A stretch of DNA of 64,000 nt from Crossaster papposus (taxonomy: Eukaryota; Echinodermata; Asteroidea; Velatida; Solasteridae): contig JBAIAA010000657.1 in the NCBI GenBank assembly GCA_037893245.1, positions 682,001 through 746,000 of the forward strand, in the 5' to 3' direction. A program made the position numbers and the translations under genes. A model generated the notes under the pieces. The model had not been told where the DNA came from. It did no database searches and was given only the letters and a program-made list of their open reading frames with translations. Below are positions 1 through 64,000 of the stretch, piece by piece (the first letter of the stretch is position 1; each line of letters starts with the position of its first letter).

Positions 1-3000
1 ATCCTCTTGACCACGACATATGGCCCTATCCATGGCAAAGCCAGTTTCCGGTGACGGTCTTTGGACACTGGAGTGTGTAACCACACTCTGTCCCCCACTT
101 GGTACGGATGGTGTTTCGCCCACTTGTCGTACAGATTCTTTTGGCGTTCTTGACCAATGCTGGAAGTTTTCCTGGCCTCATCGAAAGCATCCTGGAGCTC
201 GGTGAGGATGCTCTTGGAGTAGCTCCCTGCCGACTTCCAATAGTCCTTGCTTGGGCAGCCATAGACGATGTCTGCAGGGAGACGAGGTTCTCGACCGTGC
301 TGTAAGAAGAATGGCGACACACCCGTCGTCTCATGTATACTGGAGTTGTACGCCAGTTGAACCGGACCAAGATGGAGATCCCAATCTTTTCCGTGTTGGA
401 TTGTGACCTTGGCAATGACATTCTTCAACGTCGCGTTGAACCGCTCGATCATGCCATTGCCTTCGGGATGGTACGGGGTCGTCCTCGTCTTCTCTATCCC
501 AAGCATGATGCACAGTTCCTGCACCACGTCGGACTCGAATTGTCGACCCTGGTCTGAATGGATGGTCTCCGGCATCCCGTGTTCGCACACATAATGGCGG
601 AAGATAAGGTCGGCCACAGTCTTGGCTGTCTGGTCTTTCATAGCGTACAAGTTCACGTACTTCGTGAAGTGGTCACCAACCACCAAACAGTAACGGTAAC
701 CCCGTGAACTGATTGGCAATTCCGTAATATCGGTCGCTACTAGCTGTAGCGGGTAAGATGACGAGATACTTTGCAGCGGTGCCTTCATCTTCGGATTCGG
801 CTTAGTGCGTGCAACACACTGAGGACATGTCCGGCAGAACTCTGCCACATCAGTTACCAGTCCTGGCCAGTAAAATCGACTCTGCATCTTGCCTAACGTC
901 TTACGGCGTCCGAGATGGGCCGAGGTGACACCAGAGTGAACCTCATCAAGAACTTGCGACCGCAGTCCTGGAGCAACGACCTGCTGGTAGACCGTGGTCC
1001 GCTTCTTGGGTGGAGTCCATTCCCTGACCAAGATTCCACTCTGTATAGAAAAGCGATCAAACTGGCGCCAGAAAGTGATGAAGTCACGTCCTGCACCTTT
1101 GATTGCGTCCCAGCACGGTTTATCCTTGTCAAGTACCCAATGATAGACTTGGGATATGGAAGGATCTTGTTCCTGTTGCGCCTTGATGCAACTCGAAGGT
1201 TGTCCCTGTCCATCTGACGGTGAAAGCGCTGTCGCTCGCACCCCTTGTGTCTTCTTACGTTGACTACGACGTCTCTTGTGACGGGCGCAGATCTGGGAAC
1301 CCCTAGAATCTGACGCCACTTGCTCCGTGTCATGTCCATAACGGGTGGAAACCTGGGAAACCCTAGTATTTGCCACTCCTCCGTTCATCTCAGCCACCTC
1401 CGGTGGAGGCAAGGCAAACAATGCCTTAATCAGATCTCCCAACCTTCCTGCTGGGTCGGGTGGATGTCTGCGACTCATGCCATCTGCATTCCCATTCCTC
1501 ACGCCTGGGCGGTACTGGATTTCGATGTCACCCCATGTGCTGAGCTCATTCATCCAGCGCGTCCTTTTTTGAGTGACATCAGCATCCCAGCGGAGTTTGG
1601 TTCGTTGCAGCAGCGGCTTATGGTCCGTAATGATGGTGAACTTCGAACCATAGAGGAAGATGTGGGTTTGCCGGAGACCCCAGACAATGGCCCACAACTC
1701 CTTGTCGTATGTGCACCAGTTTCTCTCTGTGGCACTCAGAGCCCTACTGTGGTAGGCAATGGCCCGTTCCTGTCCATCCTGCACTTGACTCAGGACACAT
1801 CCGACGGCAAAATCTGATGCATCCGTGTGTAAGATAAATGGTTGGCCCCATCTCGGAAACCCCAAGATCGGAGGCGACATTAGTCGACTCTTGAGAGTGT
1901 CAAAACTCTCCTGACACGCATCGTCCCAGACAAATGGAACATGCTTCTCCGTGAGTTGAATCATGGGCTTGGCGATCTTCGCGAATCCTTCTACGAAACG
2001 ACGGTAGTACGAAGCCAGGCCGACAAAACTCTGGACCTGCTTCACTGTCTTCGGCACGGGCCAGTCTTTCACCTTCTGGATGTTCGCTGGATCCGGCCAG
2101 ATTCCATGGCGGCTCACGCGGTGGCCAAGGAAAATGATCTCGTCCCTACAGAGATGGCACTTGCTCGGTTGGAGCTTCAGTCCGGCCTTCTGTAGTCGCT
2201 GGAAGACCTCTTCCAACACCTCCAGGTGCTCCTCAAACGTCGTCGTGAAGATCGCAAGATCGTCAAGGTAGGTCAACATGACCTTCCAACTCATGCCCGC
2301 GAATGCCAGCTCCATCAATCTCTGAAAGAGAGGAGGGGCGTTGCAGAGCCCAAACGGTAGTCTCTTGAAGCGATAGAGATTTGTCCCAATCGAGAATGCT
2401 GTCTTATCCCGGTGGTCTTTGTTCACAGGGACTTGCCAGTAACCACTTGTCAAGTCGAGATTACTGAAGAACGCAGCACCCGTCATGGAGGCTAGCGAGT
2501 CATCAATTCTGGGCAGAGGGTGGGCATCTTTCCTGGTAACAGCATTCAGCTTACGATAGTCCACGCAAAACCGAAACGCACCCGACTTCTTCTTCACGAG
2601 AACCACTGGTGATGACCAGGGACCGGAGCTAGGCTCCACGACCCCATCTTCTAACATATCGTGCACCTGTCCCTCCAACTCATCCCGCAAGTGGAAAGGG
2701 ACTCTACGTGGCGCTTGTTTAATCGGGTGGGCATCTCCCGTATCGATACGGTGCTCCACGAGGTTGGTGAGTCCTCGGTCGTTTGGTGTCTTGCTAAACA
2801 CATCATCGTATTTCCTCAAAAGGGACTTCAGCCGTGGCAACTGACCCTTCTTGAGTTTACACCCAGACAAGTCAACGGAGGGAACCCCTTCGCTGTCGAC
2901 TGCCTCTCGCTCGCTGTCATCTTCGCCCGCTGGCCTGTACTCTTCCATCAACTCGTACGTGCGTCGAACCATGTTAGCTTGGTTACCTCCAAGACAATGG

Positions 3001-3695
3001 AAATCGCCGAGACATGTACCCTTGTCGATCTCTAACGGCTCAGGTTCTGGATTCATAATCCGCACCGGAATCAGTGAATGCTCGACCGTTGCCGCGATAC
3101 GGGACACAATGAGTCCCGGAGGGTTGCTTGGCTCCAATATCCCTTCGTACGTCAGGTTTGGGAACCCTCGACCACAAGGTAGATATGCTGGAATGATGAC
3201 TTCCGTTTTTCCTGGGATGGTGCAGGCTTTCCAAGCTCTTGCTGTTGTTGTCGTTGGAATCAACACCGCCTCTAGTAGTGGGAAGGATTTACCCTGAACG
3301 GTAACCTCCTTCCGCTGGGGGTTTACAGTCACGGCATACTCCATCATGAAGTCCCAGCCCAAAATTACTGGACTGTCGATGCCTCTCATTATCCGGAAGG
3401 GATATTCCAGACTCAAAGGTCCCAGCCTGACGGGCGCTGTGGCGGCTCCAAGGCAAGACAACTTGTCTCCCGACACCGAACAGATCACTGTTGGCTCTGC
3501 TGACAAAGTTCCTCTCTCCTGGGGCGAAAACAAATTCCACACATCTTCGCGCATGAGCGAGACATCCGCTCCAGTGTCGAATAACACCGGTATCCCCTCA
3601 TCGCTCACGTTCATCAGGACCCTTGGTATGATCTTTTGAGTCTTCCCTCTTTTCTTGGCTGCCGACCGACCCTCATCAGCAGCACATACTAGTTT
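1..3695 (-). CDS. pol: Ty3/gypsy Pol polyprotein (protease-RT-RNase H-integrase), C-terminus off window
   Basis: The frame is open from the gag/pol junction to base 1, about 1230 codons. The codons of the protease DTGADV motif (starting 3578), the RT active site YLDD (2270) and the integrase WIGPY segment (near 29) all lie in one frame. Other visible landmarks are LPFGLCNAP in the RT palm, the RNase H motif HTDAS, the integrase zinc finger (HSG...H then CRTCPQC) and the catalytic blocks TDITEL, IHSDQGRQFE and HPEGNGMIERFN. There is no ATG of its own at the 5' end. The frame is -1 relative to gag, so expression should need ribosomal frameshifting at 3692-3698. Pol copies and integrates the element. 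Confidence 0.9.
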
Positions 3696-4686
3696 CCCGA
3701 CTGCCGGGGACCCCAGCAGTCAGCACTTCGATGTCCGTATTTCCCACAGTTATAGCAATCCCCGTCGAAATGGTCATTGAACTGTGTTTGTCGTTGCGGT
3801 TGGTCCGCAAGACGGTAACCCCGCGGTTGTGAACCTCGTCCGGACGCTTCTGGCTGGATACGTCGGTCGTGTGGGCCATTCCGGTTCCTGGGGTCATCCT
3901 GACCATCAGCCCATTGAAATTGGCCTTGACCTCGACCACGCCCTTGGCTTGGTCCATTTCGATGGCTGCGACCTCCGCGTCCCTGTGTCCGTCCACGTCC
4001 GGAGTTCTGGTTCCTCATCAGGAGCTGGACTTGCTCCGTCAGTTTCTGGACGTCATTCCTCAGACTGGAGATTTCTCCCGTTGACTCTACAGGAGAGGCA
4101 ACCCCTTCGTCCCGCGAGACCTGGCGAATGGCTGGTTCCTGAGCCACCACAGGTTGAGGGGTGATAACTTTCCTCACCTGAATGTACTGTTCCGCCATTT
4201 GAACAGCATTACGTATGGTGTCGGGGCTGTTGGTCAGCAGATGCAACTGGAGCTGTGCATCCCCGACCCCCCGCATAAATTGCTCCTTGGCCATGGTGTT
4301 GCGGTGCTCGTCCGGGAAATCCTGAAATGCAGTAGCCGCCTTACGGAGAACCCGTAACTCGAAAGCTGTAACCACCTCGCCCTCGTCACGACAGAGAGTC
4401 ATGAACTCTTGGCGTCTCACCAAGGCGTGCTCATCCGGATCCAGCCTCTCTTTGAGTGCTTGACGCGTCAGCACGTAATCAAGCTTTGTAGCGGCGGGCA
4501 GGCTGTCGTATGTCATAAACGCCCTACCGGCTAGATACAGGGGGAGGGTCGTATGACGACGTGGTACCCCCCTGCGGCGTCCGCTGCGGCCGCTGGTACG
4601 AACAGTTCAAATCTCTTGAACCATAGGGTGAAGTCCTCGTCAGGCTCACCAGAAAATTCCCTCAACTTCGGTCGTGCTGCTGCCAT
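3689..4686 (-). pseudogene. gag: Ty3/gypsy Gag with CCHC zinc knuckle, frameshifted near its N-terminus
   Basis: The downstream 275 codons (from the in-frame ATG at 4516) are intact and end in a basic, Arg/Gly/Gln-rich region and one zinc knuckle (CYNCGKYGHRSADC), as expected of a nucleic-acid-binding Gag. Upstream, another frame starts at the ATG at 4686 (MAAARPKLREFSGEP...) and reads like the usual Gag N-terminus. It leaves the main frame near a run of six C (4567-4572, plus strand) and soon meets a stop. A one-base change in that homopolymer explains the break. Initiation at 4516 alone would give a Gag lacking about 55 residues. Confidence 0.8.
3692..3698 (-). promoter_or_regulatory. -1 ribosomal frameshift heptamer G GGA AAC at the gag/pol junction
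   Basis: In the gag frame the last codons read TCG GGA AAC TAG. The heptamer G-GGA-AAC fits the X-XXY-YYZ rule in the correct register and is followed at once by the gag stop codon. A -1 slip leads straight into the long pol frame. About 8 nt downstream a GCTGC/GCAGC pairing could form a modest stem. The register was read from the sequence; function is inferred. Confidence 0.75.
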
Positions 4687-5475
4687 CCTGACCTATAGAA
4701 TCAACTACTTAAAACTGAACAACACCAATATGAGTGATATTACAAATTATTGAGTTACCAACATACACAATACTGTAACTCACAGGTAAACCCTTGATAA
4801 TTCGGCAATTTACAGGGAACCCCTTGATAAATTACAAACAACATGTACGACCGCAGTACATCTTAACAGAGAGGAACAGCAATACGCAAGATCTCTGCTG
4901 CCCACGCGTCGGCAGTTTCCTGGGTTGGGTGGATCCCGTCTGACTGGTTCAGCCTAGCTATACGAGCGTACTGAAAAATGTCGCTGTGCTGGACTACTCG
5001 GTATCGTGACACCCTCGCATCGATGTCCGGTGTAGTCACACCACGGATCCTATTGTCCTGACGGATCTCACGATTCGCCCCTAAAAAGGCACGAACATCT
5101 CCGGTGTTCAGGTTAAACCGAGAAGGAATGGTACAAAACGTGATCTGGTTCAGAGTGTTATGTTCGGCTACCCATGTAGCTAACTGTTGTCGGTGCTCCC
5201 GGTAGTAGGTGTTAATGCCAGCTGCATGCACACCTGCCTCTTCATGAGTAAAGTCGGTCTCGGGCCCGCGAGTATAGTCTCGATACTCAAAAATATCGTT
5301 CGAGCCAGCGCAGACGACGATCACAAATGGTCCCGGTCGGTAACGTAAATACCGTCGAGCGTTGGCCGCCACACGACTGATGCCGGCACCACCGTCCACA
5401 TCCACTGTCCGGACTAGGGTATTGTGGGTTAGCACCGTTTCCGCCTTTCTTAGCAGCGAATCGCTGAACACAAGG

Positions 5476-5514
<39 letters not shown>

Positions 5515-5883
5515 TTCTGGTAATGAAACCAAGGATCCTTCAAAAGCGCTCAAGGCACTGTAGCTCGTAAGCCTGAAGAAACCCGTAGACAAAGGCTGTG
5601 TCAGCCAGGAACACCGGGCAAACCCCTTCTCTTAGCGATAAGTGTTCTGGGTTCTTTTACGTGCATTATACAATTTTATAATGTTATAATGTTATAATGG
5701 GAAAGATATATACACACATTATAAATTATACAACACACGGGACCTACAACTTTACGTCCCATCCGAAGGACGAAGCAATAGTGGTTTAATTGCCTTGCTT
5801 AAGGGCACACGTGTCCACACCGAGACTCGAACTCACGCTCTGCGGAACAGAAAACCAAGCTCTTAACCGCTCGGCCACGACAC
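5476..5883 (-). mobile_element. tRNA-derived SINE inserted in the SGNH ORF
   Basis: The minus-strand head looks like a tRNA gene, with an A-box region (GTGGCCGAGCGGTTAAGAGC) and a B box (GAGTTCGAGTCTC). The body contains segments typical of invertebrate SINEs (CCCTTAAGCAAGGCA, CCTTCGGATGGGACGTAAAG, GCACGTAAAAGAACCC). It ends in an (ATT)n tract, as in SINEs mobilised by L2/CR1-type LINEs. The flanking coding sequence resumes in the same register. Confidence 0.8.
5477..5513. repeat. (ATT)12 microsatellite, 3' tail of the SINE
   Basis: Twelve uninterrupted ATT units. They create an artificial polyisoleucine or polyasparagine run in overlapping frames and should not be read as protein. Confidence 0.95.
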
Positions 5884-6403
5884 TCCACTAGAGCCTGGGA
5901 CCCCTCTACTAAACGCTGGTCCTCTTGATCCGAGTCGGAATCAGACACGACGGGCTGCTCCCTCTCCCTGAATCGCGCACGCGGCATACTGTTTGAGTGG
6001 CAACCCCACAACAGACAGCTGCAAAACCGAATGGAAAAACATTTTAAAGTTTCAGGCAAAATTCGTGAAATATAGATTAATTTACACACGGCGTGCCATA
6101 GAAAACACGTGTCGCGCAATGGTTTAGCGAGTGACGTCACCAATCAGATCACAACACGCCCCCGAGTCATAAAACCTGCAATAAACTTGTTATTACAGTT
6201 TTAACTGGCAATCAAGTAGCATAACCTGGGAAACCCTAGTGTTAGCTACCAATAAAAACCTTTGTTCGGTGCTGACATCGTTCCTTCGTCACACAAAACG
6301 GCGCAGAAATTCCCGTCCATTCATCGCCGATCAGAACCAAAGAACATGGCGGTTCCGTTTTCCTGAACAGCTGAATGGATCGATTGAGTGCTCACAAATT
6401 CGA

Positions 6404-6421
6404 GCCCCACATTGGGCGCCA
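6404..6421 (-). other. Primer binding site, tRNA-Lys type
   Basis: The minus strand reads TGGCGCCCAATGTGGGGC one base after the LTR end. This closely resembles the known PBS complementary to the 3' end of tRNA-Lys(1,2). It fixes the LTR boundary and element orientation. Confidence 0.85.
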
Positions 6422-6422
6422 C

Positions 6423-6679
6423 TGTGAAAGCTGGTTATCTACGCCTTCCTTTAACACTCACATGAACGACGATGGACAAGTAATTTCTGGTAAAACGGGC
6501 TTTATTGGGCACTTAGCCGCACACCGCTTCTGCATGGAACGAACGCACGCCGGAGAGACACCTCTCCTTGCGCATGCGCTTCACCTCATCACCATCCAAC
6601 CCTATCCTATGGGGCGCCCGGTCGGTCTTTTAATCCGCCGTCACATATGTTTGGCTAATGAAACATTTGGAGGGACACA
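6423..6679 (-). repeat. 5' LTR of the left Ty3/gypsy element
   Basis: On the minus strand the 257 bp begin TGTGTCCC and end TTTCACA, with a TATA-like TTAAAAG and a polyadenylation signal (CCCAATAAAGCCC) inside. The partner LTR is outside the window, so the outer boundary rests on the TG...CA rule. Confidence 0.75.
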
Positions 6680-7051
6680 GCATTAGAGCACGTAATATTA
6701 CCCAGCCTGTATACTTGGATAATGGATTGGTACTACATGGTGTATAAAACATGTTGTGCTTGAAAGGCTTATACAAAATAATAAATAACAACAAATTATT
6801 GATAATTACAAAACGTCAATGATGCCACAGTGCATTTATGACCTAATGATTAATCGCCAATTCAATTTGAAAGGGGGAAAGTTTATGTTTGTGGGCATAA
6901 TAATTAGGGGGAAGGAGGTGAGATGCAATTTGTTCTGTAATTATATTGCCACAAGTGGTGGCATCAGACTGAACATTTTGTCCTTCGCCAATTTCAAACC
7001 GCAACATGGTGGCACATTGCCAATTAAACAGAGTGTGTTAACCGGCACTGT

Positions 7052-7310
7052 TGAGGGCGTGTGGTAAAGTGGTTTCGGTTTGTGACTCTTGATCAGAAGG
7101 TAGGGGTTCAAATCCAGCAGCTGGCCATATTTTGTGTCCTTGGGAAAGTTACTTCCCCGCCACTTGCCTCTCTCCACCCAGGAGTATAAATGGTTATCAG
7201 CATTAGCTGGGGAGTAACCTGCGATAGACTAGTATCCCATCCATCGGGAAAACAAAAAATCTCAGTCGTTTCATGCTAGAGAAACCTAGAGTTAGCCACT
7301 GTGGCTTTTT
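7052..7310 (+). mobile_element. tRNA-derived SINE copy
   Basis: A tRNA-like head with a B box (GGGGTTCAAATCCAGC) is followed by GTGTCCTTGGGAAAGTTACTT, GAGTATAAATGGTTATC and CAGTCGTTTCATGCTAGAG. These blocks are characteristic of deuterostome SINEs. Confidence 0.7.
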
Positions 7311-8154
7311 ACAGGGTTTAACTTTATTTTGGTCATTAATAAATACAAAGGAGAGTTGATAGCTTCTCTTTGGTAGAGATTTGATCACGTGGAGGGCGTT
7401 ATTTGTAGTACCAGCCCACGGTTTAAAACAATTGTAACAAATTAACTGTTTTTTGGGGGGCATCACACTTGCGGTCAGACCCTGGCTGGGCCATCGTTGA
7501 CCCCATATAATGACCTGAAAATAACAAACAGTTATCAATGATGACGTGAATAAGGTTAATACTGCTGCAAATGGCTTACTGGCCTGAAATATATAAGTTA
7601 AGAGGGCCTTAACAAGATCTTCTTCAGAGACTAAATGACTGTGTACAAGAAACAAACATATACATTTGTATAGGGCAATATACAGCATGATGCACATCAT
7701 TGATGCTGAAAAAACACAAAAGAAAAAAGCACAGAGATTTTAATGGAACAAACAACAAAAGGAGGATTAGGCGGTGAGGTCAGTGTGGGTAGGATCAAAG
7801 GCGGGGTAGGAACAAAAACAGAAGGGGTAAAGCCACAAGGAAAGGGGTCCAGGGTGGAGATCAAAGGGAAGGACTAACAAAGAACTATGAATAGGAGTAA
7901 TGAGGAGGGGGGGGGGGGAGGGGGGGAGGAAAACCAGAGAAGTGAGAACAAACAAAAACAAAATTCTGGCAAGGAATGAATCTGAAACAGACGACAAATG
8001 GAGAAAAAATTGAAGTTAATCATTTCCTAGTTGGATGTTAACTTAAGCCCATGTGGTTGAATAGTCCGAAGACGATTCATCCAGACTTTCTCCCGGCTGA
8101 GGCGGACACTCCTAGTGAAATGGAGACTAGTGCTTAGCAGGGGAGGGTTTGTAC

Positions 8155-8285
8155 ACATGATCAGAGGGCCATATATTCTAATCCAGCTCTTGGCTGTGTC
8201 CTTGGGCAAGCCACTTTACCCCAAATTGCCTCTCTCCTCCCAGGAGTATAAATGGGTACTGACATTAGCTGTGGGGTCTTGGGTA
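8155..8285 (+). mobile_element. SINE fragment related to the copy at 7052
   Basis: It shares TGTCCTTGGGCAAGCCACTT, GCCTCTCTCC, CCAGGAGTATAAATGG and TGACATTAGCTG with the fuller copy. The head is degenerate and the tail is missing. Confidence 0.65.
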
Positions 8286-9522
8286 AGTAATTAAGTTTGG
8301 GCAATTTATAAGCTGAATATTTATCTTCTCTTGCGTGCACTGAGTGAGGTAATACTAGCTTTGGACTTGGTTTTTGCTGGGAATAGAGATAATTTTTCAA
8401 GACATAAAATATACTTAGAAAGTAACTTTATGTATACAACTTGAAAGACGTATTTTTAAGATACAAAGTGGATTTCAAGTAATCTAACAAATAAAACAAT
8501 GACATAAAGGATGTGCACAAAATACATGAATATATTTGAAATAATATTTACAAGGAATAGTACCTTTATTTCACAGGCAAACAAATTTTCCCAAGCTCTG
8601 AAAGGTTTGATCACATGATACAAATTAATATGACCAACAAAACAAATGATATGCACGTCAAATTAACTTAGATGAGAACACAAATAATCACTTTTTGTTT
8701 ACTTGGCAGTGAGTGTTTAGCATAGAACCATTGCGCTGTATTAAAATATACAAAACAAAAATCTATTTACTTCTTTTGCATTTTACACTAAATTTTAAAC
8801 AAGTATTTATGAGTTCAATAAGGTAATTTGTATACACCATTAACATAACAGGGCAACTCTAAAGTTGAGTACATACATGTATGTACAGAACAACAATCTT
8901 GTAAGTAAAGTTGAACACTGGCATCGCCACATTCTGCCCTTTCTGGCAGCATTTTGTAAGAAAGTGAACAATTACGAAGACATGGACTATATGTCACAAA
9001 AAGGACATGCATGTAAGCACACGCTAAAGTTTGGCAATAAATTTACTGGAAGCCTTTCCACAACTAAACAGAGTATTTTGTTATCTTCTTTTCTCCAGAA
9101 AAACACCCCCCCCCCCCCAAAAAAAAAAAACCTGACATATTTATACTATAAATGATTGTTATTTTTTTTATAGAAACCTTTTGGGGGGGGGGGGGGGGAA
9201 GGTCATTTGTGCAAACAATACAGCTTTTTCTTCTGACCAAATTTTGTTGACCAAATTTTTCAGGGGAAATCTCCCCCAAGAAGTACTGTGTATATTTTAT
9301 TCTGCTGTGGACTATAGTTACCCATCCCAGCACACACCTCAAGTGACCTTTGGCCTTGTGATGGGTGATTTGCATAAACAAAAAAAGTAAATCTGAATTA
9401 TTTTTGAGAGTACTAATTGCTTGCCGTTAGGGCATTGCAGAATTAAAAAAACGAAATGAAGATGAAAATATGAAAAATATGGAATTAATAATGCCTCTAC
9501 CCATATTATGTGTAGAAGTGTC

Positions 9523-9603
9523 CTAGCCCAGGTCGAGTTCGAACCCCCAACCTGCAGAACCAGCTCCAGATCACTAGGCCACAGCACTGGGCCACGACAC
9601 TTT
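9523..9603 (-). mobile_element. tRNA-like SINE head or tRNA pseudogene
   Basis: The minus strand contains GTGGCCTAGTGATCTGGAG (A-box-like) and GGGGGTTCGAACTCGAC (B-box-like). It does not fold into a convincing tRNA, so it is a relic. Confidence 0.45.
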
Positions 9604-11193
9604 CACAAATATTAAACTTAATAGTAATTATACCTTTCAGATCAAATTAAGCAACAGAAAACAAAACAAATATTCCAGCAAAGTACAATTATATACTCAT
9701 AAAGACATGATATAAATTACATAAGGAAATTTACAAAAAATATTCAATATATCGACAATTCAAAATGTGCATATCCTGAGCTCATTACACTTTTCTGAGT
9801 GTTATCTTCGCCCCAATTTTGCAACTAATCCTTCAAAACCCCTCAGTAAAAATATATCTTCATTTATCACCAGTAGTTTCTTTTTCGTTTTTCTTTTCTT
9901 TAACAGAATTTTAAACATTTTTTGCTACGAAAAATAACACAGCCGTTATTATTAGTTATAATAAACTGAATAGTCATTTTCATATGCCACTGCACACTAA
10001 GTAAACTTGTTCCATTCAGAATAACCTTGTTTTTACTCTAAACAATGATCAGCATTTGGGTTTTACTGGCAACAAAACTAATTATCACTTGGATATGTAA
10101 ATAATGCACAGCTTCTGCAAACAATATTTGTAGCATTCCAAATAAATACAAAGATTGGAATTGATTGACCCATGATATTATTGAATTAATATTAAGTAGT
10201 TTGCGGTAATACCACGGTAATTCTCTTTAGTGAGATAAAAGATATGTACTCTGGCCAATTCTTGGGAACCAAACAACAAAAAATGCTTCAAAAAACTTGC
10301 TTCAACAAATTATCCATGTTAAATGTGTTCAGGAAAATGAATGGTGTTTTTCTTCTCAGTCAAATCCTACAAACGACTTTTTTATAACGTCATTTTTAAA
10401 TGAAAATGAAGGCCCTAGATACTGGTTAAATGAGCCCACTGTTTTTATAGCTTGTCTCGTTTTTTAAACATAATTTGTAAAACCTATTACACGTACTTTT
10501 AAAACCTATTACACGTACTTTTAAAAATTTAAAATTATTATAAAACCGTTCCTGGGACAATTTAAAAACACCACTCTGGTATTTTACAACATAAAAATCT
10601 GGAGTATTTCAAAAAGATTGGTAAATATCAGCCTGGATAAAAGAAAACTCTATTTGCAACATAACAAAAAACAAAAACTCTTAATCGACCATCTTGGTCA
10701 GGTACCTTGACTACTTGCAAGGTAAATCAGTGCGATGTAGAAGCTGGTTAACTTTAGTCCAGCCTGGCTGCTTGTTATATTGTCCCTTGCCGTATATATA
10801 TCAGTTATACTTGAAGGCAGTTCATATGTCCTGCATATAGGCACTGAGAAGATATCAGCGTTGTGGCAGTTTTCCGTCTTTCTAAGCATTTTTTTTACAG
10901 CATTTACACAAAAACCCTCCTGGGTGATCAAGCTCTATATCCACAGGCACAGCGTCCGAGATTCCCTCAATTCAAAATATAGTCTCTCCCTCAGCGCCCA
11001 TTCAAAAATAATACCAACTTTTGTAGATGCAGCAAGCCAGTACTGATTTGTTCCTCATATTGGCCGACGTAAGCAACACTACATTGCATATACACAACCT
11101 TCCATTCACGACTTCTGCACTCGATGGTAAGCCTTAGACACTGGTCTCGGCTCGAACTCCCGGTACTTCACTTTTGATGTAATCATGTTCCAG

Positions 11194-11825
11194 TTAGTTA
11201 TCACTGGTGGCACCAGACAGTCTCACACCAACGCTGCTACTGCCATTGCTATGTCTGGAGCTTGCTGTGTGACTTGTGGGGCGACTGCCAGAGTGGCTTG
11301 CGGAGTGACTTGCGGGGCGACTGCCGGAGTGACTTGCGGGGCGACTGCCGGAGTGACTGCCAGAGTGACTTGGTGAGTACAAGGGCAGGGGTTGCTCCCC
11401 GTCTAGCAGCGGCTGGTTGTGGCCCATCTGATCCTCATTCACATACCTGGGGTCTTCTTTTTGTACCTCAGACTTCCAGGGGTTGCCTGGGATGACCGGC
11501 GGGGAGGTCGAGTTTAGCAAGGCATGGTACTCTAAGTTGTCCATGCCCACACCGGTGGGTGGGGGTGACATAGTGGGAGGCGGGGGAGGTCCTGACGTGC
11601 TGGTGTTTAGAGGTAGGTAGCTGGTGTCCTCGGCTAACGGTGGACTGTTAAACTTGGGATTATTCTGGTATTGTGGCTCCTCAAAGAGGGCTAGTTTGTG
11701 GGAGCTGGTCATAAACATGAAAGGCTTTGATCGTTTACGTTTCTCTTTGGTGATATCACGGTAGTCAGCTTTGATGCTTGGAGTCCGGTAGTCATCATTG
11801 TCCATCTGGACGGCCGTACAGCCAT
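11194..11825 (-). CDS. Egfr: EGFR exon 29: C-terminal tail with phosphotyrosine motifs
   Basis: Residues 1316-1525. Carries a basic patch (KEKRKRSK) and candidate SH2/PTB sites: EPQYQNN (near 1368) and DPRYVNE (near 1443), both Y-x-N as recognised by Grb2, plus TSYLPL and NLEYHAL. A proline run and a Ser/His/Gly/Arg repeat ([20 protein letters not shown]) precede the stop. Confidence 0.93.
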
Positions 11826-14800
11826 CTATTGAGAATATCGAGAACAAGCATTAGTTGATTGCAAGTTATGAATCGATCGATCGATTTACAAATGACCATG
11901 TTATAACAGGTACCTTGTATTATCAGTAATGGAAAACGAACCAACACAAAGACTCAGGACCTAATTTGTCCTTGTTATAAGCAGGGGGTTGTATTAACAG
12001 TGCTCTTATTATCAGGGTTGGACTATTTTCTTACCGTTGCTGTTGTTGCTTCGCTGCCTCTCCAGCTGCTTAGTAAAGACAGGACCCGGAGCATACCTCA
12101 AGGAGCTGTCTTTACGGGTCGGAGTAGCCTTGGGTGGAGGGGAGTTGAGAGAGTAAGGGAAGGTTGGAGACATGACGGGGTTACCGGCCACAAAGTCAGC
12201 TCCGCATGTCTGTTATGGAGAGAAGCAAATAGACACACAATAGCCCAAGGTTTTAGGAAAAAGTTTTGGAAAAGCCGGTACGGAGATATACAAGTACACT
12301 TCTTTACTTGCTTGAAAAAGTCGAGCAGAAACCCAAAGCACAGTCCAAGTGCGACATTAAACGTTAGCTTCACTCACGATCTACGTGGAAAAAAATTGCA
12401 TTATCAGGTTTTTGTCTTTAACAACCGCCAGTGAAATGTATCTTTTATCCTCTCTTTGTCATTGTAATCATGATGATCTAAAATCATTGTAATCTGAAAC
12501 CTGAAACCACCAAAAATTCATGCAATCAAACTGCAGTCCAACTCCATGTGCAAAGGCCTTCATGCTTATAGTGTAGTTGGAAACGTATCACAGGTTAATG
12601 CTCAAACCTGGGGCTAACTTAATGTGCGTCTTACTGAAACATCTGTCGGTTACCGACTGGTATAACAGATTAAAATTAACAGATTATAACAGATAAAACT
12701 TGCAATAACAATTTTGCTGTGAAGTTTTTATTAAATAAAAAATCAGACTTTGCAGGGAAACAATTATCAGTAGAAATCAGAGTTTTTGGTTCAGAAAGTC
12801 GGATTTCAATTGAAATTTAAAATGTAAAAAGTTTCATCTCTGGATTAACAAGCTCTATTTACATACCCTCGGGAAGAATTCGTTAGGAGGTTGTCGGTGC
12901 TCCATGTTATTCAGACTCATGGGCTGCAGATACTCGTCAGCATCAATGAAGAGATCAGTGTTCGTGGTACCGTCAATCTCATCGCAGATCATCGATTTGT
13001 AGAAGTCACTGGGGACAGGGCTGGGCAGACCCGCAAGGGTAACATCCTTGTCATTCTGAACAAGTGACAAACGTTCAGGATTATTTAAGGAAAGAATGTA
13101 GTATCCTGACGCCACTTTAGCGGTTGTGTACAAAGTCAATATTAGTAGTCGAGAACATTTTCTAAATATTTCCTAACAAAGTGGAAAAAGGAGGAGGAGG
13201 GCATCCAAGTAATAGGCAACTTGGAGTTTTTAAGAAAACAAATTGTAATGGGTGTGGCCTAATGGACTGGTGTATCAAGTTTGTAAGTGTAACGTCACTT
13301 CAACTTAAACCATGCTCACTTCACCTGGAGTAGAATGCAACATTTAGCCAATGAGCACTAATAATAATCAGTGTTGTGTGTGGGATTATGACGTAGTCAC
13401 TCAGGAACCAGTTGACAGTTAGGGTTCTAGACAGACCACATTGACAGTTAGGGTTCTAGACAGACCTGAAGGACTATATATCGTTGTGGGTCCTTAGCCA
13501 TCTGGCCAAGCTCATCAGACAGCTGCTTGAAGGAAGGCCGACTCTCTTCATCCAGCATCCAACCTGCAATCAAATAAGAGGAAAACATAACCGCTGATGT
13601 ATATACCCAATAACAATCACCAAACCTTCCCATCAGTTGCCAAATTAAGTTAAAGGTGCATTCTCTCCTTGAAGCGTTTAAAACAAAATCTGAAAAGGCA
13701 TTAAAAAAGTATGATATAAATGTCCACAAACCACCCTTAAAAATAAAATTGTTGTTTTGTTATAACAGCGACAGCTGTGCAGGAAGGACGAACTCTGCCC
13801 AGTTCCATCTCAATTTGTGTAATATGCGAACAAGTTCTCACAAGTGACGTGTTCTCCAAAATGATAAAAAAGCGCCCTCTAGCTAAAGATATTTTGATAT
13901 ACTGCGACTCACATTTGACCATGAGCTGGTAGACATCGATGGTAGAGATCTGGGGTTGGGGCAGTCTCTCTCCTTTCTCCAAGAGGTCCTGTACGTCTCT
14001 GGCTCGGACGCCATCGTAAGGCTTACTGCCGAAGGTCATCAATTCCCACATAGTCACACCTGCAAACACATGGAGTCTTAAGTTCCGGACATAATGTGGA
14101 CAGTCCTTTGTTTACATGTAGTTAAACCCTTCACGCCAGGATTATTTTGACATTGACTATTATAAGCCCAAGCACGGGATTGTTTTTCACGAACCTCGAT
14201 CAGAGACAGGTTTAGGCCAGCATCTGTGGGTAGCACACCCTGATATTTCAGGCCTCGCTTGCTCGCTGCGAGCTGGTCACTGACAGATACTTCTGGCCTT
14301 GCTAGTGACAAATTTATCTGTCATCTGTTTTAAACTCCGGAAAAACTTTGCATGTATGCACGGCATCCGAAGCATTATTGTGATTAGGCAATCCATAAAA
14401 AAAAGTATTTTTACCAAAACTCCAGACGTCACTCTTGTGAGAGAAGCGTTGATACTGAATACACTCTAAGGCTAACCACTTGAAAGGCATCTGGGGAGAA
14501 AATGATTAACCATGACATTATTGATTATATTGATTATATCCCCGTAGAATTGCGTCAATGCAGCGCGTCCAGTCACGTGAATGTAGATCATTGCAAATAT
14601 TTGTTCCTGCAAAGTTGGTTGTTTTTTTTAGACCCGAGTGTTAGTAGGCTTCACTTGAGTCGAGTTATGTTATTTGATAAGGGACTTGAGTCGAGTCAAG
14701 TCATTTGCCTGCAGTGACTTGATTCAGACTCGAGTCGAGTCGAGTCATTGACTCGAGTCATTAAAACTTTGCTTTCACTCCGCAGAATCCCAACATCTGG

Positions 14801-17800
14801 GTGATATTTTTAACTAAATGAGGATTCCTGGGGAAATACATACCTTGCCTCCCTGAGCTTGGAATTCACTCTCATCGACATCTAGAAACTTAGCCAGTCC
14901 GAAGTCGGTGATCTTAACTTGTTCTGCAGTCTGCACCAAGACGTTACGTGCTGCCAGGTCACGGTGAATCAGGTGCTTGTCCTCCAAGTACACCATACCC
15001 TGTACAAAATAGGCAAGATTGAGAAGGAGACCATACCACAGGCATCAGATATAGGCAAGTATTTTGGTGCCAATGAAAATTAGAAAAATAGTAGAATGAA
15101 CATTTCAAAAAGTAGCAATTCGAAGAACAAAGTCAGGATAAAAGTATGGGCTTTTAAGATAAGTTTTCGTTGAGTATCATAAGCCTCATTTAGAAGTACA
15201 GTTGCAGTACAGTTGCAGCACTCCTGCACCCAAAGCCTTCACTATAAGATTTATATACAACAATGAGATTTAATTTTTCAAAGTTGGGGGACAACAAATT
15301 AGAAAATAGTAGGAATTTCAAGGAAAAAAAGAGGTAAAGTAGAAGCAAGGTGAGAAAAGTAGAAATACTTAAGAACCTGCACTTGGGAGTATGGACCAAC
15401 ACCACCCTGCTTGATTACACAGTGATAAACGTTAAGGCTAGAACAGTAAACTGGACAGTAAATATTAAGGCTCTACAAATCCTCTATGAGATTAAGAGTG
15501 TCTATTTAGACGTACCTGAGCTATTTGGTAGCACCAGTTCAGGAGATGGTGCGAGTCGACCCGATCCTTGTGTTCTCGGATGTAGTCCAGCAGAGCTCCC
15601 AGGGGCATGAGCTGTGTGATAAGTGTCATCTCCTGAGACATGCAGACGCAGGCTAGACGCAGTAGGTAGGGGTGGTCCACTGAGGCCATCACCTTTGCTT
15701 CCTGTGAAGGAGAGAAGAGGAAATGCAGCCAAAGAGAAAGGCAGGGGATTGAATATGGCAAGCGTAACAATTTTGTCGTGGTCAATTTCGTCAAAACAAG
15801 TGCCCAATTTAATCGCCTCGTATGTGGTTTTGCGCAAATTTTAATGCTGCCCCAAACATAGATCAACATTGGAGGACCTTAGTGCTTGTCTCACCTCAAG
15901 GAGCTCTTCGGATGCCGTCGGAGACACCTCCCGCAGTACCTTGATGGCCACGGGGATTCTGACCTTGGTCTCCCCCTCCGGGATCCACAGGCCACGATAC
16001 ACCGTGCCGAAGGCTCCCGACCCCAAGATGTTGCCTCGCTTCAGCTCTGTCTCCTTGATGATCTTGAGCTGGGCCTGGTTGGGAGCTGCGCCGCTCGGGG
16101 TTAGAGGCTGTTAGTGAGGAGAGATAAGCTTGTTTTCTGCATGTACAGAGTTTTAAAACCTTGAACATATATTATGCCTAAACCGACATTTGCCAAAAAT
16201 GCATTAAAAGTTTTGTTGGTTTTAGGGGGGGGGGGTTCCTAACAAAAGCTACAACGGTACAACTCAGGTAGGCATACTTACACCGTTGCCATAACTAGCA
16301 CCTTGGAGGTCCTTCAAGGCCTACAAACAAACAACCACAAGGAAAATAGACGTAAAACCTTTTCAGAGCAATTTGTCAATTCCAATAAATAAGTCAAGTT
16401 GATATTTCAATTGAAATCAAAATCTCAGAATATTGTTTTCTCGGAATATATGCAGCATTCACAGAGCAAAACAAATCATCAGGTTATTTGTCATCGAGCA
16501 CATTTCTTTAGATTTAAAGCACTTTTGTTGCTTCAAACGATAACAATGCACAACTGACAACTGAAATATTTTCTCTATATATTAAACTCACCAGTGCTGG
16601 TGGAATGTATCCACTCTTAGACAATTTCTGGTCAACGAAGTAAGAAATGAAAATGACGACGAAAAGGGCAACCAAAGCAACAGTCACCCCCACTATAGTG
16701 CCGATGGGAACATCCTCTCTGAAACGAGAAACAAGTCATCCGTGATTTACGACAAATCTCTTTCTTCAAATCTCCTATTGGTTCCTCTAGATTTTACAAC
16801 CCTTAACCCTTCAGGTAATACCATAATCTTGACTTTCAATGTTAGCCTACTTTACACCCATTTCATGGTAACAGGTCATATATGTGGCACTCACTTTCGC
16901 GGTCTTGTTATAGTTGTAATCAAAGGATCTTGCTTGCAAATGCCACCACTGTTCTTGAAACCAGTTGGACAGCTCTCCGTGCATTCGCTGTTGTGCTTCA
17001 CGTTCCGACACTGGAAACATGAACTCCGCAGATCATCATAGCAACCGACCAGGCACTCCTGGTGGCAGGCCGCACACTGGTTGCTGTCCTTGTTAGCAAA
17101 CTCATCCTCTGAGCAGTTGGCCACGCAGTGAGAGTTGCGATCGTCGTAGGGATAGTCAGGCGGACACTCGCTGGCGCAGTAGGTCTGTGTTTGAAAGAGA
17201 ATAACATTCTCTTTACACTACTGTTTGTTGCACTTTAATCAGATTTCGTTGACAAATTATGTCTATTTAAAGTTTCCATTTATGGACATGTCGAACAGTA
17301 AAACAAAAAAAATAGAAAAAGACCAGCAATAGGTCGAATTTTGTATTTGTGTAAATGAAAGATCCCAAACGGTTTTTATTAAAAACACCTTTATTCCAAA
17401 TTTTATAATAAAATATGTTTAGTAGACATATCTCGGAATACAAATATGAATAAATCTGAAAAATGCACACAAAACATCCCCCATTCCATTTTTTTGCATT
17501 TTTCTACACTTTGGAATGTGCCCAGTTCCGTCTCATTTTGCCAGAACACCTCGCAAATGAAATGTACAAACAAAAAATGACGCATACCACATTTTCGCTC
17601 TCCAGCACCTCAAAGTTCTGACAGCGCAAGCAGTCATACGGGGAGGCCCCTCCGGAGCATTCTCTGCACTGCAGATCACAGTCCTTACAGACATTATCGT
17701 TGTTAGTGAACTGATTAGTGCCGCACTTATCCACGCACTCCGGGCCACGTTGTAACTCCATACACTGTTTGCAATTGGAGGGACCAGCGCCGAAACAGCC

Positions 17801-20800
17801 CAGGCAGTTACTATCACACTGCTGACAAAGCTGCAATTAAACAAATATTCATCAATACCTAAGACAGTTGGTCGAGAGCCCGTAACATGGGCAGTTTTAA
17901 ACGTAAGATAAAAAAAAACCGGGGCGAGTTTTTTAATCTGGTCGCTTTACACTTTTATTGGTTGAAACCTCACAACGCAATACCACATACGAGTCCTTAT
18001 TATTAATACACGCTGTACCAACAGCTTGCATTCTGCGTAACACCACGCAGTACGCTGGACCCGCGCACCAATGTCCATATTAGGAGTTGGTTTACCTCCT
18101 GAACCGATCCTGAGAGAGAATATTTAAGAAACATACCCAAATGTTGTTAGCATGTAATATTTAGCATGTAATACCAAATCTTGCTGCGAGTGCGTTTACC
18201 TCCCTACATCAGTAGGACCTAAACGCGCTTGCAGCGAGGTTTGTTCACAGCCAAAGGTCGGAGGTCGGAATAGACAGCATTCATAGAGCTAAAACCTTAT
18301 CAGGTTTAATTAACTGTCAAGCCCCTTTAGATTTTAAGCACTTTCCGGCGCTGACAATTGGTTTACTATAACCACAACGTCCCTACTCACCGAGTAGCCC
18401 CTGAGAGGCACCTGGCTTGATAACGCAATGTGGAATGAAAAAGAATTGTTGTTACATGGCTCCCCATCTGGCATACACTTCAACTGGCCAAGAAAGGAAA
18501 CCAACAAAATAATTAACTCTTAAAAAAAAAAAACATTCAGAAAACAGACAAAAATAAACAACGCTATGAAAGTGGGCCCTAGTATTTTGATGTTACCTGT
18601 ACAGAGAGTTACTTGTTTCGTTTATCAGTAAGGTAGGACTGCTCCTCATTGAAAAATTTGACCGATGGTCAAAAGTCACGAGTGTGACCAATGATGAGGT
18701 GCGGCCGCGCGAGCATTGGGACGAAAAATTCAATGTATGTTATAAACGATTCACCAATCAGATAACAGAGATTTATTCAGGTGTTGTAAGCGTCATTCGA
18801 GTAAGGAACAATTCTGGTTCGAAAAGTTGGGATGGGGCAGTTTAGAAATATTGATTTTTTGCAAAAGTCTCGCAATGAGAATAAACATCTGCAAAATTTT
18901 GCGTTTTTACACTTTTTCACTTTTTTTTCGCCTTTTTTCCCCAGCAATATCGTTTAGAAGGTATCAAATTTTATTTGTTTAATTATCTTTTCTTTTTTTG
19001 ATGACGTGTTTTAGTAAAATTTACATAAAAACAAAAAAGTGACAAAAACAAATAGATAGTTCACATAGTCCGATGCTCAAACTTGCACTTTAGCAAAAAA
19101 CACCAGAAAATGTTACAGCACAATTTGTGGACAACTAGAAATGTTTAGATTTAAAGTATTTTTCTTGGCAGAGTTGTTGTAACTTAATAACGGCATAGAT
19201 TAAAGATTATCAGATGTACATGTATGAGAGAGGTACAAAAATGCAAGCATTCTGTAAATAACATCGTACACAGGCAATGACACTAAGGTATTATTTTAGG
19301 GGAGTCGACGCATGCTTTCTCATGCAACCCTAGTTTTATTAATGGCAATTTAAAATGATCAATTTAATTTTAATTTCAATGTTTTTTCCCAAATTGTATT
19401 GACCCACCCACCCACCCACCCACCATGCTTGTATCATTAAATGCACAATCGCATCACCTATCTGCCTTACTTCTGGGATTGAAAAATGGGGCGTTCCAAG
19501 GCAAACAGAGATTTCTTCAGCCTATTGCTTCTTAACCAGTTCGCGCCGGATGACATATATATAAACGCAAACATTTCCCAAAATTCAAAACGGATGACGC
19601 ATAAACACGCCGAGTTCAAGTTCGGAAATGTATGTCAGCAGCGCGCAAGGCTGGAAATGCGTGGGTGTGCTTCCTGGCACTATCAGCCTGAACACGCTTC
19701 GGATCGAGTTTCGTTAAAAATAATCCCGCACGTCGGCTCGGCGTTGTTAAAATAATCCCGGCGCGAACTGGTTAAGAAACACTTTCCTGACTGACGAGAA
19801 TTTGCTGTCAATAATTAGTTGGTTATTTGTTAACTTGACTGACCAAATATAATATGCAAATTGCATCTGATATCAATACAAACGTATTCTACTCTTGCAC
19901 AAAGCCACATGCGCAGAAATCTAATTTGTTACAATGTTATTCTAACTGCCATTACATGTACATGTACTTACTTTCGCTTCCATGCACAATGTTCAAACAC
20001 AAACCATTGTTAATTGAAGGACCCGTACCATAAATGTATTTAAAGTGCCATTCCTAACATGATCAATAATTGCACAAGCATCAAGGAGCTACAGATGTGC
20101 GCATGTGCTTGTGTCTTGATAATAAAACAGTGTCTTGGAAACAATGTCTTGGAGTTTGACAAAACATCCCCATCCCTCCTCCACGCATGTTATTAACACA
20201 TCTACATTTGTAGAAACAGTTTTAGCTCTGCATCAACGAGAATTGTGGTTGGTGCTTTGTGGTGTACAGAAACCAGTGAAGCACACAAGATATTAGCCCT
20301 GTTTCACACTACATCGATTTAGTATTAAGAGAACATAAAGGCACAGGATACTGCAGTCAAGTTTGGCATTCCAGGTGGAGTCTGTTCAAAGATGACCACT
20401 TGGCCAGTTATTGGCACGAGCTTGCCACAGTCTGAACACAGTCCAACGAAGCTATTACCTACCGAGTCTGGTGCAAGGTCTGTCTATCATTAGCATGATT
20501 TGAAAAATGAGTGATATATGACACAGGAAAGCTGGTTAATAATGGGCTTGGAAAATTTGATTATTGAAAAAAAAAACATCTAAAACTACAGGAAAACAAT
20601 ATTGGTAACAGATGTCATATAAAACTAATACAAATGACATCTGCGCAATATCTTCAAAGTGAAAATTTTATTTCATTGACGGAAATACAAATATTGCTAA
20701 TCCTCAAGCGTCATTTTAATTGTAAAAATATCAATTCACTCCATAACCCACATTGTTCGACATATAAATCCTTTCCCAGTGTTTGTAATCGATTCTTATT

Positions 20801-23800
20801 TATTTATTTCCCTCCCTAAAAAAACCACCATTAAGCAATCTCAACTTACAACTGTGAGACCATCTTGCTTAACTAGGGCCTGATGACAACCCACACAGCC
20901 CCCCTCTCCAACTTTATTTTCTGGTCCCGTACACCTGCAAAAGAAATTGAAATCGAAGAAAGATAATGGCAATAATTAATAAAGATGTCTAACAACTTTT
21001 CAATGTGCGTATTGGGTTGAGTGTTTATCAGTAGTGCATCCATGGTGCAGTACAAATCCACGTAAATGTTTTTTCTCTGCATACTTGATGGACTTAGCTC
21101 ATATTGAGAGCTCAGCACGCACCATTTTTGCTGGTAGAAAAATCAAGTCTCAACTACAAAGGTTTATTAGCTTTGAAAAAGTGCACATTTGTTTACAAAA
21201 TAAACATTGATAAGATTTGACTTCTCGATTTTCGGTCATACAAAGATGAATACACTCTGCTGCTCAAAACTAAAATCTGCTGATAAGCACACAAAATGAT
21301 GACCAGCCAAAATTCCATGTCATGTCATGTATTTTATTCTCACCCCTTCTCCATGACACAGTTGCTGTGACACAGTTGGCATAGTCCGTTCGCGTCTGGA
21401 TACTTTAAAATTGGGCATTTGCCACGGCAGAACGGACCATCTTGCACATGTAGGCACTCGGTACAGTTTTGGGGACCCTAAGAGAATGATTACAAAAAAT
21501 CATTCACAATATTGACCGAAATGACGTTTTGGCAAATTAAGGTTGTTAATATGTGAGCGCTATGATGGATTTTAATAAAAGAGCACCCTATACATCCCAA
21601 GTAATCAAAAGTTAATCATATAGTTGCAAATCAAGTGAATTGTGACAAAAGATATCGTTTCCTTGTGATACTGTTTGTTTCCACAATTGTTTGAGACCTG
21701 ACCCACTTGCGACCGACTTGCGACCGACTTGAGACAGACTACAGATGACCTACCGGCCCACGGCACTTTCCCTTGCATTCAGGGTCACAACGGGCACAGA
21801 TAGCCGGTTTGTCAATTGTGCCCTCAAACACTTCGTACCTGTAAACAGAAGAAAAAAATCAAAATTTCAAAAAAGAAATTTAGTCTTCTCTGACATTCTA
21901 TCAGATCATAAATTGTATAAATAAAAACTAGCATTTGCTTTTACTACCAAAAAGTTCATGGCAAGGTCATGAGACTTACTGCGTCAAACTGTCACATTGT
22001 TGTATGCAGGTGTCGTCCAATTGAGCATTTTGACACCGGGCGCACTGTTTCGGACCTGCACCCCAACAGCCAATGGGGGCGCACTGTGCATCACAAACCA
22101 GACGTTCTTCAGCTAATGTGGAGAGAATTTCACCACCCAAAAAAAATTGCACGTTAAATTTAACATAAAAGATGTGTGTTGAATAAATAACCAATTAGAA
22201 TAATGATGAAGATTAAAAAAAAAAATTGAGTTCTAATTAGATTTTTTCCATATTTGTATTTTGCAAAGCAAAATTGACAAGGATGGGTTGCAACATTTGG
22301 AGTTATTCCCTTTTCTTTGTCTTGATTGGGTGTGTGACTTGTTGGATTTTTTCTTTTGATGTTTGAGAGTAAATCAGATGTCATAATTTTAATGTACAGT
22401 CCATGGAAGTTCACTACCTCATTGCAAAGAACACAAATAAAGTCCCAAAATTGCTATGTAACTTTACATTGAGAATTTGACAATTTGTTCCCCCGTTTGA
22501 TGCGAACTTCTAGTCATTACATCAAAAGTTCCTCTTTCAAAAAAATATAAAATCTGTGACTTTTTCATGGATATTTTTGCAGATTTGCAGATTTGCAGAT
22601 TTGGAATTGGTTGTCAGTTTTGCATTTTGGACTAGATTTTAGTGCCATTCGTAATATTCTTCTGTCGTTTTACAATAGTGTTTTAAAATACTATTTTGTA
22701 AACTTTAAACCACATTTTGTTTTAAGTTATTGTATACCACCTATAATGCTGTATTGACTTAGGGACTACCCAATGCCTACCAACAAGGCAAGACATATCT
22801 TATTGTTGTAGCTTCTAGCTCAAGATTTAAGAAGAAGAAGAAAAAAAAAGGTTAAGACAGAAAAATACATTAATACAGTTTTGTATTGACTAAGATTTTA
22901 AAGAAAACCCAATCATTCAAAAAAGAACCACCCCCCCCCCCCCCCCCCCCACACACCCATTCCGAAAAAAAATAAAAAAATAAAGAAATAGAGAAATAAA
23001 GAAATAAAGAAATACTTTATTTTTAATAAAATAACATAAAAATGGGGTTTTTTTTGCTGGATTCCCGGCAGGCATAAACAACATTTGTTTTCATGCAAAG
23101 AAACTCTCCCTCGATATGTAGAACTCTTTTATTGTTGACAAGGTTGTTTTTAAAAAAAAGAACAGAATGAAACGAGATTTCTGTGTGGTTGAGTCCAGTC
23201 TAGTCTTGGCACTGTGTAAGTGACCTAGTTCAACTCAACTTCCTTTTATTGAAGAAATCTGTCATTTTTTACATTTCACACAAACAATCTTGTCAAAGAA
23301 AGAGTGCTTTATCAGAAGATGAATCCTTTGCATCATAATAGTGTTCCACAAATCACTGCCCATAAATCATTTCCAAAATAGACCCTTGTTACAAAATATA
23401 GCTATGTGTCTAGTTCCTTGAAGACAACACAATGCCAAATCAATCATCCTGACAGCAGTGACCAGCCTTGAATTTTCAGCGACCCAGATCACAACAAAAA
23501 ACATTTTATAAAAGTGCAGAAATTACTGGTGGTGTCAAGCTGCAAAAGAGCTTTGAAATTAGATATGTCCATAGTTTTTGAAGCACAATAAATGTGCAAA
23601 CATGTTTTTCGCAAAAATGTTGCCAAATTAGATGAAGTGTTTCAAGATTGTAGGAACAGAATCATGGTCACAATGACGCTAACAAACGTCTAGAATCAGA
23701 AGGATATAACATGGATTTGTAATGTATTAATCCACATGCGTCATACTTTAAGCCGTACTGCTGGTGCACTATGATGTGTTAATGGCTTGTTGCACAACAT

Positions 23801-26800
23801 GGCACATGATATTTTACAATCACGCAATGTGAAAGCCAAGCTATTATTAGGGGCCCATCATAGCTATACTGTCGGAGCGGAAAGTACAGACACACGTACT
23901 TTAACCATGACAAGCCAGTAGTTGCCATTTGAGACTTTCACTCATGAGCATATTTCTCAAAGGAGGTTAATAGATTAGTTTCCTAATACATTCTAATTTA
24001 TGCACGCATGCACACAAACAGACGAGAAGGCAAGAAGCAAAATTGGCAATTGAAAATGTACAGGGGTCCAAAAGTCTAAGTTCCTGAAATCATCATAGGT
24101 ATTACTTACTGGTCTAATTGGAGTATTTTATTGGTACAAAATCAAAACTTAAAAACAAATGATCTGTCCCGTGCGCACGAGGGAAATCAGCAGTGCTTCC
24201 TTTCACCCACGAAGCAGAGAATAATGTGACTTTTCGGAGGAACCATCTACCACATTGCAGACAGAATCGCAGCCACTAATTGACGGCGTGATTCACAGCT
24301 TTCTCCAGCACAAAACGATGTGATTCACGCCGAGATTAAAGGAACAAATCCTGGAAAAATTGAGAAAAATTGACAAAACTTGTTGGACCCCTGTACATTT
24401 TCAATGAGCTGATTTTGCTTTTTGCCTCCAGGCCTATTTATGTTTATGCATGCATAAATTACAATTAATTAGGAAAATGGTCTATGTTAGAGGTAGCCTT
24501 GGTCAAGGCGAGTTCGTCGTTATCCGTTAGTCGCTATCCGTCTAGAAATACACGCCACGCGCGCCCCGCATATGCTGCTACAGCGCGAACAGCGACCTCA
24601 TACGGCCACTATTTATGCAAATCTACTGAGGCTACTTTTTCGCCTTGGATCATTGGGTTTTTGAAATCTTATGTTTTTCCTATATTTTGCGCCACATTTG
24701 TGGCGCATGACCTCGTATGCGAATACAGATAAGTATAGGCGGGGCTAAGATGTGAAGTATCCAATCACAACGCGGTTGAATCCCTGTCGTCCGAAAATCT
24801 GTCGCGTTGTTTGAATTTTGCAGCGAAAATATTATCCTCGAAGATTTTAGACCCGAGCAGCGAAAGGCCATTAATCCTTTCTTCGTGGTCACGGTACGTG
24901 TTTTTTTTTAATTTGCCCACAGGTTATGGGAAATCCGTCATTTTTCAGGCAGCCCCATTTTGCTCGGAGCTCGTACGTACGTACGGCCAGGTACTCAGCG
25001 TCAGTTTTCAGCGTGTTCGGTCAGTTTCTTATCGCCGCATAATCGGCATTAACCCAGGCATGCTGGTCTGTGCGTTATATCGCCACATTGTATGGTCCAA
25101 GCATGGTCCAACGCTGTGGGGAGGGGGCATGTTTACGGCTGCAGAACCAACCTTCAAAGTGATCGCAATATCGTAATTTAAACAGGGACAAGTGTCAATT
25201 ATATCCTCAATAACTTCTCAGATTATTTGTTTGGCAAAATTCAGCCGGCAAGTCATTTAATTATCAGAGTTCCGCGTTTTACCGAGCCACGGTTTTCAGA
25301 TCAGCTGGATTAGATGCGTGTGATATAATGTAGGGCCGAGTTCGACACGTTTCAATAGAGTCGCGGCCTTCTCCAGTCACCGCGGTTGAAAACTCAAAAC
25401 TAAGCAGCTAAACACTGACCATAACATTGTCAACATTCAAGAAAATACCCAGCAAAACGAGCAAAATAACTGCGACCCTCACGAATCAAGCAAGACAGTT
25501 CAAATCTTCATGTGTAATTCCTACAAGCCTTCGTAAAAATCTATCAACTTTCTCCGATAAAATAATGTCAACGATGGCGGTGTTCGTAAACACTTGCGAG
25601 CAAGCTATGACCTTTCACCGCTAGCTCAAATTATGCAGTTTCTACGCAACGATCGACCAATAAGAAAACGACTATAAAGGTCAGCTTAATCTATTAGCAT
25701 AATGAGCACCGCCCCCAAAACCTAATGATCCAAGGCGTTCGAGTATCCTCAGTTAGTTTGCATATAATAGTGGTAGTCCTGCAGATTAATAAAAATTTTC
25801 ACCACAATATTGCATTTGATGATACAAGCACCAAAATTGGCATAACTACTCTTTTGGGGTCACTGTACACAAAAACCCCGTTAGCCAAATAAAAATCCAA
25901 TATGGCGGCCATTTTTTTCAAGATGGCCGCCACTAAATGGTAACACTTAATGTTACATTGGATTAATTGGTCATACAAGCACCAACAGTTGCAACTATCC
26001 ACCAAATGTACCCCTTATCAATTCAAAAATAGAAACAACTTAAACATTCAAGATGGCGGCCATTTTTTCAAGATGGCGGCCATGTTTTTCAAGATTGCTT
26101 TCATTGAATGACATACATTGGTTATTTTACAAAAGAAACCAAATGGTCATACAATAAAGCTGCAATTTACCTCTCGTTGGTCATTTATAATTAACAAATC
26201 ATAAATCACTGGAAATCAAAGATGGCCGCCATTTTGAAAAATGGCGGCCAACACGTACGTACAATACCTATTTATAACAATAGCGGGTGTCAGTAGAGAA
26301 GAAAATGATTACAAGAATTGCGACCTGACTTGAGATTCTTACCATTACTGTTGTAATTGCTTTATTTTGTATTTGCGTTACTGAACATTTGAAGGCATAT
26401 TTAGCGTACCTTTGATGCTTACAGTCTGTGTTTTAACATGCCATGCATAGAGCAAATCAATCTCATCAGTCCTGGTTGAGCTTGTAACCAAGGTATTAAC
26501 CAATCTATTGGTTATTCATAACCAATATATTGGTTGTCCTTCAACCAGTCATATTGGTTGAGCTTGTAACCAAGGTATTAACCAATCTAATGGTTATTCA
26601 TAACCAATATGTTGGTTGTCCTTCAACCAGTCATATTGGTTGAGCTTGTAACCAAGGTATTAACCAATCTAATGGTTATTCATAACCAATATGTTGGTTG
26701 TCCTTCAACCAGTTATATTGGTTGAGCTTGTAACCAAGGTATTAACCAATCTATTGGTTATTCATAATGTAGGAAATGTACCTACAGCAACTGACCAATC

Positions 26801-29800
26801 AGTGAGAAAATTTGTTTTGACAATAGTCGATGTTAAATTGTGGTATTTAGTCCAAAATGCACTTTTTTTGACCATAATATATAATTATTCAAACGATTCC
26901 ATGATCGAATTTAGATGTTTGTGCAAACATAGTGACAAATTGACAATAAATTTCATCCGTATTCAACTGTTGAAATCTTTTCATAAAAAAATAGCTGTGA
27001 CTTCGTCGTGTACAAAAAAGCGAACTATAAAACTAACAACGGCTAAGTGTGTAGTAAGTGGTCAGTAGCTGATATCTAATAGGAATATGTTATTATTGTA
27101 TGTATGCATAATTGCAATGTTAATTTCATTGGTATTATTTCATTACGTAATTTGTCCACGTTATGTAATTGGTTGCGTGGGAACCTTTGAATTAAATATT
27201 GTATTGGTTGGTGTTATGCAAATTGTTTGGTTGGTGTTATGCAAATTGTTGCGTGTTAACCAATATGAATATGCAGCCCTACTATTATGTATTGGTTAGT
27301 GCTATAACCAATACAAATTACCAATACAAATTGGTTGGAGTCCATTGTGGGTTGGTTAAATTAACCAACATTGCATTGGTTGGTGTTATAACCAATATGG
27401 ATTGACTATAGGTAACCAATATCAGATTATTTTAACCAATATTTCGGTTACCACATATCTACCAACTGGATTGGTTAAAATCGACCAATATATTGGTTAT
27501 ATTTTCAACCAATCTGTTTTTAGAGTGTGTTGTATGTCTTTGTACCAGATATGTTTAGATTTATGTGTCACTTTTTGTAACATATAGGCTGAGTCATCTT
27601 GTGGCGGCCATCTTTAAAAATGGTAGCCATCTTGAATTACCAAGTGGTTGACAATTTTAGCATAATATTGGATTCAAATGGAGAATAAATGCCCATTTTG
27701 GTCCTTGTATTACTGTTTGATCCTTGCTAACACTACTACTAGCCATTCAGTTGCGACCATTTTGGAAAATGGCGGCCATCTTGAATTTTCAAGTGCCTAA
27801 TATACTGTTTTGGATATGCCAACAAAAGGGAGACCAAACGGATGTTAAATGCCAAGTTTTGTGCTTGTATTTCCATTCTATCCATCCGTACATCAATATT
27901 TCGGTGATATTTGGCCTTCATTGGCGGCCATCATCAAAAATGGCGGCCATCTTGGATTTTCAAGTGCCTAATATACTGTTTTGGATATGCCAACAACAGG
28001 GAGACCAAACGAATGTTAAATGCCAAGTTTTGTGCTTGTCATTGCCATTCTATCCATCTGTACATCAATATTTCGGTGATATTTGGCCTTTATTGGCGGC
28101 CATCTTCAAAAATGGCGGCCATCTTGGATTTTAACTTGGCTAACGGGGTTTTTGTGTAAGGTGACCCAAAATGAGCATGTGTGCCAATTTTGGTGCTTGT
28201 ATCACTAAATGCAATATTATTGTAGTAATCTGCAGGACTATGGCCGCGTGAGGTCGTTGTTTGAGCTCCGATACGATTACCGCTGCGCTGTACGTACGGA
28301 CGGGTAACGATGAACGCCTTGACCAAGGCTATGTTAGAGGCGGGTAGATGAAAGCCCCGCCCTTAAAGCAGCTCCTCCCTGACACCGATGCACCACTACA
28401 GCATAAAGCATGACTTTCTAACACACTAAATATACAAACACAGAACAAATGTAACAAACAAAGTTAGGTTAAATTCCCAAATATGCCCCGCTCAGCACAG
28501 ACACAAGTTTATAGCGTTTGGCACAAGCTCGTCTAGTTTTGGTTTTGTTTTAAGGCAGCAGGAACTTAAGGCAGTTTAGCGAGGGAACTAGAAGGCGTCG
28601 ACAGGAGACGATGCTGAAGAAGAGACGGCCGTCCAGGACACTGAGAATACCTGCTGGGAAAGAAGCAGGGCTTGCCACAGATTTTGAGAGAAAATACAAT
28701 GTTTTGATAGTTTAAAAAACAAAAACACAAACAATTGATGATAAAAGTCAAATCAATATTACGGTTGAAATAAATAGGGGGGGGGGGAATACAACTTTTT
28801 TCAATTTTATTATTTTTTCAATTTTTTTTCGGGGCAGATGAGAAACAAGAAATTTCTTCAAGAAATATATTTCTTGAAGCTGTTTAGCTCTGAAATTTTA
28901 CTTAGCCAGAAATATTTGTGTGGGTACTGGCCACCGTGCAATTTAATGCAAATTTAGTTGTGACTACCGGTAGTCGCAAGTTGGATTAATAAACGAAATA
29001 CGCTGAATACTGTTTTCTGCTTCCTGGCTCAGTGAAAAAAAAATGGGCCTGGAATAATGACAGCGAACAGGCGAAAGTGCATCTGGTTTTGACTGATACT
29101 TTTCCAGTGGGTAGGGAAACTGTGGCAAACCCAGTGGAAAGCGAAGGGGGAATTGGGGGTTGGACTTGGAGGTATGTATATTGAGGGTTTCAAGGCCATT
29201 TCATACTCGGCTTGAATGCGAAGGCAATCGCAAATTTGTGACGTCAGGCAAGGTTTTTGCTCTGCCAATTTGAAAATGTTAAACACATTTCAACTCCGAC
29301 TAACTTCGCAGCAAATGCTACGTGACGCCAAATTCGCATTCGCATTTGCTTGAAGTATATGAACCAGCCTTTGGGGACTGGGGGGGAAGGGGGTTACATG
29401 TACATGGGGCCTGATGGGATTCTTGACGCATGCAATCTGCATCAGGCACATCAGTACTCGACAGTCAGAGTCTTGTCAGGCATTGGAGGGGTACAGTTAA
29501 GGGTGCAGTTAGGGGGTAAGAGTTTCCAAACTGGCTCACAGGGCAGGTGACTGGCTCACAGGGCAGGTGACTGGCTCACAGGGCAGGTGAATGCTTCACA
29601 ATGCAATTTTACTGACAGATGCAATTCTGACTTTAATTCCTGTTTTTGTTTTTTCAACACAAATGCTTTGCACCATTTACTTTTCTTTTCTTCAGATTTT
29701 TATTTGTAATCGTGTATCTTTTTCGATTAAAATTGCTGAAACTATTCAGTGAAATGTATTTAAAATTGCCTATTTCAAACATTGTGTATTCACAACTATC

Positions 29801-32800
29801 ATTGCTTTTCAACCTGTACACAAATTCAGGCTGCATTTGAGCAAAATCTGGCAGACAACGTAAACAATTAGTTCAATTGTTATTTTGTTGTTTCCCCTTG
29901 ATTGGTCAGGAGCTCTGTTGGAAACTCTTACTTGTTTTCTTTGGTAAGTTTGGTTATCAATGATTATGATTAAAGTTAGGCATTACACAGGCAATCAGGC
30001 ACTAGTATTCATTCACATAATTTTTTTTTCTTCTGGCATTTTCAGTATATACATGTGTATACATATAACCATCTGAAGCCTAGTGGTCCACACAAACAAA
30101 AAACGAACAAGCACACCTCCACCACCCAAAATTACCTATCAATGGATGGAGAATCCTCCTAGAAGAAAAATGATACCAAAAAAAATCTCGATTTGGTCCA
30201 GTAGTCCTCAGACCCCATCTTGGTATCATTTTTCTTTCAGTAAAATGCGGCGGAAGCACGCTTTGTCCATTTTTGGTTGCCACCACGTGTATAAGATGGC
30301 ATTAACTGTGGAGAAATCTCACGTATGTGACCCGGCAAAGTGTTCTTTATACAAGTTTATTTAATCAGCAAAAAAAGGTTGATGGGTAAGTCTATAAGGA
30401 AACAGAAGGCAATAATAATAGTTAAACATCAAACTACATGTGTAATAAGTATAGGAAATAGGAAAGATAACTCAAGTTAAGTCAACATTAAATCAAATAA
30501 AACCTTAAACACCTTAAATTCTTTAGGTAAAAGTAAAAGTAGAGAAACATAATTATACCCTTTAGTCAAAGATAAAGTTGTTTCTTAATCCACCTAATTA
30601 GATATTCATGACAACTCTAGAGTCCAGCCAAGAACACTAAAAAACTCCTGGTCATTGCTATACACAATAGGCAGTTGCCCAAAGGACAAATACATACTAA
30701 TAAGCTAGGGGGTAGCCCTACTAGCAGCCTTGGCTATAACTTAAACAATCCCCACAGGGGGCTCTCTTATGCAGGTTGATGTGCACTGATCACATAACGA
30801 TTAGCTGTACACATACCCACACAGCACAGTACATGTATCGATATACACAGAGTTGTGTGATGTAGCTATGCCCATTATCGATATGCAACTTTAACTACTT
30901 GTCTCACACTCAGCTATGACCCTGGAGGTTCCTAACAAATTCTACCTGCTGGTATACTCATTAACTCAATAGTGCTTCCAAGCTAAACCACAAAATACAA
31001 TCTATCCATGATGCATGTACGAAAGTGCACATGTTCTAAGGAGTAGTTTCCAAAGTTGGTAAAACACTAAGCGAAGGATTCTATGTGAGTAATCTATATC
31101 CCGTAAATAACAGAATGAAATATATCTCGACCACCTCTGAATACGTGAACAAATAAAGAATAGGAAGCTTGGTAAAAGTAATTATAAACTTATAAACTTA
31201 ACCTAGCAAGTTAAGAACTTTGCCTGAAGCAAAGTGAATCAAGTAAAACGAGTAGAAGAGAATACCAAAATACAATTAACTTGAACCTCAAATGAAACTT
31301 ATACAGGCAAACCCTAGTGGGCTGGCCCAACAGTTTCAGGTATCTAATACCAAAAGTGGTCAACATATCTGAACAATTAAAATGCAATACATCATCTTTC
31401 TAAATAGTAATAACACAATATAAATTGTAGACTAGTAATAATGAGAAGGAAGGAACTATTTAGTACTTACAGAACAAGGATAGGAAAGGATCACTGGTTT
31501 CTGCTTTATAGGAGTGGAGCTTGCAAATATCTTCTGTATCACACAGTGGTAGTTGATAATGGAATGAGCTGATAGCTCAGGCTGACCACACTGTAGGGCC
31601 TAAGACCCTCGGTGGGTGGTTGTTGCTAGGGCAACCAGTGGGCCTACCTTGTACCATGCTGGTACCACTGATCTGATATCGTCTTAAAGGGGCAGTACAC
31701 TGAAAGTGCCTGGTCACAATCTCCTCTGCTAGCCTATTGGGTTCCACACCAATACTGGTACTGTGAGCAACTAAAATTAATCAAAAACTAAAACAAAATG
31801 GATATAGCTACACTTGATAAAGAAAATTATAATAGACTTCGACTATCTGGATACTGTACTACAGTTCTTGATTGTTCGTTTATAACTGCGGTGTCTCGAG
31901 GGGTGTAGTCAACACAACTGCTTGCTGTAGGAAACCCTCAAGCCATATTTCTAGTCTGTCGCTCAGAAGGGCACTGTTCTCTGGTGTGAATGTGGTTGAC
32001 GTCTCCGTGTGAACTCGCTTGTTGGACGCCTTAGGGAGGTGGAAGGGATTGTGGTGTTTACCGGCATTTACACGGGTTGATCGTCTCCCCGACTCACTTA
32101 TGGGCTCCCTGGAGGTTGTTCCAGTAGCTTTTGCGGTCTTGACAACTGGAGTTGGGGAGGGCTGTTGAGTGTCGTCTGTACACTCGGGTGCAACAGGGAC
32201 TTCGCAGTCTATAGTTTCATGAAGGAGACTAGTGTGGTGGGTACCTAGAACTGGAGACACAATATTGGGGGCTTCAGGTACTGTAGCCTCCTCTACTACG
32301 TTCAAGCTCTGGGGTTCATCTGGTGTTTGCAGGACATCTGTAGTGTTAGACATCATCGGATCAGGGAAGACTGCAGCCACAGCAGGCTCCGCTGCTATGT
32401 GTGTGGCATCGGGTTGGATGATAGCACTTGCCATCTTAGATCCTTCTGAAAAAGAACTCGCCGCAGGTTTTGCAGGACCCAGTTCTGGGTAACTGAACTG
32501 TACCACAAGAGTCGCTTTGTCCAGGTTGTCCTGGTCCTTCCTCTCGGGACCCGCTGGAACGACCTCTGATGACACTCTATACTTCTCTGTCTGCCGGGGA
32601 AGTGTCGAGTTGGCAGGCTCCTCTGCTGTTTCAGAGGACTGGGGTGTCACTTCCTCCTGATCATCATCACTAAGGTCCGGGACAATTTCCTTGGTGTCTA
32701 GAATCTCGGTTCTGGTGACTCGCTTCAGTGGTCCAGTGCCATCTGCCAGCTGAATCTCGTACACATTGTCTTGGGGTTGTGATATGACACGATAGGGGGT

Positions 32801-35800
32801 TGCTTTCCAGTGATCTGAGATCTTGTTTCTTCCAAGGGGGTGACTTCGAAGGAGAACTCTGGTACCGATGGTGATGCCTTTGTCATTTGCCCTAGCATCG
32901 TTGCGCTTGCACCTGTTGGCAATCTTCACCTCCATCCTTTCCTTAGCTGATGCAGCCGCGCTTCTCAATCTCTGCTGATGTTGCTTCACCCACGCATCTA
33001 GATCTGGTGTTGGTGTGGTCTTTGGCTCTGCTAACCCAAACATCAGGTCGATTTGTAGGGTTGGCTCTCTTCCCATATAGATGAAGAAAGGTGACATGCC
33101 GGTTGATGCGTGCGGCGTGCAGTTGTATATGAAGACCAGTTCCTGCAGATGTTCCGGCCAGCGCCGCTTCTGTTCCGAGGGTAGGGTGCGAAGTAGATTG
33201 TGAAGGGTGCGATTAAAGCGTTCGCACTGCCCATTACCCTGCGGGTGATAGGCAGTCGTCCGGCTTTTGACTATACCGTAGACAGAGCACAGGTCCTTTA
33301 CGAGTTGGGATTCAAAGTTTCTCCCCTGGTCACTATGGATGCGCCTGGGAACACCATACTTCTGAAACCACTCCTTGACCAGTACCTTTGTGACAGTTGA
33401 TGCCTTTTGGTCACGGCACGGTACTGCCAAGGAAAACTTACTGAAAACATCGGTCATGACCAGTATATTTTCCCGACCATCAGAAGATTTTTCCATTACG
33501 GTGAAGTCGATAGCGAGGACATCTAGGGGATGCTCAGCCAGAAGTGTTCCCATGGTGGGTCTGATATTAGGAGTTGGTGCCTTGGCAACTGTGCATCGTT
33601 CACACTTCTTGCACCACTTCTCTACATCTGCAGCCATCCCCGGCCAGAAGAACCTTCGTTTGACCAGCGCTAGGGTGCGCTCCTGTCCCTGGTGTCCCGC
33701 TTGATTGTGAAGTGCTGTTAGTGCCCTCGGCTGTAGTTTGGCAGGCAAGAGCATTTGGGTTCGATCACCTTCAACAGGATCACATGAATGAAGATAGAGG
33801 ACACCATCCTTCTCCTGAATCCTATCCCACTTCCGCAGGAGGTTTTTTGCCGCTCTGGTCTCGTGTCTCATGTGATTTGCAGCTGGTCTCGTGCCATGTT
33901 TCCAGAACACACAGAACCTGGAGATTACTGGGTCTGCATTCTGCAGTTGAGCCAATTCTGCAGGAGGGTATTCTGGCAGGGTAGTCATCGCTGGTGGGGC
34001 CTCTACCGCAATGGCTGAACGAACACTGCCGCAGGTTGCACTAATGGTTGCCTCTGCAATCTCTCGTAGTGATGTTGAGTTGGTCGCGTCTGATAGGGTC
34101 TGTTCTGCGTGAGCAGTCTGGCGACTCAGGGCATCAGCATTGGTGTTTAATCGGCCGGAACGATACTTGATCGTGAAGTTAAATTGGGCAAGCTGGCTCA
34201 CCCACCTCATCTCCACTGCAGCAAGCTTGGACGATTTAAGATACGACAATGGGTTGTTATCAGTGAAGACTGTAAATTCTGCTCCGAGGAGATAATCACG
34301 AAACTTCTCTGTAACAGCCCATTTGAGAGCCAATAGCTCAAGCTTCATCGAGCTGTAGTTGGACATGTTCCTCTCTGGTGGTCGAAGACTGCGACTAGCA
34401 TAGCTGAGGACTACCTTGCCGTGTTCCTGCTCTTGGGATAAGACGGCGCCCAACCCATCCAGGGAGGCATCTGTTTCCACGATAAATGGTAGTCTGAAGT
34501 TGGGGTAACCAAGGATGGGTGGGGATGTCAGTCGTAGCTTTAGCTCTTTGAAGGCCTTGGTGCAGTCTAGGGTCCACTGTCGCTGAAATTCCTGCTGTTG
34601 GCTTGATGATGGACGCCTCCAGGCTGCCCCCTTCTTGCACCCTTGCTTTGTGAGGAGTGCATGGAGCGGTGCTGCTATTTGACTAAAACGCTTCACAAAT
34701 TTCCGGTAGTAGCCAGCTATTCCAAGGAATGCTCGCAACTCTTTCTCGGTTTGGGGTTGTTTCCAGTCACCAATGGCCTCTGTCTTGGCAGGGTCCGTAG
34801 CGATACCCCTTGCAGAGACAACATGGCCTAAATACTTACATTCCCCCTGGAAAAAATGGCACTTCTTGGGTTTCAGTTTTAAGCCATGTTGTCTTAATCT
34901 CTGGAACACCACTTCCAGCCTCTCAAGGTGTTCCTCGAAGGAGCTGGAAAACACCAGAATATCGTCAAGATACAGAAGGAGACTCCCGTAGTTGAGGTCA
35001 CCGAGTATGACCTCCATCAGCCGCTGGAAGGTTGCCGGGCTGTTGCTGAGTCCGAATGGCATCCGGACGTATTCGTAAAGGCCACCAGTGCCTGCACGGA
35101 AAGCTGTCTTCGGGATGTCCTCCTCAGCGACCGCTACCTGGTGGTACCCCTGTACCAAGTCCAATGAGGAAAACCTTTTTGCACCTCCTAGGGAATCTAG
35201 GGCCTCGTCGATCCTTGGGATGGGGTAGGCATCCTTCCTCGTCTGCTCATTCAAGGCCCGATAGTCAACGCAGAGGCGTATACTACCGTCCTTCTTGCGA
35301 ACGATGACCACTGGGGCAGCATATGGGCTGGTGGAAGGTCGGATGATTTTCTGCTCCAGCAGTTGTTGCAGATGGGCCTTGACGTCTGCCATTTGGTGTG
35401 GGGGAATTCTACGGTGGGGCACACGGACTGGGTGTTCATTGGTGGTGGGGATCTTATGGGTTACAGTGGTTGTGAAGCCCAAGTCATTCTCTCCATGGGA
35501 AAACACATCCCTGTATTTCCCCAAGATTTCCATCAGTTTCAGCCGTTCATCGTGGTCTAATTCTGTCTCTTCGAGATTGACGTCGAAGGGCAGAGGCTCG
35601 AAGGGCAGGGGCTCGGTGTCTGGTTGCCCTTTCGTATAGAGATGGTTGGATTTCACCTCCCTGACATCTTCCGTATCAAGGTGGATGCCGTCGCCTGTCT
35701 CGTGGATAGTACCAGAGCTTGATTGGAGGACTTGAATGGGGGATACGATGCCGATCCGGCTCTTAGGCTGCAACCACACGTCCTCCTCGCTTACGTTGAC

Positions 35801-38800
35801 CAATTGGGCAGACACTGTACCATTCTGTGAGAGGGAACATGTGTCGATCAGAGCTATGTTCTTGGGGAGGTTGCCAGTACCACCACTGACAGCCTGGGTG
35901 AGCACTTCTTGGGGGCCACTCCTCAGTTGTCTCGTGGAGCAGCTCACCACCTTGACACTATGGGCAGGGACACAGATTGGCGTTTCTCCTTTCAGTCGGG
36001 CGAAACCGGACTTTGCTCCATCCCGTTCGGCAATCTCATACGCCAGTAGCGCTTCTGCCCATCGAGGATTTTCCTCTGTTTGTGTCGCTTTTAGGTAGTT
36101 GCCGCCATATTTTTCCTTCAAGGCTTCCCTCACTTCACTTATGACGTTACATCCGAGCAGGCCAGTAGGTTGGGAATCTGCCCGAGAAGTCTTGGAGACT
36201 AGGACTCCTACTTGACTGAGTTGAAAACCTAGGATTTCCATCTCCAGCTCTGTGTAACCAGTGTACGGCAGTTCCATTCCATTTGCCGCATACACCTTCA
36301 GCCATTTGGTGACATCTTGCACAGCAGGCTGTAGGGGTGACAACTTGCTGAACACCGTCTCTGGTAAGATGGTTACCTCACTCCCAGTGTCGAGGACGAA
36401 GCGGACTTCCTGTCCCAACACTGTGATGGTCACTTCCGGGCTCTTTGAAACTGCTCTATTAAATATGTCACTTCTGCTCCAATTCGTTGAGCCAGTTAAT
36501 CTTCCCTCCAATGCCTGGCTCGTTACTGTGGAGGGTTGGCGTTTGGGGAATTCTGGCATACTCGTTGAGATGGGTTGAACGGCGTGGCCTCGGGCCAGTT
36601 TGGGCGGGAAGCATGGGCTGATGTAGGGAATTCCCTTCGAGGTCTTGGGGGTTGCGGGCAGTATCGAGCGATGTGACCAACCTCGTTGCAGTTGTAGCAG
36701 GTTGGCGGGCCTCTGCTTACCCTGGTGGGGCCAGGGGTCTTCTGGTGTGACAGGAGTAGGGAAACCTGTCCACAGAGCTGATTCAAGGCCTCCTGGGTGG
36801 CCTTTAATTGGGTGGCCTGCTGATCCAGCTGATTTTGGAGACTAATTTCCGTGTCTTCTGTCTTCACCTTCGCTGCACGAGCCTCTGCAATGGTGGGTGG
36901 CGGGGGGCTTTCCCAGGACATGACCTTGTTTCTGAGGTCAGCAAACTCAATTCCTGCGTGTTCTTGGGTGTATCGCCTGACCTCTCTGCGTAGGGATGCA
37001 TCAGCCAGGCCTGACGAGAACCTCTCGTTTAAGATGCCGTCTTTATTATCAAGTAGGGGACTGCCCTCGGGTGAGGCGATCTCCACCTTCCTTAGCAACT
37101 TCAGCAGGTTCAGGGAGAACTCCTGAATGGACTCGCCCCCTCTCTGTCTTCGGCCGTAGAAGTCTTCCCAGCGGGCAGACGGTGTTTCATGGCATGTGTA
37201 TGTCTGGAGAATATGTTCGATTATTCTGTCTGCGGTGCTTCTCTCGGAAGGGGGGCAAAGTCGGATCTCCGCTCGTGCACCACCAGTGAGGTGGTCGAGC
37301 ACCATCTGCGCACCCTCGTCGTCCGACATATCCTTAGTCAGCCGGCGCATATCTTCCGCCCACTCCCGAACTTCGGGATCTTTGTCGCTGGTTGGCCTTC
37401 CCGCCAGTTTCGTACCCCGGTCTCGAGGCACGACTACTATTTTTGGCATGCTGGCTTTCCCTTTGTCGCTCTTCATCTCCTCCAGCTGTGCCGCCATCAA
37501 CTTGACCTGCTCCTGTAGTGCCTCCATCCTCGTTGTTGGTCACGCCACCAACCCTTTTTTTTTTGCTTTACTTGTAATCCTGTCTACGACGCATGTGACC
37601 CGGCAAAGTGTTCTTTATACAAGTTTATTTAATCAGCAAAAAAAGGTTGATGGGTAAGTCTATAAGGAAACAGAAGGCAATAATAATAGTTAAACATCAA
37701 ACTACATGTGTAATAAGTATAGGAAATAGGAAAGATAACTCAAGTTAAGTCAACATTAAATCAAATAAAACCTTAAACACCTTAAATTCTTTAGGTAAAA
37801 GTAAAAGTAGAGAAACATAATTATACCCTTTAGTCAAAGATAAAGTTGTTTCTTAATCCACCTAATTAGATATTCATGACAACTCTAGAGTCCAGCCAAG
37901 AACACTAAAAAACTCCTGGTCATTGCTATACACAATAGGCAGTTGCCCAAAGGACAAATACATACTAATAAGCTAGGGGGTAGCCCTACTAGCAGCCTTG
38001 GCTATAACTTAAACAATCCCCACAGGGGGCTCTCTTATGCAGGTTGATGTGCACTGATCACATAACGATTAGCTGTACACATACCCACACAGCACAGTAC
38101 ATGTATCGATATACACAGAGTTGTGTGATGTAGCTATGCCCATTATCGATATGCAACTTTAACTACTTGTCTCACACTCAGCTATGACCCTGGAGGTTCC
38201 TAACAAATTCTACCTGCTGGTATACTCATTAACTCAATAGTGCTTCCAAGCTAAACCACAAAATACAATCTATCCATGATGCATGTACGAAAGTGCACAT
38301 GTTCTAAGGAGTAGTTTCCAAAGTTGGTAAAACACTAAGCGAAGGATTCTATGTGAGTAATCTATATCCCGTAAATAACAGAATGAAATATATCTCGACC
38401 ACCTCTGAATACGTGAACAAATAAAGAATAGGAAGCTTGGTAAAAGTAATTATAAACTTATAAACTTAACCTAGCAAGTTAAGAACTTTGCCTGAAGCAA
38501 AGTGAATCAAGTAAAACGAGTAGAAGAGAATACCAAAATACAATTAACTTGAACCTCAAATGAAACTTATACAGGCAAACCCTAGTGGGCTGGCCCAACA
38601 GTTTCAGGTATCTAATACCAAAAGTGGTCAACATATCTGAACAATTAAAATGCAATACATCATCTTTCTAAATAGTAATAACACAATATAAATTGTAGAC
38701 TAGTAATAATGAGAAGGAAGGAACTATTTAGTACTTACAGAACAAGGATAGGAAAGGATCACTGGTTTCTGCTTTATAGGAGTGGAGCTTGCAAATATCT

Positions 38801-41800
38801 TCTGTATCACACAGTGGTAGTTGATAATGGAATGAGCTGATAGCTCAGGCTGACCACACTGTAGGGCCTAAGACCCTCGGTGGGTGGTTGTTGCTAGGGC
38901 AACCAGTGGGCCTACCTTGTACCATGCTGGTACCACTGATCTGATATCGTCTTAAAGGGGCAGTACACTGAAAGTGCCTGGTCACACGTATAAAATGAAG
39001 TGACCAATAACTGATTTGACTCCATTGTCTTTTACATTATAATCTTAATTTTTTTTTTAGATTTTCAGTCCTACCTTTTGGGACTGAGATAAATGTAAAG
39101 GAGAATCAGGGAAAAACATGTGGTTCATCATGATTTACAGACCTGTGCAAATAGACCTCAAAAACTTGTTATGACTACAAGAGATTTACAACACAAGGCT
39201 GTTAACTTGACACTCTCCCCCTCAACTTGTTTTTCTTCTTGCATGTAAATAAATGTTTTTAGGAAAAAAAAGAGATTTTAAATTTCTCCTTTAAAATAAA
39301 TATCTACTTTTTTTTTTTTATTGGATCACACAACAATTTCTAATCGAAACCAGACATTTCATTTGTTGTCTTTATTAACTGTAAACATATGTAGGTTGAT
39401 TTCACGCTTTATAACATTTATGATAAAAAAATTATATGAAAATGGGTCGTTATCATTAAGTGGGAAGAGTTCTCAGCAAGTGTGCCAAGGTTGCAGCCTT
39501 TTCAACCGTATGAGTACGTGCATGCATGACGGTGTGACATTCTGAAAGCGTTACCCACACAGATGCAGTCCACACAGATGTTGGAAAATGGCCCCAGTGC
39601 ACTGTATTGAGTACCAAAGTGTACCATGTACTACATTGCATTCTGGTTTATGTGCACAGCCTAAGTGTGTAAAGATATCAACCAAAACAAAGACAGGTGA
39701 CACTTCACTTGGGTTCTCTATCATAACCTAATACTGTAATGCAAGCTTTGTCAACAACTTCGTTTTGAAATGTTTCATATTATTACAAACTTTCTTGCCT
39801 GTATCTTTGATCCCAAATCAGAGACAAGCATTAAGTCAAGATATCTGAAGATCAAGATATCAAAACAAATTAGCCATAAAGCCTGCACCACTGTTATTAC
39901 AAACATATTAGCCCAATCTTACAAAACTGCTAATCTATGAGATAATTTTGATATTTTTTTTTTTTTGGATTGGGTCTCATATTATTAAATACTGACATAA
40001 TACTACATTTAGTTACATGTATATTGAAGATGCAGCCATTCCTGTTAAATGTAGCTTATTAATGCATACATTTCATATTATCTTATTATTCTCATGCATC
40101 TAAATTACTAGTGGTTATTCTACGCTTGCACAGGCAAAATGCAAGCAACTTTGTCTGCAGAGTCTTCAAGATTTTGAGAATTCATCCTAGATGTTTTGCA
40201 TGGTGTAAAGATGTGTATGTACATGTGCATGTCTTATACTGATCTGTATGTGCGATATTCAGATACATTTGTCACTTAGAATGACCTATTCTGGTTAAGA
40301 CGCATTGGAAAAAATACCACAATCGATGGGAAAGTGGGAATTGGAAAGTTACAAACAATTCAACTTTACTTCAAAAAAGAACAAAAAAACTAAACAAAAC
40401 AATGATAAGATAAGGATCCACAAAATTGACACAAAATTTATGAACTAAAATGTGGTAAGGTGTCTTTCACAAAAAATATATGGTGAAAAACAAACTGACT
40501 AAAAGCTGAAGTGTGCAATTTATATTGAAAATGAAAAGTCATGACTCTTTCATGTATTACAAAATTTCAAGAGACACAAAAACCGATTGGTGGGAACAGT
40601 ATTTTTAATTAAGGAGTTGAATATGCATGTTTTAAATCCCCCTTGTTTTTAGTTGACAGTGCAAGTTAGTGTCTTTTCATCAGACAGGCAACTTGGAACT
40701 AACCAAAAAATTAGAAATTCTGATCTTTGCAAGACTTGTACAGTGTTTTTCAATTTTCAGCTGATCCAAGGAAAAGTATGCCGTTTTATGTCGTGAAATG
40801 TCATTCTTTTAAACATGTGGTTCTGTATTATTGACTAATTTCTGCAAACCAAGATGCCAATTTTTTTTTTAACATGCATGCAATACAATAAATAAATTAA
40901 AAAAATAAAAAATAAAATAAAAAAATGTGCAAACAAATTCAGTTCAACTCATGCAGATGCCTGGCTGCAAGAACAACACAGATATCTGTTAGCTTGAAAT
41001 CACAACCAGGCACGATAAGTGGTCTGGAATCCTGACGTCCTATAAGACAGAGCGTTCATTTTTCAGGCCACGGTTTCATTATTCAGGCCAGTGAGGTCAC
41101 AGCTTCCTTGCAAGCAGTAGAATTATTATGAAGCTTTTAATGAAAAATCCAAAATGAAGGAAATCTGGACATGGACATTATTTGATCACACGTCTCGGGG
41201 ATCTTGCCCAAGAGCCAGATCGGTGCGAGGTTGAAAAATGGCGACTTACAAAATGATTTAAGATGTTAACTGTTTCTATGTTAACTTCTACGACTGGTGT
41301 TTTAGCGAACTCGGTTGTATCGTGATCATGTGACTTTTCTGATCAAGGTTTAACCAACAGTCGTGGTTGGTTGTCACTTGAAACAAATGCCAGTGAAAAG
41401 TTGAGTATGTTAAGAAATTACTTTCTCTTCAGCAAATACTGAAATAAGCCTATGTATCACAACTTCAAACTCTTGGTCGAGGATTGCCAAAAAAACATGC
41501 CCCTGTTCCAAGGCTCTAGATTTAGATCCGTACCGAAGGAAACACGCCCACCGATATCAATAACAGTATGGATTACAGATCACCTATTCAATTGGATGTT
41601 CACTTCACAGTCAGGCTGACTGAGAGCTTAAGGTTATGTTCTCTTGGATGAGCAAGATTGGATGGAATGCAAAGAAGGGATTTGTTCCCGGTAGAGCAAG
41701 CTGCTTTACAATAATTAGAAGTTTCTAATCAGGCAACGGGAAAAGAAACAGGATTGCTGGCATAACAGCACAGTCTCCCTTCAACCATAATGTAAGCCGG

Positions 41801-44800
41801 CCTGCAGTGGTGACGTTGGATCCATAAAGACAAAAGCATGCACAAGGGGTGGGGGAATGGGCATTGGGGGTGGAGGTTGAGGTGGGGACGTGGAGGGTGT
41901 TCATACTTACCACAGGCAGATTCCCGAAGGTTGCTCTCAACCGTGACCTCTCCGTCTTCGTGGATTATCCCTTGGAACATTTCTGCCTTGGCATAGCACA
42001 ACTTCGAGTTTAACTTGATATTGACGTTACCGTGCTCAATGGATTGCAAACTGATGAGATTGAGCGACCGCACAGTCGAGGACATGACCGATAGAGAGTG
42101 TTTGCTATCGGAACGACAACGCATTCATGCGGTCAACAGCGAGGGATATACGTCCATGAAAACAAAGACATTCGCGGGTTAGTACCACATCATTCAACAT
42201 GCAAAGTTTCTGCAATCTACTGGCAACCTTCGCTGTATTGGAATCCCTGCAACATTCCATGCTGAGATACAAACATGAATGACCCTAACTCCATAGGATG
42301 TTTGCAAATGTCTATTATTATTAGAGGATTCAGTACTGTTAGGGTTAAGCTTAATAACTGCAGATTCGGGACGTCATAAAAATAAAACAATGGTGCGTGA
42401 TCCTTTGGATCAGGTTCAGCTCCTGATGATTTCAGACTTGGGCAGCAGGTTGTTTTTTGTATGCTTTTAGTATTAAAAGGAATCTCTATTTCTTCCTGTT
42501 TAAGAAATGTTTTGCATTTTCAGCATGAAGTAAACGTTGCAGCTAGGAATTCCAATACAATCCAGGAAGCTCAACCGACCACTCTTCCCAAAGAGGTTCC
42601 AGGCCGATGTCATGCCGGTACGTGTGCATGCCAAGGTTATGGAGTTTTCCGGTACTTACCGTAATTTCCTGCGGACAAGACGCGCCTTATCTTTCGGTGC
42701 GCCTTATCTGATGTCGCTTGAGTTCAAAGTGACGGTCTTTGTGTGAAGAATTCTTTGAACGCGGCAATCTTACTCAATAATGCGGTCAACCAATTAGCTC
42801 AACTCTCCGGACATTGTGGCCATGTTCTCATTCTAACAATGCCGCGATGTGTTGATCCCCTACGACCGTGCTTCCCTTCCAACAATGCCGCGATGTGTTG
42901 ATCTCCCCCCCCCCCCCCCCCCCCCCCCCCCCACGGCCGCGCTTTTTATTCCAACAATGCCGCAAAGCGTTGATCGCCCCCTTTTTCTTTGTGGCCGTGT
43001 TTTCATTCCAAAAATGCTGCAGCAGAATTAATTGAACGTTTGGAAATCGTTTATTTATTTATTTATTGCCTCATTTTTGTTTGTTTGAGAAAGTATTATG
43101 GGAATTTAACGTAATATTATCTTATTATTCAGGGTGACTGAGTGATGACCCGACCAAGTTTCTTCAAAATGGGGTTACAGAAACCGCAATCATGCACAGC
43201 GTTGGCTTGATAGATTAAGGTTGGTATCAATTTACTTTGGTCTTTTCTTCATGCCTCTACACATGTGACCAGCCCATGGGGTTACAGAAACCGCAATCAT
43301 GCACAGCGTGGGCTTGATAGATGAAGGTTGGTATCAATTTACTTTGGTCTTTTCTTCATGGCTCTACACATGTGACCAGCCCATGGGGTTACGGTTTAAT
43401 TCATGCTTGGAATAGTGTGATCGTTCTAAGGCAACAAAATGACCCCTTTCAGGCAATGTACCTACACCGGGTGGCGCCTGGTGTTCTTTTGGGTGCGTTC
43501 AAGCATGCGCCTTATTCGGCGGTGCGCCTTATCTGTCGACGTTTGAATTTTTGGGGGGTGATTTTAGGGACCTGCGCCTTATCCGCCGAGCGCCTTATCC
43601 GCAGGAAATTACGGTACTGCACTCTTGCCCTGGTTTATTCTCATAAAACTCCACCGTTTGAGCTTCCAGGCCGGGCTGTTTCAAAATAATTTCCCACATA
43701 CCCTCGGCAGCATAGCACAAGTTGGGGTTTTGGTAAAACAGAACATTCCCCTTGTTGATGCACTGCAGAGAGGTCAACCCAAGTGACTCTATCGAGTCGC
43801 TGTTGAACAGCGAATACTGCTTGGGTCCATCGATGCTGGAAAAGTGTGGAGGTGGTGGGGTAGGTACAAAAGGATCAGACATATTGCTGTAATGAATCAG
43901 GGTAACATTGCATTTTCATTTGGATTATTATAGACATGTTTCTGTGTATTGTTCTTCAACTCTCAGTCCCTCCAACTTCGACAGTTTTGTTCTTTCTTCA
44001 AATGATGTAAACATTTCTCATCCACCTTAATCTGCATTTCCAGTGTCATTCCTATCAACATCCTTAACCCTAAAACTCCCTAATTCATCTTTGCTACAAA
44101 CCTACGGAAATCCGTTTCAAATCATTTGCTCTCTTAATTAATGTCACTTGTTTTAATAAATTTGTGTGTTTCCTGGAGAGAAAAAAATCGCCGAACAAAA
44201 CTCTGTAACTAATTGCATGTCGCAAAAGAAAGTTTTCATTACATAATACTGTCTTGGCATCCTTACAGTCTCAGCATGATAATATCACAACTCAAACAAA
44301 CTCTCTCTTTTTCTTCTCGCATCCTCTCGCTTCCTTGAAATACAATTCATAAATACCTTGGTAAGATAATAGCTTCTGATCTGAAAAACGAATATGGCCC
44401 CTAAACATGAACACAAAAGTCATTTTATTTTGTTAAAAAGTCTTTGGGAAGAACAGTGTGGAGACCCAGTCTTCACTGTGTGATAATAAACAGGTTTGGG
44501 GACAGCAGCCATCCCCCAACCCGGGCTTTATCACGCAGTAAAGGACCGGGTCCTCACACTGTTATTCCCTAAAGTTTTTGTCATTCGTTAACATAAACGT
44601 AACCAGCTCTCGCGTCTCTGCCTCCCCAAACTGCACCTAGTCCTTACCCATACAACTTCCGGCCGTAGATCTTCTTGAGGTTTCGTAGGAAGGTGAGGTT
44701 ATTGAAGTTGGCTTGATGGCTTTGTACCGTCACGAAGCCTTTGATCTTCTGCACAGTGCTCAGTTGCTCTAGCAACTCCAGGGTGATACCATTCTTCCCC

Positions 44801-47800
44801 AAAAATACATCCCTGGAGAGAAAACCAACGATACATATTCCCTTCAAGGTAATAGTATACCATTTGTTAGTTGTGCAATGTTTGTTTCTTTTCGTTTGAA
44901 GCAGCAAAGTTTGCTTAAAATCTAAAGACACAATGAAGTTTTATCGTAGTAGATGCTGTATATTCTAGAAAATAATAATATAAGATTAAAAATTCACTTC
45001 CAAATTTGAATAAGCCAGTTTCAGTATGACAACTACGCAGGTGCACAACAAGATTTGACAATTGTTCTTTTGCAATAACCATGCATCGTTCTAAAGCTTG
45101 TGCACACCAATTGCAAATTACAAACAAAAAAGAAAGTCAACAATTTTCTTCAAAATGACGACTAAATATACCCTTCAAATGAAGCGGTGCCGATGAAGAT
45201 GTTATTCCTGATGATGGTGCAATTAGATAATGCTTCATTGTCAAAGTCTTGCTTGTACAAAGCACCGACTGCACCCTCACACTCTACAATATTCAAAAGA
45301 AACAAATTTAAAAAAAACAATACAAAAAAAAAATATGAGTTTGGTACAACAGTAGACGGTACAATAGCAGGCGGTTATGAAGTGTTAGGTACTATTGGAA
45401 AGCTCTCTTTCTCGAGAATTTGAAAATACCAATATCTCAAGTTTCAATTTGTCCAACTTTACTCTTATATTGTGGTGACAGGTCACATAATGATACAAAT
45501 CTTCTTCACTCTGTTTGGCTTCCCCAGTATTAGGTGTGAACAGTCAGAGCGATACAATGTTAAAGGGTAACTGAAATTCAAAACTTTAATATGGCGAAAT
45601 ATATCCTTTAATAACGCTGAATACTTAACAAGTATTTTCTTGTAAGGTCATCCTTGTCTTAAATTTATTATCTTAAATAAATACAAAACTTTAATATGGC
45701 GAGAAAAACGTTTTAATAATGCTGAATACTTAAAGGTAGTATACACCATTTGCAGATATCGAAAATATTTACTACTGAATTATTAAGTAATACCTTACTC
45801 AATTGAAAGTAAATAATGATTCTAGGCATTCAGCAAAAGGATTGCGCTAGATATCCTGTAATTATTCCCAAAAAATGAATTTTATAGAGACAAATTCGCT
45901 CTCGCCGTCCGGCGAGAGCGAAAAAACAAAGATAACATAAGAATAACTGCTCGACCCCGGTTGAAAACAAACGCTGTTTTTCGTGCTTTTTTCGGCATCC
46001 ATGATTGTAAAACTTCGGAAAAGTCAGTTAAACGATATTTACCATGAAATACAACCCCCCAAATCTACCCATTCATGATAATTAAAGCAATTACCGATGG
46101 TGTATACTACCTTTAACAACTGCACAAACTTCATATTTGTTTATGTTTGCTCATTAATCGTGACCCTAAAATGAAAAGCAATATGCGCCGTGCCCCGCCC
46201 ACAAAAGATGACGCCACGGTAAGAATATAGCGTGGCTATACCAGGCTAAGCCTAGCCTTGAATACAAGGCTGCACTGTATCCACAGCGTGGGATCATCGT
46301 TTGTCATACCACCAAACGTGTACATAGCCTGCAATGCATTATTATAGAGAACCAGCTGAGTATGTATAATAATGCATTGCGGGCTATGTACACGTTTAGT
46401 GTTGTGGCAAACGATGATCCCATGTTGCGGATACAGCATAGCCTTGTATTCAAGGCTAGGCTTAGCCTGGTACAGCCACGCTCTATTCTTACCGTGACGT
46501 CATCTTTTATGGGCGGGGCACGGCGCATATTGGTTTTTATTTTAGGGTCACGATTAATGAACGAATAGAAACAAATATGAAGTTTTTGCAGTTGTTAAGT
46601 ATTCAGCATTATTAAAACGTTTTTCTCGCCATATTAAAGTTTTGTATTTCTAGTACCCTTTAAGATAATAAATTTAAGACAAGGATGACCTTACAAAAAA
46701 ATCAGAAACTTTTCTAATTTCACATTTTTCGCTTGGCAGTCTTAAGCACATCACTGAAAAAAAGTAATTCAATGCTAGAAAAATACCATTTGGCACAGAA
46801 GCGAATGTTAATAGCATGATCCTAGTTGGGCCTGTGATAAATTGTCAGTCAGCCTAACATACCTTTGGCGCATGGACCATCACATTCGACACATTTGTTT
46901 CCACTTTCAATGGTTCCTATCGGACAATCATTGATACAGTTGTCGCCTTCTTCTAGTACATTATCTGTACACATTTTGACAATTTTTTAATATTCATTGT
47001 TGGATATTATTTAAATATATTCAAATATATATTATTCAAATATTCCAGTGATGTAGTAAAAGGAAGACACTTAATACTAACCGGTGTTATTTTTTTTCAG
47101 GAGCTGGGTGGTGCGTGAATGTATATTCATGAGAAAGAGCAATGACAACTCATATACGTTAGAGAACTATAAAGAATTATAAAGAACGGCTTCCTCAACC
47201 AACTCGCCAATAGCATAGTTGGTAAAGAGGAGAGCTATATAGATCGAAAGGTCTGCGGTTCGAATCCGACTTGTTAACGTTTGTCTTTTTCTTCTGCAAT
47301 GTTCTTATGGGTTATTTTAATCATTGAACAAGGCTGAAGGGAAAACCGGGTTAGGGTACATAAGTTTCTTGAAAAATACAACAAGAACCGCTACACTGGT
47401 TAGTTTATAGTGACTTCCGTAGTAAAACTAGCTTCCCTCGGTGATTGCAATGTGGATGAAAATGGAATGCTCCATGGATCACCAAGGGAGAATAGTTTTA
47501 CTACATCACAAGATTAAGGAGTAACTACGCGGTATTTGTTTTATAACACCCACAGATTCTGCTTGATTTGGGGTAACTTGCAGGTAAATTAACGTACACA
47601 CACAATTCTGCTCAGAATTTTCCAGGACAAAATACTGAAAAGGGCCAAGACGTCCCTTGGCGATGGCGATGGCGTAAAGGGCCGGTGAATAACTGTACGG
47701 TTTATTAACCTGCATCGCACCGCTAAGGACGTCTTGGAACCAAGACTAATGATAAAGCCGAGTCTTGAAGTTATCTTAGGAATTACACGAGACGAGTGTC

Positions 47801-50800
47801 TATACCTTGCCTATACAATATCTGCTGGTTGGACGATGAACGTCTATGATATGCGAGCAGAATCAGTGATTAATTATTCAAACAAGACTGCATCTTGACC
47901 TTAAGATTCTGTCCATTTAACAGGGGGTTTTATTCGCGATATCGCGTCTTCCGTTGCTAGGTTACAAAAAACACGGCAGCCAAATTGGACAATCAGCAGC
48001 TTTGTCCAGATTTCTGCTCTAAATGACGTGACAGTGAACTCTGATTGGCTGGTGCGCAGGGTCGCATAAATGTGCATGTTCAGACTTTGGTTCGGAGATG
48101 GCTCCGTTAACCATAGTATGATACTCGGACTAGCCTATACCTGGGCACTGGGTCAAACATCTGGAGCCATAGGCGTATCTGAAGTCGGGATTGGGCTCAT
48201 TCCGGTACGTATCAGAGTTGTACAAGGTGCGGGGTGGGCACGCCTCCATACACTGGTCGTCCATGGTAAATTTCAGACAAGCCTGAAAAATAAAGGAAAT
48301 ACCACTTTCAGGTTGTGTCAAACTAAATGGGTATGTAGGATCAAAGGCATTTTATCCTAAAAGTAACCTACCAATTATAAAAAAACACTTGGATTTAAAA
48401 AGTCTAACCAATTCACTATTCTTACCAAGCATTCGCTATTGCTTGGTCCAGTACAGCCGGAAGCACAGCTCCGGTGACAGCAGTCAGCCTGCGTTGGTCC
48501 CCTGCACCGATAGTCACAGGTCCCGCTGCAATTCTTACGAGTTACTAGCAAGATCATTTTTGTTAAGGAAAAAGAAAATACTTTGTCAATTTTTAAGGAA
48601 AAAGCAGTAATATACACACCGACAATTTAATTACATCATATTTATAAATATACAGGACAGTTTAGCCAATTTTAGTTTTAAACAATTGTTTTCATTGTTG
48701 CATTAATATGTTGACACCTGTGAAGTCTGGTCCATTTAAATCTTTGATTGGTTGAAATCCCAAACGGCATGTGCGATTTTACCAGTACTAATTATAATGA
48801 TGTCTATTTCATAGTCACTATACACCTGCATCACTGCGTCACGTCACGCAGGTGCAATGCTCGCGTCAATCTCCACATAAGAACATTTTTAGTAGAATTG
48901 CGTGAGGCACTTATCATAAACATAGCCAGTGAGGCAAGTTCCTCAAAACACCAGGTAAAATTGAACAAAATCGGAGCAAATTTGTAAACCAAATGGATTC
49001 CCTTTTTTGACCTTTACTATGAATGGGTCAATATTACGATTCACCAATATTACAATGTATGTGGTTGGCCGGTATTTAACAAGTATGTTTAAAAAGTATG
49101 TTTAAAGCTGGCTCATGGACCTGGACGTATAGACCCTTGTCTTCAGCTCAGACATGAATGTGTCCAGGCCCATGAGCCCGTATTAAACTTGTGAGACAAC
49201 CATGTAAAAAGTATAAAATACAATGAATATGTAGCACATAAAATACTAACAGTACAAAACAACAGATTGGCATAACAATCAGCCACGGAAGATGTCATCT
49301 CAAATAAACTCAGCTTCTACTTACATTCTTGGCACATATCAGGTTCAGGGCCCCAACATCCACCGGGGCAATTTGGGGCACAAATATGCTCTGAGATTAA
49401 AACAAAAAATAAACAAAAAAGTGGTTTGAGAAATAATTGTATCTTCGTAAACTTACTACTACTCACAACATAATTTACCCTGTTACGTCATTCCCACATA
49501 AAGTATTACCCAAGGGAAACACGTCAGTGGTTGAACATGCAAGTCATCTCTTAATCCTCCGAAATACAACATTTGCAAATGGATAGCAGCAGTAATTGGA
49601 GGGTTAAAGTTACCCATGCTCTTCAACAAATTCATTTTTTTCTTTTACAATTTATATCTAAATTAATGTATGTTTTAATCGTCGTTGGGCATATGCAACC
49701 CTCCAAACAGGCATTTGATTTGAGTAGAACACTGGATCCCAGTCTGTACGTGTACATGTACCTCATCGCTGATTGTGCGGGATGGGTACCAGCCTATACC
49801 CAATGCAAGAAACAATTGGCCGGTAGCCAAATACTTTAGAGTACAAAGTAATAATTTAGTAACTAAACACGAACCCAATGTTTTATTTTTCTGTTTATGT
49901 CATTTAAAAAATGAATGTAATTGCTAGAGAGAAAAAAAACAAAAAAGTTGAAAAGAAATGTATTTTTCGCAATGAAATTTTAAACAAATAAAAATTACCA
50001 CACAGTGCTTCGGCAAACAATGTCTAATTGCCTTTTCACCATGCAAACCTTCAAATCTCATTCAAAATTAAAAACTAAAAACTCGCAAACTGAACAATAT
50101 TTGTCAGACTGTCCTTATTTCTACGATTAACTTTCCAACTTACCCTCTGTGCAGGACAAGCCATGATCTGAGTAAAAGGGGACAATATCCTCACGCAAGT
50201 CGGTCCAGTCGATAGTGTGAACGTAACACAGGTCGCGATTATCTTCAAATTTGACATTGCCTTTTATGATCTCTACAAGTGAAAATGAAACCATTTTGCC
50301 ATAATTTATTCAAAATTAAAACAGACTGTCGTACAAGTTCTAATTGATTCATGACGAGCGTATGAATAGGCGAGTGCAGCCATTTAGGACTTCTCAAGTC
50401 ATCTTATCTCGTTTCCAGACGCATTTTCATAAAACTGAATGGTTCTCGAGTCTGGATCGAGTGCTGAATGATGAAAACATAGGGTACGTGCTAATGAAAA
50501 TATGTTTTCTCCAGCTAACGTGATGTCACCCTGCCCTATAATGATATAATACACCTTTGACGCTGACCGATATACCAGAGCCCAATTGCATGGAGCTGCA
50601 CTAAAATGTGCTTAGCATGAACATTCTTCCTTGGGGGGAAAAAAAGGGTCATTACTAACCAAAATGTTCAGATGATGTTTATTGTTTGTGACTGCATGGT
50701 ACTCAGCTGGTTTTTGCTTGCTTAGCATGAAAATCACATGCAGATTTGGCTGGTAACCTGTTTTACTAAGCAAAACTCCGGTGCTAAGCAAATTTGTGTG

Positions 50801-53800
50801 CTTTATGAAATTGGCCTCTGTCCTGTAACCTGCAGTTTAGCCAGACATCACACCGTACAGTTTCCAAATGAAGGTTTCCAAGCCTAGTACTCACCGTGTA
50901 GTTTGGGAAACTGCAACAGCCTGAGCCCAACCTCGGGCAGCCTATTGTGGTACGTGGTGGCCACGTACAGTGCCAGATTGCCCTCATACAGCTCTGTGCC
51001 GCGGATCACACGGAGGTTGGGGAAGGAAATCACCTCTGGGTAGACCATGAGGATTAAGACGTAGCCCGTCACCTCTCGTATGTCTTTAAGAAAGGACATG
51101 TCATAGTGTGTCTGTTTCAGCAACTTCACTTCCAGGTTACCGTCCACATATGTGCAACCTGGCAAAGTAGAGAGAGGAAAGTAAGAAAAGAAAGGAATGC
51201 TCATCAGTGCATAGCCAGCGTTGTGGTACGGGTCAATCCATCTCAAGTCTTGAGTGTCAGAGTGGCACAGTAGTATACTTTCCTTTGGAACGCCAGTCTA
51301 AACTGGGTGCAGTTTGCATGACTGAGCTTTAAAAGCAAAGGCCCAATATTCCTGATTGCATTTTCAGATATCAAGATGATTGTACCTTTGAATCGTTCTT
51401 TCAATGACTGGTAGAGCAAATTGTCATTGCCCACAAAGATGGTGCTGGAAAGTCCGTTGCCATTTCCAGAACACACTGCAAAAGGAATGGAAAAAAAAGG
51501 AACTCATTGGAAGTTTGTCAACTTTTCAACTTATGTTTTTTTAACCATTATGTTTAGCCATTATCGTAGGCCAGAGATCTTTAAACTATACGTTCATACA
51601 TGTACTACCACAATACACATTACACTGTCAACATGCATGTCCAAATAATTTAAATTAGTCATATGAGGTATTATTTTTACTTAAAATAATCAAATGATCC
51701 CTCATAATGACTAATGTACTTTTACTAATATACGTTGACAATGAATCCCTTATTTTACTTCACAAATGATGAATCATCTTATGACACAAGACTTAGGAAT
51801 CAAAGCTCATCCCCAAAACTTGTAAAATTCAAATTTAACATCTGCAGCTCTGCAGTGAGTTCTTGGGAATGTTAAAGGTAGGATACACCATTGGTAATTG
51901 CTTGAATTATCATGAATGGGTGCATTTGGGAGATTGTATTTTATAGTAAATAACTGACCTTACCGACATTTTACAATCATACAATGTAGATGCTGAGAAA
52001 AGCAAGAAAATACGACGTTTGTTTTCAACTGGCGTCAGGAAGGGGTTTTTTTTTTTTGCAAAAATTCAATTTTTCGGAACAATTAGCGCAATCCTTTTGC
52101 TGAATGTCTACAATCATTATTACTTTCAAATACAAAAGTAAGTAAGATATTTCATAATAATTCAGTAGTAAAATGTTTTGATATCTGCAAATGGTGTATC
52201 CTACTTTTATTAAGCCACATACATGTACCGTACATGTACCGTACATGTACCGTATGTTCATGTGCTCAGATGTATGATTAAATCCTTAGGTAGAGATGTC
52301 TAGATCCATACTCCTGTACATGAGTTAACTACATGTAGTTTAAAATGAAGTGCAGTATGGGGTTGTCGACCTCCCTGTTAACAGGAGATGCACATGACTG
52401 CGTAGAAACTAGTAACGCAAGCTTAACTACACGCGAGGTGGGCACATGCCATTTCAATATCCCATTGCAATATTCCAAAATCCATAATGAATTCACTGAT
52501 GCCTTTACAGACAAGGTAACTGTAAGGGAGCAATTATATTTTCAATGAATTAATGGCTGCAAATTCAGAAGTACAGATAGCTGTAAATGTATATATGCCG
52601 ATCGAGGTACATGTATAAAAAGTTTAGTTTGAATATAGGGCACAACTCTGTAGTGTAATGCATTGGTCTTTTACTGTTTTTAATGTACAATTTATATTTT
52701 AAAAAGTCCTAGTACAGAGTTGAGGATTTTTAATTTGGTAAGAGGATGACTGAAACCTTTATTTACATGTGTATTGTGTAATAACTAATAAGAGAAACAT
52801 AAAAACTTGAAAACTACAATTTTTATTTTTGAAACCCATGAGACATAAAACCGCATCGTTTATGTACGTGAGAGTGTACTGCGTGTCATCCAGCTTATTT
52901 TCGTAGAGCGGGTAATAAAAAAATAAAATACAAAAAGTTATGAAATGAGATGACCTCACTCTGAGGCGAAAATTATTGAAGGGCAGTATTTATTGGCAAA
53001 ACAATTTCTGAGCCGAGTGTTTAAACAAACCCATCTGGTCTTACTGGAGCGCGGACAGGGACGCTATAAGGCTAGCCTGGCTTTCTTGCCTGTACCGTAT
53101 GTGGGTTTGATTAGAAATAGAAATTGCAATTACAATTTATAAGGCACGGCTGATGATGCTTCGGAGAAAAACGAAATGTTGACAGTATGCAGTCCGAGTG
53201 AAAATACAACATGTCCGAGTGAAAATACAACATGTCCGTAACAGAAATGACCTGCTAGTGAAACGCATCTTTTTGATCATAAAGTTATGAAAATTGCTTT
53301 TAAAAAGCTATACACACTCTGGAAAGACTACAAATTCGGCTTTCAGATTAGGCCTAATCTGAAGACAAAACACAAGTTTGTACAATCAGAAAGGTGTGAA
53401 AATGTAATATGTAATAGCTCAATTGATCTTGAGATTGTATAGGTTCGGGTAATTATGAAGAGGTTTAATTGCAAGAAAAAATGTTCATTGGGTCTACATA
53501 TTAGGTGCACATTCATTTATCATTTTGTTCTCCACCCAAATTACCAAACATCTAGATCACGAGATTTCTGTCAGCGAGACCTTATTAACCAGTTCATGTC
53601 AGATGACATACATGTAAGTTTTTCCAAGATTCAAAACGGATGATGGATAAACCTGTCACAAGCAAGGCCGGAAATACCTGTCAGTAACCGGTTCACAGCG
53701 AACAAGGCCGGGTGTGCTTCCCACTGATATCGGCCTGAACCCGCATCGGATCGTTTAGTTACGTGGAAACGAATCGTGCGCCTGGGCTACATGTACATGT

Positions 53801-56800
53801 GCACCCTTGCAGAAATGTCTGTACAAATTCCTGTTTTGTTCCTGTTTGGAACATGTTTTTATCCTGTTTTTGTACCGTAAACCAGTATTAAAACATGTTT
53901 TTATCCTGATTAGATTAAGTTACATGTATTTAATTTGGCCCAGTATAATTATTTTTCTGTCGTATATTCCTCTATCTCTATCTTTGTATTTTTTGCCTAC
54001 CACTACCCAAGTTTGTCTGTTATTCCCCTGCCCAACCCACCACGTACATCCTCCTACCCCCTGACCCCAAACCCCTTCCCACCTCAACCTATCAACCCCC
54101 AAACTATCCTCATCCCCTGTTTTGTCCTACTCTTTGTGTTTTACAAAGTAATTTAATACAGTTTGTATATATTTTATATCTACAGTGTATATTGTTTTAT
54201 ATAAAGATATATTGTTTGTATGTTTATCCCATTCCTGTAATTGGCGGTTCCTCCGCTGTTGGAAGTGGTTAATAAATAAATAAATAAATAAATAAATACC
54301 AGGGAGTATATACATTTATCTTTACAAGTCACACTTAAATCCAATATTTGTCAGGAATTGGCTGATCTACAGTTTCATATCATCACTTTTACAAAATACA
54401 TGCATTAGTTTGAGTCAATTTAATTATAATTTACTGTTTTAGTCTAGTTCTGTGTATTAAAGTGTTCAGGAAAGGACACTTCTTTTTTAACGAGTTGAGC
54501 AACATCTGTTAGACACTCTTTTAACAGTTCTTTCTGTGTGTCCAGCCATTTCATTAGTTTTACCTATGTATCAGAGCTTTGTGACACACACGGTTAGTTT
54601 GCGAGGGTTGCTATTTTCTGTTAAAGTACATATATAGGACCATGTTGAACATTGTTAAAATGTGTGTCCTTTCCTGAACAAAAATGAAAATGATATGTAT
54701 TTAACCAAAAACTTCTGTAGTAATTTTATCAGAATTTTGTGTAAAACAGTAAAATTGTCAAGATTGGTATTCTTTTATTGAAATTGTCACTGAAAAACTT
54801 GTATATTGATCATTGTTAAAAATTGTGTCCTTTCCTGAACATGTTTAAAACATTTAACAAGGAACAAGTACAGATCTATACACATGAACCTTCCTCCGTG
54901 CATACAAGTGTACAAATACTTCAAACTGTTTTGGGCGTGATGTGCCTATTCCTTAGACCCCATTTTGTAGAAAGCACCATGCTGACTGAATAAAGTTCAC
55001 TGGATAATAGTTTAATTATCTAAGCGTTTCTTGTTGGGGCATACACTGTACGTGTATCAATGTCTCAATTTAAAGTTATTTTCACCAGCAATGATTATTA
55101 ATCATTTAAAGTGATGGACATTACTTTAGTTTACTTTATTGTCATGTAGGAAATGCACGGTGCTACCGGTATGCTACATGTAGAACTTGCTAAATATTGT
55201 GTCCTTTCCTGAACGTAAATACACAGCAGTTAGTTGCAGCATTAACAAGGTACAAACTGATCTGCCTCACAAATGTATAACCTCCCAACTCAGAAAAAAC
55301 ACCAAACACCTAAATAACACTTTTACAAATAAATAAGTTACTCTAACATGCTTTACCTACATGTAGTATGTTGGTGTACATGTACATGTACATGTAGTAA
55401 CACATCATGCACGCTGTATCAAACATACTTTATCAGTTTTATTTAATTTTCTTAACAAACTATGTTCATGTCATTATATTGCTACTCTATTGCCACTCTT
55501 TATTAGTTTTACGGTTAAAGTTCATTCTCATAAGATCAAATTTTAGACCGAATGTATTTGTTAAAATTGTTGTCCTTTCCTGAACACAATGAACCCTTTT
55601 CATAGCCATGATAAAGACCATGGTAACTCTATACCGCAGCACACTATCAATGCAATTTCTTTGCCAATTGTTCTACCATGCATACAGCCCTTGGACAAAA
55701 GTGCAAATAATCAGCAGGCTGCATGTAATGGTTTCCTGTTAAAGGTAGTATACACCATTTGCAGATATCGAAAACATTTACTACCGAATTATTAAGAAAT
55801 ATCTTACTTATTTAAAAGTAAATAATGATTGTAGGCATCCAGCAAAATAAGGGCCCTAGATATCCTGTAATTGTTCCAAAAAATTGAATTGTATAAACCA
55901 AAATTCATTCTCGCCGTCCGGCGAGCTCGAAAAAACAAAGATAACATAAGAATAACTGCTCGACGCCGGTGGAAAACAAACGCTGTTTTTCATGCTTTTC
56001 TCGGCATCTATGAATGTAAAAATTCGGACAGGTCAGTTAAACGATATTTACTATAAAATACAACCCCCCAAATCCACCCTTTCCTGATAATTCAACAAAT
56101 TACCAATGGTGTATACTACCTTTAAACAGAAAGGAAAGTTTGTGTTTCAAGGAAAACAAGTTATAAAACTGAATTTTCCGTCAATGTGCATTAATATTCA
56201 AGACATGACTACTGTAATGACTTTCAATCATTTTAAAGCGTTCTCCAAGCATGTTTGAGATGTGGAATTAGCAGTTCATGATACCTACCTCCATTTCACC
56301 AATTCTATAGTCTGCAAAGTGTAAAGTGTCTTAAAATTAAAATAAAAAAATGTTTCAGCTTTGCCATTCACATTTTCTAGTACCTTTATGTATGTACTTT
56401 CAACAAATAACCATGTTTTAGCGATACAAGTTTCATTTTTGACCCCCCGTGAGACTTTTTTGCAACCTTTCCCGTGAAACTGCCCCATAATCTGTTGTTT
56501 ATTTCGAGAATTAGCCCTTTTTGCAATTGCTAGAATGAAAACTACTGGACCGAAACAGGTGATGTCGATCGGTATCATTTTTTATGTATAAAGATTTCAC
56601 CCCTTTTTTTAATGAATTCCGTCCTAATGATGAGTAATGTTTAATTGTTACAATAATTAAAATAAAAAAGTTAGAGTCCAACATTTTTCAATGAAAAAAT
56701 ATATACGATTGAGAATGAAATATTTAAAGTGTCATTACAAATACGAATTTCCCGAAATGTTAATTTTAAATGTTCCTCATCAAATTCGACAAAAAAGGAA

Positions 56801-57385
56801 CAACATTGACTCTCAAATTTGTATCCCTGTGGAGACATCTCTTTGTTCTCGTGTACAAACTGCTAAAAAAGTCGGGCACCTTTTTCAAAATGCTCCTATT
56901 TCAACCACAATTAATTTCCTGGGTTGAAACTTCGACCCAATATACCCTACCCTAACCCAAACACTCCTTCTTATTCCTCCATGCTCCCACTAACCCTAAC
57001 CCACATCCTAAACCTAGTTTTTGAGTAATTTGAGGCACACTCCAAAAATCTAATTCGTGAAATTCCCTGTGGCGTCCTATTCATCTATAGAAATTTACCC
57101 TCCGGCGTCCTTTTGTCTCCATTATACACATTGTGTGTAGGTCTCCAGAGGGTACCGAATTTCAGATCATACATTTACATTTACAACAATACAACATAAA
57201 TGTTCTCAAAATTATTGGCTAAAACGAAACGAAACCGTGACCACAAAATTCATAATGGAAAAAAAATGCACTCTGGTCGCGCAGCACTTACCTTGTTCGT
57301 TATTTATCCCAGTTGCCTGAATTTCAACTTCACTCAAACTTAATCCACACAGAAGCAAGAATATGAAAGAGTACTTCGTCGCCAT
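11194..57385 (-). CDS. Egfr: EGF receptor / ErbB family receptor tyrosine kinase (whole coding span, 29 exons plus one alternative exon)
   Basis: I traced the exons one by one from the ATG at 57385 to the TAA at 11194-11196. All junctions are GT-AG and phases fit throughout, giving 1525 aa with exon 11b or 1533 aa with 11a. Order: signal peptide (1 to about 25), L1 (32-192), furin-like (193-335), L2 (336-492), cysteine-rich IV (493-638), extra cysteine-rich block (639-846), membrane helix (852-875), juxtamembrane (876-925), kinase (about 925-1190), tail (1195-1525). Kinase landmarks are GSGAFG, VAIK (Lys958), HRDLAARN (Asp1049), DFG (1067) and WELMTFG. By family knowledge it binds EGF-like ligands at the plasma membrane, dimerises and signals to Ras/MAPK. 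The start is chosen because AAAATGG is a strong context and a hydrophobic leader follows; an in-frame ATG at 57490 is less likely. Insertions have expanded several introns. Confidence 0.95.
12035..12209 (-). CDS. Egfr: EGFR exon 28: C-tail
   Basis: 58 codons ([20 protein letters not shown] ... [20 protein letters not shown]). Low complexity, Pro/Ser-rich, little conserved. Supported by acceptor CATAACAG, donor AACG|GTAAGA and frame closure with the last exon. Confidence 0.85.
12867..13055 (-). CDS. Egfr: EGFR exon 27: proximal C-tail
   Basis: Residues 1195-1257 with [13 protein letters not shown] and [10 protein letters not shown], matching the family LPSPTDSNFY and DADEYL segments that interact with the kinase C-lobe. 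Donor AGG|GTATGT. Confidence 0.93.
13412..13466. repeat. 26-bp tandem duplication spanning the exon 26 donor
   Basis: TTGACAGTTAGGGTTCTAGA plus CAGACC occurs twice, three bases apart (period 29). The proximal copy contains the last exon base and donor; the distal copy is an identical decoy in the intron. Confidence 0.9.
13466..13563 (-). CDS. Egfr: EGFR exon 26: end of kinase domain
   Basis: Residues 1162-1194 ([20 protein letters not shown] ... DPQRYIVLQ). The donor CAG|GTCTGT is weak and lies within a tandemly duplicated 26-bp stretch (13412-13437 and 13441-13466). Confidence 0.93.
13913..14059 (-). CDS. Egfr: EGFR exon 25: kinase C-lobe
   Basis: [20 protein letters not shown] ... [20 protein letters not shown], ending KC at donor AAAT|GTGAGT. 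Closely matches human EGFR. Confidence 0.96.
14126..14308 (-). mobile_element. MITE family B, copy in kinase intron
   Basis: Related in inverse orientation to the copy at 19531, sharing AATAATCC-GGCG near the end, GGTGTGCT and GGCCTGAA segments. One end abuts TTAA. Confidence 0.6.
14415..14490 (-). CDS. Egfr: EGFR exon 24: kinase P+1 region
   Basis: [20 protein letters not shown] then DVWSFG, the APE-equivalent (ALE) and helix F of the kinase. Donor TTTG|GTAAAA. Confidence 0.95.
14632..14765. repeat. Degenerate GAGTC/GACTC repeats
   Basis: Repeated GAGTCGAGTC units, some palindromic (TTGACTCGAGTCA), within the intron between exons 23 and 24. Simple-sequence expansion; no other role visible. 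Confidence 0.7.
14844..14999 (-). CDS. Egfr: EGFR exon 23: catalytic loop and activation loop
   Basis: Residues 1036-1087 with HRDLAARN and [10 protein letters not shown], then [11 protein letters not shown]. The tyrosine normally found before (K/H)AEGGK in the activation loop is Phe1081 here (TTC, minus-strand codon at 14862-14864). Confidence 0.97.
15516..15701 (-). CDS. Egfr: EGFR exon 22: kinase hinge region
   Basis: Residues 974-1035 ([20 protein letters not shown]..., [30 protein letters not shown]). The gatekeeper is Thr1002. The residue equivalent to human Cys797 is Ala1009. Confidence 0.97.
15895..16107 (-). CDS. Egfr: EGFR exon 21: kinase N-lobe
   Basis: Residues 903-973: [20 protein letters not shown], glycine loop [18 protein letters not shown] and VAIK with the ATP-binding Lys958, ending in helix C. 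Very close to human EGFR. Confidence 0.97.
16282..16320 (-). CDS. Egfr: EGFR exon 20: 39-bp juxtamembrane microexon
   Basis: [13 protein letters not shown], 13 codons in phase 0 between TTTGTAG and GTAAGT. Its removal would keep the frame. It falls where vertebrate EGFR has the JM-A dimer helix and before the shared PLTPSG motif. Confidence 0.85.
16592..16718 (-). CDS. Egfr: EGFR exon 19: transmembrane helix
   Basis: Encodes one hydrophobic stretch ([20 protein letters not shown]...) at 852-875 followed by [14 protein letters not shown]. The cytoplasmic side has only two lysines where vertebrate receptors carry a strong Arg/Lys cluster. Phase 0 at CTG|GTGAGT. Confidence 0.92.
16895..17184 (-). 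CDS. Egfr: EGFR exon 18: extra furin-like repeats, membrane-proximal
   Basis: Residues 751-846 ([20 protein letters not shown]..., [30 protein letters not shown]), ending in a Thr-rich stalk ([11 protein letters not shown]). Acceptor AACACAG, donor GAAA|GTGAGT. Confidence 0.92.
17588..17830 (-). CDS. Egfr: EGFR exon 17: extra furin-like repeats
   Basis: 81 codons with dense cysteines ([20 protein letters not shown], then [16 protein letters not shown]). This is a further domain of furin-like repeats before the membrane, as in the longer ectodomains of insect EGFRs. Confidence 0.92.
18391..18483 (-). CDS. Egfr: EGFR exon 16: link into extra cysteine-rich block
   Basis: 31 codons in phase 0 ([20 protein letters not shown]...) between a strong acceptor (TTTCTTGGCCAG) and GTGAGT. 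No counterpart in vertebrate EGFR that I recognise. Supported by splice sites and frame closure. Confidence 0.85.
18484..20849. other. Intron between EGFR exons 15 and 16
   Basis: Contains a (CCCA)n stretch near 19404-19422 and a MITE at 19531-19776. Otherwise I see nothing I can name. A coding-like patch at 20340-20460 does not fit the gene's phase. Confidence 0.6.
19531..19776. mobile_element. MITE family B, full copy with near-perfect inverted ends
   Basis: Left CTTAACCAGTTCGCGCCGG, right CCGGCGCGAACTGGTTAAG. If TTAA is the target duplication, the ends are CCAGTTCGCGCCGG. Related copies lie at 14126 and 53589. No ORF. Confidence 0.8.
20850..20934 (-). CDS. Egfr: EGFR exon 15: end of domain IV
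   Basis: Residues 610-638 ([20 protein letters not shown]...). GCTGP is the last landmark shared with vertebrate ErbBs, where the membrane helix would follow; here three more cysteine-rich exons intervene. Donor GTT|GTAAGT. Confidence 0.88.
21344..21477 (-). CDS. Egfr: EGFR exon 14: domain IV
   Basis: Residues 566-609 ([20 protein letters not shown]...). [14 protein letters not shown] aligns with the family NCIQCAHYIDGPHC. Donor AAGGG|GTGAGA leaves two bases of a Gly codon. Confidence 0.92.
21754..21838 (-). CDS. Egfr: EGFR exon 13: domain IV
   Basis: Residues 537-565 ([20 protein letters not shown]...). [15 protein letters not shown] corresponds to the CIQCHPEC segment of the family. Acceptor TTTACAG, donor CCG|GTAGGT. 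Confidence 0.9.
21980..22112 (-). CDS. Egfr: EGFR exon 12: start of cysteine-rich domain IV
   Basis: Residues 493-536 ([20 protein letters not shown]...). The CD--CAP-GCWGAGP pattern matches domain IV of ErbB receptors. It takes two bases to complete a split codon, which fits the phase-1 ends of both 11a and 11b. Confidence 0.93.
24820..24975 (+). pseudogene. Relic of a RecQ-like helicase N-terminus
   Basis: One frame reads [12 protein letters not shown] (the RecQ motif 0 pattern), another reads [13 protein letters not shown] (Walker A motif I with the RecQ-type context), with a T9 tract and frame changes between. No later helicase motifs follow. Probably captured and decayed. Confidence 0.45.
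26474..26767. repeat. 82-bp minisatellite, about 3.6 copies
   Basis: GGTTGAGCTTGTAACCAAGG starts at 26474, 26556, 26638 and 26720, an exact 82-bp period. Units are rich in short palindromes (ATTGGTTA...TAACCAAT). Related AACCAAT words continue to about 27510. Confidence 0.9.
27771..28135. repeat. About 171-bp tandem repeats with GGCGGCCAT boxes
   Basis: Units begin at 27771, 27942 and 28114 with GGCGGCCATCTTG and share TTTTGGATATGCCAAC and CAATATTTCGGTGATATTTG. The overlapping ORFs here are repeat artefacts. Confidence 0.85.
29530..29589. repeat. 20-bp tandem repeat, three copies
   Basis: TGGCTCACAGGGCAGGTGAC repeated; the third unit is slightly degenerate. Confidence 0.85.
30326..31718 (-). 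repeat. 3' LTR (element orientation)
   Basis: TG...CA ends. On the minus strand a polypurine stretch (GCAGAGGAGAT) lies immediately upstream. An AATAAA signal lies near the LTR's distal end, able in principle to polyadenylate same-strand transcripts. Confidence 0.93.
31880..36559 (-). CDS. pol: Ty3/gypsy Pol polyprotein, intact (1559 codons from first ATG)
   Basis: Protease FVLDTGSEV (DTGS 57-60); RT with [16 protein letters not shown] and YLDDILVF (near 530); RNase H with [14 protein letters not shown] (near 695) and [10 protein letters not shown]; integrase with an HHCC finger (HNQAGH... CKKCERC) and catalytic [15 protein letters not shown] and [12 protein letters not shown]; then a GPY-like module (ATPYRVIS). 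A C-terminal tail of about 240 residues is Pro/Thr/Glu-rich and looks disordered. It lies -1 to gag with a 37-bp overlap, so it is likely made as Gag-Pol by frameshifting rather than from its own ATG. Confidence 0.95.
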   Translation of the reverse strand: MPEFPKRQPSTVTSQALEGRLTGSTNWSRSDIFNRAVSKSPEVTITVLGQEVRFVLDTGSEVTILPETVFSKLSPLQPAVQDVTKWLKVYAANGMELPYTGYTELEMEILGFQLSQVGVLVSKTSRADSQPTGLLGCNVISEVREALKEKYGGNYLKATQTEENPRWAEALLAYEIAERDGAKSGFARLKGETPICVPAHSVKVVSCSTRQLRSGPQEVLTQAVSGGTGNLPKNIALIDTCSLSQNGTVSAQLVNVSEEDVWLQPKSRIGIVSPIQVLQSSSGTIHETGDGIHLDTEDVREVKSNHLYTKGQPDTEPLPFEPLPFDVNLEETELDHDERLKLMEILGKYRDVFSHGENDLGFTTTVTHKIPTTNEHPVRVPHRRIPPHQMADVKAHLQQLLEQKIIRPSTSPYAAPVVIVRKKDGSIRLCVDYRALNEQTRKDAYPIPRIDEALDSLGGAKRFSSLDLVQGYHQVAVAEEDIPKTAFRAGTGGLYEYVRMPFGLSNSPATFQRLMEVILGDLNYGSLLLYLDDILVFSSSFEEHLERLEVVFQRLRQHGLKLKPKKCHFFQGECKYLGHVVSARGIATDPAKTEAIGDWKQPQTEKELRAFLGIAGYYRKFVKRFSQIAAPLHALLTKQGCKKGAAWRRPSSSQQQEFQRQWTLDCTKAFKELKLRLTSPPILGYPNFRLPFIVETDASLDGLGAVLSQEQEHGKVVLSYASRSLRPPERNMSNYSSMKLELLALKWAVTEKFRDYLLGAEFTVFTDNNPLSYLKSSKLAAVEMRWVSQLAQFNFTIKYRSGRLNTNADALSRQTAHAEQTLSDATNSTSLREIAEATISATCGSVRSAIAVEAPPAMTTLPEYPPAELAQLQNADPVISRFCVFWKHGTRPAANHMRHETRAAKNLLRKWDRIQEKDGVLYLHSCDPVEGDRTQMLLPAKLQPRALTALHNQAGHQGQERTLALVKRRFFWPGMAADVEKWCKKCERCTVAKAPTPNIRPTMGTLLAEHPLDVLAIDFTVMEKSSDGRENILVMTDVFSKFSLAVPCRDQKASTVTKVLVKEWFQKYGVPRRIHSDQGRNFESQLVKDLCSVYGIVKSRTTAYHPQGNGQCERFNRTLHNLLRTLPSEQKRRWPEHLQELVFIYNCTPHASTGMSPFFIYMGREPTLQIDLMFGLAEPKTTPTPDLDAWVKQHQQRLRSAAASAKERMEVKIANRCKRNDARANDKGITIGTRVLLRSHPLGRNKISDHWKATPYRVISQPQDNVYEIQLADGTGPLKRVTRTEILDTKEIVPDLSDDDQEEVTPQSSETAEEPANSTLPRQTEKYRVSSEVVPAGPERKDQDNLDKATLVVQFSYPELGPAKPAASSFSEGSKMASAIIQPDATHIAAEPAVAAVFPDPMMSNTTDVLQTPDEPQSLNVVEEATVPEAPNIVSPVLGTHHTSLLHETIDCEVPVAPECTDDTQQPSPTPVVKTAKATGTTSREPISESGRRSTRVNAGKHHNPFHLPKASNKRVHTETSTTFTPENSALLSDRLEIWLEGFLQQAVVLTTPLETPQL
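36502..36547 (-). promoter_or_regulatory. -1 frameshift signal: slippery C CCA AAC plus hairpin
   Basis: Heptamer at 36541-36547 in correct gag register (TCC CCA AAC). After a 5-nt spacer (GCCAA) comes a perfect 7-bp stem, CCCTCCA (36529-36535) pairing with TGGAGGG (36504-36510). The gag stop (36523-36525) is in the loop. Slippage to -1 enters pol. Confidence 0.8.
36523..37527 (-). CDS. gag: Ty3/gypsy Gag with CCHC zinc knuckle (334 aa)
   Basis: Begins with a coiled-coil-like [20 protein letters not shown], continues with a capsid-like helical region and a Gln/Leu-rich segment, and ends with one knuckle ([14 protein letters not shown], near residue 280). Uninterrupted. Forms the particle core and binds RNA by family analogy. 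Confidence 0.93.
   Translation of the reverse strand: MEALQEQVKLMAAQLEEMKSDKGKASMPKIVVVPRDRGTKLAGRPTSDKDPEVREWAEDMRRLTKDMSDDEGAQMVLDHLTGGARAEIRLCPPSERSTADRIIEHILQTYTCHETPSARWEDFYGRRQRGGESIQEFSLNLLKLLRKVEIASPEGSPLLDNKDGILNERFSSGLADASLRREVRRYTQEHAGIEFADLRNKVMSWESPPPPTIAEARAAKVKTEDTEISLQNQLDQQATQLKATQEALNQLCGQVSLLLSHQKTPGPTRVSRGPPTCYNCNEVGHIARYCPQPPRPRREFPTSAHASRPNWPEATPFNPSQRVCQNSPNANPPQ
37594..38986 (-). repeat. 5' LTR (element orientation)
   Basis: Same length as the 3' LTR. The sequence after its minus-strand end is TGCGTCGTAGACAGGATT, which lacks the usual TGG of a tRNA primer site, so the primer is undetermined. Confidence 0.93.
41911..42104 (-). CDS. Egfr: EGFR alternative exon 11b: L2 domain second half
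   Basis: Acceptor TTCCGATAG, donor CTGTG|GTAAGT. Encodes Gly plus 64 residues ([20 protein letters not shown] ... [11 protein letters not shown] ... LRESAC). It is homologous to 11a along its length (SL-SLQ-I--GNV-----LCYA) but about eight residues shorter, mostly at the start. Inclusion of both exons would shift the frame, so they are predicted to be mutually exclusive. Confidence 0.9.
42659..43614. mobile_element. Non-autonomous TA-flanked inverted-repeat transposon in the exon 11a splice donor
   Basis: Ends are inverted: CCGTAATTTCCTGCGG at the left and its complement at the right, flanked by TA on both sides (42657-42658 and 43615-43616). CGCCTTATC motifs recur in both ends. No transposase ORF. 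Inside are a near-perfect 107-bp tandem duplication (about 43172-43387), a short tandem array (ACAATGCCGCGATGTGTTGAT units, about 42836-43020) and a C-run. The TA duplication suggests Tc1/mariner-type mobilisation; the family is not identified. Confidence 0.85.
42905..42932. repeat. C-run
   Basis: Long homopolymer within the TA-flanked transposon; length is probably unreliable in assembly. Confidence 0.8.
43618..43835 (-). CDS. Egfr: EGFR alternative exon 11a: L2 domain second half (donor hit by transposon)
   Basis: Acceptor CTTTTCCAG. Encodes Gly plus 72 residues ([20 protein letters not shown] ... [12 protein letters not shown] ... NKPGQEC), with the LGL-SL and LCYA landmarks of ErbB domain III. 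It starts and ends in the same phases as exon 11b. A clean GTAAGT donor would exist without the transposon at 42659-43614. With it, the base after codon-phase 1 is followed by GTACCG, a poor donor. Reading on into the element gives a stop eight codons later (43595). The coding part shows no decay. Confidence 0.85.
44648..44812 (-). CDS. Egfr: EGFR exon 10: L2 domain, first half
   Basis: Residues 373-427 ([20 protein letters not shown]... to GRKLY). [20 protein letters not shown] aligns with the ErbB repeat LDILKTVKEITGFLLIQ. Ends two bases into a Gly codon, so exon 11 must supply one base; both 11a and 11b do. Confidence 0.93.
45172..45283 (-). CDS. Egfr: EGFR exon 9: start of L2 domain
   Basis: Residues 336-372 ([14 protein letters not shown]...[17 protein letters not shown]). 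NCT and the following strand mark the start of domain III. The flanking intron holds a palindromic element with a nested MITE. Confidence 0.92.
45635..46705. mobile_element. Palindromic element in intron 8 carrying a nested MITE
   Basis: Two arms of about 330 bp are inverted copies around a centre near 46355, sharing AAGGTCATCCTTGTCTTAAA, TAATGCTGAATACTTAA, CACGATTAATGA and AATGCATTATTATA. The left arm is interrupted at TTAA by the MITE at 45734-46112; the right arm is not. Confidence 0.8.
45734..46112 (+). mobile_element. TTAA-flanked MITE family A, copy 1
   Basis: 379 bp, ends AGGTAGTATACACCAT and ATGGTGTATACTACCT, TTAA on both sides (45730-45733, 46113-46116). The TTAA target suggests piggyBac-type mobilisation. 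No ORF. Confidence 0.85.
46863..46964 (-). CDS. Egfr: EGFR exon 8: end of furin-like domain
   Basis: Residues 302-335 ([15 protein letters not shown]..., ...[10 protein letters not shown]). The acceptor TGTACAG restores the frame by completing a split Asp codon. ECDGPC matches the KCEGPC landmark that ends domain II. Confidence 0.9.
46863..48141. other. Intron 7 region
   Basis: Apart from exon ends, contains a tRNA-like patch at 47211-47275 (TAGTTGGTAAAGA and GGTTCGAATCC) whose stems do not pair well. It is probably SINE-derived. Nothing else recognised. Confidence 0.4.
48141..48282 (-). CDS. Egfr: EGFR exon 7: furin-like domain incl. dimerisation-arm region
   Basis: Residues 255-301: [17 protein letters not shown] then [20 protein letters not shown]. 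This region corresponds to the dimerisation arm of domain II, and its aromatic YAYG resembles the family KYSFG. Donor CCAG|GTATAG. Confidence 0.93.
48426..48544 (-). CDS. Egfr: EGFR exon 6: furin-like domain
   Basis: Residues 215-254. The start follows acceptor TTGCTAG and aligns as LTRKNCSG; the exon ends [10 protein letters not shown]. The [21 protein letters not shown] cysteine pattern is classic domain II. Phase 0 at donor TTG|GTAAGA. Confidence 0.92.
49325..49390 (-). CDS. Egfr: EGFR exon 5: first furin-like module
   Basis: A 66-bp exon, residues 193-214 ([20 protein letters not shown]), with the CWGP signature that opens domain II in the ErbB family. Too short to stand out as an ORF. 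Confidence 0.93.
50144..50272 (-). CDS. Egfr: EGFR exon 4: end of L1 domain
   Basis: Residues 150-192 ([20 protein letters not shown]..), with the conserved LCYV and the IDW motif that close domain I. Acceptor TTGTAG, donor GAGG|GTAAGT. Confidence 0.93.
50579..50816. mobile_element. Inverted-repeat MITE (CCAATTTCATAGAGCTGC-type ends)
   Basis: Begins AGCCCAATTGCATGGAGCTG and ends GCTTTATGAAATTGGCC, an imperfect inversion; GCTTAGCATGA words occur inside. A partial relative lies near 58160. Confidence 0.65.
50895..51158 (-). CDS. Egfr: EGFR exon 3: L1 domain core
   Basis: Residues 62-149. Contains the family pattern GNLEV...[15 protein letters not shown] and [20 protein letters not shown], matching domain I of ErbB receptors, which contributes to ligand binding. 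Donor CACG|GTGAGT. Confidence 0.95.
51386..51475 (-). CDS. Egfr: EGFR exon 2: start of L1 domain
   Basis: Acceptor TTTTGCAG. Begins VCSGNGNGL, the position of the conserved VC...GT start of ErbB domain I, and continues through the first L1 strand. Donor AAAG|GTACAA. A 5.8-kb intron separates it from exon 1. Confidence 0.9.
51876..52209 (-). mobile_element. TTAA-flanked MITE family A, copy 3 (inverse orientation, decayed)
   Basis: Starts AGGTAGGATACACCATTGGT after TTAA and ends near GGTGTATCCTACTTTTA before TTAA. Shorter than the other copies, with a T-run in place of the central GC-rich part. Confidence 0.75.
53589..53765 (+). mobile_element. MITE family B fragment
   Basis: Left end follows TTAA (CCAGTTCATGTCAGATGACA); shares AAAACGGATGA and GGTGTGCTTCC with the copy at 19531. 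The right end is missing. Confidence 0.65.
55743..56121 (+). mobile_element. TTAA-flanked MITE family A, copy 2
   Basis: Same 379-bp length as copy 1, same ends, TTAA on both sides. Near-identical interior including TCGCCGTCCGGCGAG. Confidence 0.85.
57292..57385 (-). CDS. Egfr: EGFR exon 1: signal peptide
   Basis: Encodes residues 1-31, with a hydrophobic core ([11 protein letters not shown]) typical of a secretory leader. Ends one base into codon 32 at donor GTAAGT. Confidence 0.9.
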
Positions 57386-57731
57386 TTTGTCGGTAATTTG
57401 TTGCCAACAGCAACACAAAGTGAGAACGAGTTGTTTAACACTTGGAGATATCACCCAAAAATTGTCCTTGTCGTGCGTACGCGTACACAAAATGATTATA
57501 CCGGAAATTCTGCACGCAAAAGTTCATGAAGTTTGTTTGACAAGCAGTGATAATATGATTCAGAGCGATGACTGGTTGGTACCCGCGCGCATGTTTAAAT
57601 ACCTAGGAGAGTTGAAGGCTTCTGATTGGCCGAGACTCGATCACGTGCCGGTCATTATATGTAGTAATATCACGTCATATGAAATCGCTTGCGCGCGTGT
57701 AGTTGATGCATGTATTGTACAGGAGCCTTAT
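57386..57731 (-). promoter_or_regulatory. Candidate EGFR 5' UTR / promoter region
   Basis: Minus-strand CCAAT at 57625-57629, a CACGTG E-box at 57642-57647 and an AT-rich TATTTAAA at 57594-57601 lie within 260 bp of the ATG. The transcription start cannot be located from sequence. Confidence 0.3.
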
Positions 57732-58034
57732 CACTGACCTCTATATATCATTGTTTCATTTTGAAGTCGGCATGCGGAGAAGTGCAACATGGCGGACCCA
57801 CGACGTCACTCTGTGAGCCAATGAAATGTCCAGGTGTTGGTACGATACGTATTACGTAATGTTTATAAATACAAAATGTACAGAGTAAATCCACTGACCT
57901 CTACACCTGGACATTTCATTGGCTCACAGCAGTGACGTCTCGGCTCCGCCATGTTGCACTTCCAGTTCGCGCCGACTTCAAGTGTTAGCACAGCAGAATA
58001 TGGACAATGATCCGTCCAGGTGTAGAGGTCAGTG
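57732..58034. mobile_element. Foldback element upstream of EGFR
   Basis: Ends are inverted (CACTGACCTCTA... and ...TAGAGGTCAGTG). A long internal palindrome carries GAAGTGCAACATGGCGGA and CCAATGAAATGTCCAGGTGT in both orientations. No ORF and no clear target-site duplication. Confidence 0.65.
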
Positions 58035-58159
58035 GGCCGTATTCACAAAACTCAAACTTAAGAGAAAACTTAAGTAGTGTTCATGCGTTTTGCACGTACG
58101 TAAGGCGGCCATTAAGCTCTTGGCCAATGAAAAGCCCTGCTTAGCTGACTCCGCCCTGG

Positions 58160-58290
58160 GGCCAATTTCACGGAGCTGCTAAGCACAAAAATAGTTGCTT
58201 AGCACAAAAAAAGTCTTGCTCAATAAAAACAAGTTATCAGCCAAAATTCTACGTGTTTTTCATGCTAAACAAAAAACCAGCTGATTATCA
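58160..58290 (+). mobile_element. Partial inverted-repeat MITE related to 50579
   Basis: GGCCAATTTCACGGAGCTGC followed by GCTTAGCACAAAA and CATGCTAAAC words. Right end not clear. Confidence 0.55.
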
Positions 58291-59980
58291 ATCAAAAACA
58301 ATAAAGATCACGTGAAAATTCTGTAGATGTGACAATCGCCCCGGTTGTAAATTAATTGATAAACGTCTTATGTGTACCTGCCCATTACAAAGTGCCTCCA
58401 CGCACACACTGGGCATTATTGTACACTTTCTATTGAAAACACCTTTCCAATGACAAGTCAACAATTCACTAGTCATAACATGGAGGTAGAATTACTCCTT
58501 GGTAATAACAAGCTCTGAAAGCTTGATTTTCTTCCCTCCTTTTTTCCAAAAATTAAATGTGGAGTTGTGGTTAAGTGTTTATTGAAAAACAACATCGAAA
58601 TAGTGGACATAACACAATTCAATTTAATTCTGTGAGCTGTCGATGTCAAGGTGAATTGAACCCATGTCAGATTACAAAGACACAATAAACCACTAATCTT
58701 TTCTTCTGGTTTTGTTGAATAAAAATAAACTAAATATCACCTAATCTCTTTTTTCTGTGTCACTGAACCACAATCTTTTGTAATTTGTATGAAAACAAAA
58801 TTAAAAAGTTATTCCAATTACTCAACCTGCTATTTCAATACAAAAGGGTCATCAACTCATCATCGCCATGGCTGAAAGGTAGACCAATGTCTCAACGTCT
58901 GATTGACAAGCAGGGCCTCCATTGAGGGGGGGGGCACGTGCCCCCCGGGTAAAATGAGTAATACACGGGGGTGGGGGTAAAGAGGGGGAGGTGAGGGAAA
59001 AGGAAAGGAGGAGGGTCGGATTGTTATCCGCAGAAGACAACCTGAAGGCCTGGCGCGCATCCGCTCGTTGGTATCAAAGGTGGCTCCGTTAATCAACGTA
59101 ATACTCGGACAACCTGGCGTCGAGGTTCGATAAATAACCCCACGCCTGGTGGACATGTGGTCATTACATTGGCAGTAATGTCCCCTAATTGCCAATTACC
59201 CTTTTATTGAAGTATATCTGGATGAATGTTTATGTTGTTAATGACCTTGTGTAAGAATGTTAGTTGGTTGGTTTGTCCATGGAGCTATGGTTTGTCTAAC
59301 CCAAGCTAGGACATTGACTAAATATATTTATTTTCTCGCATGTTCTAGTTTTGGATGTGGCCCACACTCATATATTTATAATATATTTATAATCTCCGTA
59401 ATTCTTCATTTTATCTCTATATAATCGTGAAAACTTTTGCTGAAACAATCCGAGGAAAGAGGCCAGGAATCGCCTCAGATTGCACCACAAAGCATAATAC
59501 TTAATAGAATCCAAAATTTCCCGGGGCCCTTAAGCGGGCCCAGGATCAGGACCCCACGCCGAAAAGGCTTCGCCCCCCGCGCTCACATTTTCAAATTTGG
59601 GGTGTGCCCCACATTCCTCACAAAACGTATATGTAATATATATTTATATATATATATATACAGTCTCTATTATAATCTCCATAATTCTCCATTTTATCTC
59701 CATATATTTATTTTACATTTTTGCCAAAAAAATTGCAGGAAAGTGGCCAGCAATCTCCTCAGATTGCACCGCAAAGCATATAGAATCCAAAATTTTCCAG
59801 GACCCCACCCCTCAACCTTCTGACATTCCTCCAAGTGAGTGATTTCTCTTATATCTAGTGATATATCATTTTACTGTTTTATTTTTGTCTTACTTTTTAT
59901 TACTACATTTATTTTCAATGAGTGAATAGATGCATATTCTGAATATTCTTTTAAAATTTTAATTGTGCATGTGGAAATGA
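58291..59980. other. Upstream flank without recognised genes
   Basis: AT-rich. A G-rich/C-rich patch lies at 58925-59010. A duplicated unit of about 100 bp (CAATC-CCTCAGATTGCACC...AGAATCCAAAATTT) occurs near 59450-59530 and 59745-59805, separated by a (TA)n tract near 59637-59659. Confidence 0.55.
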
Positions 59981-60010
59981 AACAAATGCAAACCTGATGT
60001 AACTCACTTT

Positions 60011-61402
60011 ATGAACATACTTACTTCAGTTAGATTGCATCAACATGTTCATGAATCTACTCATAGGTATGGTCATGTTTTGGATTTAGTAATTACACGC
60101 TCAAGTGATCTTGATCTTATACATGACTGTTTAGTTCAACGAATTCTTGAATCTGATCACTATGTAGTTAGTTTTAACTTAAACCAACGGAAACTGGATC
60201 ACCAAAAGACAACTTCAACTGTCCGCAATTTTACCAACATTGACATGGATGCTTTTCGTAATGAGCTTGCATTTGAGTTTGATAGATCAATTACATCAGA
60301 TCTACACGATGTCAATGATGCCATTCTTGCCTTCAACAATGCTATCAAAGGAGTGGTAGACAAACATGCTCCTGCTGAAACTAAAACCCGCACGCTTCGA
60401 CCCAGACATCAATGGTACAATGATGAAATTCATGAAGCTCGCCGGCAACGCCGTCGACTTGAGCGAACCCTTAAGAAACACGCCAATGAGGAAAATCGTC
60501 AGTGCTATCTTTCTCATCACAAACATGTCGTTAACTTGATTCAGAAAGCGAAGCAGAAGTTCTTCAAGAACGAACTGCAATCTGCTGATATGAAAAAGGT
60601 GTTTCAAATCACTAATACTTTGCTGAACAATAATAAGACTAAACAATCTCTGCCTGTGTGTGATTCAAATGAGCACCTGTCCAACAAATTTGCTGACTTC
60701 TTTGAGAACAAAATTGTCAAGATTCGTAACGATCTCGATAATAACACTGATTTTGCAGACTCCAATCCAATTGATAACGAGTCTGAAACTGTTCATGCTA
60801 TAACTATTCTGAATAACTTTGAACCAGTTGATGAAAATGAGATTTGCAAAATTATCTCCCGATCGCCAAACAAGTCTTGTTCTTTGGACGTCTTGCCAAC
60901 ATGGTTGGTCAAGCAATGCATCAACATCATTGTACCAAAGCTGACTTATATTGTTAACTTGTCTTTATCAACTGGTGTATTTCCGAATGTTCTAAAGCAG
61001 GCAATCATCAAATCCACCCTCAAGAAACCGTCTTTGGATATTAATCAATTGAAAAACTACAGACCAGTTTCTAATATACCTATGTGGTCTAAAATCATTG
61101 AAAAAGTCATCGCTTCACGTCTAAATGATCACCTTGCTGACAATCATCTGAATGAGACTTTCCAGTCTGCTTATCGCGCCCATCATACAGAGACAGCTTT
61201 GCTTAAAGTTAAGAATGACATTATGTGTGCTTTGGATCAAAGGAGAGCTGTGTTCGTTGTACTCCTTGACCTTAGTGCAGCTTTTGACACTGTTGATTAT
61301 AAGATTTTCCTAAATCGTCTTTCGGACACTTTTTGCATCAAGGATACGGCCCTCAATTGGTTCTCCTCATATCTCCAAGGTCGACGAAAAGTCGTGTCGT
61401 AG
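60011..61402 (+). pseudogene. LINE ORF2 fragment: endonuclease tail and RT fingers/palm
   Basis: 463 open codons from the first ATG (the frame is open from 59981), ending at a stop caused by a one-base shift near 61395. Contains the linker (HQWYNDEIHEARRQRRRLER) and RT blocks up to [11 protein letters not shown]. Confidence 0.85.
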
Positions 61403-62392
61403 TCTCTGGATCGTATTCTTGTGAACATACTATGGATTACGGACTACCCCAAGGTTCGGTCATTGGACCTATGGGGTTTTCTCTTTACACTCATCCTGTT
61501 GGCAAAGTTATTCGTCGGCACAATGTCAATTACCACATGTATGCCGATGATACACAATTGTATGTTGACTTCAATCCAACTGTGCCAGGTGAAAAAGAGA
61601 AAGCCTTGGATATACGTCATGCATAGATGACATCATAGTCTGGATGCACACAAACAAATTGAAACTGAATGCTGAGAAAACAGAGTTCTTTGTTGCTGCC
61701 TCTAAGAACAACTTGTCACATGTTAAAGATGTTTCTCTTAACATTGGAAATTCTACGGTTACCCCCTCAACTAATATTCGGAATTTGGGTGTCATGTTTG
61801 ACCCTGTCATGTCAATGTCATCTCAAGTTAATTCAGTATGTATTGTAGCTCTACTAACTTCCATCTGCGCAACATTGCAAGGATTCGAAAATACATTGAT
61901 CATGATACTTGTCACCATGTGGTTCGCTGTCTTGTCACTTCTCGTCTCGACTATTGTAACTCCCTGTTATCTGGAATCACCAAAGCACATCTTAAACGCC
62001 TCACCAGTATCCAATACAGAGCTGCCAAACTTGTTCTCACTGTTAACTGTTGGAGAGCTCATGGATCCCCCTTACTTGCTAAACTACACTGGCTACCCAT
62101 GGAGAAACGCATCCAGTTCAAAACTCTTCTATATGTTTTCAAATGTTTGAAGGACATTGCCCCACCTTATCTCTCTGATATGTTTCATCTTCACCAAAGC
62201 AATCGTCAAGAACTCCGTTCTTCTTCCGATAGAACTCGGCTTAACACTCACAACTCAAGTTTATCTTATGGCAAACACGCCTTCTCACACTCTGCTGCTG
62301 AACTTTGGAACAGTCTCCCAATTAGTGTCCGTGACTCTACTTGTGTTGTTACATTTAAGAGTAAACTTAAAACTTATCTTTTTCCTAAATAG
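61396..62392 (+). pseudogene. LINE ORF2 fragment: RT active site and C-terminal region, frameshifted
   Basis: Three overlapping frames: one with [11 protein letters not shown] and MYADDTQLY, one with HTNKLKLNAEKTEF, one with HLRNIARIRKY through SAAELWNSLP to the stop at 62392. Together they follow the L2/CR1 order. Confidence 0.85.
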
Positions 62393-62485
62393 TAGATTTA
62401 AGTTTTGTTCTAGTTTGTTTTAATTTATCCTTTCTTTTGTTATGCGCTTTGATCATGTTTTGGAAAAGCGCAGTATAAATGCCTG

Positions 62486-62509
62486 TTATTATTATTATTA
62501 TTATTATTA
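62486..62509. repeat. (ATT)n tail of the LINE
   Basis: Seven or eight ATT units at the 3' end of the L2-like element. Confidence 0.9.
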
Positions 62510-62510
62510 A

Positions 62511-63352
62511 ATCAATACAATTCAATTCATTGTCAAATACACTTTTTTACATCTCCAAATATGCAGAATTGGGAACATAATATGTCAAAAGCTTCTTCAA
62601 AGAGGAATAATAGAAGTAGGTTAATAGAAACATTGTCATTACCAGTGATACGTTAACCACTGATTTTGTCAAAATTCAATACATTAACATTTTTTTTAAA
62701 TGGTAATTCCAAAATAGACCAAAGATATACAATCACCCTATCGCAAATACTAATATCAACAAAATCCCTACTGTGTTATTGGGACACCCCCTATTACCCC
62801 TTCACCCAGTTTCTAGTTTTCCACAGCCACACATCCCCCTCCCCTTGCTCGTCCAAATCGCTTGCCCCCTGACGAGATATGCCAGGTACGCCACTGTCGT
62901 GTATACAAAATGTAAAGTAAAAGACGTTCTTAAAGGATTGCGAGTCTTTTCAAAATGATACGTCGTGTTATACAAATGTATAGTAAAATACGCACCTACA
63001 GGATTGGGGGTCTTTTCAAATGGTACGTCTATGTAAATAATAATCACTTGGCGTACGTGGGACGATTTCTTCTGAAAATACAACTCGTCTTTAGAAATGT
63101 AAAACTTTAATATAAAAGGGAGTAACTAACTCAACTCTACTTCTACGAGAGGCTTGGTCACGTGAGCAGAGTGGACGGACGTGTTTTTTTGTCAGTGGCG
63201 GGAAATTCAAAAACCGCGCCCTTCTTGGGGTGTTTGGCTTTCTGAACATCCTCGTTTCTTCTGGTTTTTTGGGGTAAGCAATATCAGTTTATTCGAGAGG
63301 TACTTTATACTTGCTTTCCTTTCTCTGTCCTGTAATCGGAAAATCGTCCAAT
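62511..63352. other. Spacer and likely 5' UTR of the right-edge LINE
   Basis: 62511-63100 is AT-rich with no gene; two related TGTATA-AAA-TGTA...AAAATACGCACC words occur near 62900-63020. From about 63150 the GC content rises, and GGACGTG at 63177-63183 resembles a downstream promoter motif seen in some LINEs. Confidence 0.35.
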
Positions 63353-64000
63353 ATGGACGATGATCCGGATGAATCTAGCAATGAAACATCTTGGGATCAA
63401 ATGTCTCAACATACTCCCATGGAGGCCAATGATCAGGAAGTACTTGACCAACCACGCTCAACTCTTGACATACTAATAAGTCAAGCTCAAAATGACACAC
63501 CTCAGACACAAAATAGGAAAAGGTCTAAATCCAGCTGGCACTATATAATGATGTATATTCAGAATCAGATTAATGACTCCCCTGATGAACAACCCACAAA
63601 ACGCCGCTATGTTCCAAACATCAAACAACCTACAATTATTATCATAAACTCCCCGGATGTTAAATTAGCCAGAATAAACCCTATCAAAATCGCTAACGCC
63701 CTCAGTAAAATAGGGAAGGACCTCATCAAGAGTGTGTCCAAAAACAACCAAGGAGGAATCACCGCAAGATGCTACACCCCAGCACAAGCCACAAAACTTA
63801 AGGCTATCACCCAATTAGGTCAATGGACCGTCCAAACCTCATACGCAAAATCAGAAACCCAAAGCAAAGGAGTCATTTATGGCATAACAACAGACATCAC
63901 AGATGATGAGATCCTATCATCATGCAAAAAACAAGGAGTGATTGAAGCCAAACGTCTAATGCGAAAACGAAATGGTATCCTAGAAGCGACTCAATCTACC
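63353..64000 (+). CDS. LINE ORF1-like protein, N-terminal 216 codons, open to window end
   Basis: An uninterrupted frame from ATG 63353 to the last base. An acidic start (MDDDPDESSNETSWDQM) and Lys/Arg patches (NRKRSKS, TKRRYVP) are followed by a segment resembling ORF1/Gag-like proteins of I/Jockey-type LINEs (ANALSKIGKDLIKSVSK; SKGVIYGITTDITDDEILSS; EAKRLMRKRNG), an RRM-like fold in that family. The zinc knuckles usually found downstream would be outside the window. Function: RNA binding, by analogy. Confidence 0.65.
   Translation, partial: MDDDPDESSNETSWDQMSQHTPMEANDQEVLDQPRSTLDILISQAQNDTPQTQNRKRSKSSWHYIMMYIQNQINDSPDEQPTKRRYVPNIKQPTIIIINSPDVKLARINPIKIANALSKIGKDLIKSVSKNNQGGITARCYTPAQATKLKAITQLGQWTVQTSYAKSETQSKGVIYGITTDITDDEILSSCKKQGVIEAKRLMRKRNGILEATQST

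Follow-up and report, generated by a model that had tools for sequence, protein, structure and literature searches.

The locus considered here, from the sea star Crossaster papposus, raises the question of whether a single EGFR gene can exchange the second half of its ligand-binding domain III by choosing between two tandem exons, 11a and 11b. The stretch of DNA analysed, referred to below as the window, comprises 64,000 nucleotides of contig JBAIAA010000657.1 (C657) in assembly GCA_037893245.1. The genome searched comprises about 1.02 Gb in 1841 contigs and holds a second copy of the locus on contig C450.

An EGFR gene present in two copies

The minus strand of the window carries, in order, exons for L1, furin-like repeats, L2 and domain IV, followed by an EGFR-type kinase. 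The kinase is represented by six ordered tblastn matches (window 16077-13466, E 7e-7 to 5e-22). The window copy was searched with a human EGFR kinase sequence; rows with E above about 1 were taken as chance and dropped, and some weaker rows that overlapped others were likewise set aside. The Pfam profiles PF01030 (receptor L domain) and PF14843 score above cut-off when the C450 exons are joined. Two L domains, furin-like repeats and then domain IV form the EGFR/ErbB architecture, and the gene is identified by these similarities as an EGFR/ErbB receptor tyrosine kinase gene of a sea star. Additional cysteine-rich, domain IV-like exons lie between exon 14 and the kinase (window 17845-16951); they extend the ectodomain, as in fly EGFR.

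In pieces (same-orientation pieces longer than 300 bp were counted), C450 and the window are colinear over window 8.4-58.8 kb, at 83-97% identity. A genome search found several L-domain loci twice, and the haplotypes of the assembly look uncollapsed. Because these loci are doubled, C450 is interpreted as the other haplotype of the EGFR locus; a recent duplicate is possible in principle. Exons 11a and 11b are both intact on C450 and stand in the same order as in the window, which makes an assembly artefact unlikely. They are 553 nt apart on C450 and 1513 nt apart in the window.

The two copies also differ in their introns. Between 11b and exon 12, the intron measures about 20 kb in the window and 8.7 kb on C450, and about 8.9 kb of it (window 30082-38988) has no C450 counterpart. 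The intron that precedes exon 9 holds a stretch of about 1.1 kb (window 45563-46660) which includes a long palindromic repeat; this stretch has no C450 match and is probably another inserted element. A 31-bp segment in the C450 intron after 11b (C450:59411-59441) duplicates the beginning of exon 10. It is identical to the window exon 10, differs by one base from C450's own, and is possibly templated filler DNA.

Two further contigs bear on the nature of the genome. C1841 is the mitochondrial genome, 16,330 bp long, with a COX1 gene that is open under the echinoderm code. AAA codons, read as Asn in that code, stand in it at sites occupied by Asn in other animals. The genes from nad2 to trnQ agree in order and strand with the sea-star table of PMC6262923, according to which this order is common to all eight asteroids compared; the genome is accordingly that of a sea star. 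A 4.6-kb inversion covering 16S, ND1, ND2 and part of the tRNA cluster is described as separating starfish from sea urchins (PMC3308324). Contig C8 carries cox1 genes without internal TGA codons at 2.87 Mb and 5.21 Mb, which were read as bacterial in type; the contig, several Mb long, perhaps stems from a symbiont or a contaminant.

Table 1. Features of the locus, in window coordinates except for the window itself
Feature	Position	Strand	Details
Window	C657:682001-746000	forward strand of assembly	
Exon 10, constitutive, encoding the first half of domain III (L2)	44648..44812	-	placed by joining; PDB match with either exon 11 (C450 versions)
Exon 11a, putative alternative second half of domain III	43618..43835	-	218 nt (221 nt on C450)
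Window-specific internal donor in 11a, G/GTATGT	43696..43702	-	U1 duplex -7.3 kcal/mol
Start of the intron after 11a, six bases GTACCG, donor split by transposon	43612..43617	-	GTAAGT on C450
Transposon copy	42657..43616	-	960 bp, 27-nt terminal inverted repeats, TA target duplication; absent from C450
TGCATG upstream of 11b	42198..42203	-	on C450 too
TACTAAC, candidate branch point of 11b	42178..42184	-	about 75 nt upstream, within a 103-nt AG-free stretch
7-bp hairpin around the AG of the 11b acceptor	42088..42111	-	weak evidence
Exon 11b, putative alternative second half of domain III	41911..42104	-	194 nt, donor GTAAGT
TGCATG downstream of 11b	41837..41842	-	on C450 too
Exon 12, start of domain IV, takes either exon 11 in frame	21980..22112	-	translation of joins
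Exon 13, domain IV, frame confirmation	21754..21838	-	translation of joins

Exons 11a and 11b as candidate interchangeable exons for the second half of domain III

Both exons were found where the original prediction had placed them (Table 1). Their assignment to the second half of domain III is borne out by searches of the PDB, in which each exon alone matches EGFR domain III: 11a (C450 version) at residues 411-465 (E 4.3e-10) and 11b (window version) at residues 412-475 (E 2.2e-6). Since each finds this domain by itself, the framework that they had been said to share, and which amounts to 21 invariant columns out of 73 over four sequences, is not due to chance. Joined to exon 10 (C450 versions), 11a reaches an E value of 1.5e-23 and 11b one of 7.4e-18, the best chain being 3i2t, which we take to be Drosophila EGFR. 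The Pfam receptor L domain scores almost the same on the two C450 joins (65.4 bits with 11a, 65.1 with 11b) and is then followed by domain IV. Structure prediction for the single exons gave mean pLDDT values of 44.0 (11b) and 61.1 (11a), too low for use.

The phases match as proposed. Exon 10 ends with two bases (GG) and either exon 11 gives one (C); each in turn leaves one base, to which exon 12 adds two, and the lengths of 11a and 11b are both 2 modulo 3. The claim had been that either exon alone keeps a frame of 29 exons, and it holds for exons 10 to 13 as joined: the translations of 10-11a-12-13 and 10-11b-12-13 are open in the window and on C450. Inclusion of both exons, or of neither, breaks the frame with an early stop in both copies, again as anticipated. 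The 10-11a-11b-12 join stops inside 11b, after 158 residues in the window and 159 on C450, and in the 10-12 join 55 residues are followed by a stop, which is the first full codon of exon 12. With either exon, six residues lie between the last cysteine of domain III and the first cysteine of exon 12.

The ligand-binding face

Contacts of EGFR with its ligand have been described in detail. Asp355, Gln384, His409 and Lys465 are given as hydrogen-bonding to EGF in PMC5819829, and His409, Phe412, Val417 and Ile438 as site 3 contacts in PMC2834686; Ser418, Lys443, Ser468 and Arg470 appear in a simulation table of PMC3554757. Exon 11 aligns to EGFR from residue 411-412 onwards (11b to 475), and thus covers part of the ligand-binding face. 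Of the two contacts that the original prediction had assigned to the exchanged part, Lys465 does lie in exon 11, but His409 maps to the boundary of exons 10 and 11.

At positions 412, 417, 438 and 465, exons 11a and 11b carry Y/H, N/M, L/N and E/T, respectively, so that all four contacts differ. When 418, 443, 468 and 470 are added, 6 of 8 contacts differ on C450 against a background of 29/49 in the ungapped core, the contact rows around 463-470 being less sure because the alignment is gapped there. This comparison of the C450 exons revealed no clear enrichment of 11a/11b changes at ligand contacts. In the loop before Phe412, 11a is five residues longer than 11b and four longer than human EGFR. 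Judged from the alignment, much of the second half of this face is swapped between the two exons, to no clearly greater degree than other parts of the exon.

Age and relatives of the two exons

The C450 versions of 11a and 11b are identical at 23/64 positions. Compared with human EGFR, they score 23/65 and 23/64, and human and fly EGFR share 24/65. Synonymous sites between 11a and 11b have reached saturation, with 33.6 changes in 40.8 sites; the window and C450 versions of either exon are no more than a few percent apart. As the two exons are about as unlike each other as each is unlike human EGFR, their duplication is, by this measure, old. A small L-domain tree, with 4 of its 8 inner branches lacking resolution and several long branches, groups 11a with 11b at moderate support (90/86) and places them beside the L2 domain of human EGFR (89/89). 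From the sequences, the duplication probably postdates the separation from vertebrates.

A genome-wide search with 11b returned four matches, on C657 and C450. The search with 11a returned seven, on the same two contigs and in three weaker L domains (E 0.013) at C1120:294997, C549:22450 and C1097:155302, each contained within one open frame; their sequences read like insulin/IGF receptor-like L domains. No third copy of the 11a/11b pair was found in the whole genome beyond C657 and C450. Second-half L-domain matches with E of about 8e-4 to 1e-3 were also seen at C1120:252256, C711:40163 and C1097:83363.

Variation between the two copies

Exon 11b differs between the window and C450 at only 1 of 194 sites, compared with 63/1522 in three flanking intron stretches that served as the reference (P 0.0026), and is constrained between the copies. 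Exon 11a shows no measurable constraint in the same comparison with the intron (7/218 sites, P 0.32, plus a 3-nt gap). The constitutive exon 10 is as variable as 11a (6/165 sites, P 0.47). The window version of 11a is one residue shorter than that of C450 and has a Cys in place of a C450 Arg.

The changes in 11a are six nonsynonymous and one synonymous, against 22:28 in seven other exon segments of the gene (P 0.05). The same 6:1 ratio is not different from that of L1a and exon 10 (15:10, P 0.37), and relaxed selection on 11a was therefore not taken as a conclusion.

A transposon in the splice donor of exon 11a

Absent from the original prediction was a transposon that interrupts the donor of 11a in the window. 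It begins one base after the end of the exon. The empty site on C450 reads GAGTGCA/GTAAGTACC, and the junctions in the window read GAGTGCA/GTACCG on the left and TA/AGTACC on the right. The comparison of these three sequences identifies the TA of the splice site as the target duplication of the transposon. In the window, the GT that follows 11a belongs to the transposon junction, and the native splice site there is broken.

The transposon belongs to a large family, with at least 77 matches from the 40 scored of 1344 candidates. Among those scored, the best other matches have 97-98% identity over the first 332 bases. Five further loci that were inspected have the same start base and four different flanks, one flank being common to L024 and L027. 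The four of these with both ends in view measure 1.71-1.77 kb, so the window element is a shortened copy; its longest frame has at most 98 codons.

Duplexes with U1 were compared for five donors and an internal site of 11a. The 11a donor reaches -3.3 kcal/mol in the window and -7.0 on C450; exon 10 reaches -9.7, 11b -11.7 and exon 12 -5.6 kcal/mol. The internal site (Table 1) owes its window form to a single base difference found only there, since C450 reads GCATGT at this place, with a duplex of -4.2 kcal/mol. Its use is predicted to give an exon of 134 nt that stays in frame and lacks 28 residues, including the closing Cys of domain III. A split 11a donor combined with an internal donor specific to the window points to an allele that is b-only or has a defective a form. 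The product of the window allele is thus probably restricted to 11b, or includes 11a only in a truncated form that uses the internal donor, and this allele may by itself be unable to make two receptors.

Splice signals and the proposed exclusion of one exon by the other

Both exons have consensus splice sites on C450; in the window, the 11a donor is interrupted as described above. The acceptor of 11a has 16 pyrimidines in 20 positions, and its donor on C450 is GTAAGT. The pyrimidine tract of the 11b acceptor is weak (11/20), the second lowest of 16 acceptors of the gene, which were placed by eye. AG-free stretches as long as that of 11b precede 0.7% of 3289 AGs, and the other 14 acceptors of the gene have a median AG-free stretch of 65 nt. 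Since long stretches are usual in the acceptors of this gene, the one before 11b marks a real acceptor. TGCATG on both sides, as found around 11b, occurred in 73 of 11243 random C450 placements (0.65%), and the motif was one of eight counted post hoc, so it is only a hint of a splicing signal.

A hairpin at the acceptor was considered as a feature specific to 11b and discarded, because 3 of the 16 acceptors have one (L1a, F3 and 11b), against 1.7% of 1775 AG sites. Pairing of RNA between introns as the means of exclusion was likewise rejected; in the three cases compared, 6, 31 and 40 of 40 shuffles reach the same strength. Steric exclusion fails on C450, where the intron between the two exons is too long: in view of minimal intron sizes, 553 nt exceeds the range of this mechanism. 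None of the known exclusion mechanisms looked for (short intron, competing RNA pairing) was found at the locus, and they are not obligatory in every case; distal signals or regulators may act here. The weak, presumably regulated 11b acceptor may instead compete with the stronger 11a acceptor. Such competition, together with the decay of frame-breaking products, is the mechanism that we infer to fit best.

The preferred explanation and its alternatives

From the sequence evidence, it is quite probable that the locus is an EGFR gene with tandem, anciently duplicated and mutually exclusive exons 11a and 11b, whose products would differ in ligand affinity or preference, and that the window allele yields only the b form or a truncated a form. 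Exon 10 would join either 11a or 11b and then exon 12 to give one open receptor, and messages with both exons or neither would be removed by nonsense-mediated decay. Cells would then express either the a or the b receptor, and the two would differ in ligand affinity or preference. We infer this ligand switch from the exchange of much of the binding face in its second half. The transposon splits the 11a donor of the window haplotype and would probably leave the b form or a truncated a form; the C450 allele would be able to make both receptors, and with regard to the a isoform the animal would be heterozygous.

The splicing part of this explanation would also hold if the exons were alternative without any change in ligand choice, the exchange setting affinity, ligand independence or ectodomain stability instead, as in a weak or decoy receptor. 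Such an outcome is rather unlikely, though it deserves serious consideration. It would agree with contacts that are not clearly more altered than the rest of the exon (6/8 vs 29/49) and with the longer loop of 11a before Phe412 (+5 residues relative to 11b, +4 relative to human EGFR), whereas the four exon 11 contacts named in PMC2834686 and PMC5819829 all differ in character. Less likely still, 11b might be the sole working exon and 11a a decaying relic, with the transposon in its window donor as a further step of decay. A relic would explain why 11a is no more conserved between the copies than nearby intron (7/218, P 0.32), why its changes are six nonsynonymous to one synonymous, and why its window allele is one residue short, has an extra Cys and an interrupted donor. 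However, 11a has kept a fully open frame in both copies despite synonymous saturation since the duplication, its C450 version has an intact donor and acceptor and surpasses 11b in the PDB match (4e-10 vs 2e-6), and the constitutive exon 10 is equally variable (6/165, P 0.47).

Two other possibilities carry little weight. Double inclusion or skipping could be a regulated event that produces a short secreted receptor fragment or switches the gene off. The early stops are alike on both copies, which agrees with this, but nothing seen in the sequence speaks in favour of it, and transcripts of both kinds are usual targets of nonsense-mediated decay; we consider it very improbable. That the exons derive from two EGFR genes through an assembly artefact or a collapsed paralogue is hardly credible. 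An assembly of about 1.02 Gb with doubled L-domain loci, in which C450 may be a recent duplicate, leaves some room for such an error, but the exons have the same order on two separate contigs that are colinear in pieces over 50 kb, and L2 exons of this kind were found on no other contig.

Relation to known systems and significance

Like the EGFR/ErbB genes of human, Drosophila and C. elegans, the sea-star gene combines L1, furin-like repeats, L2, domain IV and an EGFR-type kinase; unlike them, it has a duplicated L2 exon. To our knowledge, no such L2 exon pair is known in ErbB genes. In the literature, alternative L2 exons of EGFR/ErbB were absent from the titles and abstracts among the matches listed, a scope that leaves out most subscription journals. 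PMC9767951 was considered as a precedent and set aside, since its mutually exclusive exons lie in g42168 and EGFR appears in the references only.

Substitution events between tandem duplicated exons are reported in PMC9741552 to be rare and mostly ancient, the annotated totals being 236 for human and 154 for D. melanogaster. The 11a/11b pair resembles the events set out there in that homologous tandem exons exchange one region; the words EGFR, FGFR and echinoderm do not occur in the main text of that article. A closer parallel is the IIIb/IIIc choice of FGFR1-3, where tandem mutually exclusive exons (8 or 9) are described as changing the ligand spectrum (PMC3238399, PMC12828087). In both cases, tandem exons, here putatively alternative, encode a ligand-binding part of a receptor tyrosine kinase. 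The exchanged part is an Ig domain in FGFR1-3 and L2 (domain III) here, where the pair is known from sequence. Since the receptor family, the fold and the ligands are different, the 11a/11b switch would be an invention independent of FGFR IIIb/IIIc.

A broader reading is tentative: the EGFR of sea stars, perhaps of echinoderms in general, may long ago have invented an FGFR-like switch, of which the wild transposon allele would be a natural isoform knockout. If this reading is true, a single receptor gene stands in for several ErbB genes. Vertebrates have four ErbB genes. EGF signalling was widened in vertebrates by receptor gene duplication via genome duplications, as described in PMC2834686; if the sea-star gene is spliced as its frame predicts, the echinoderm would have gained receptor diversity by duplicating one exon. 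The pair would then offer a direct test of ligand choice in the second half of domain III, in a receptor type whose structure and contacts are known in detail, and the transposon allele would provide animals without one isoform, with no gene editing needed.
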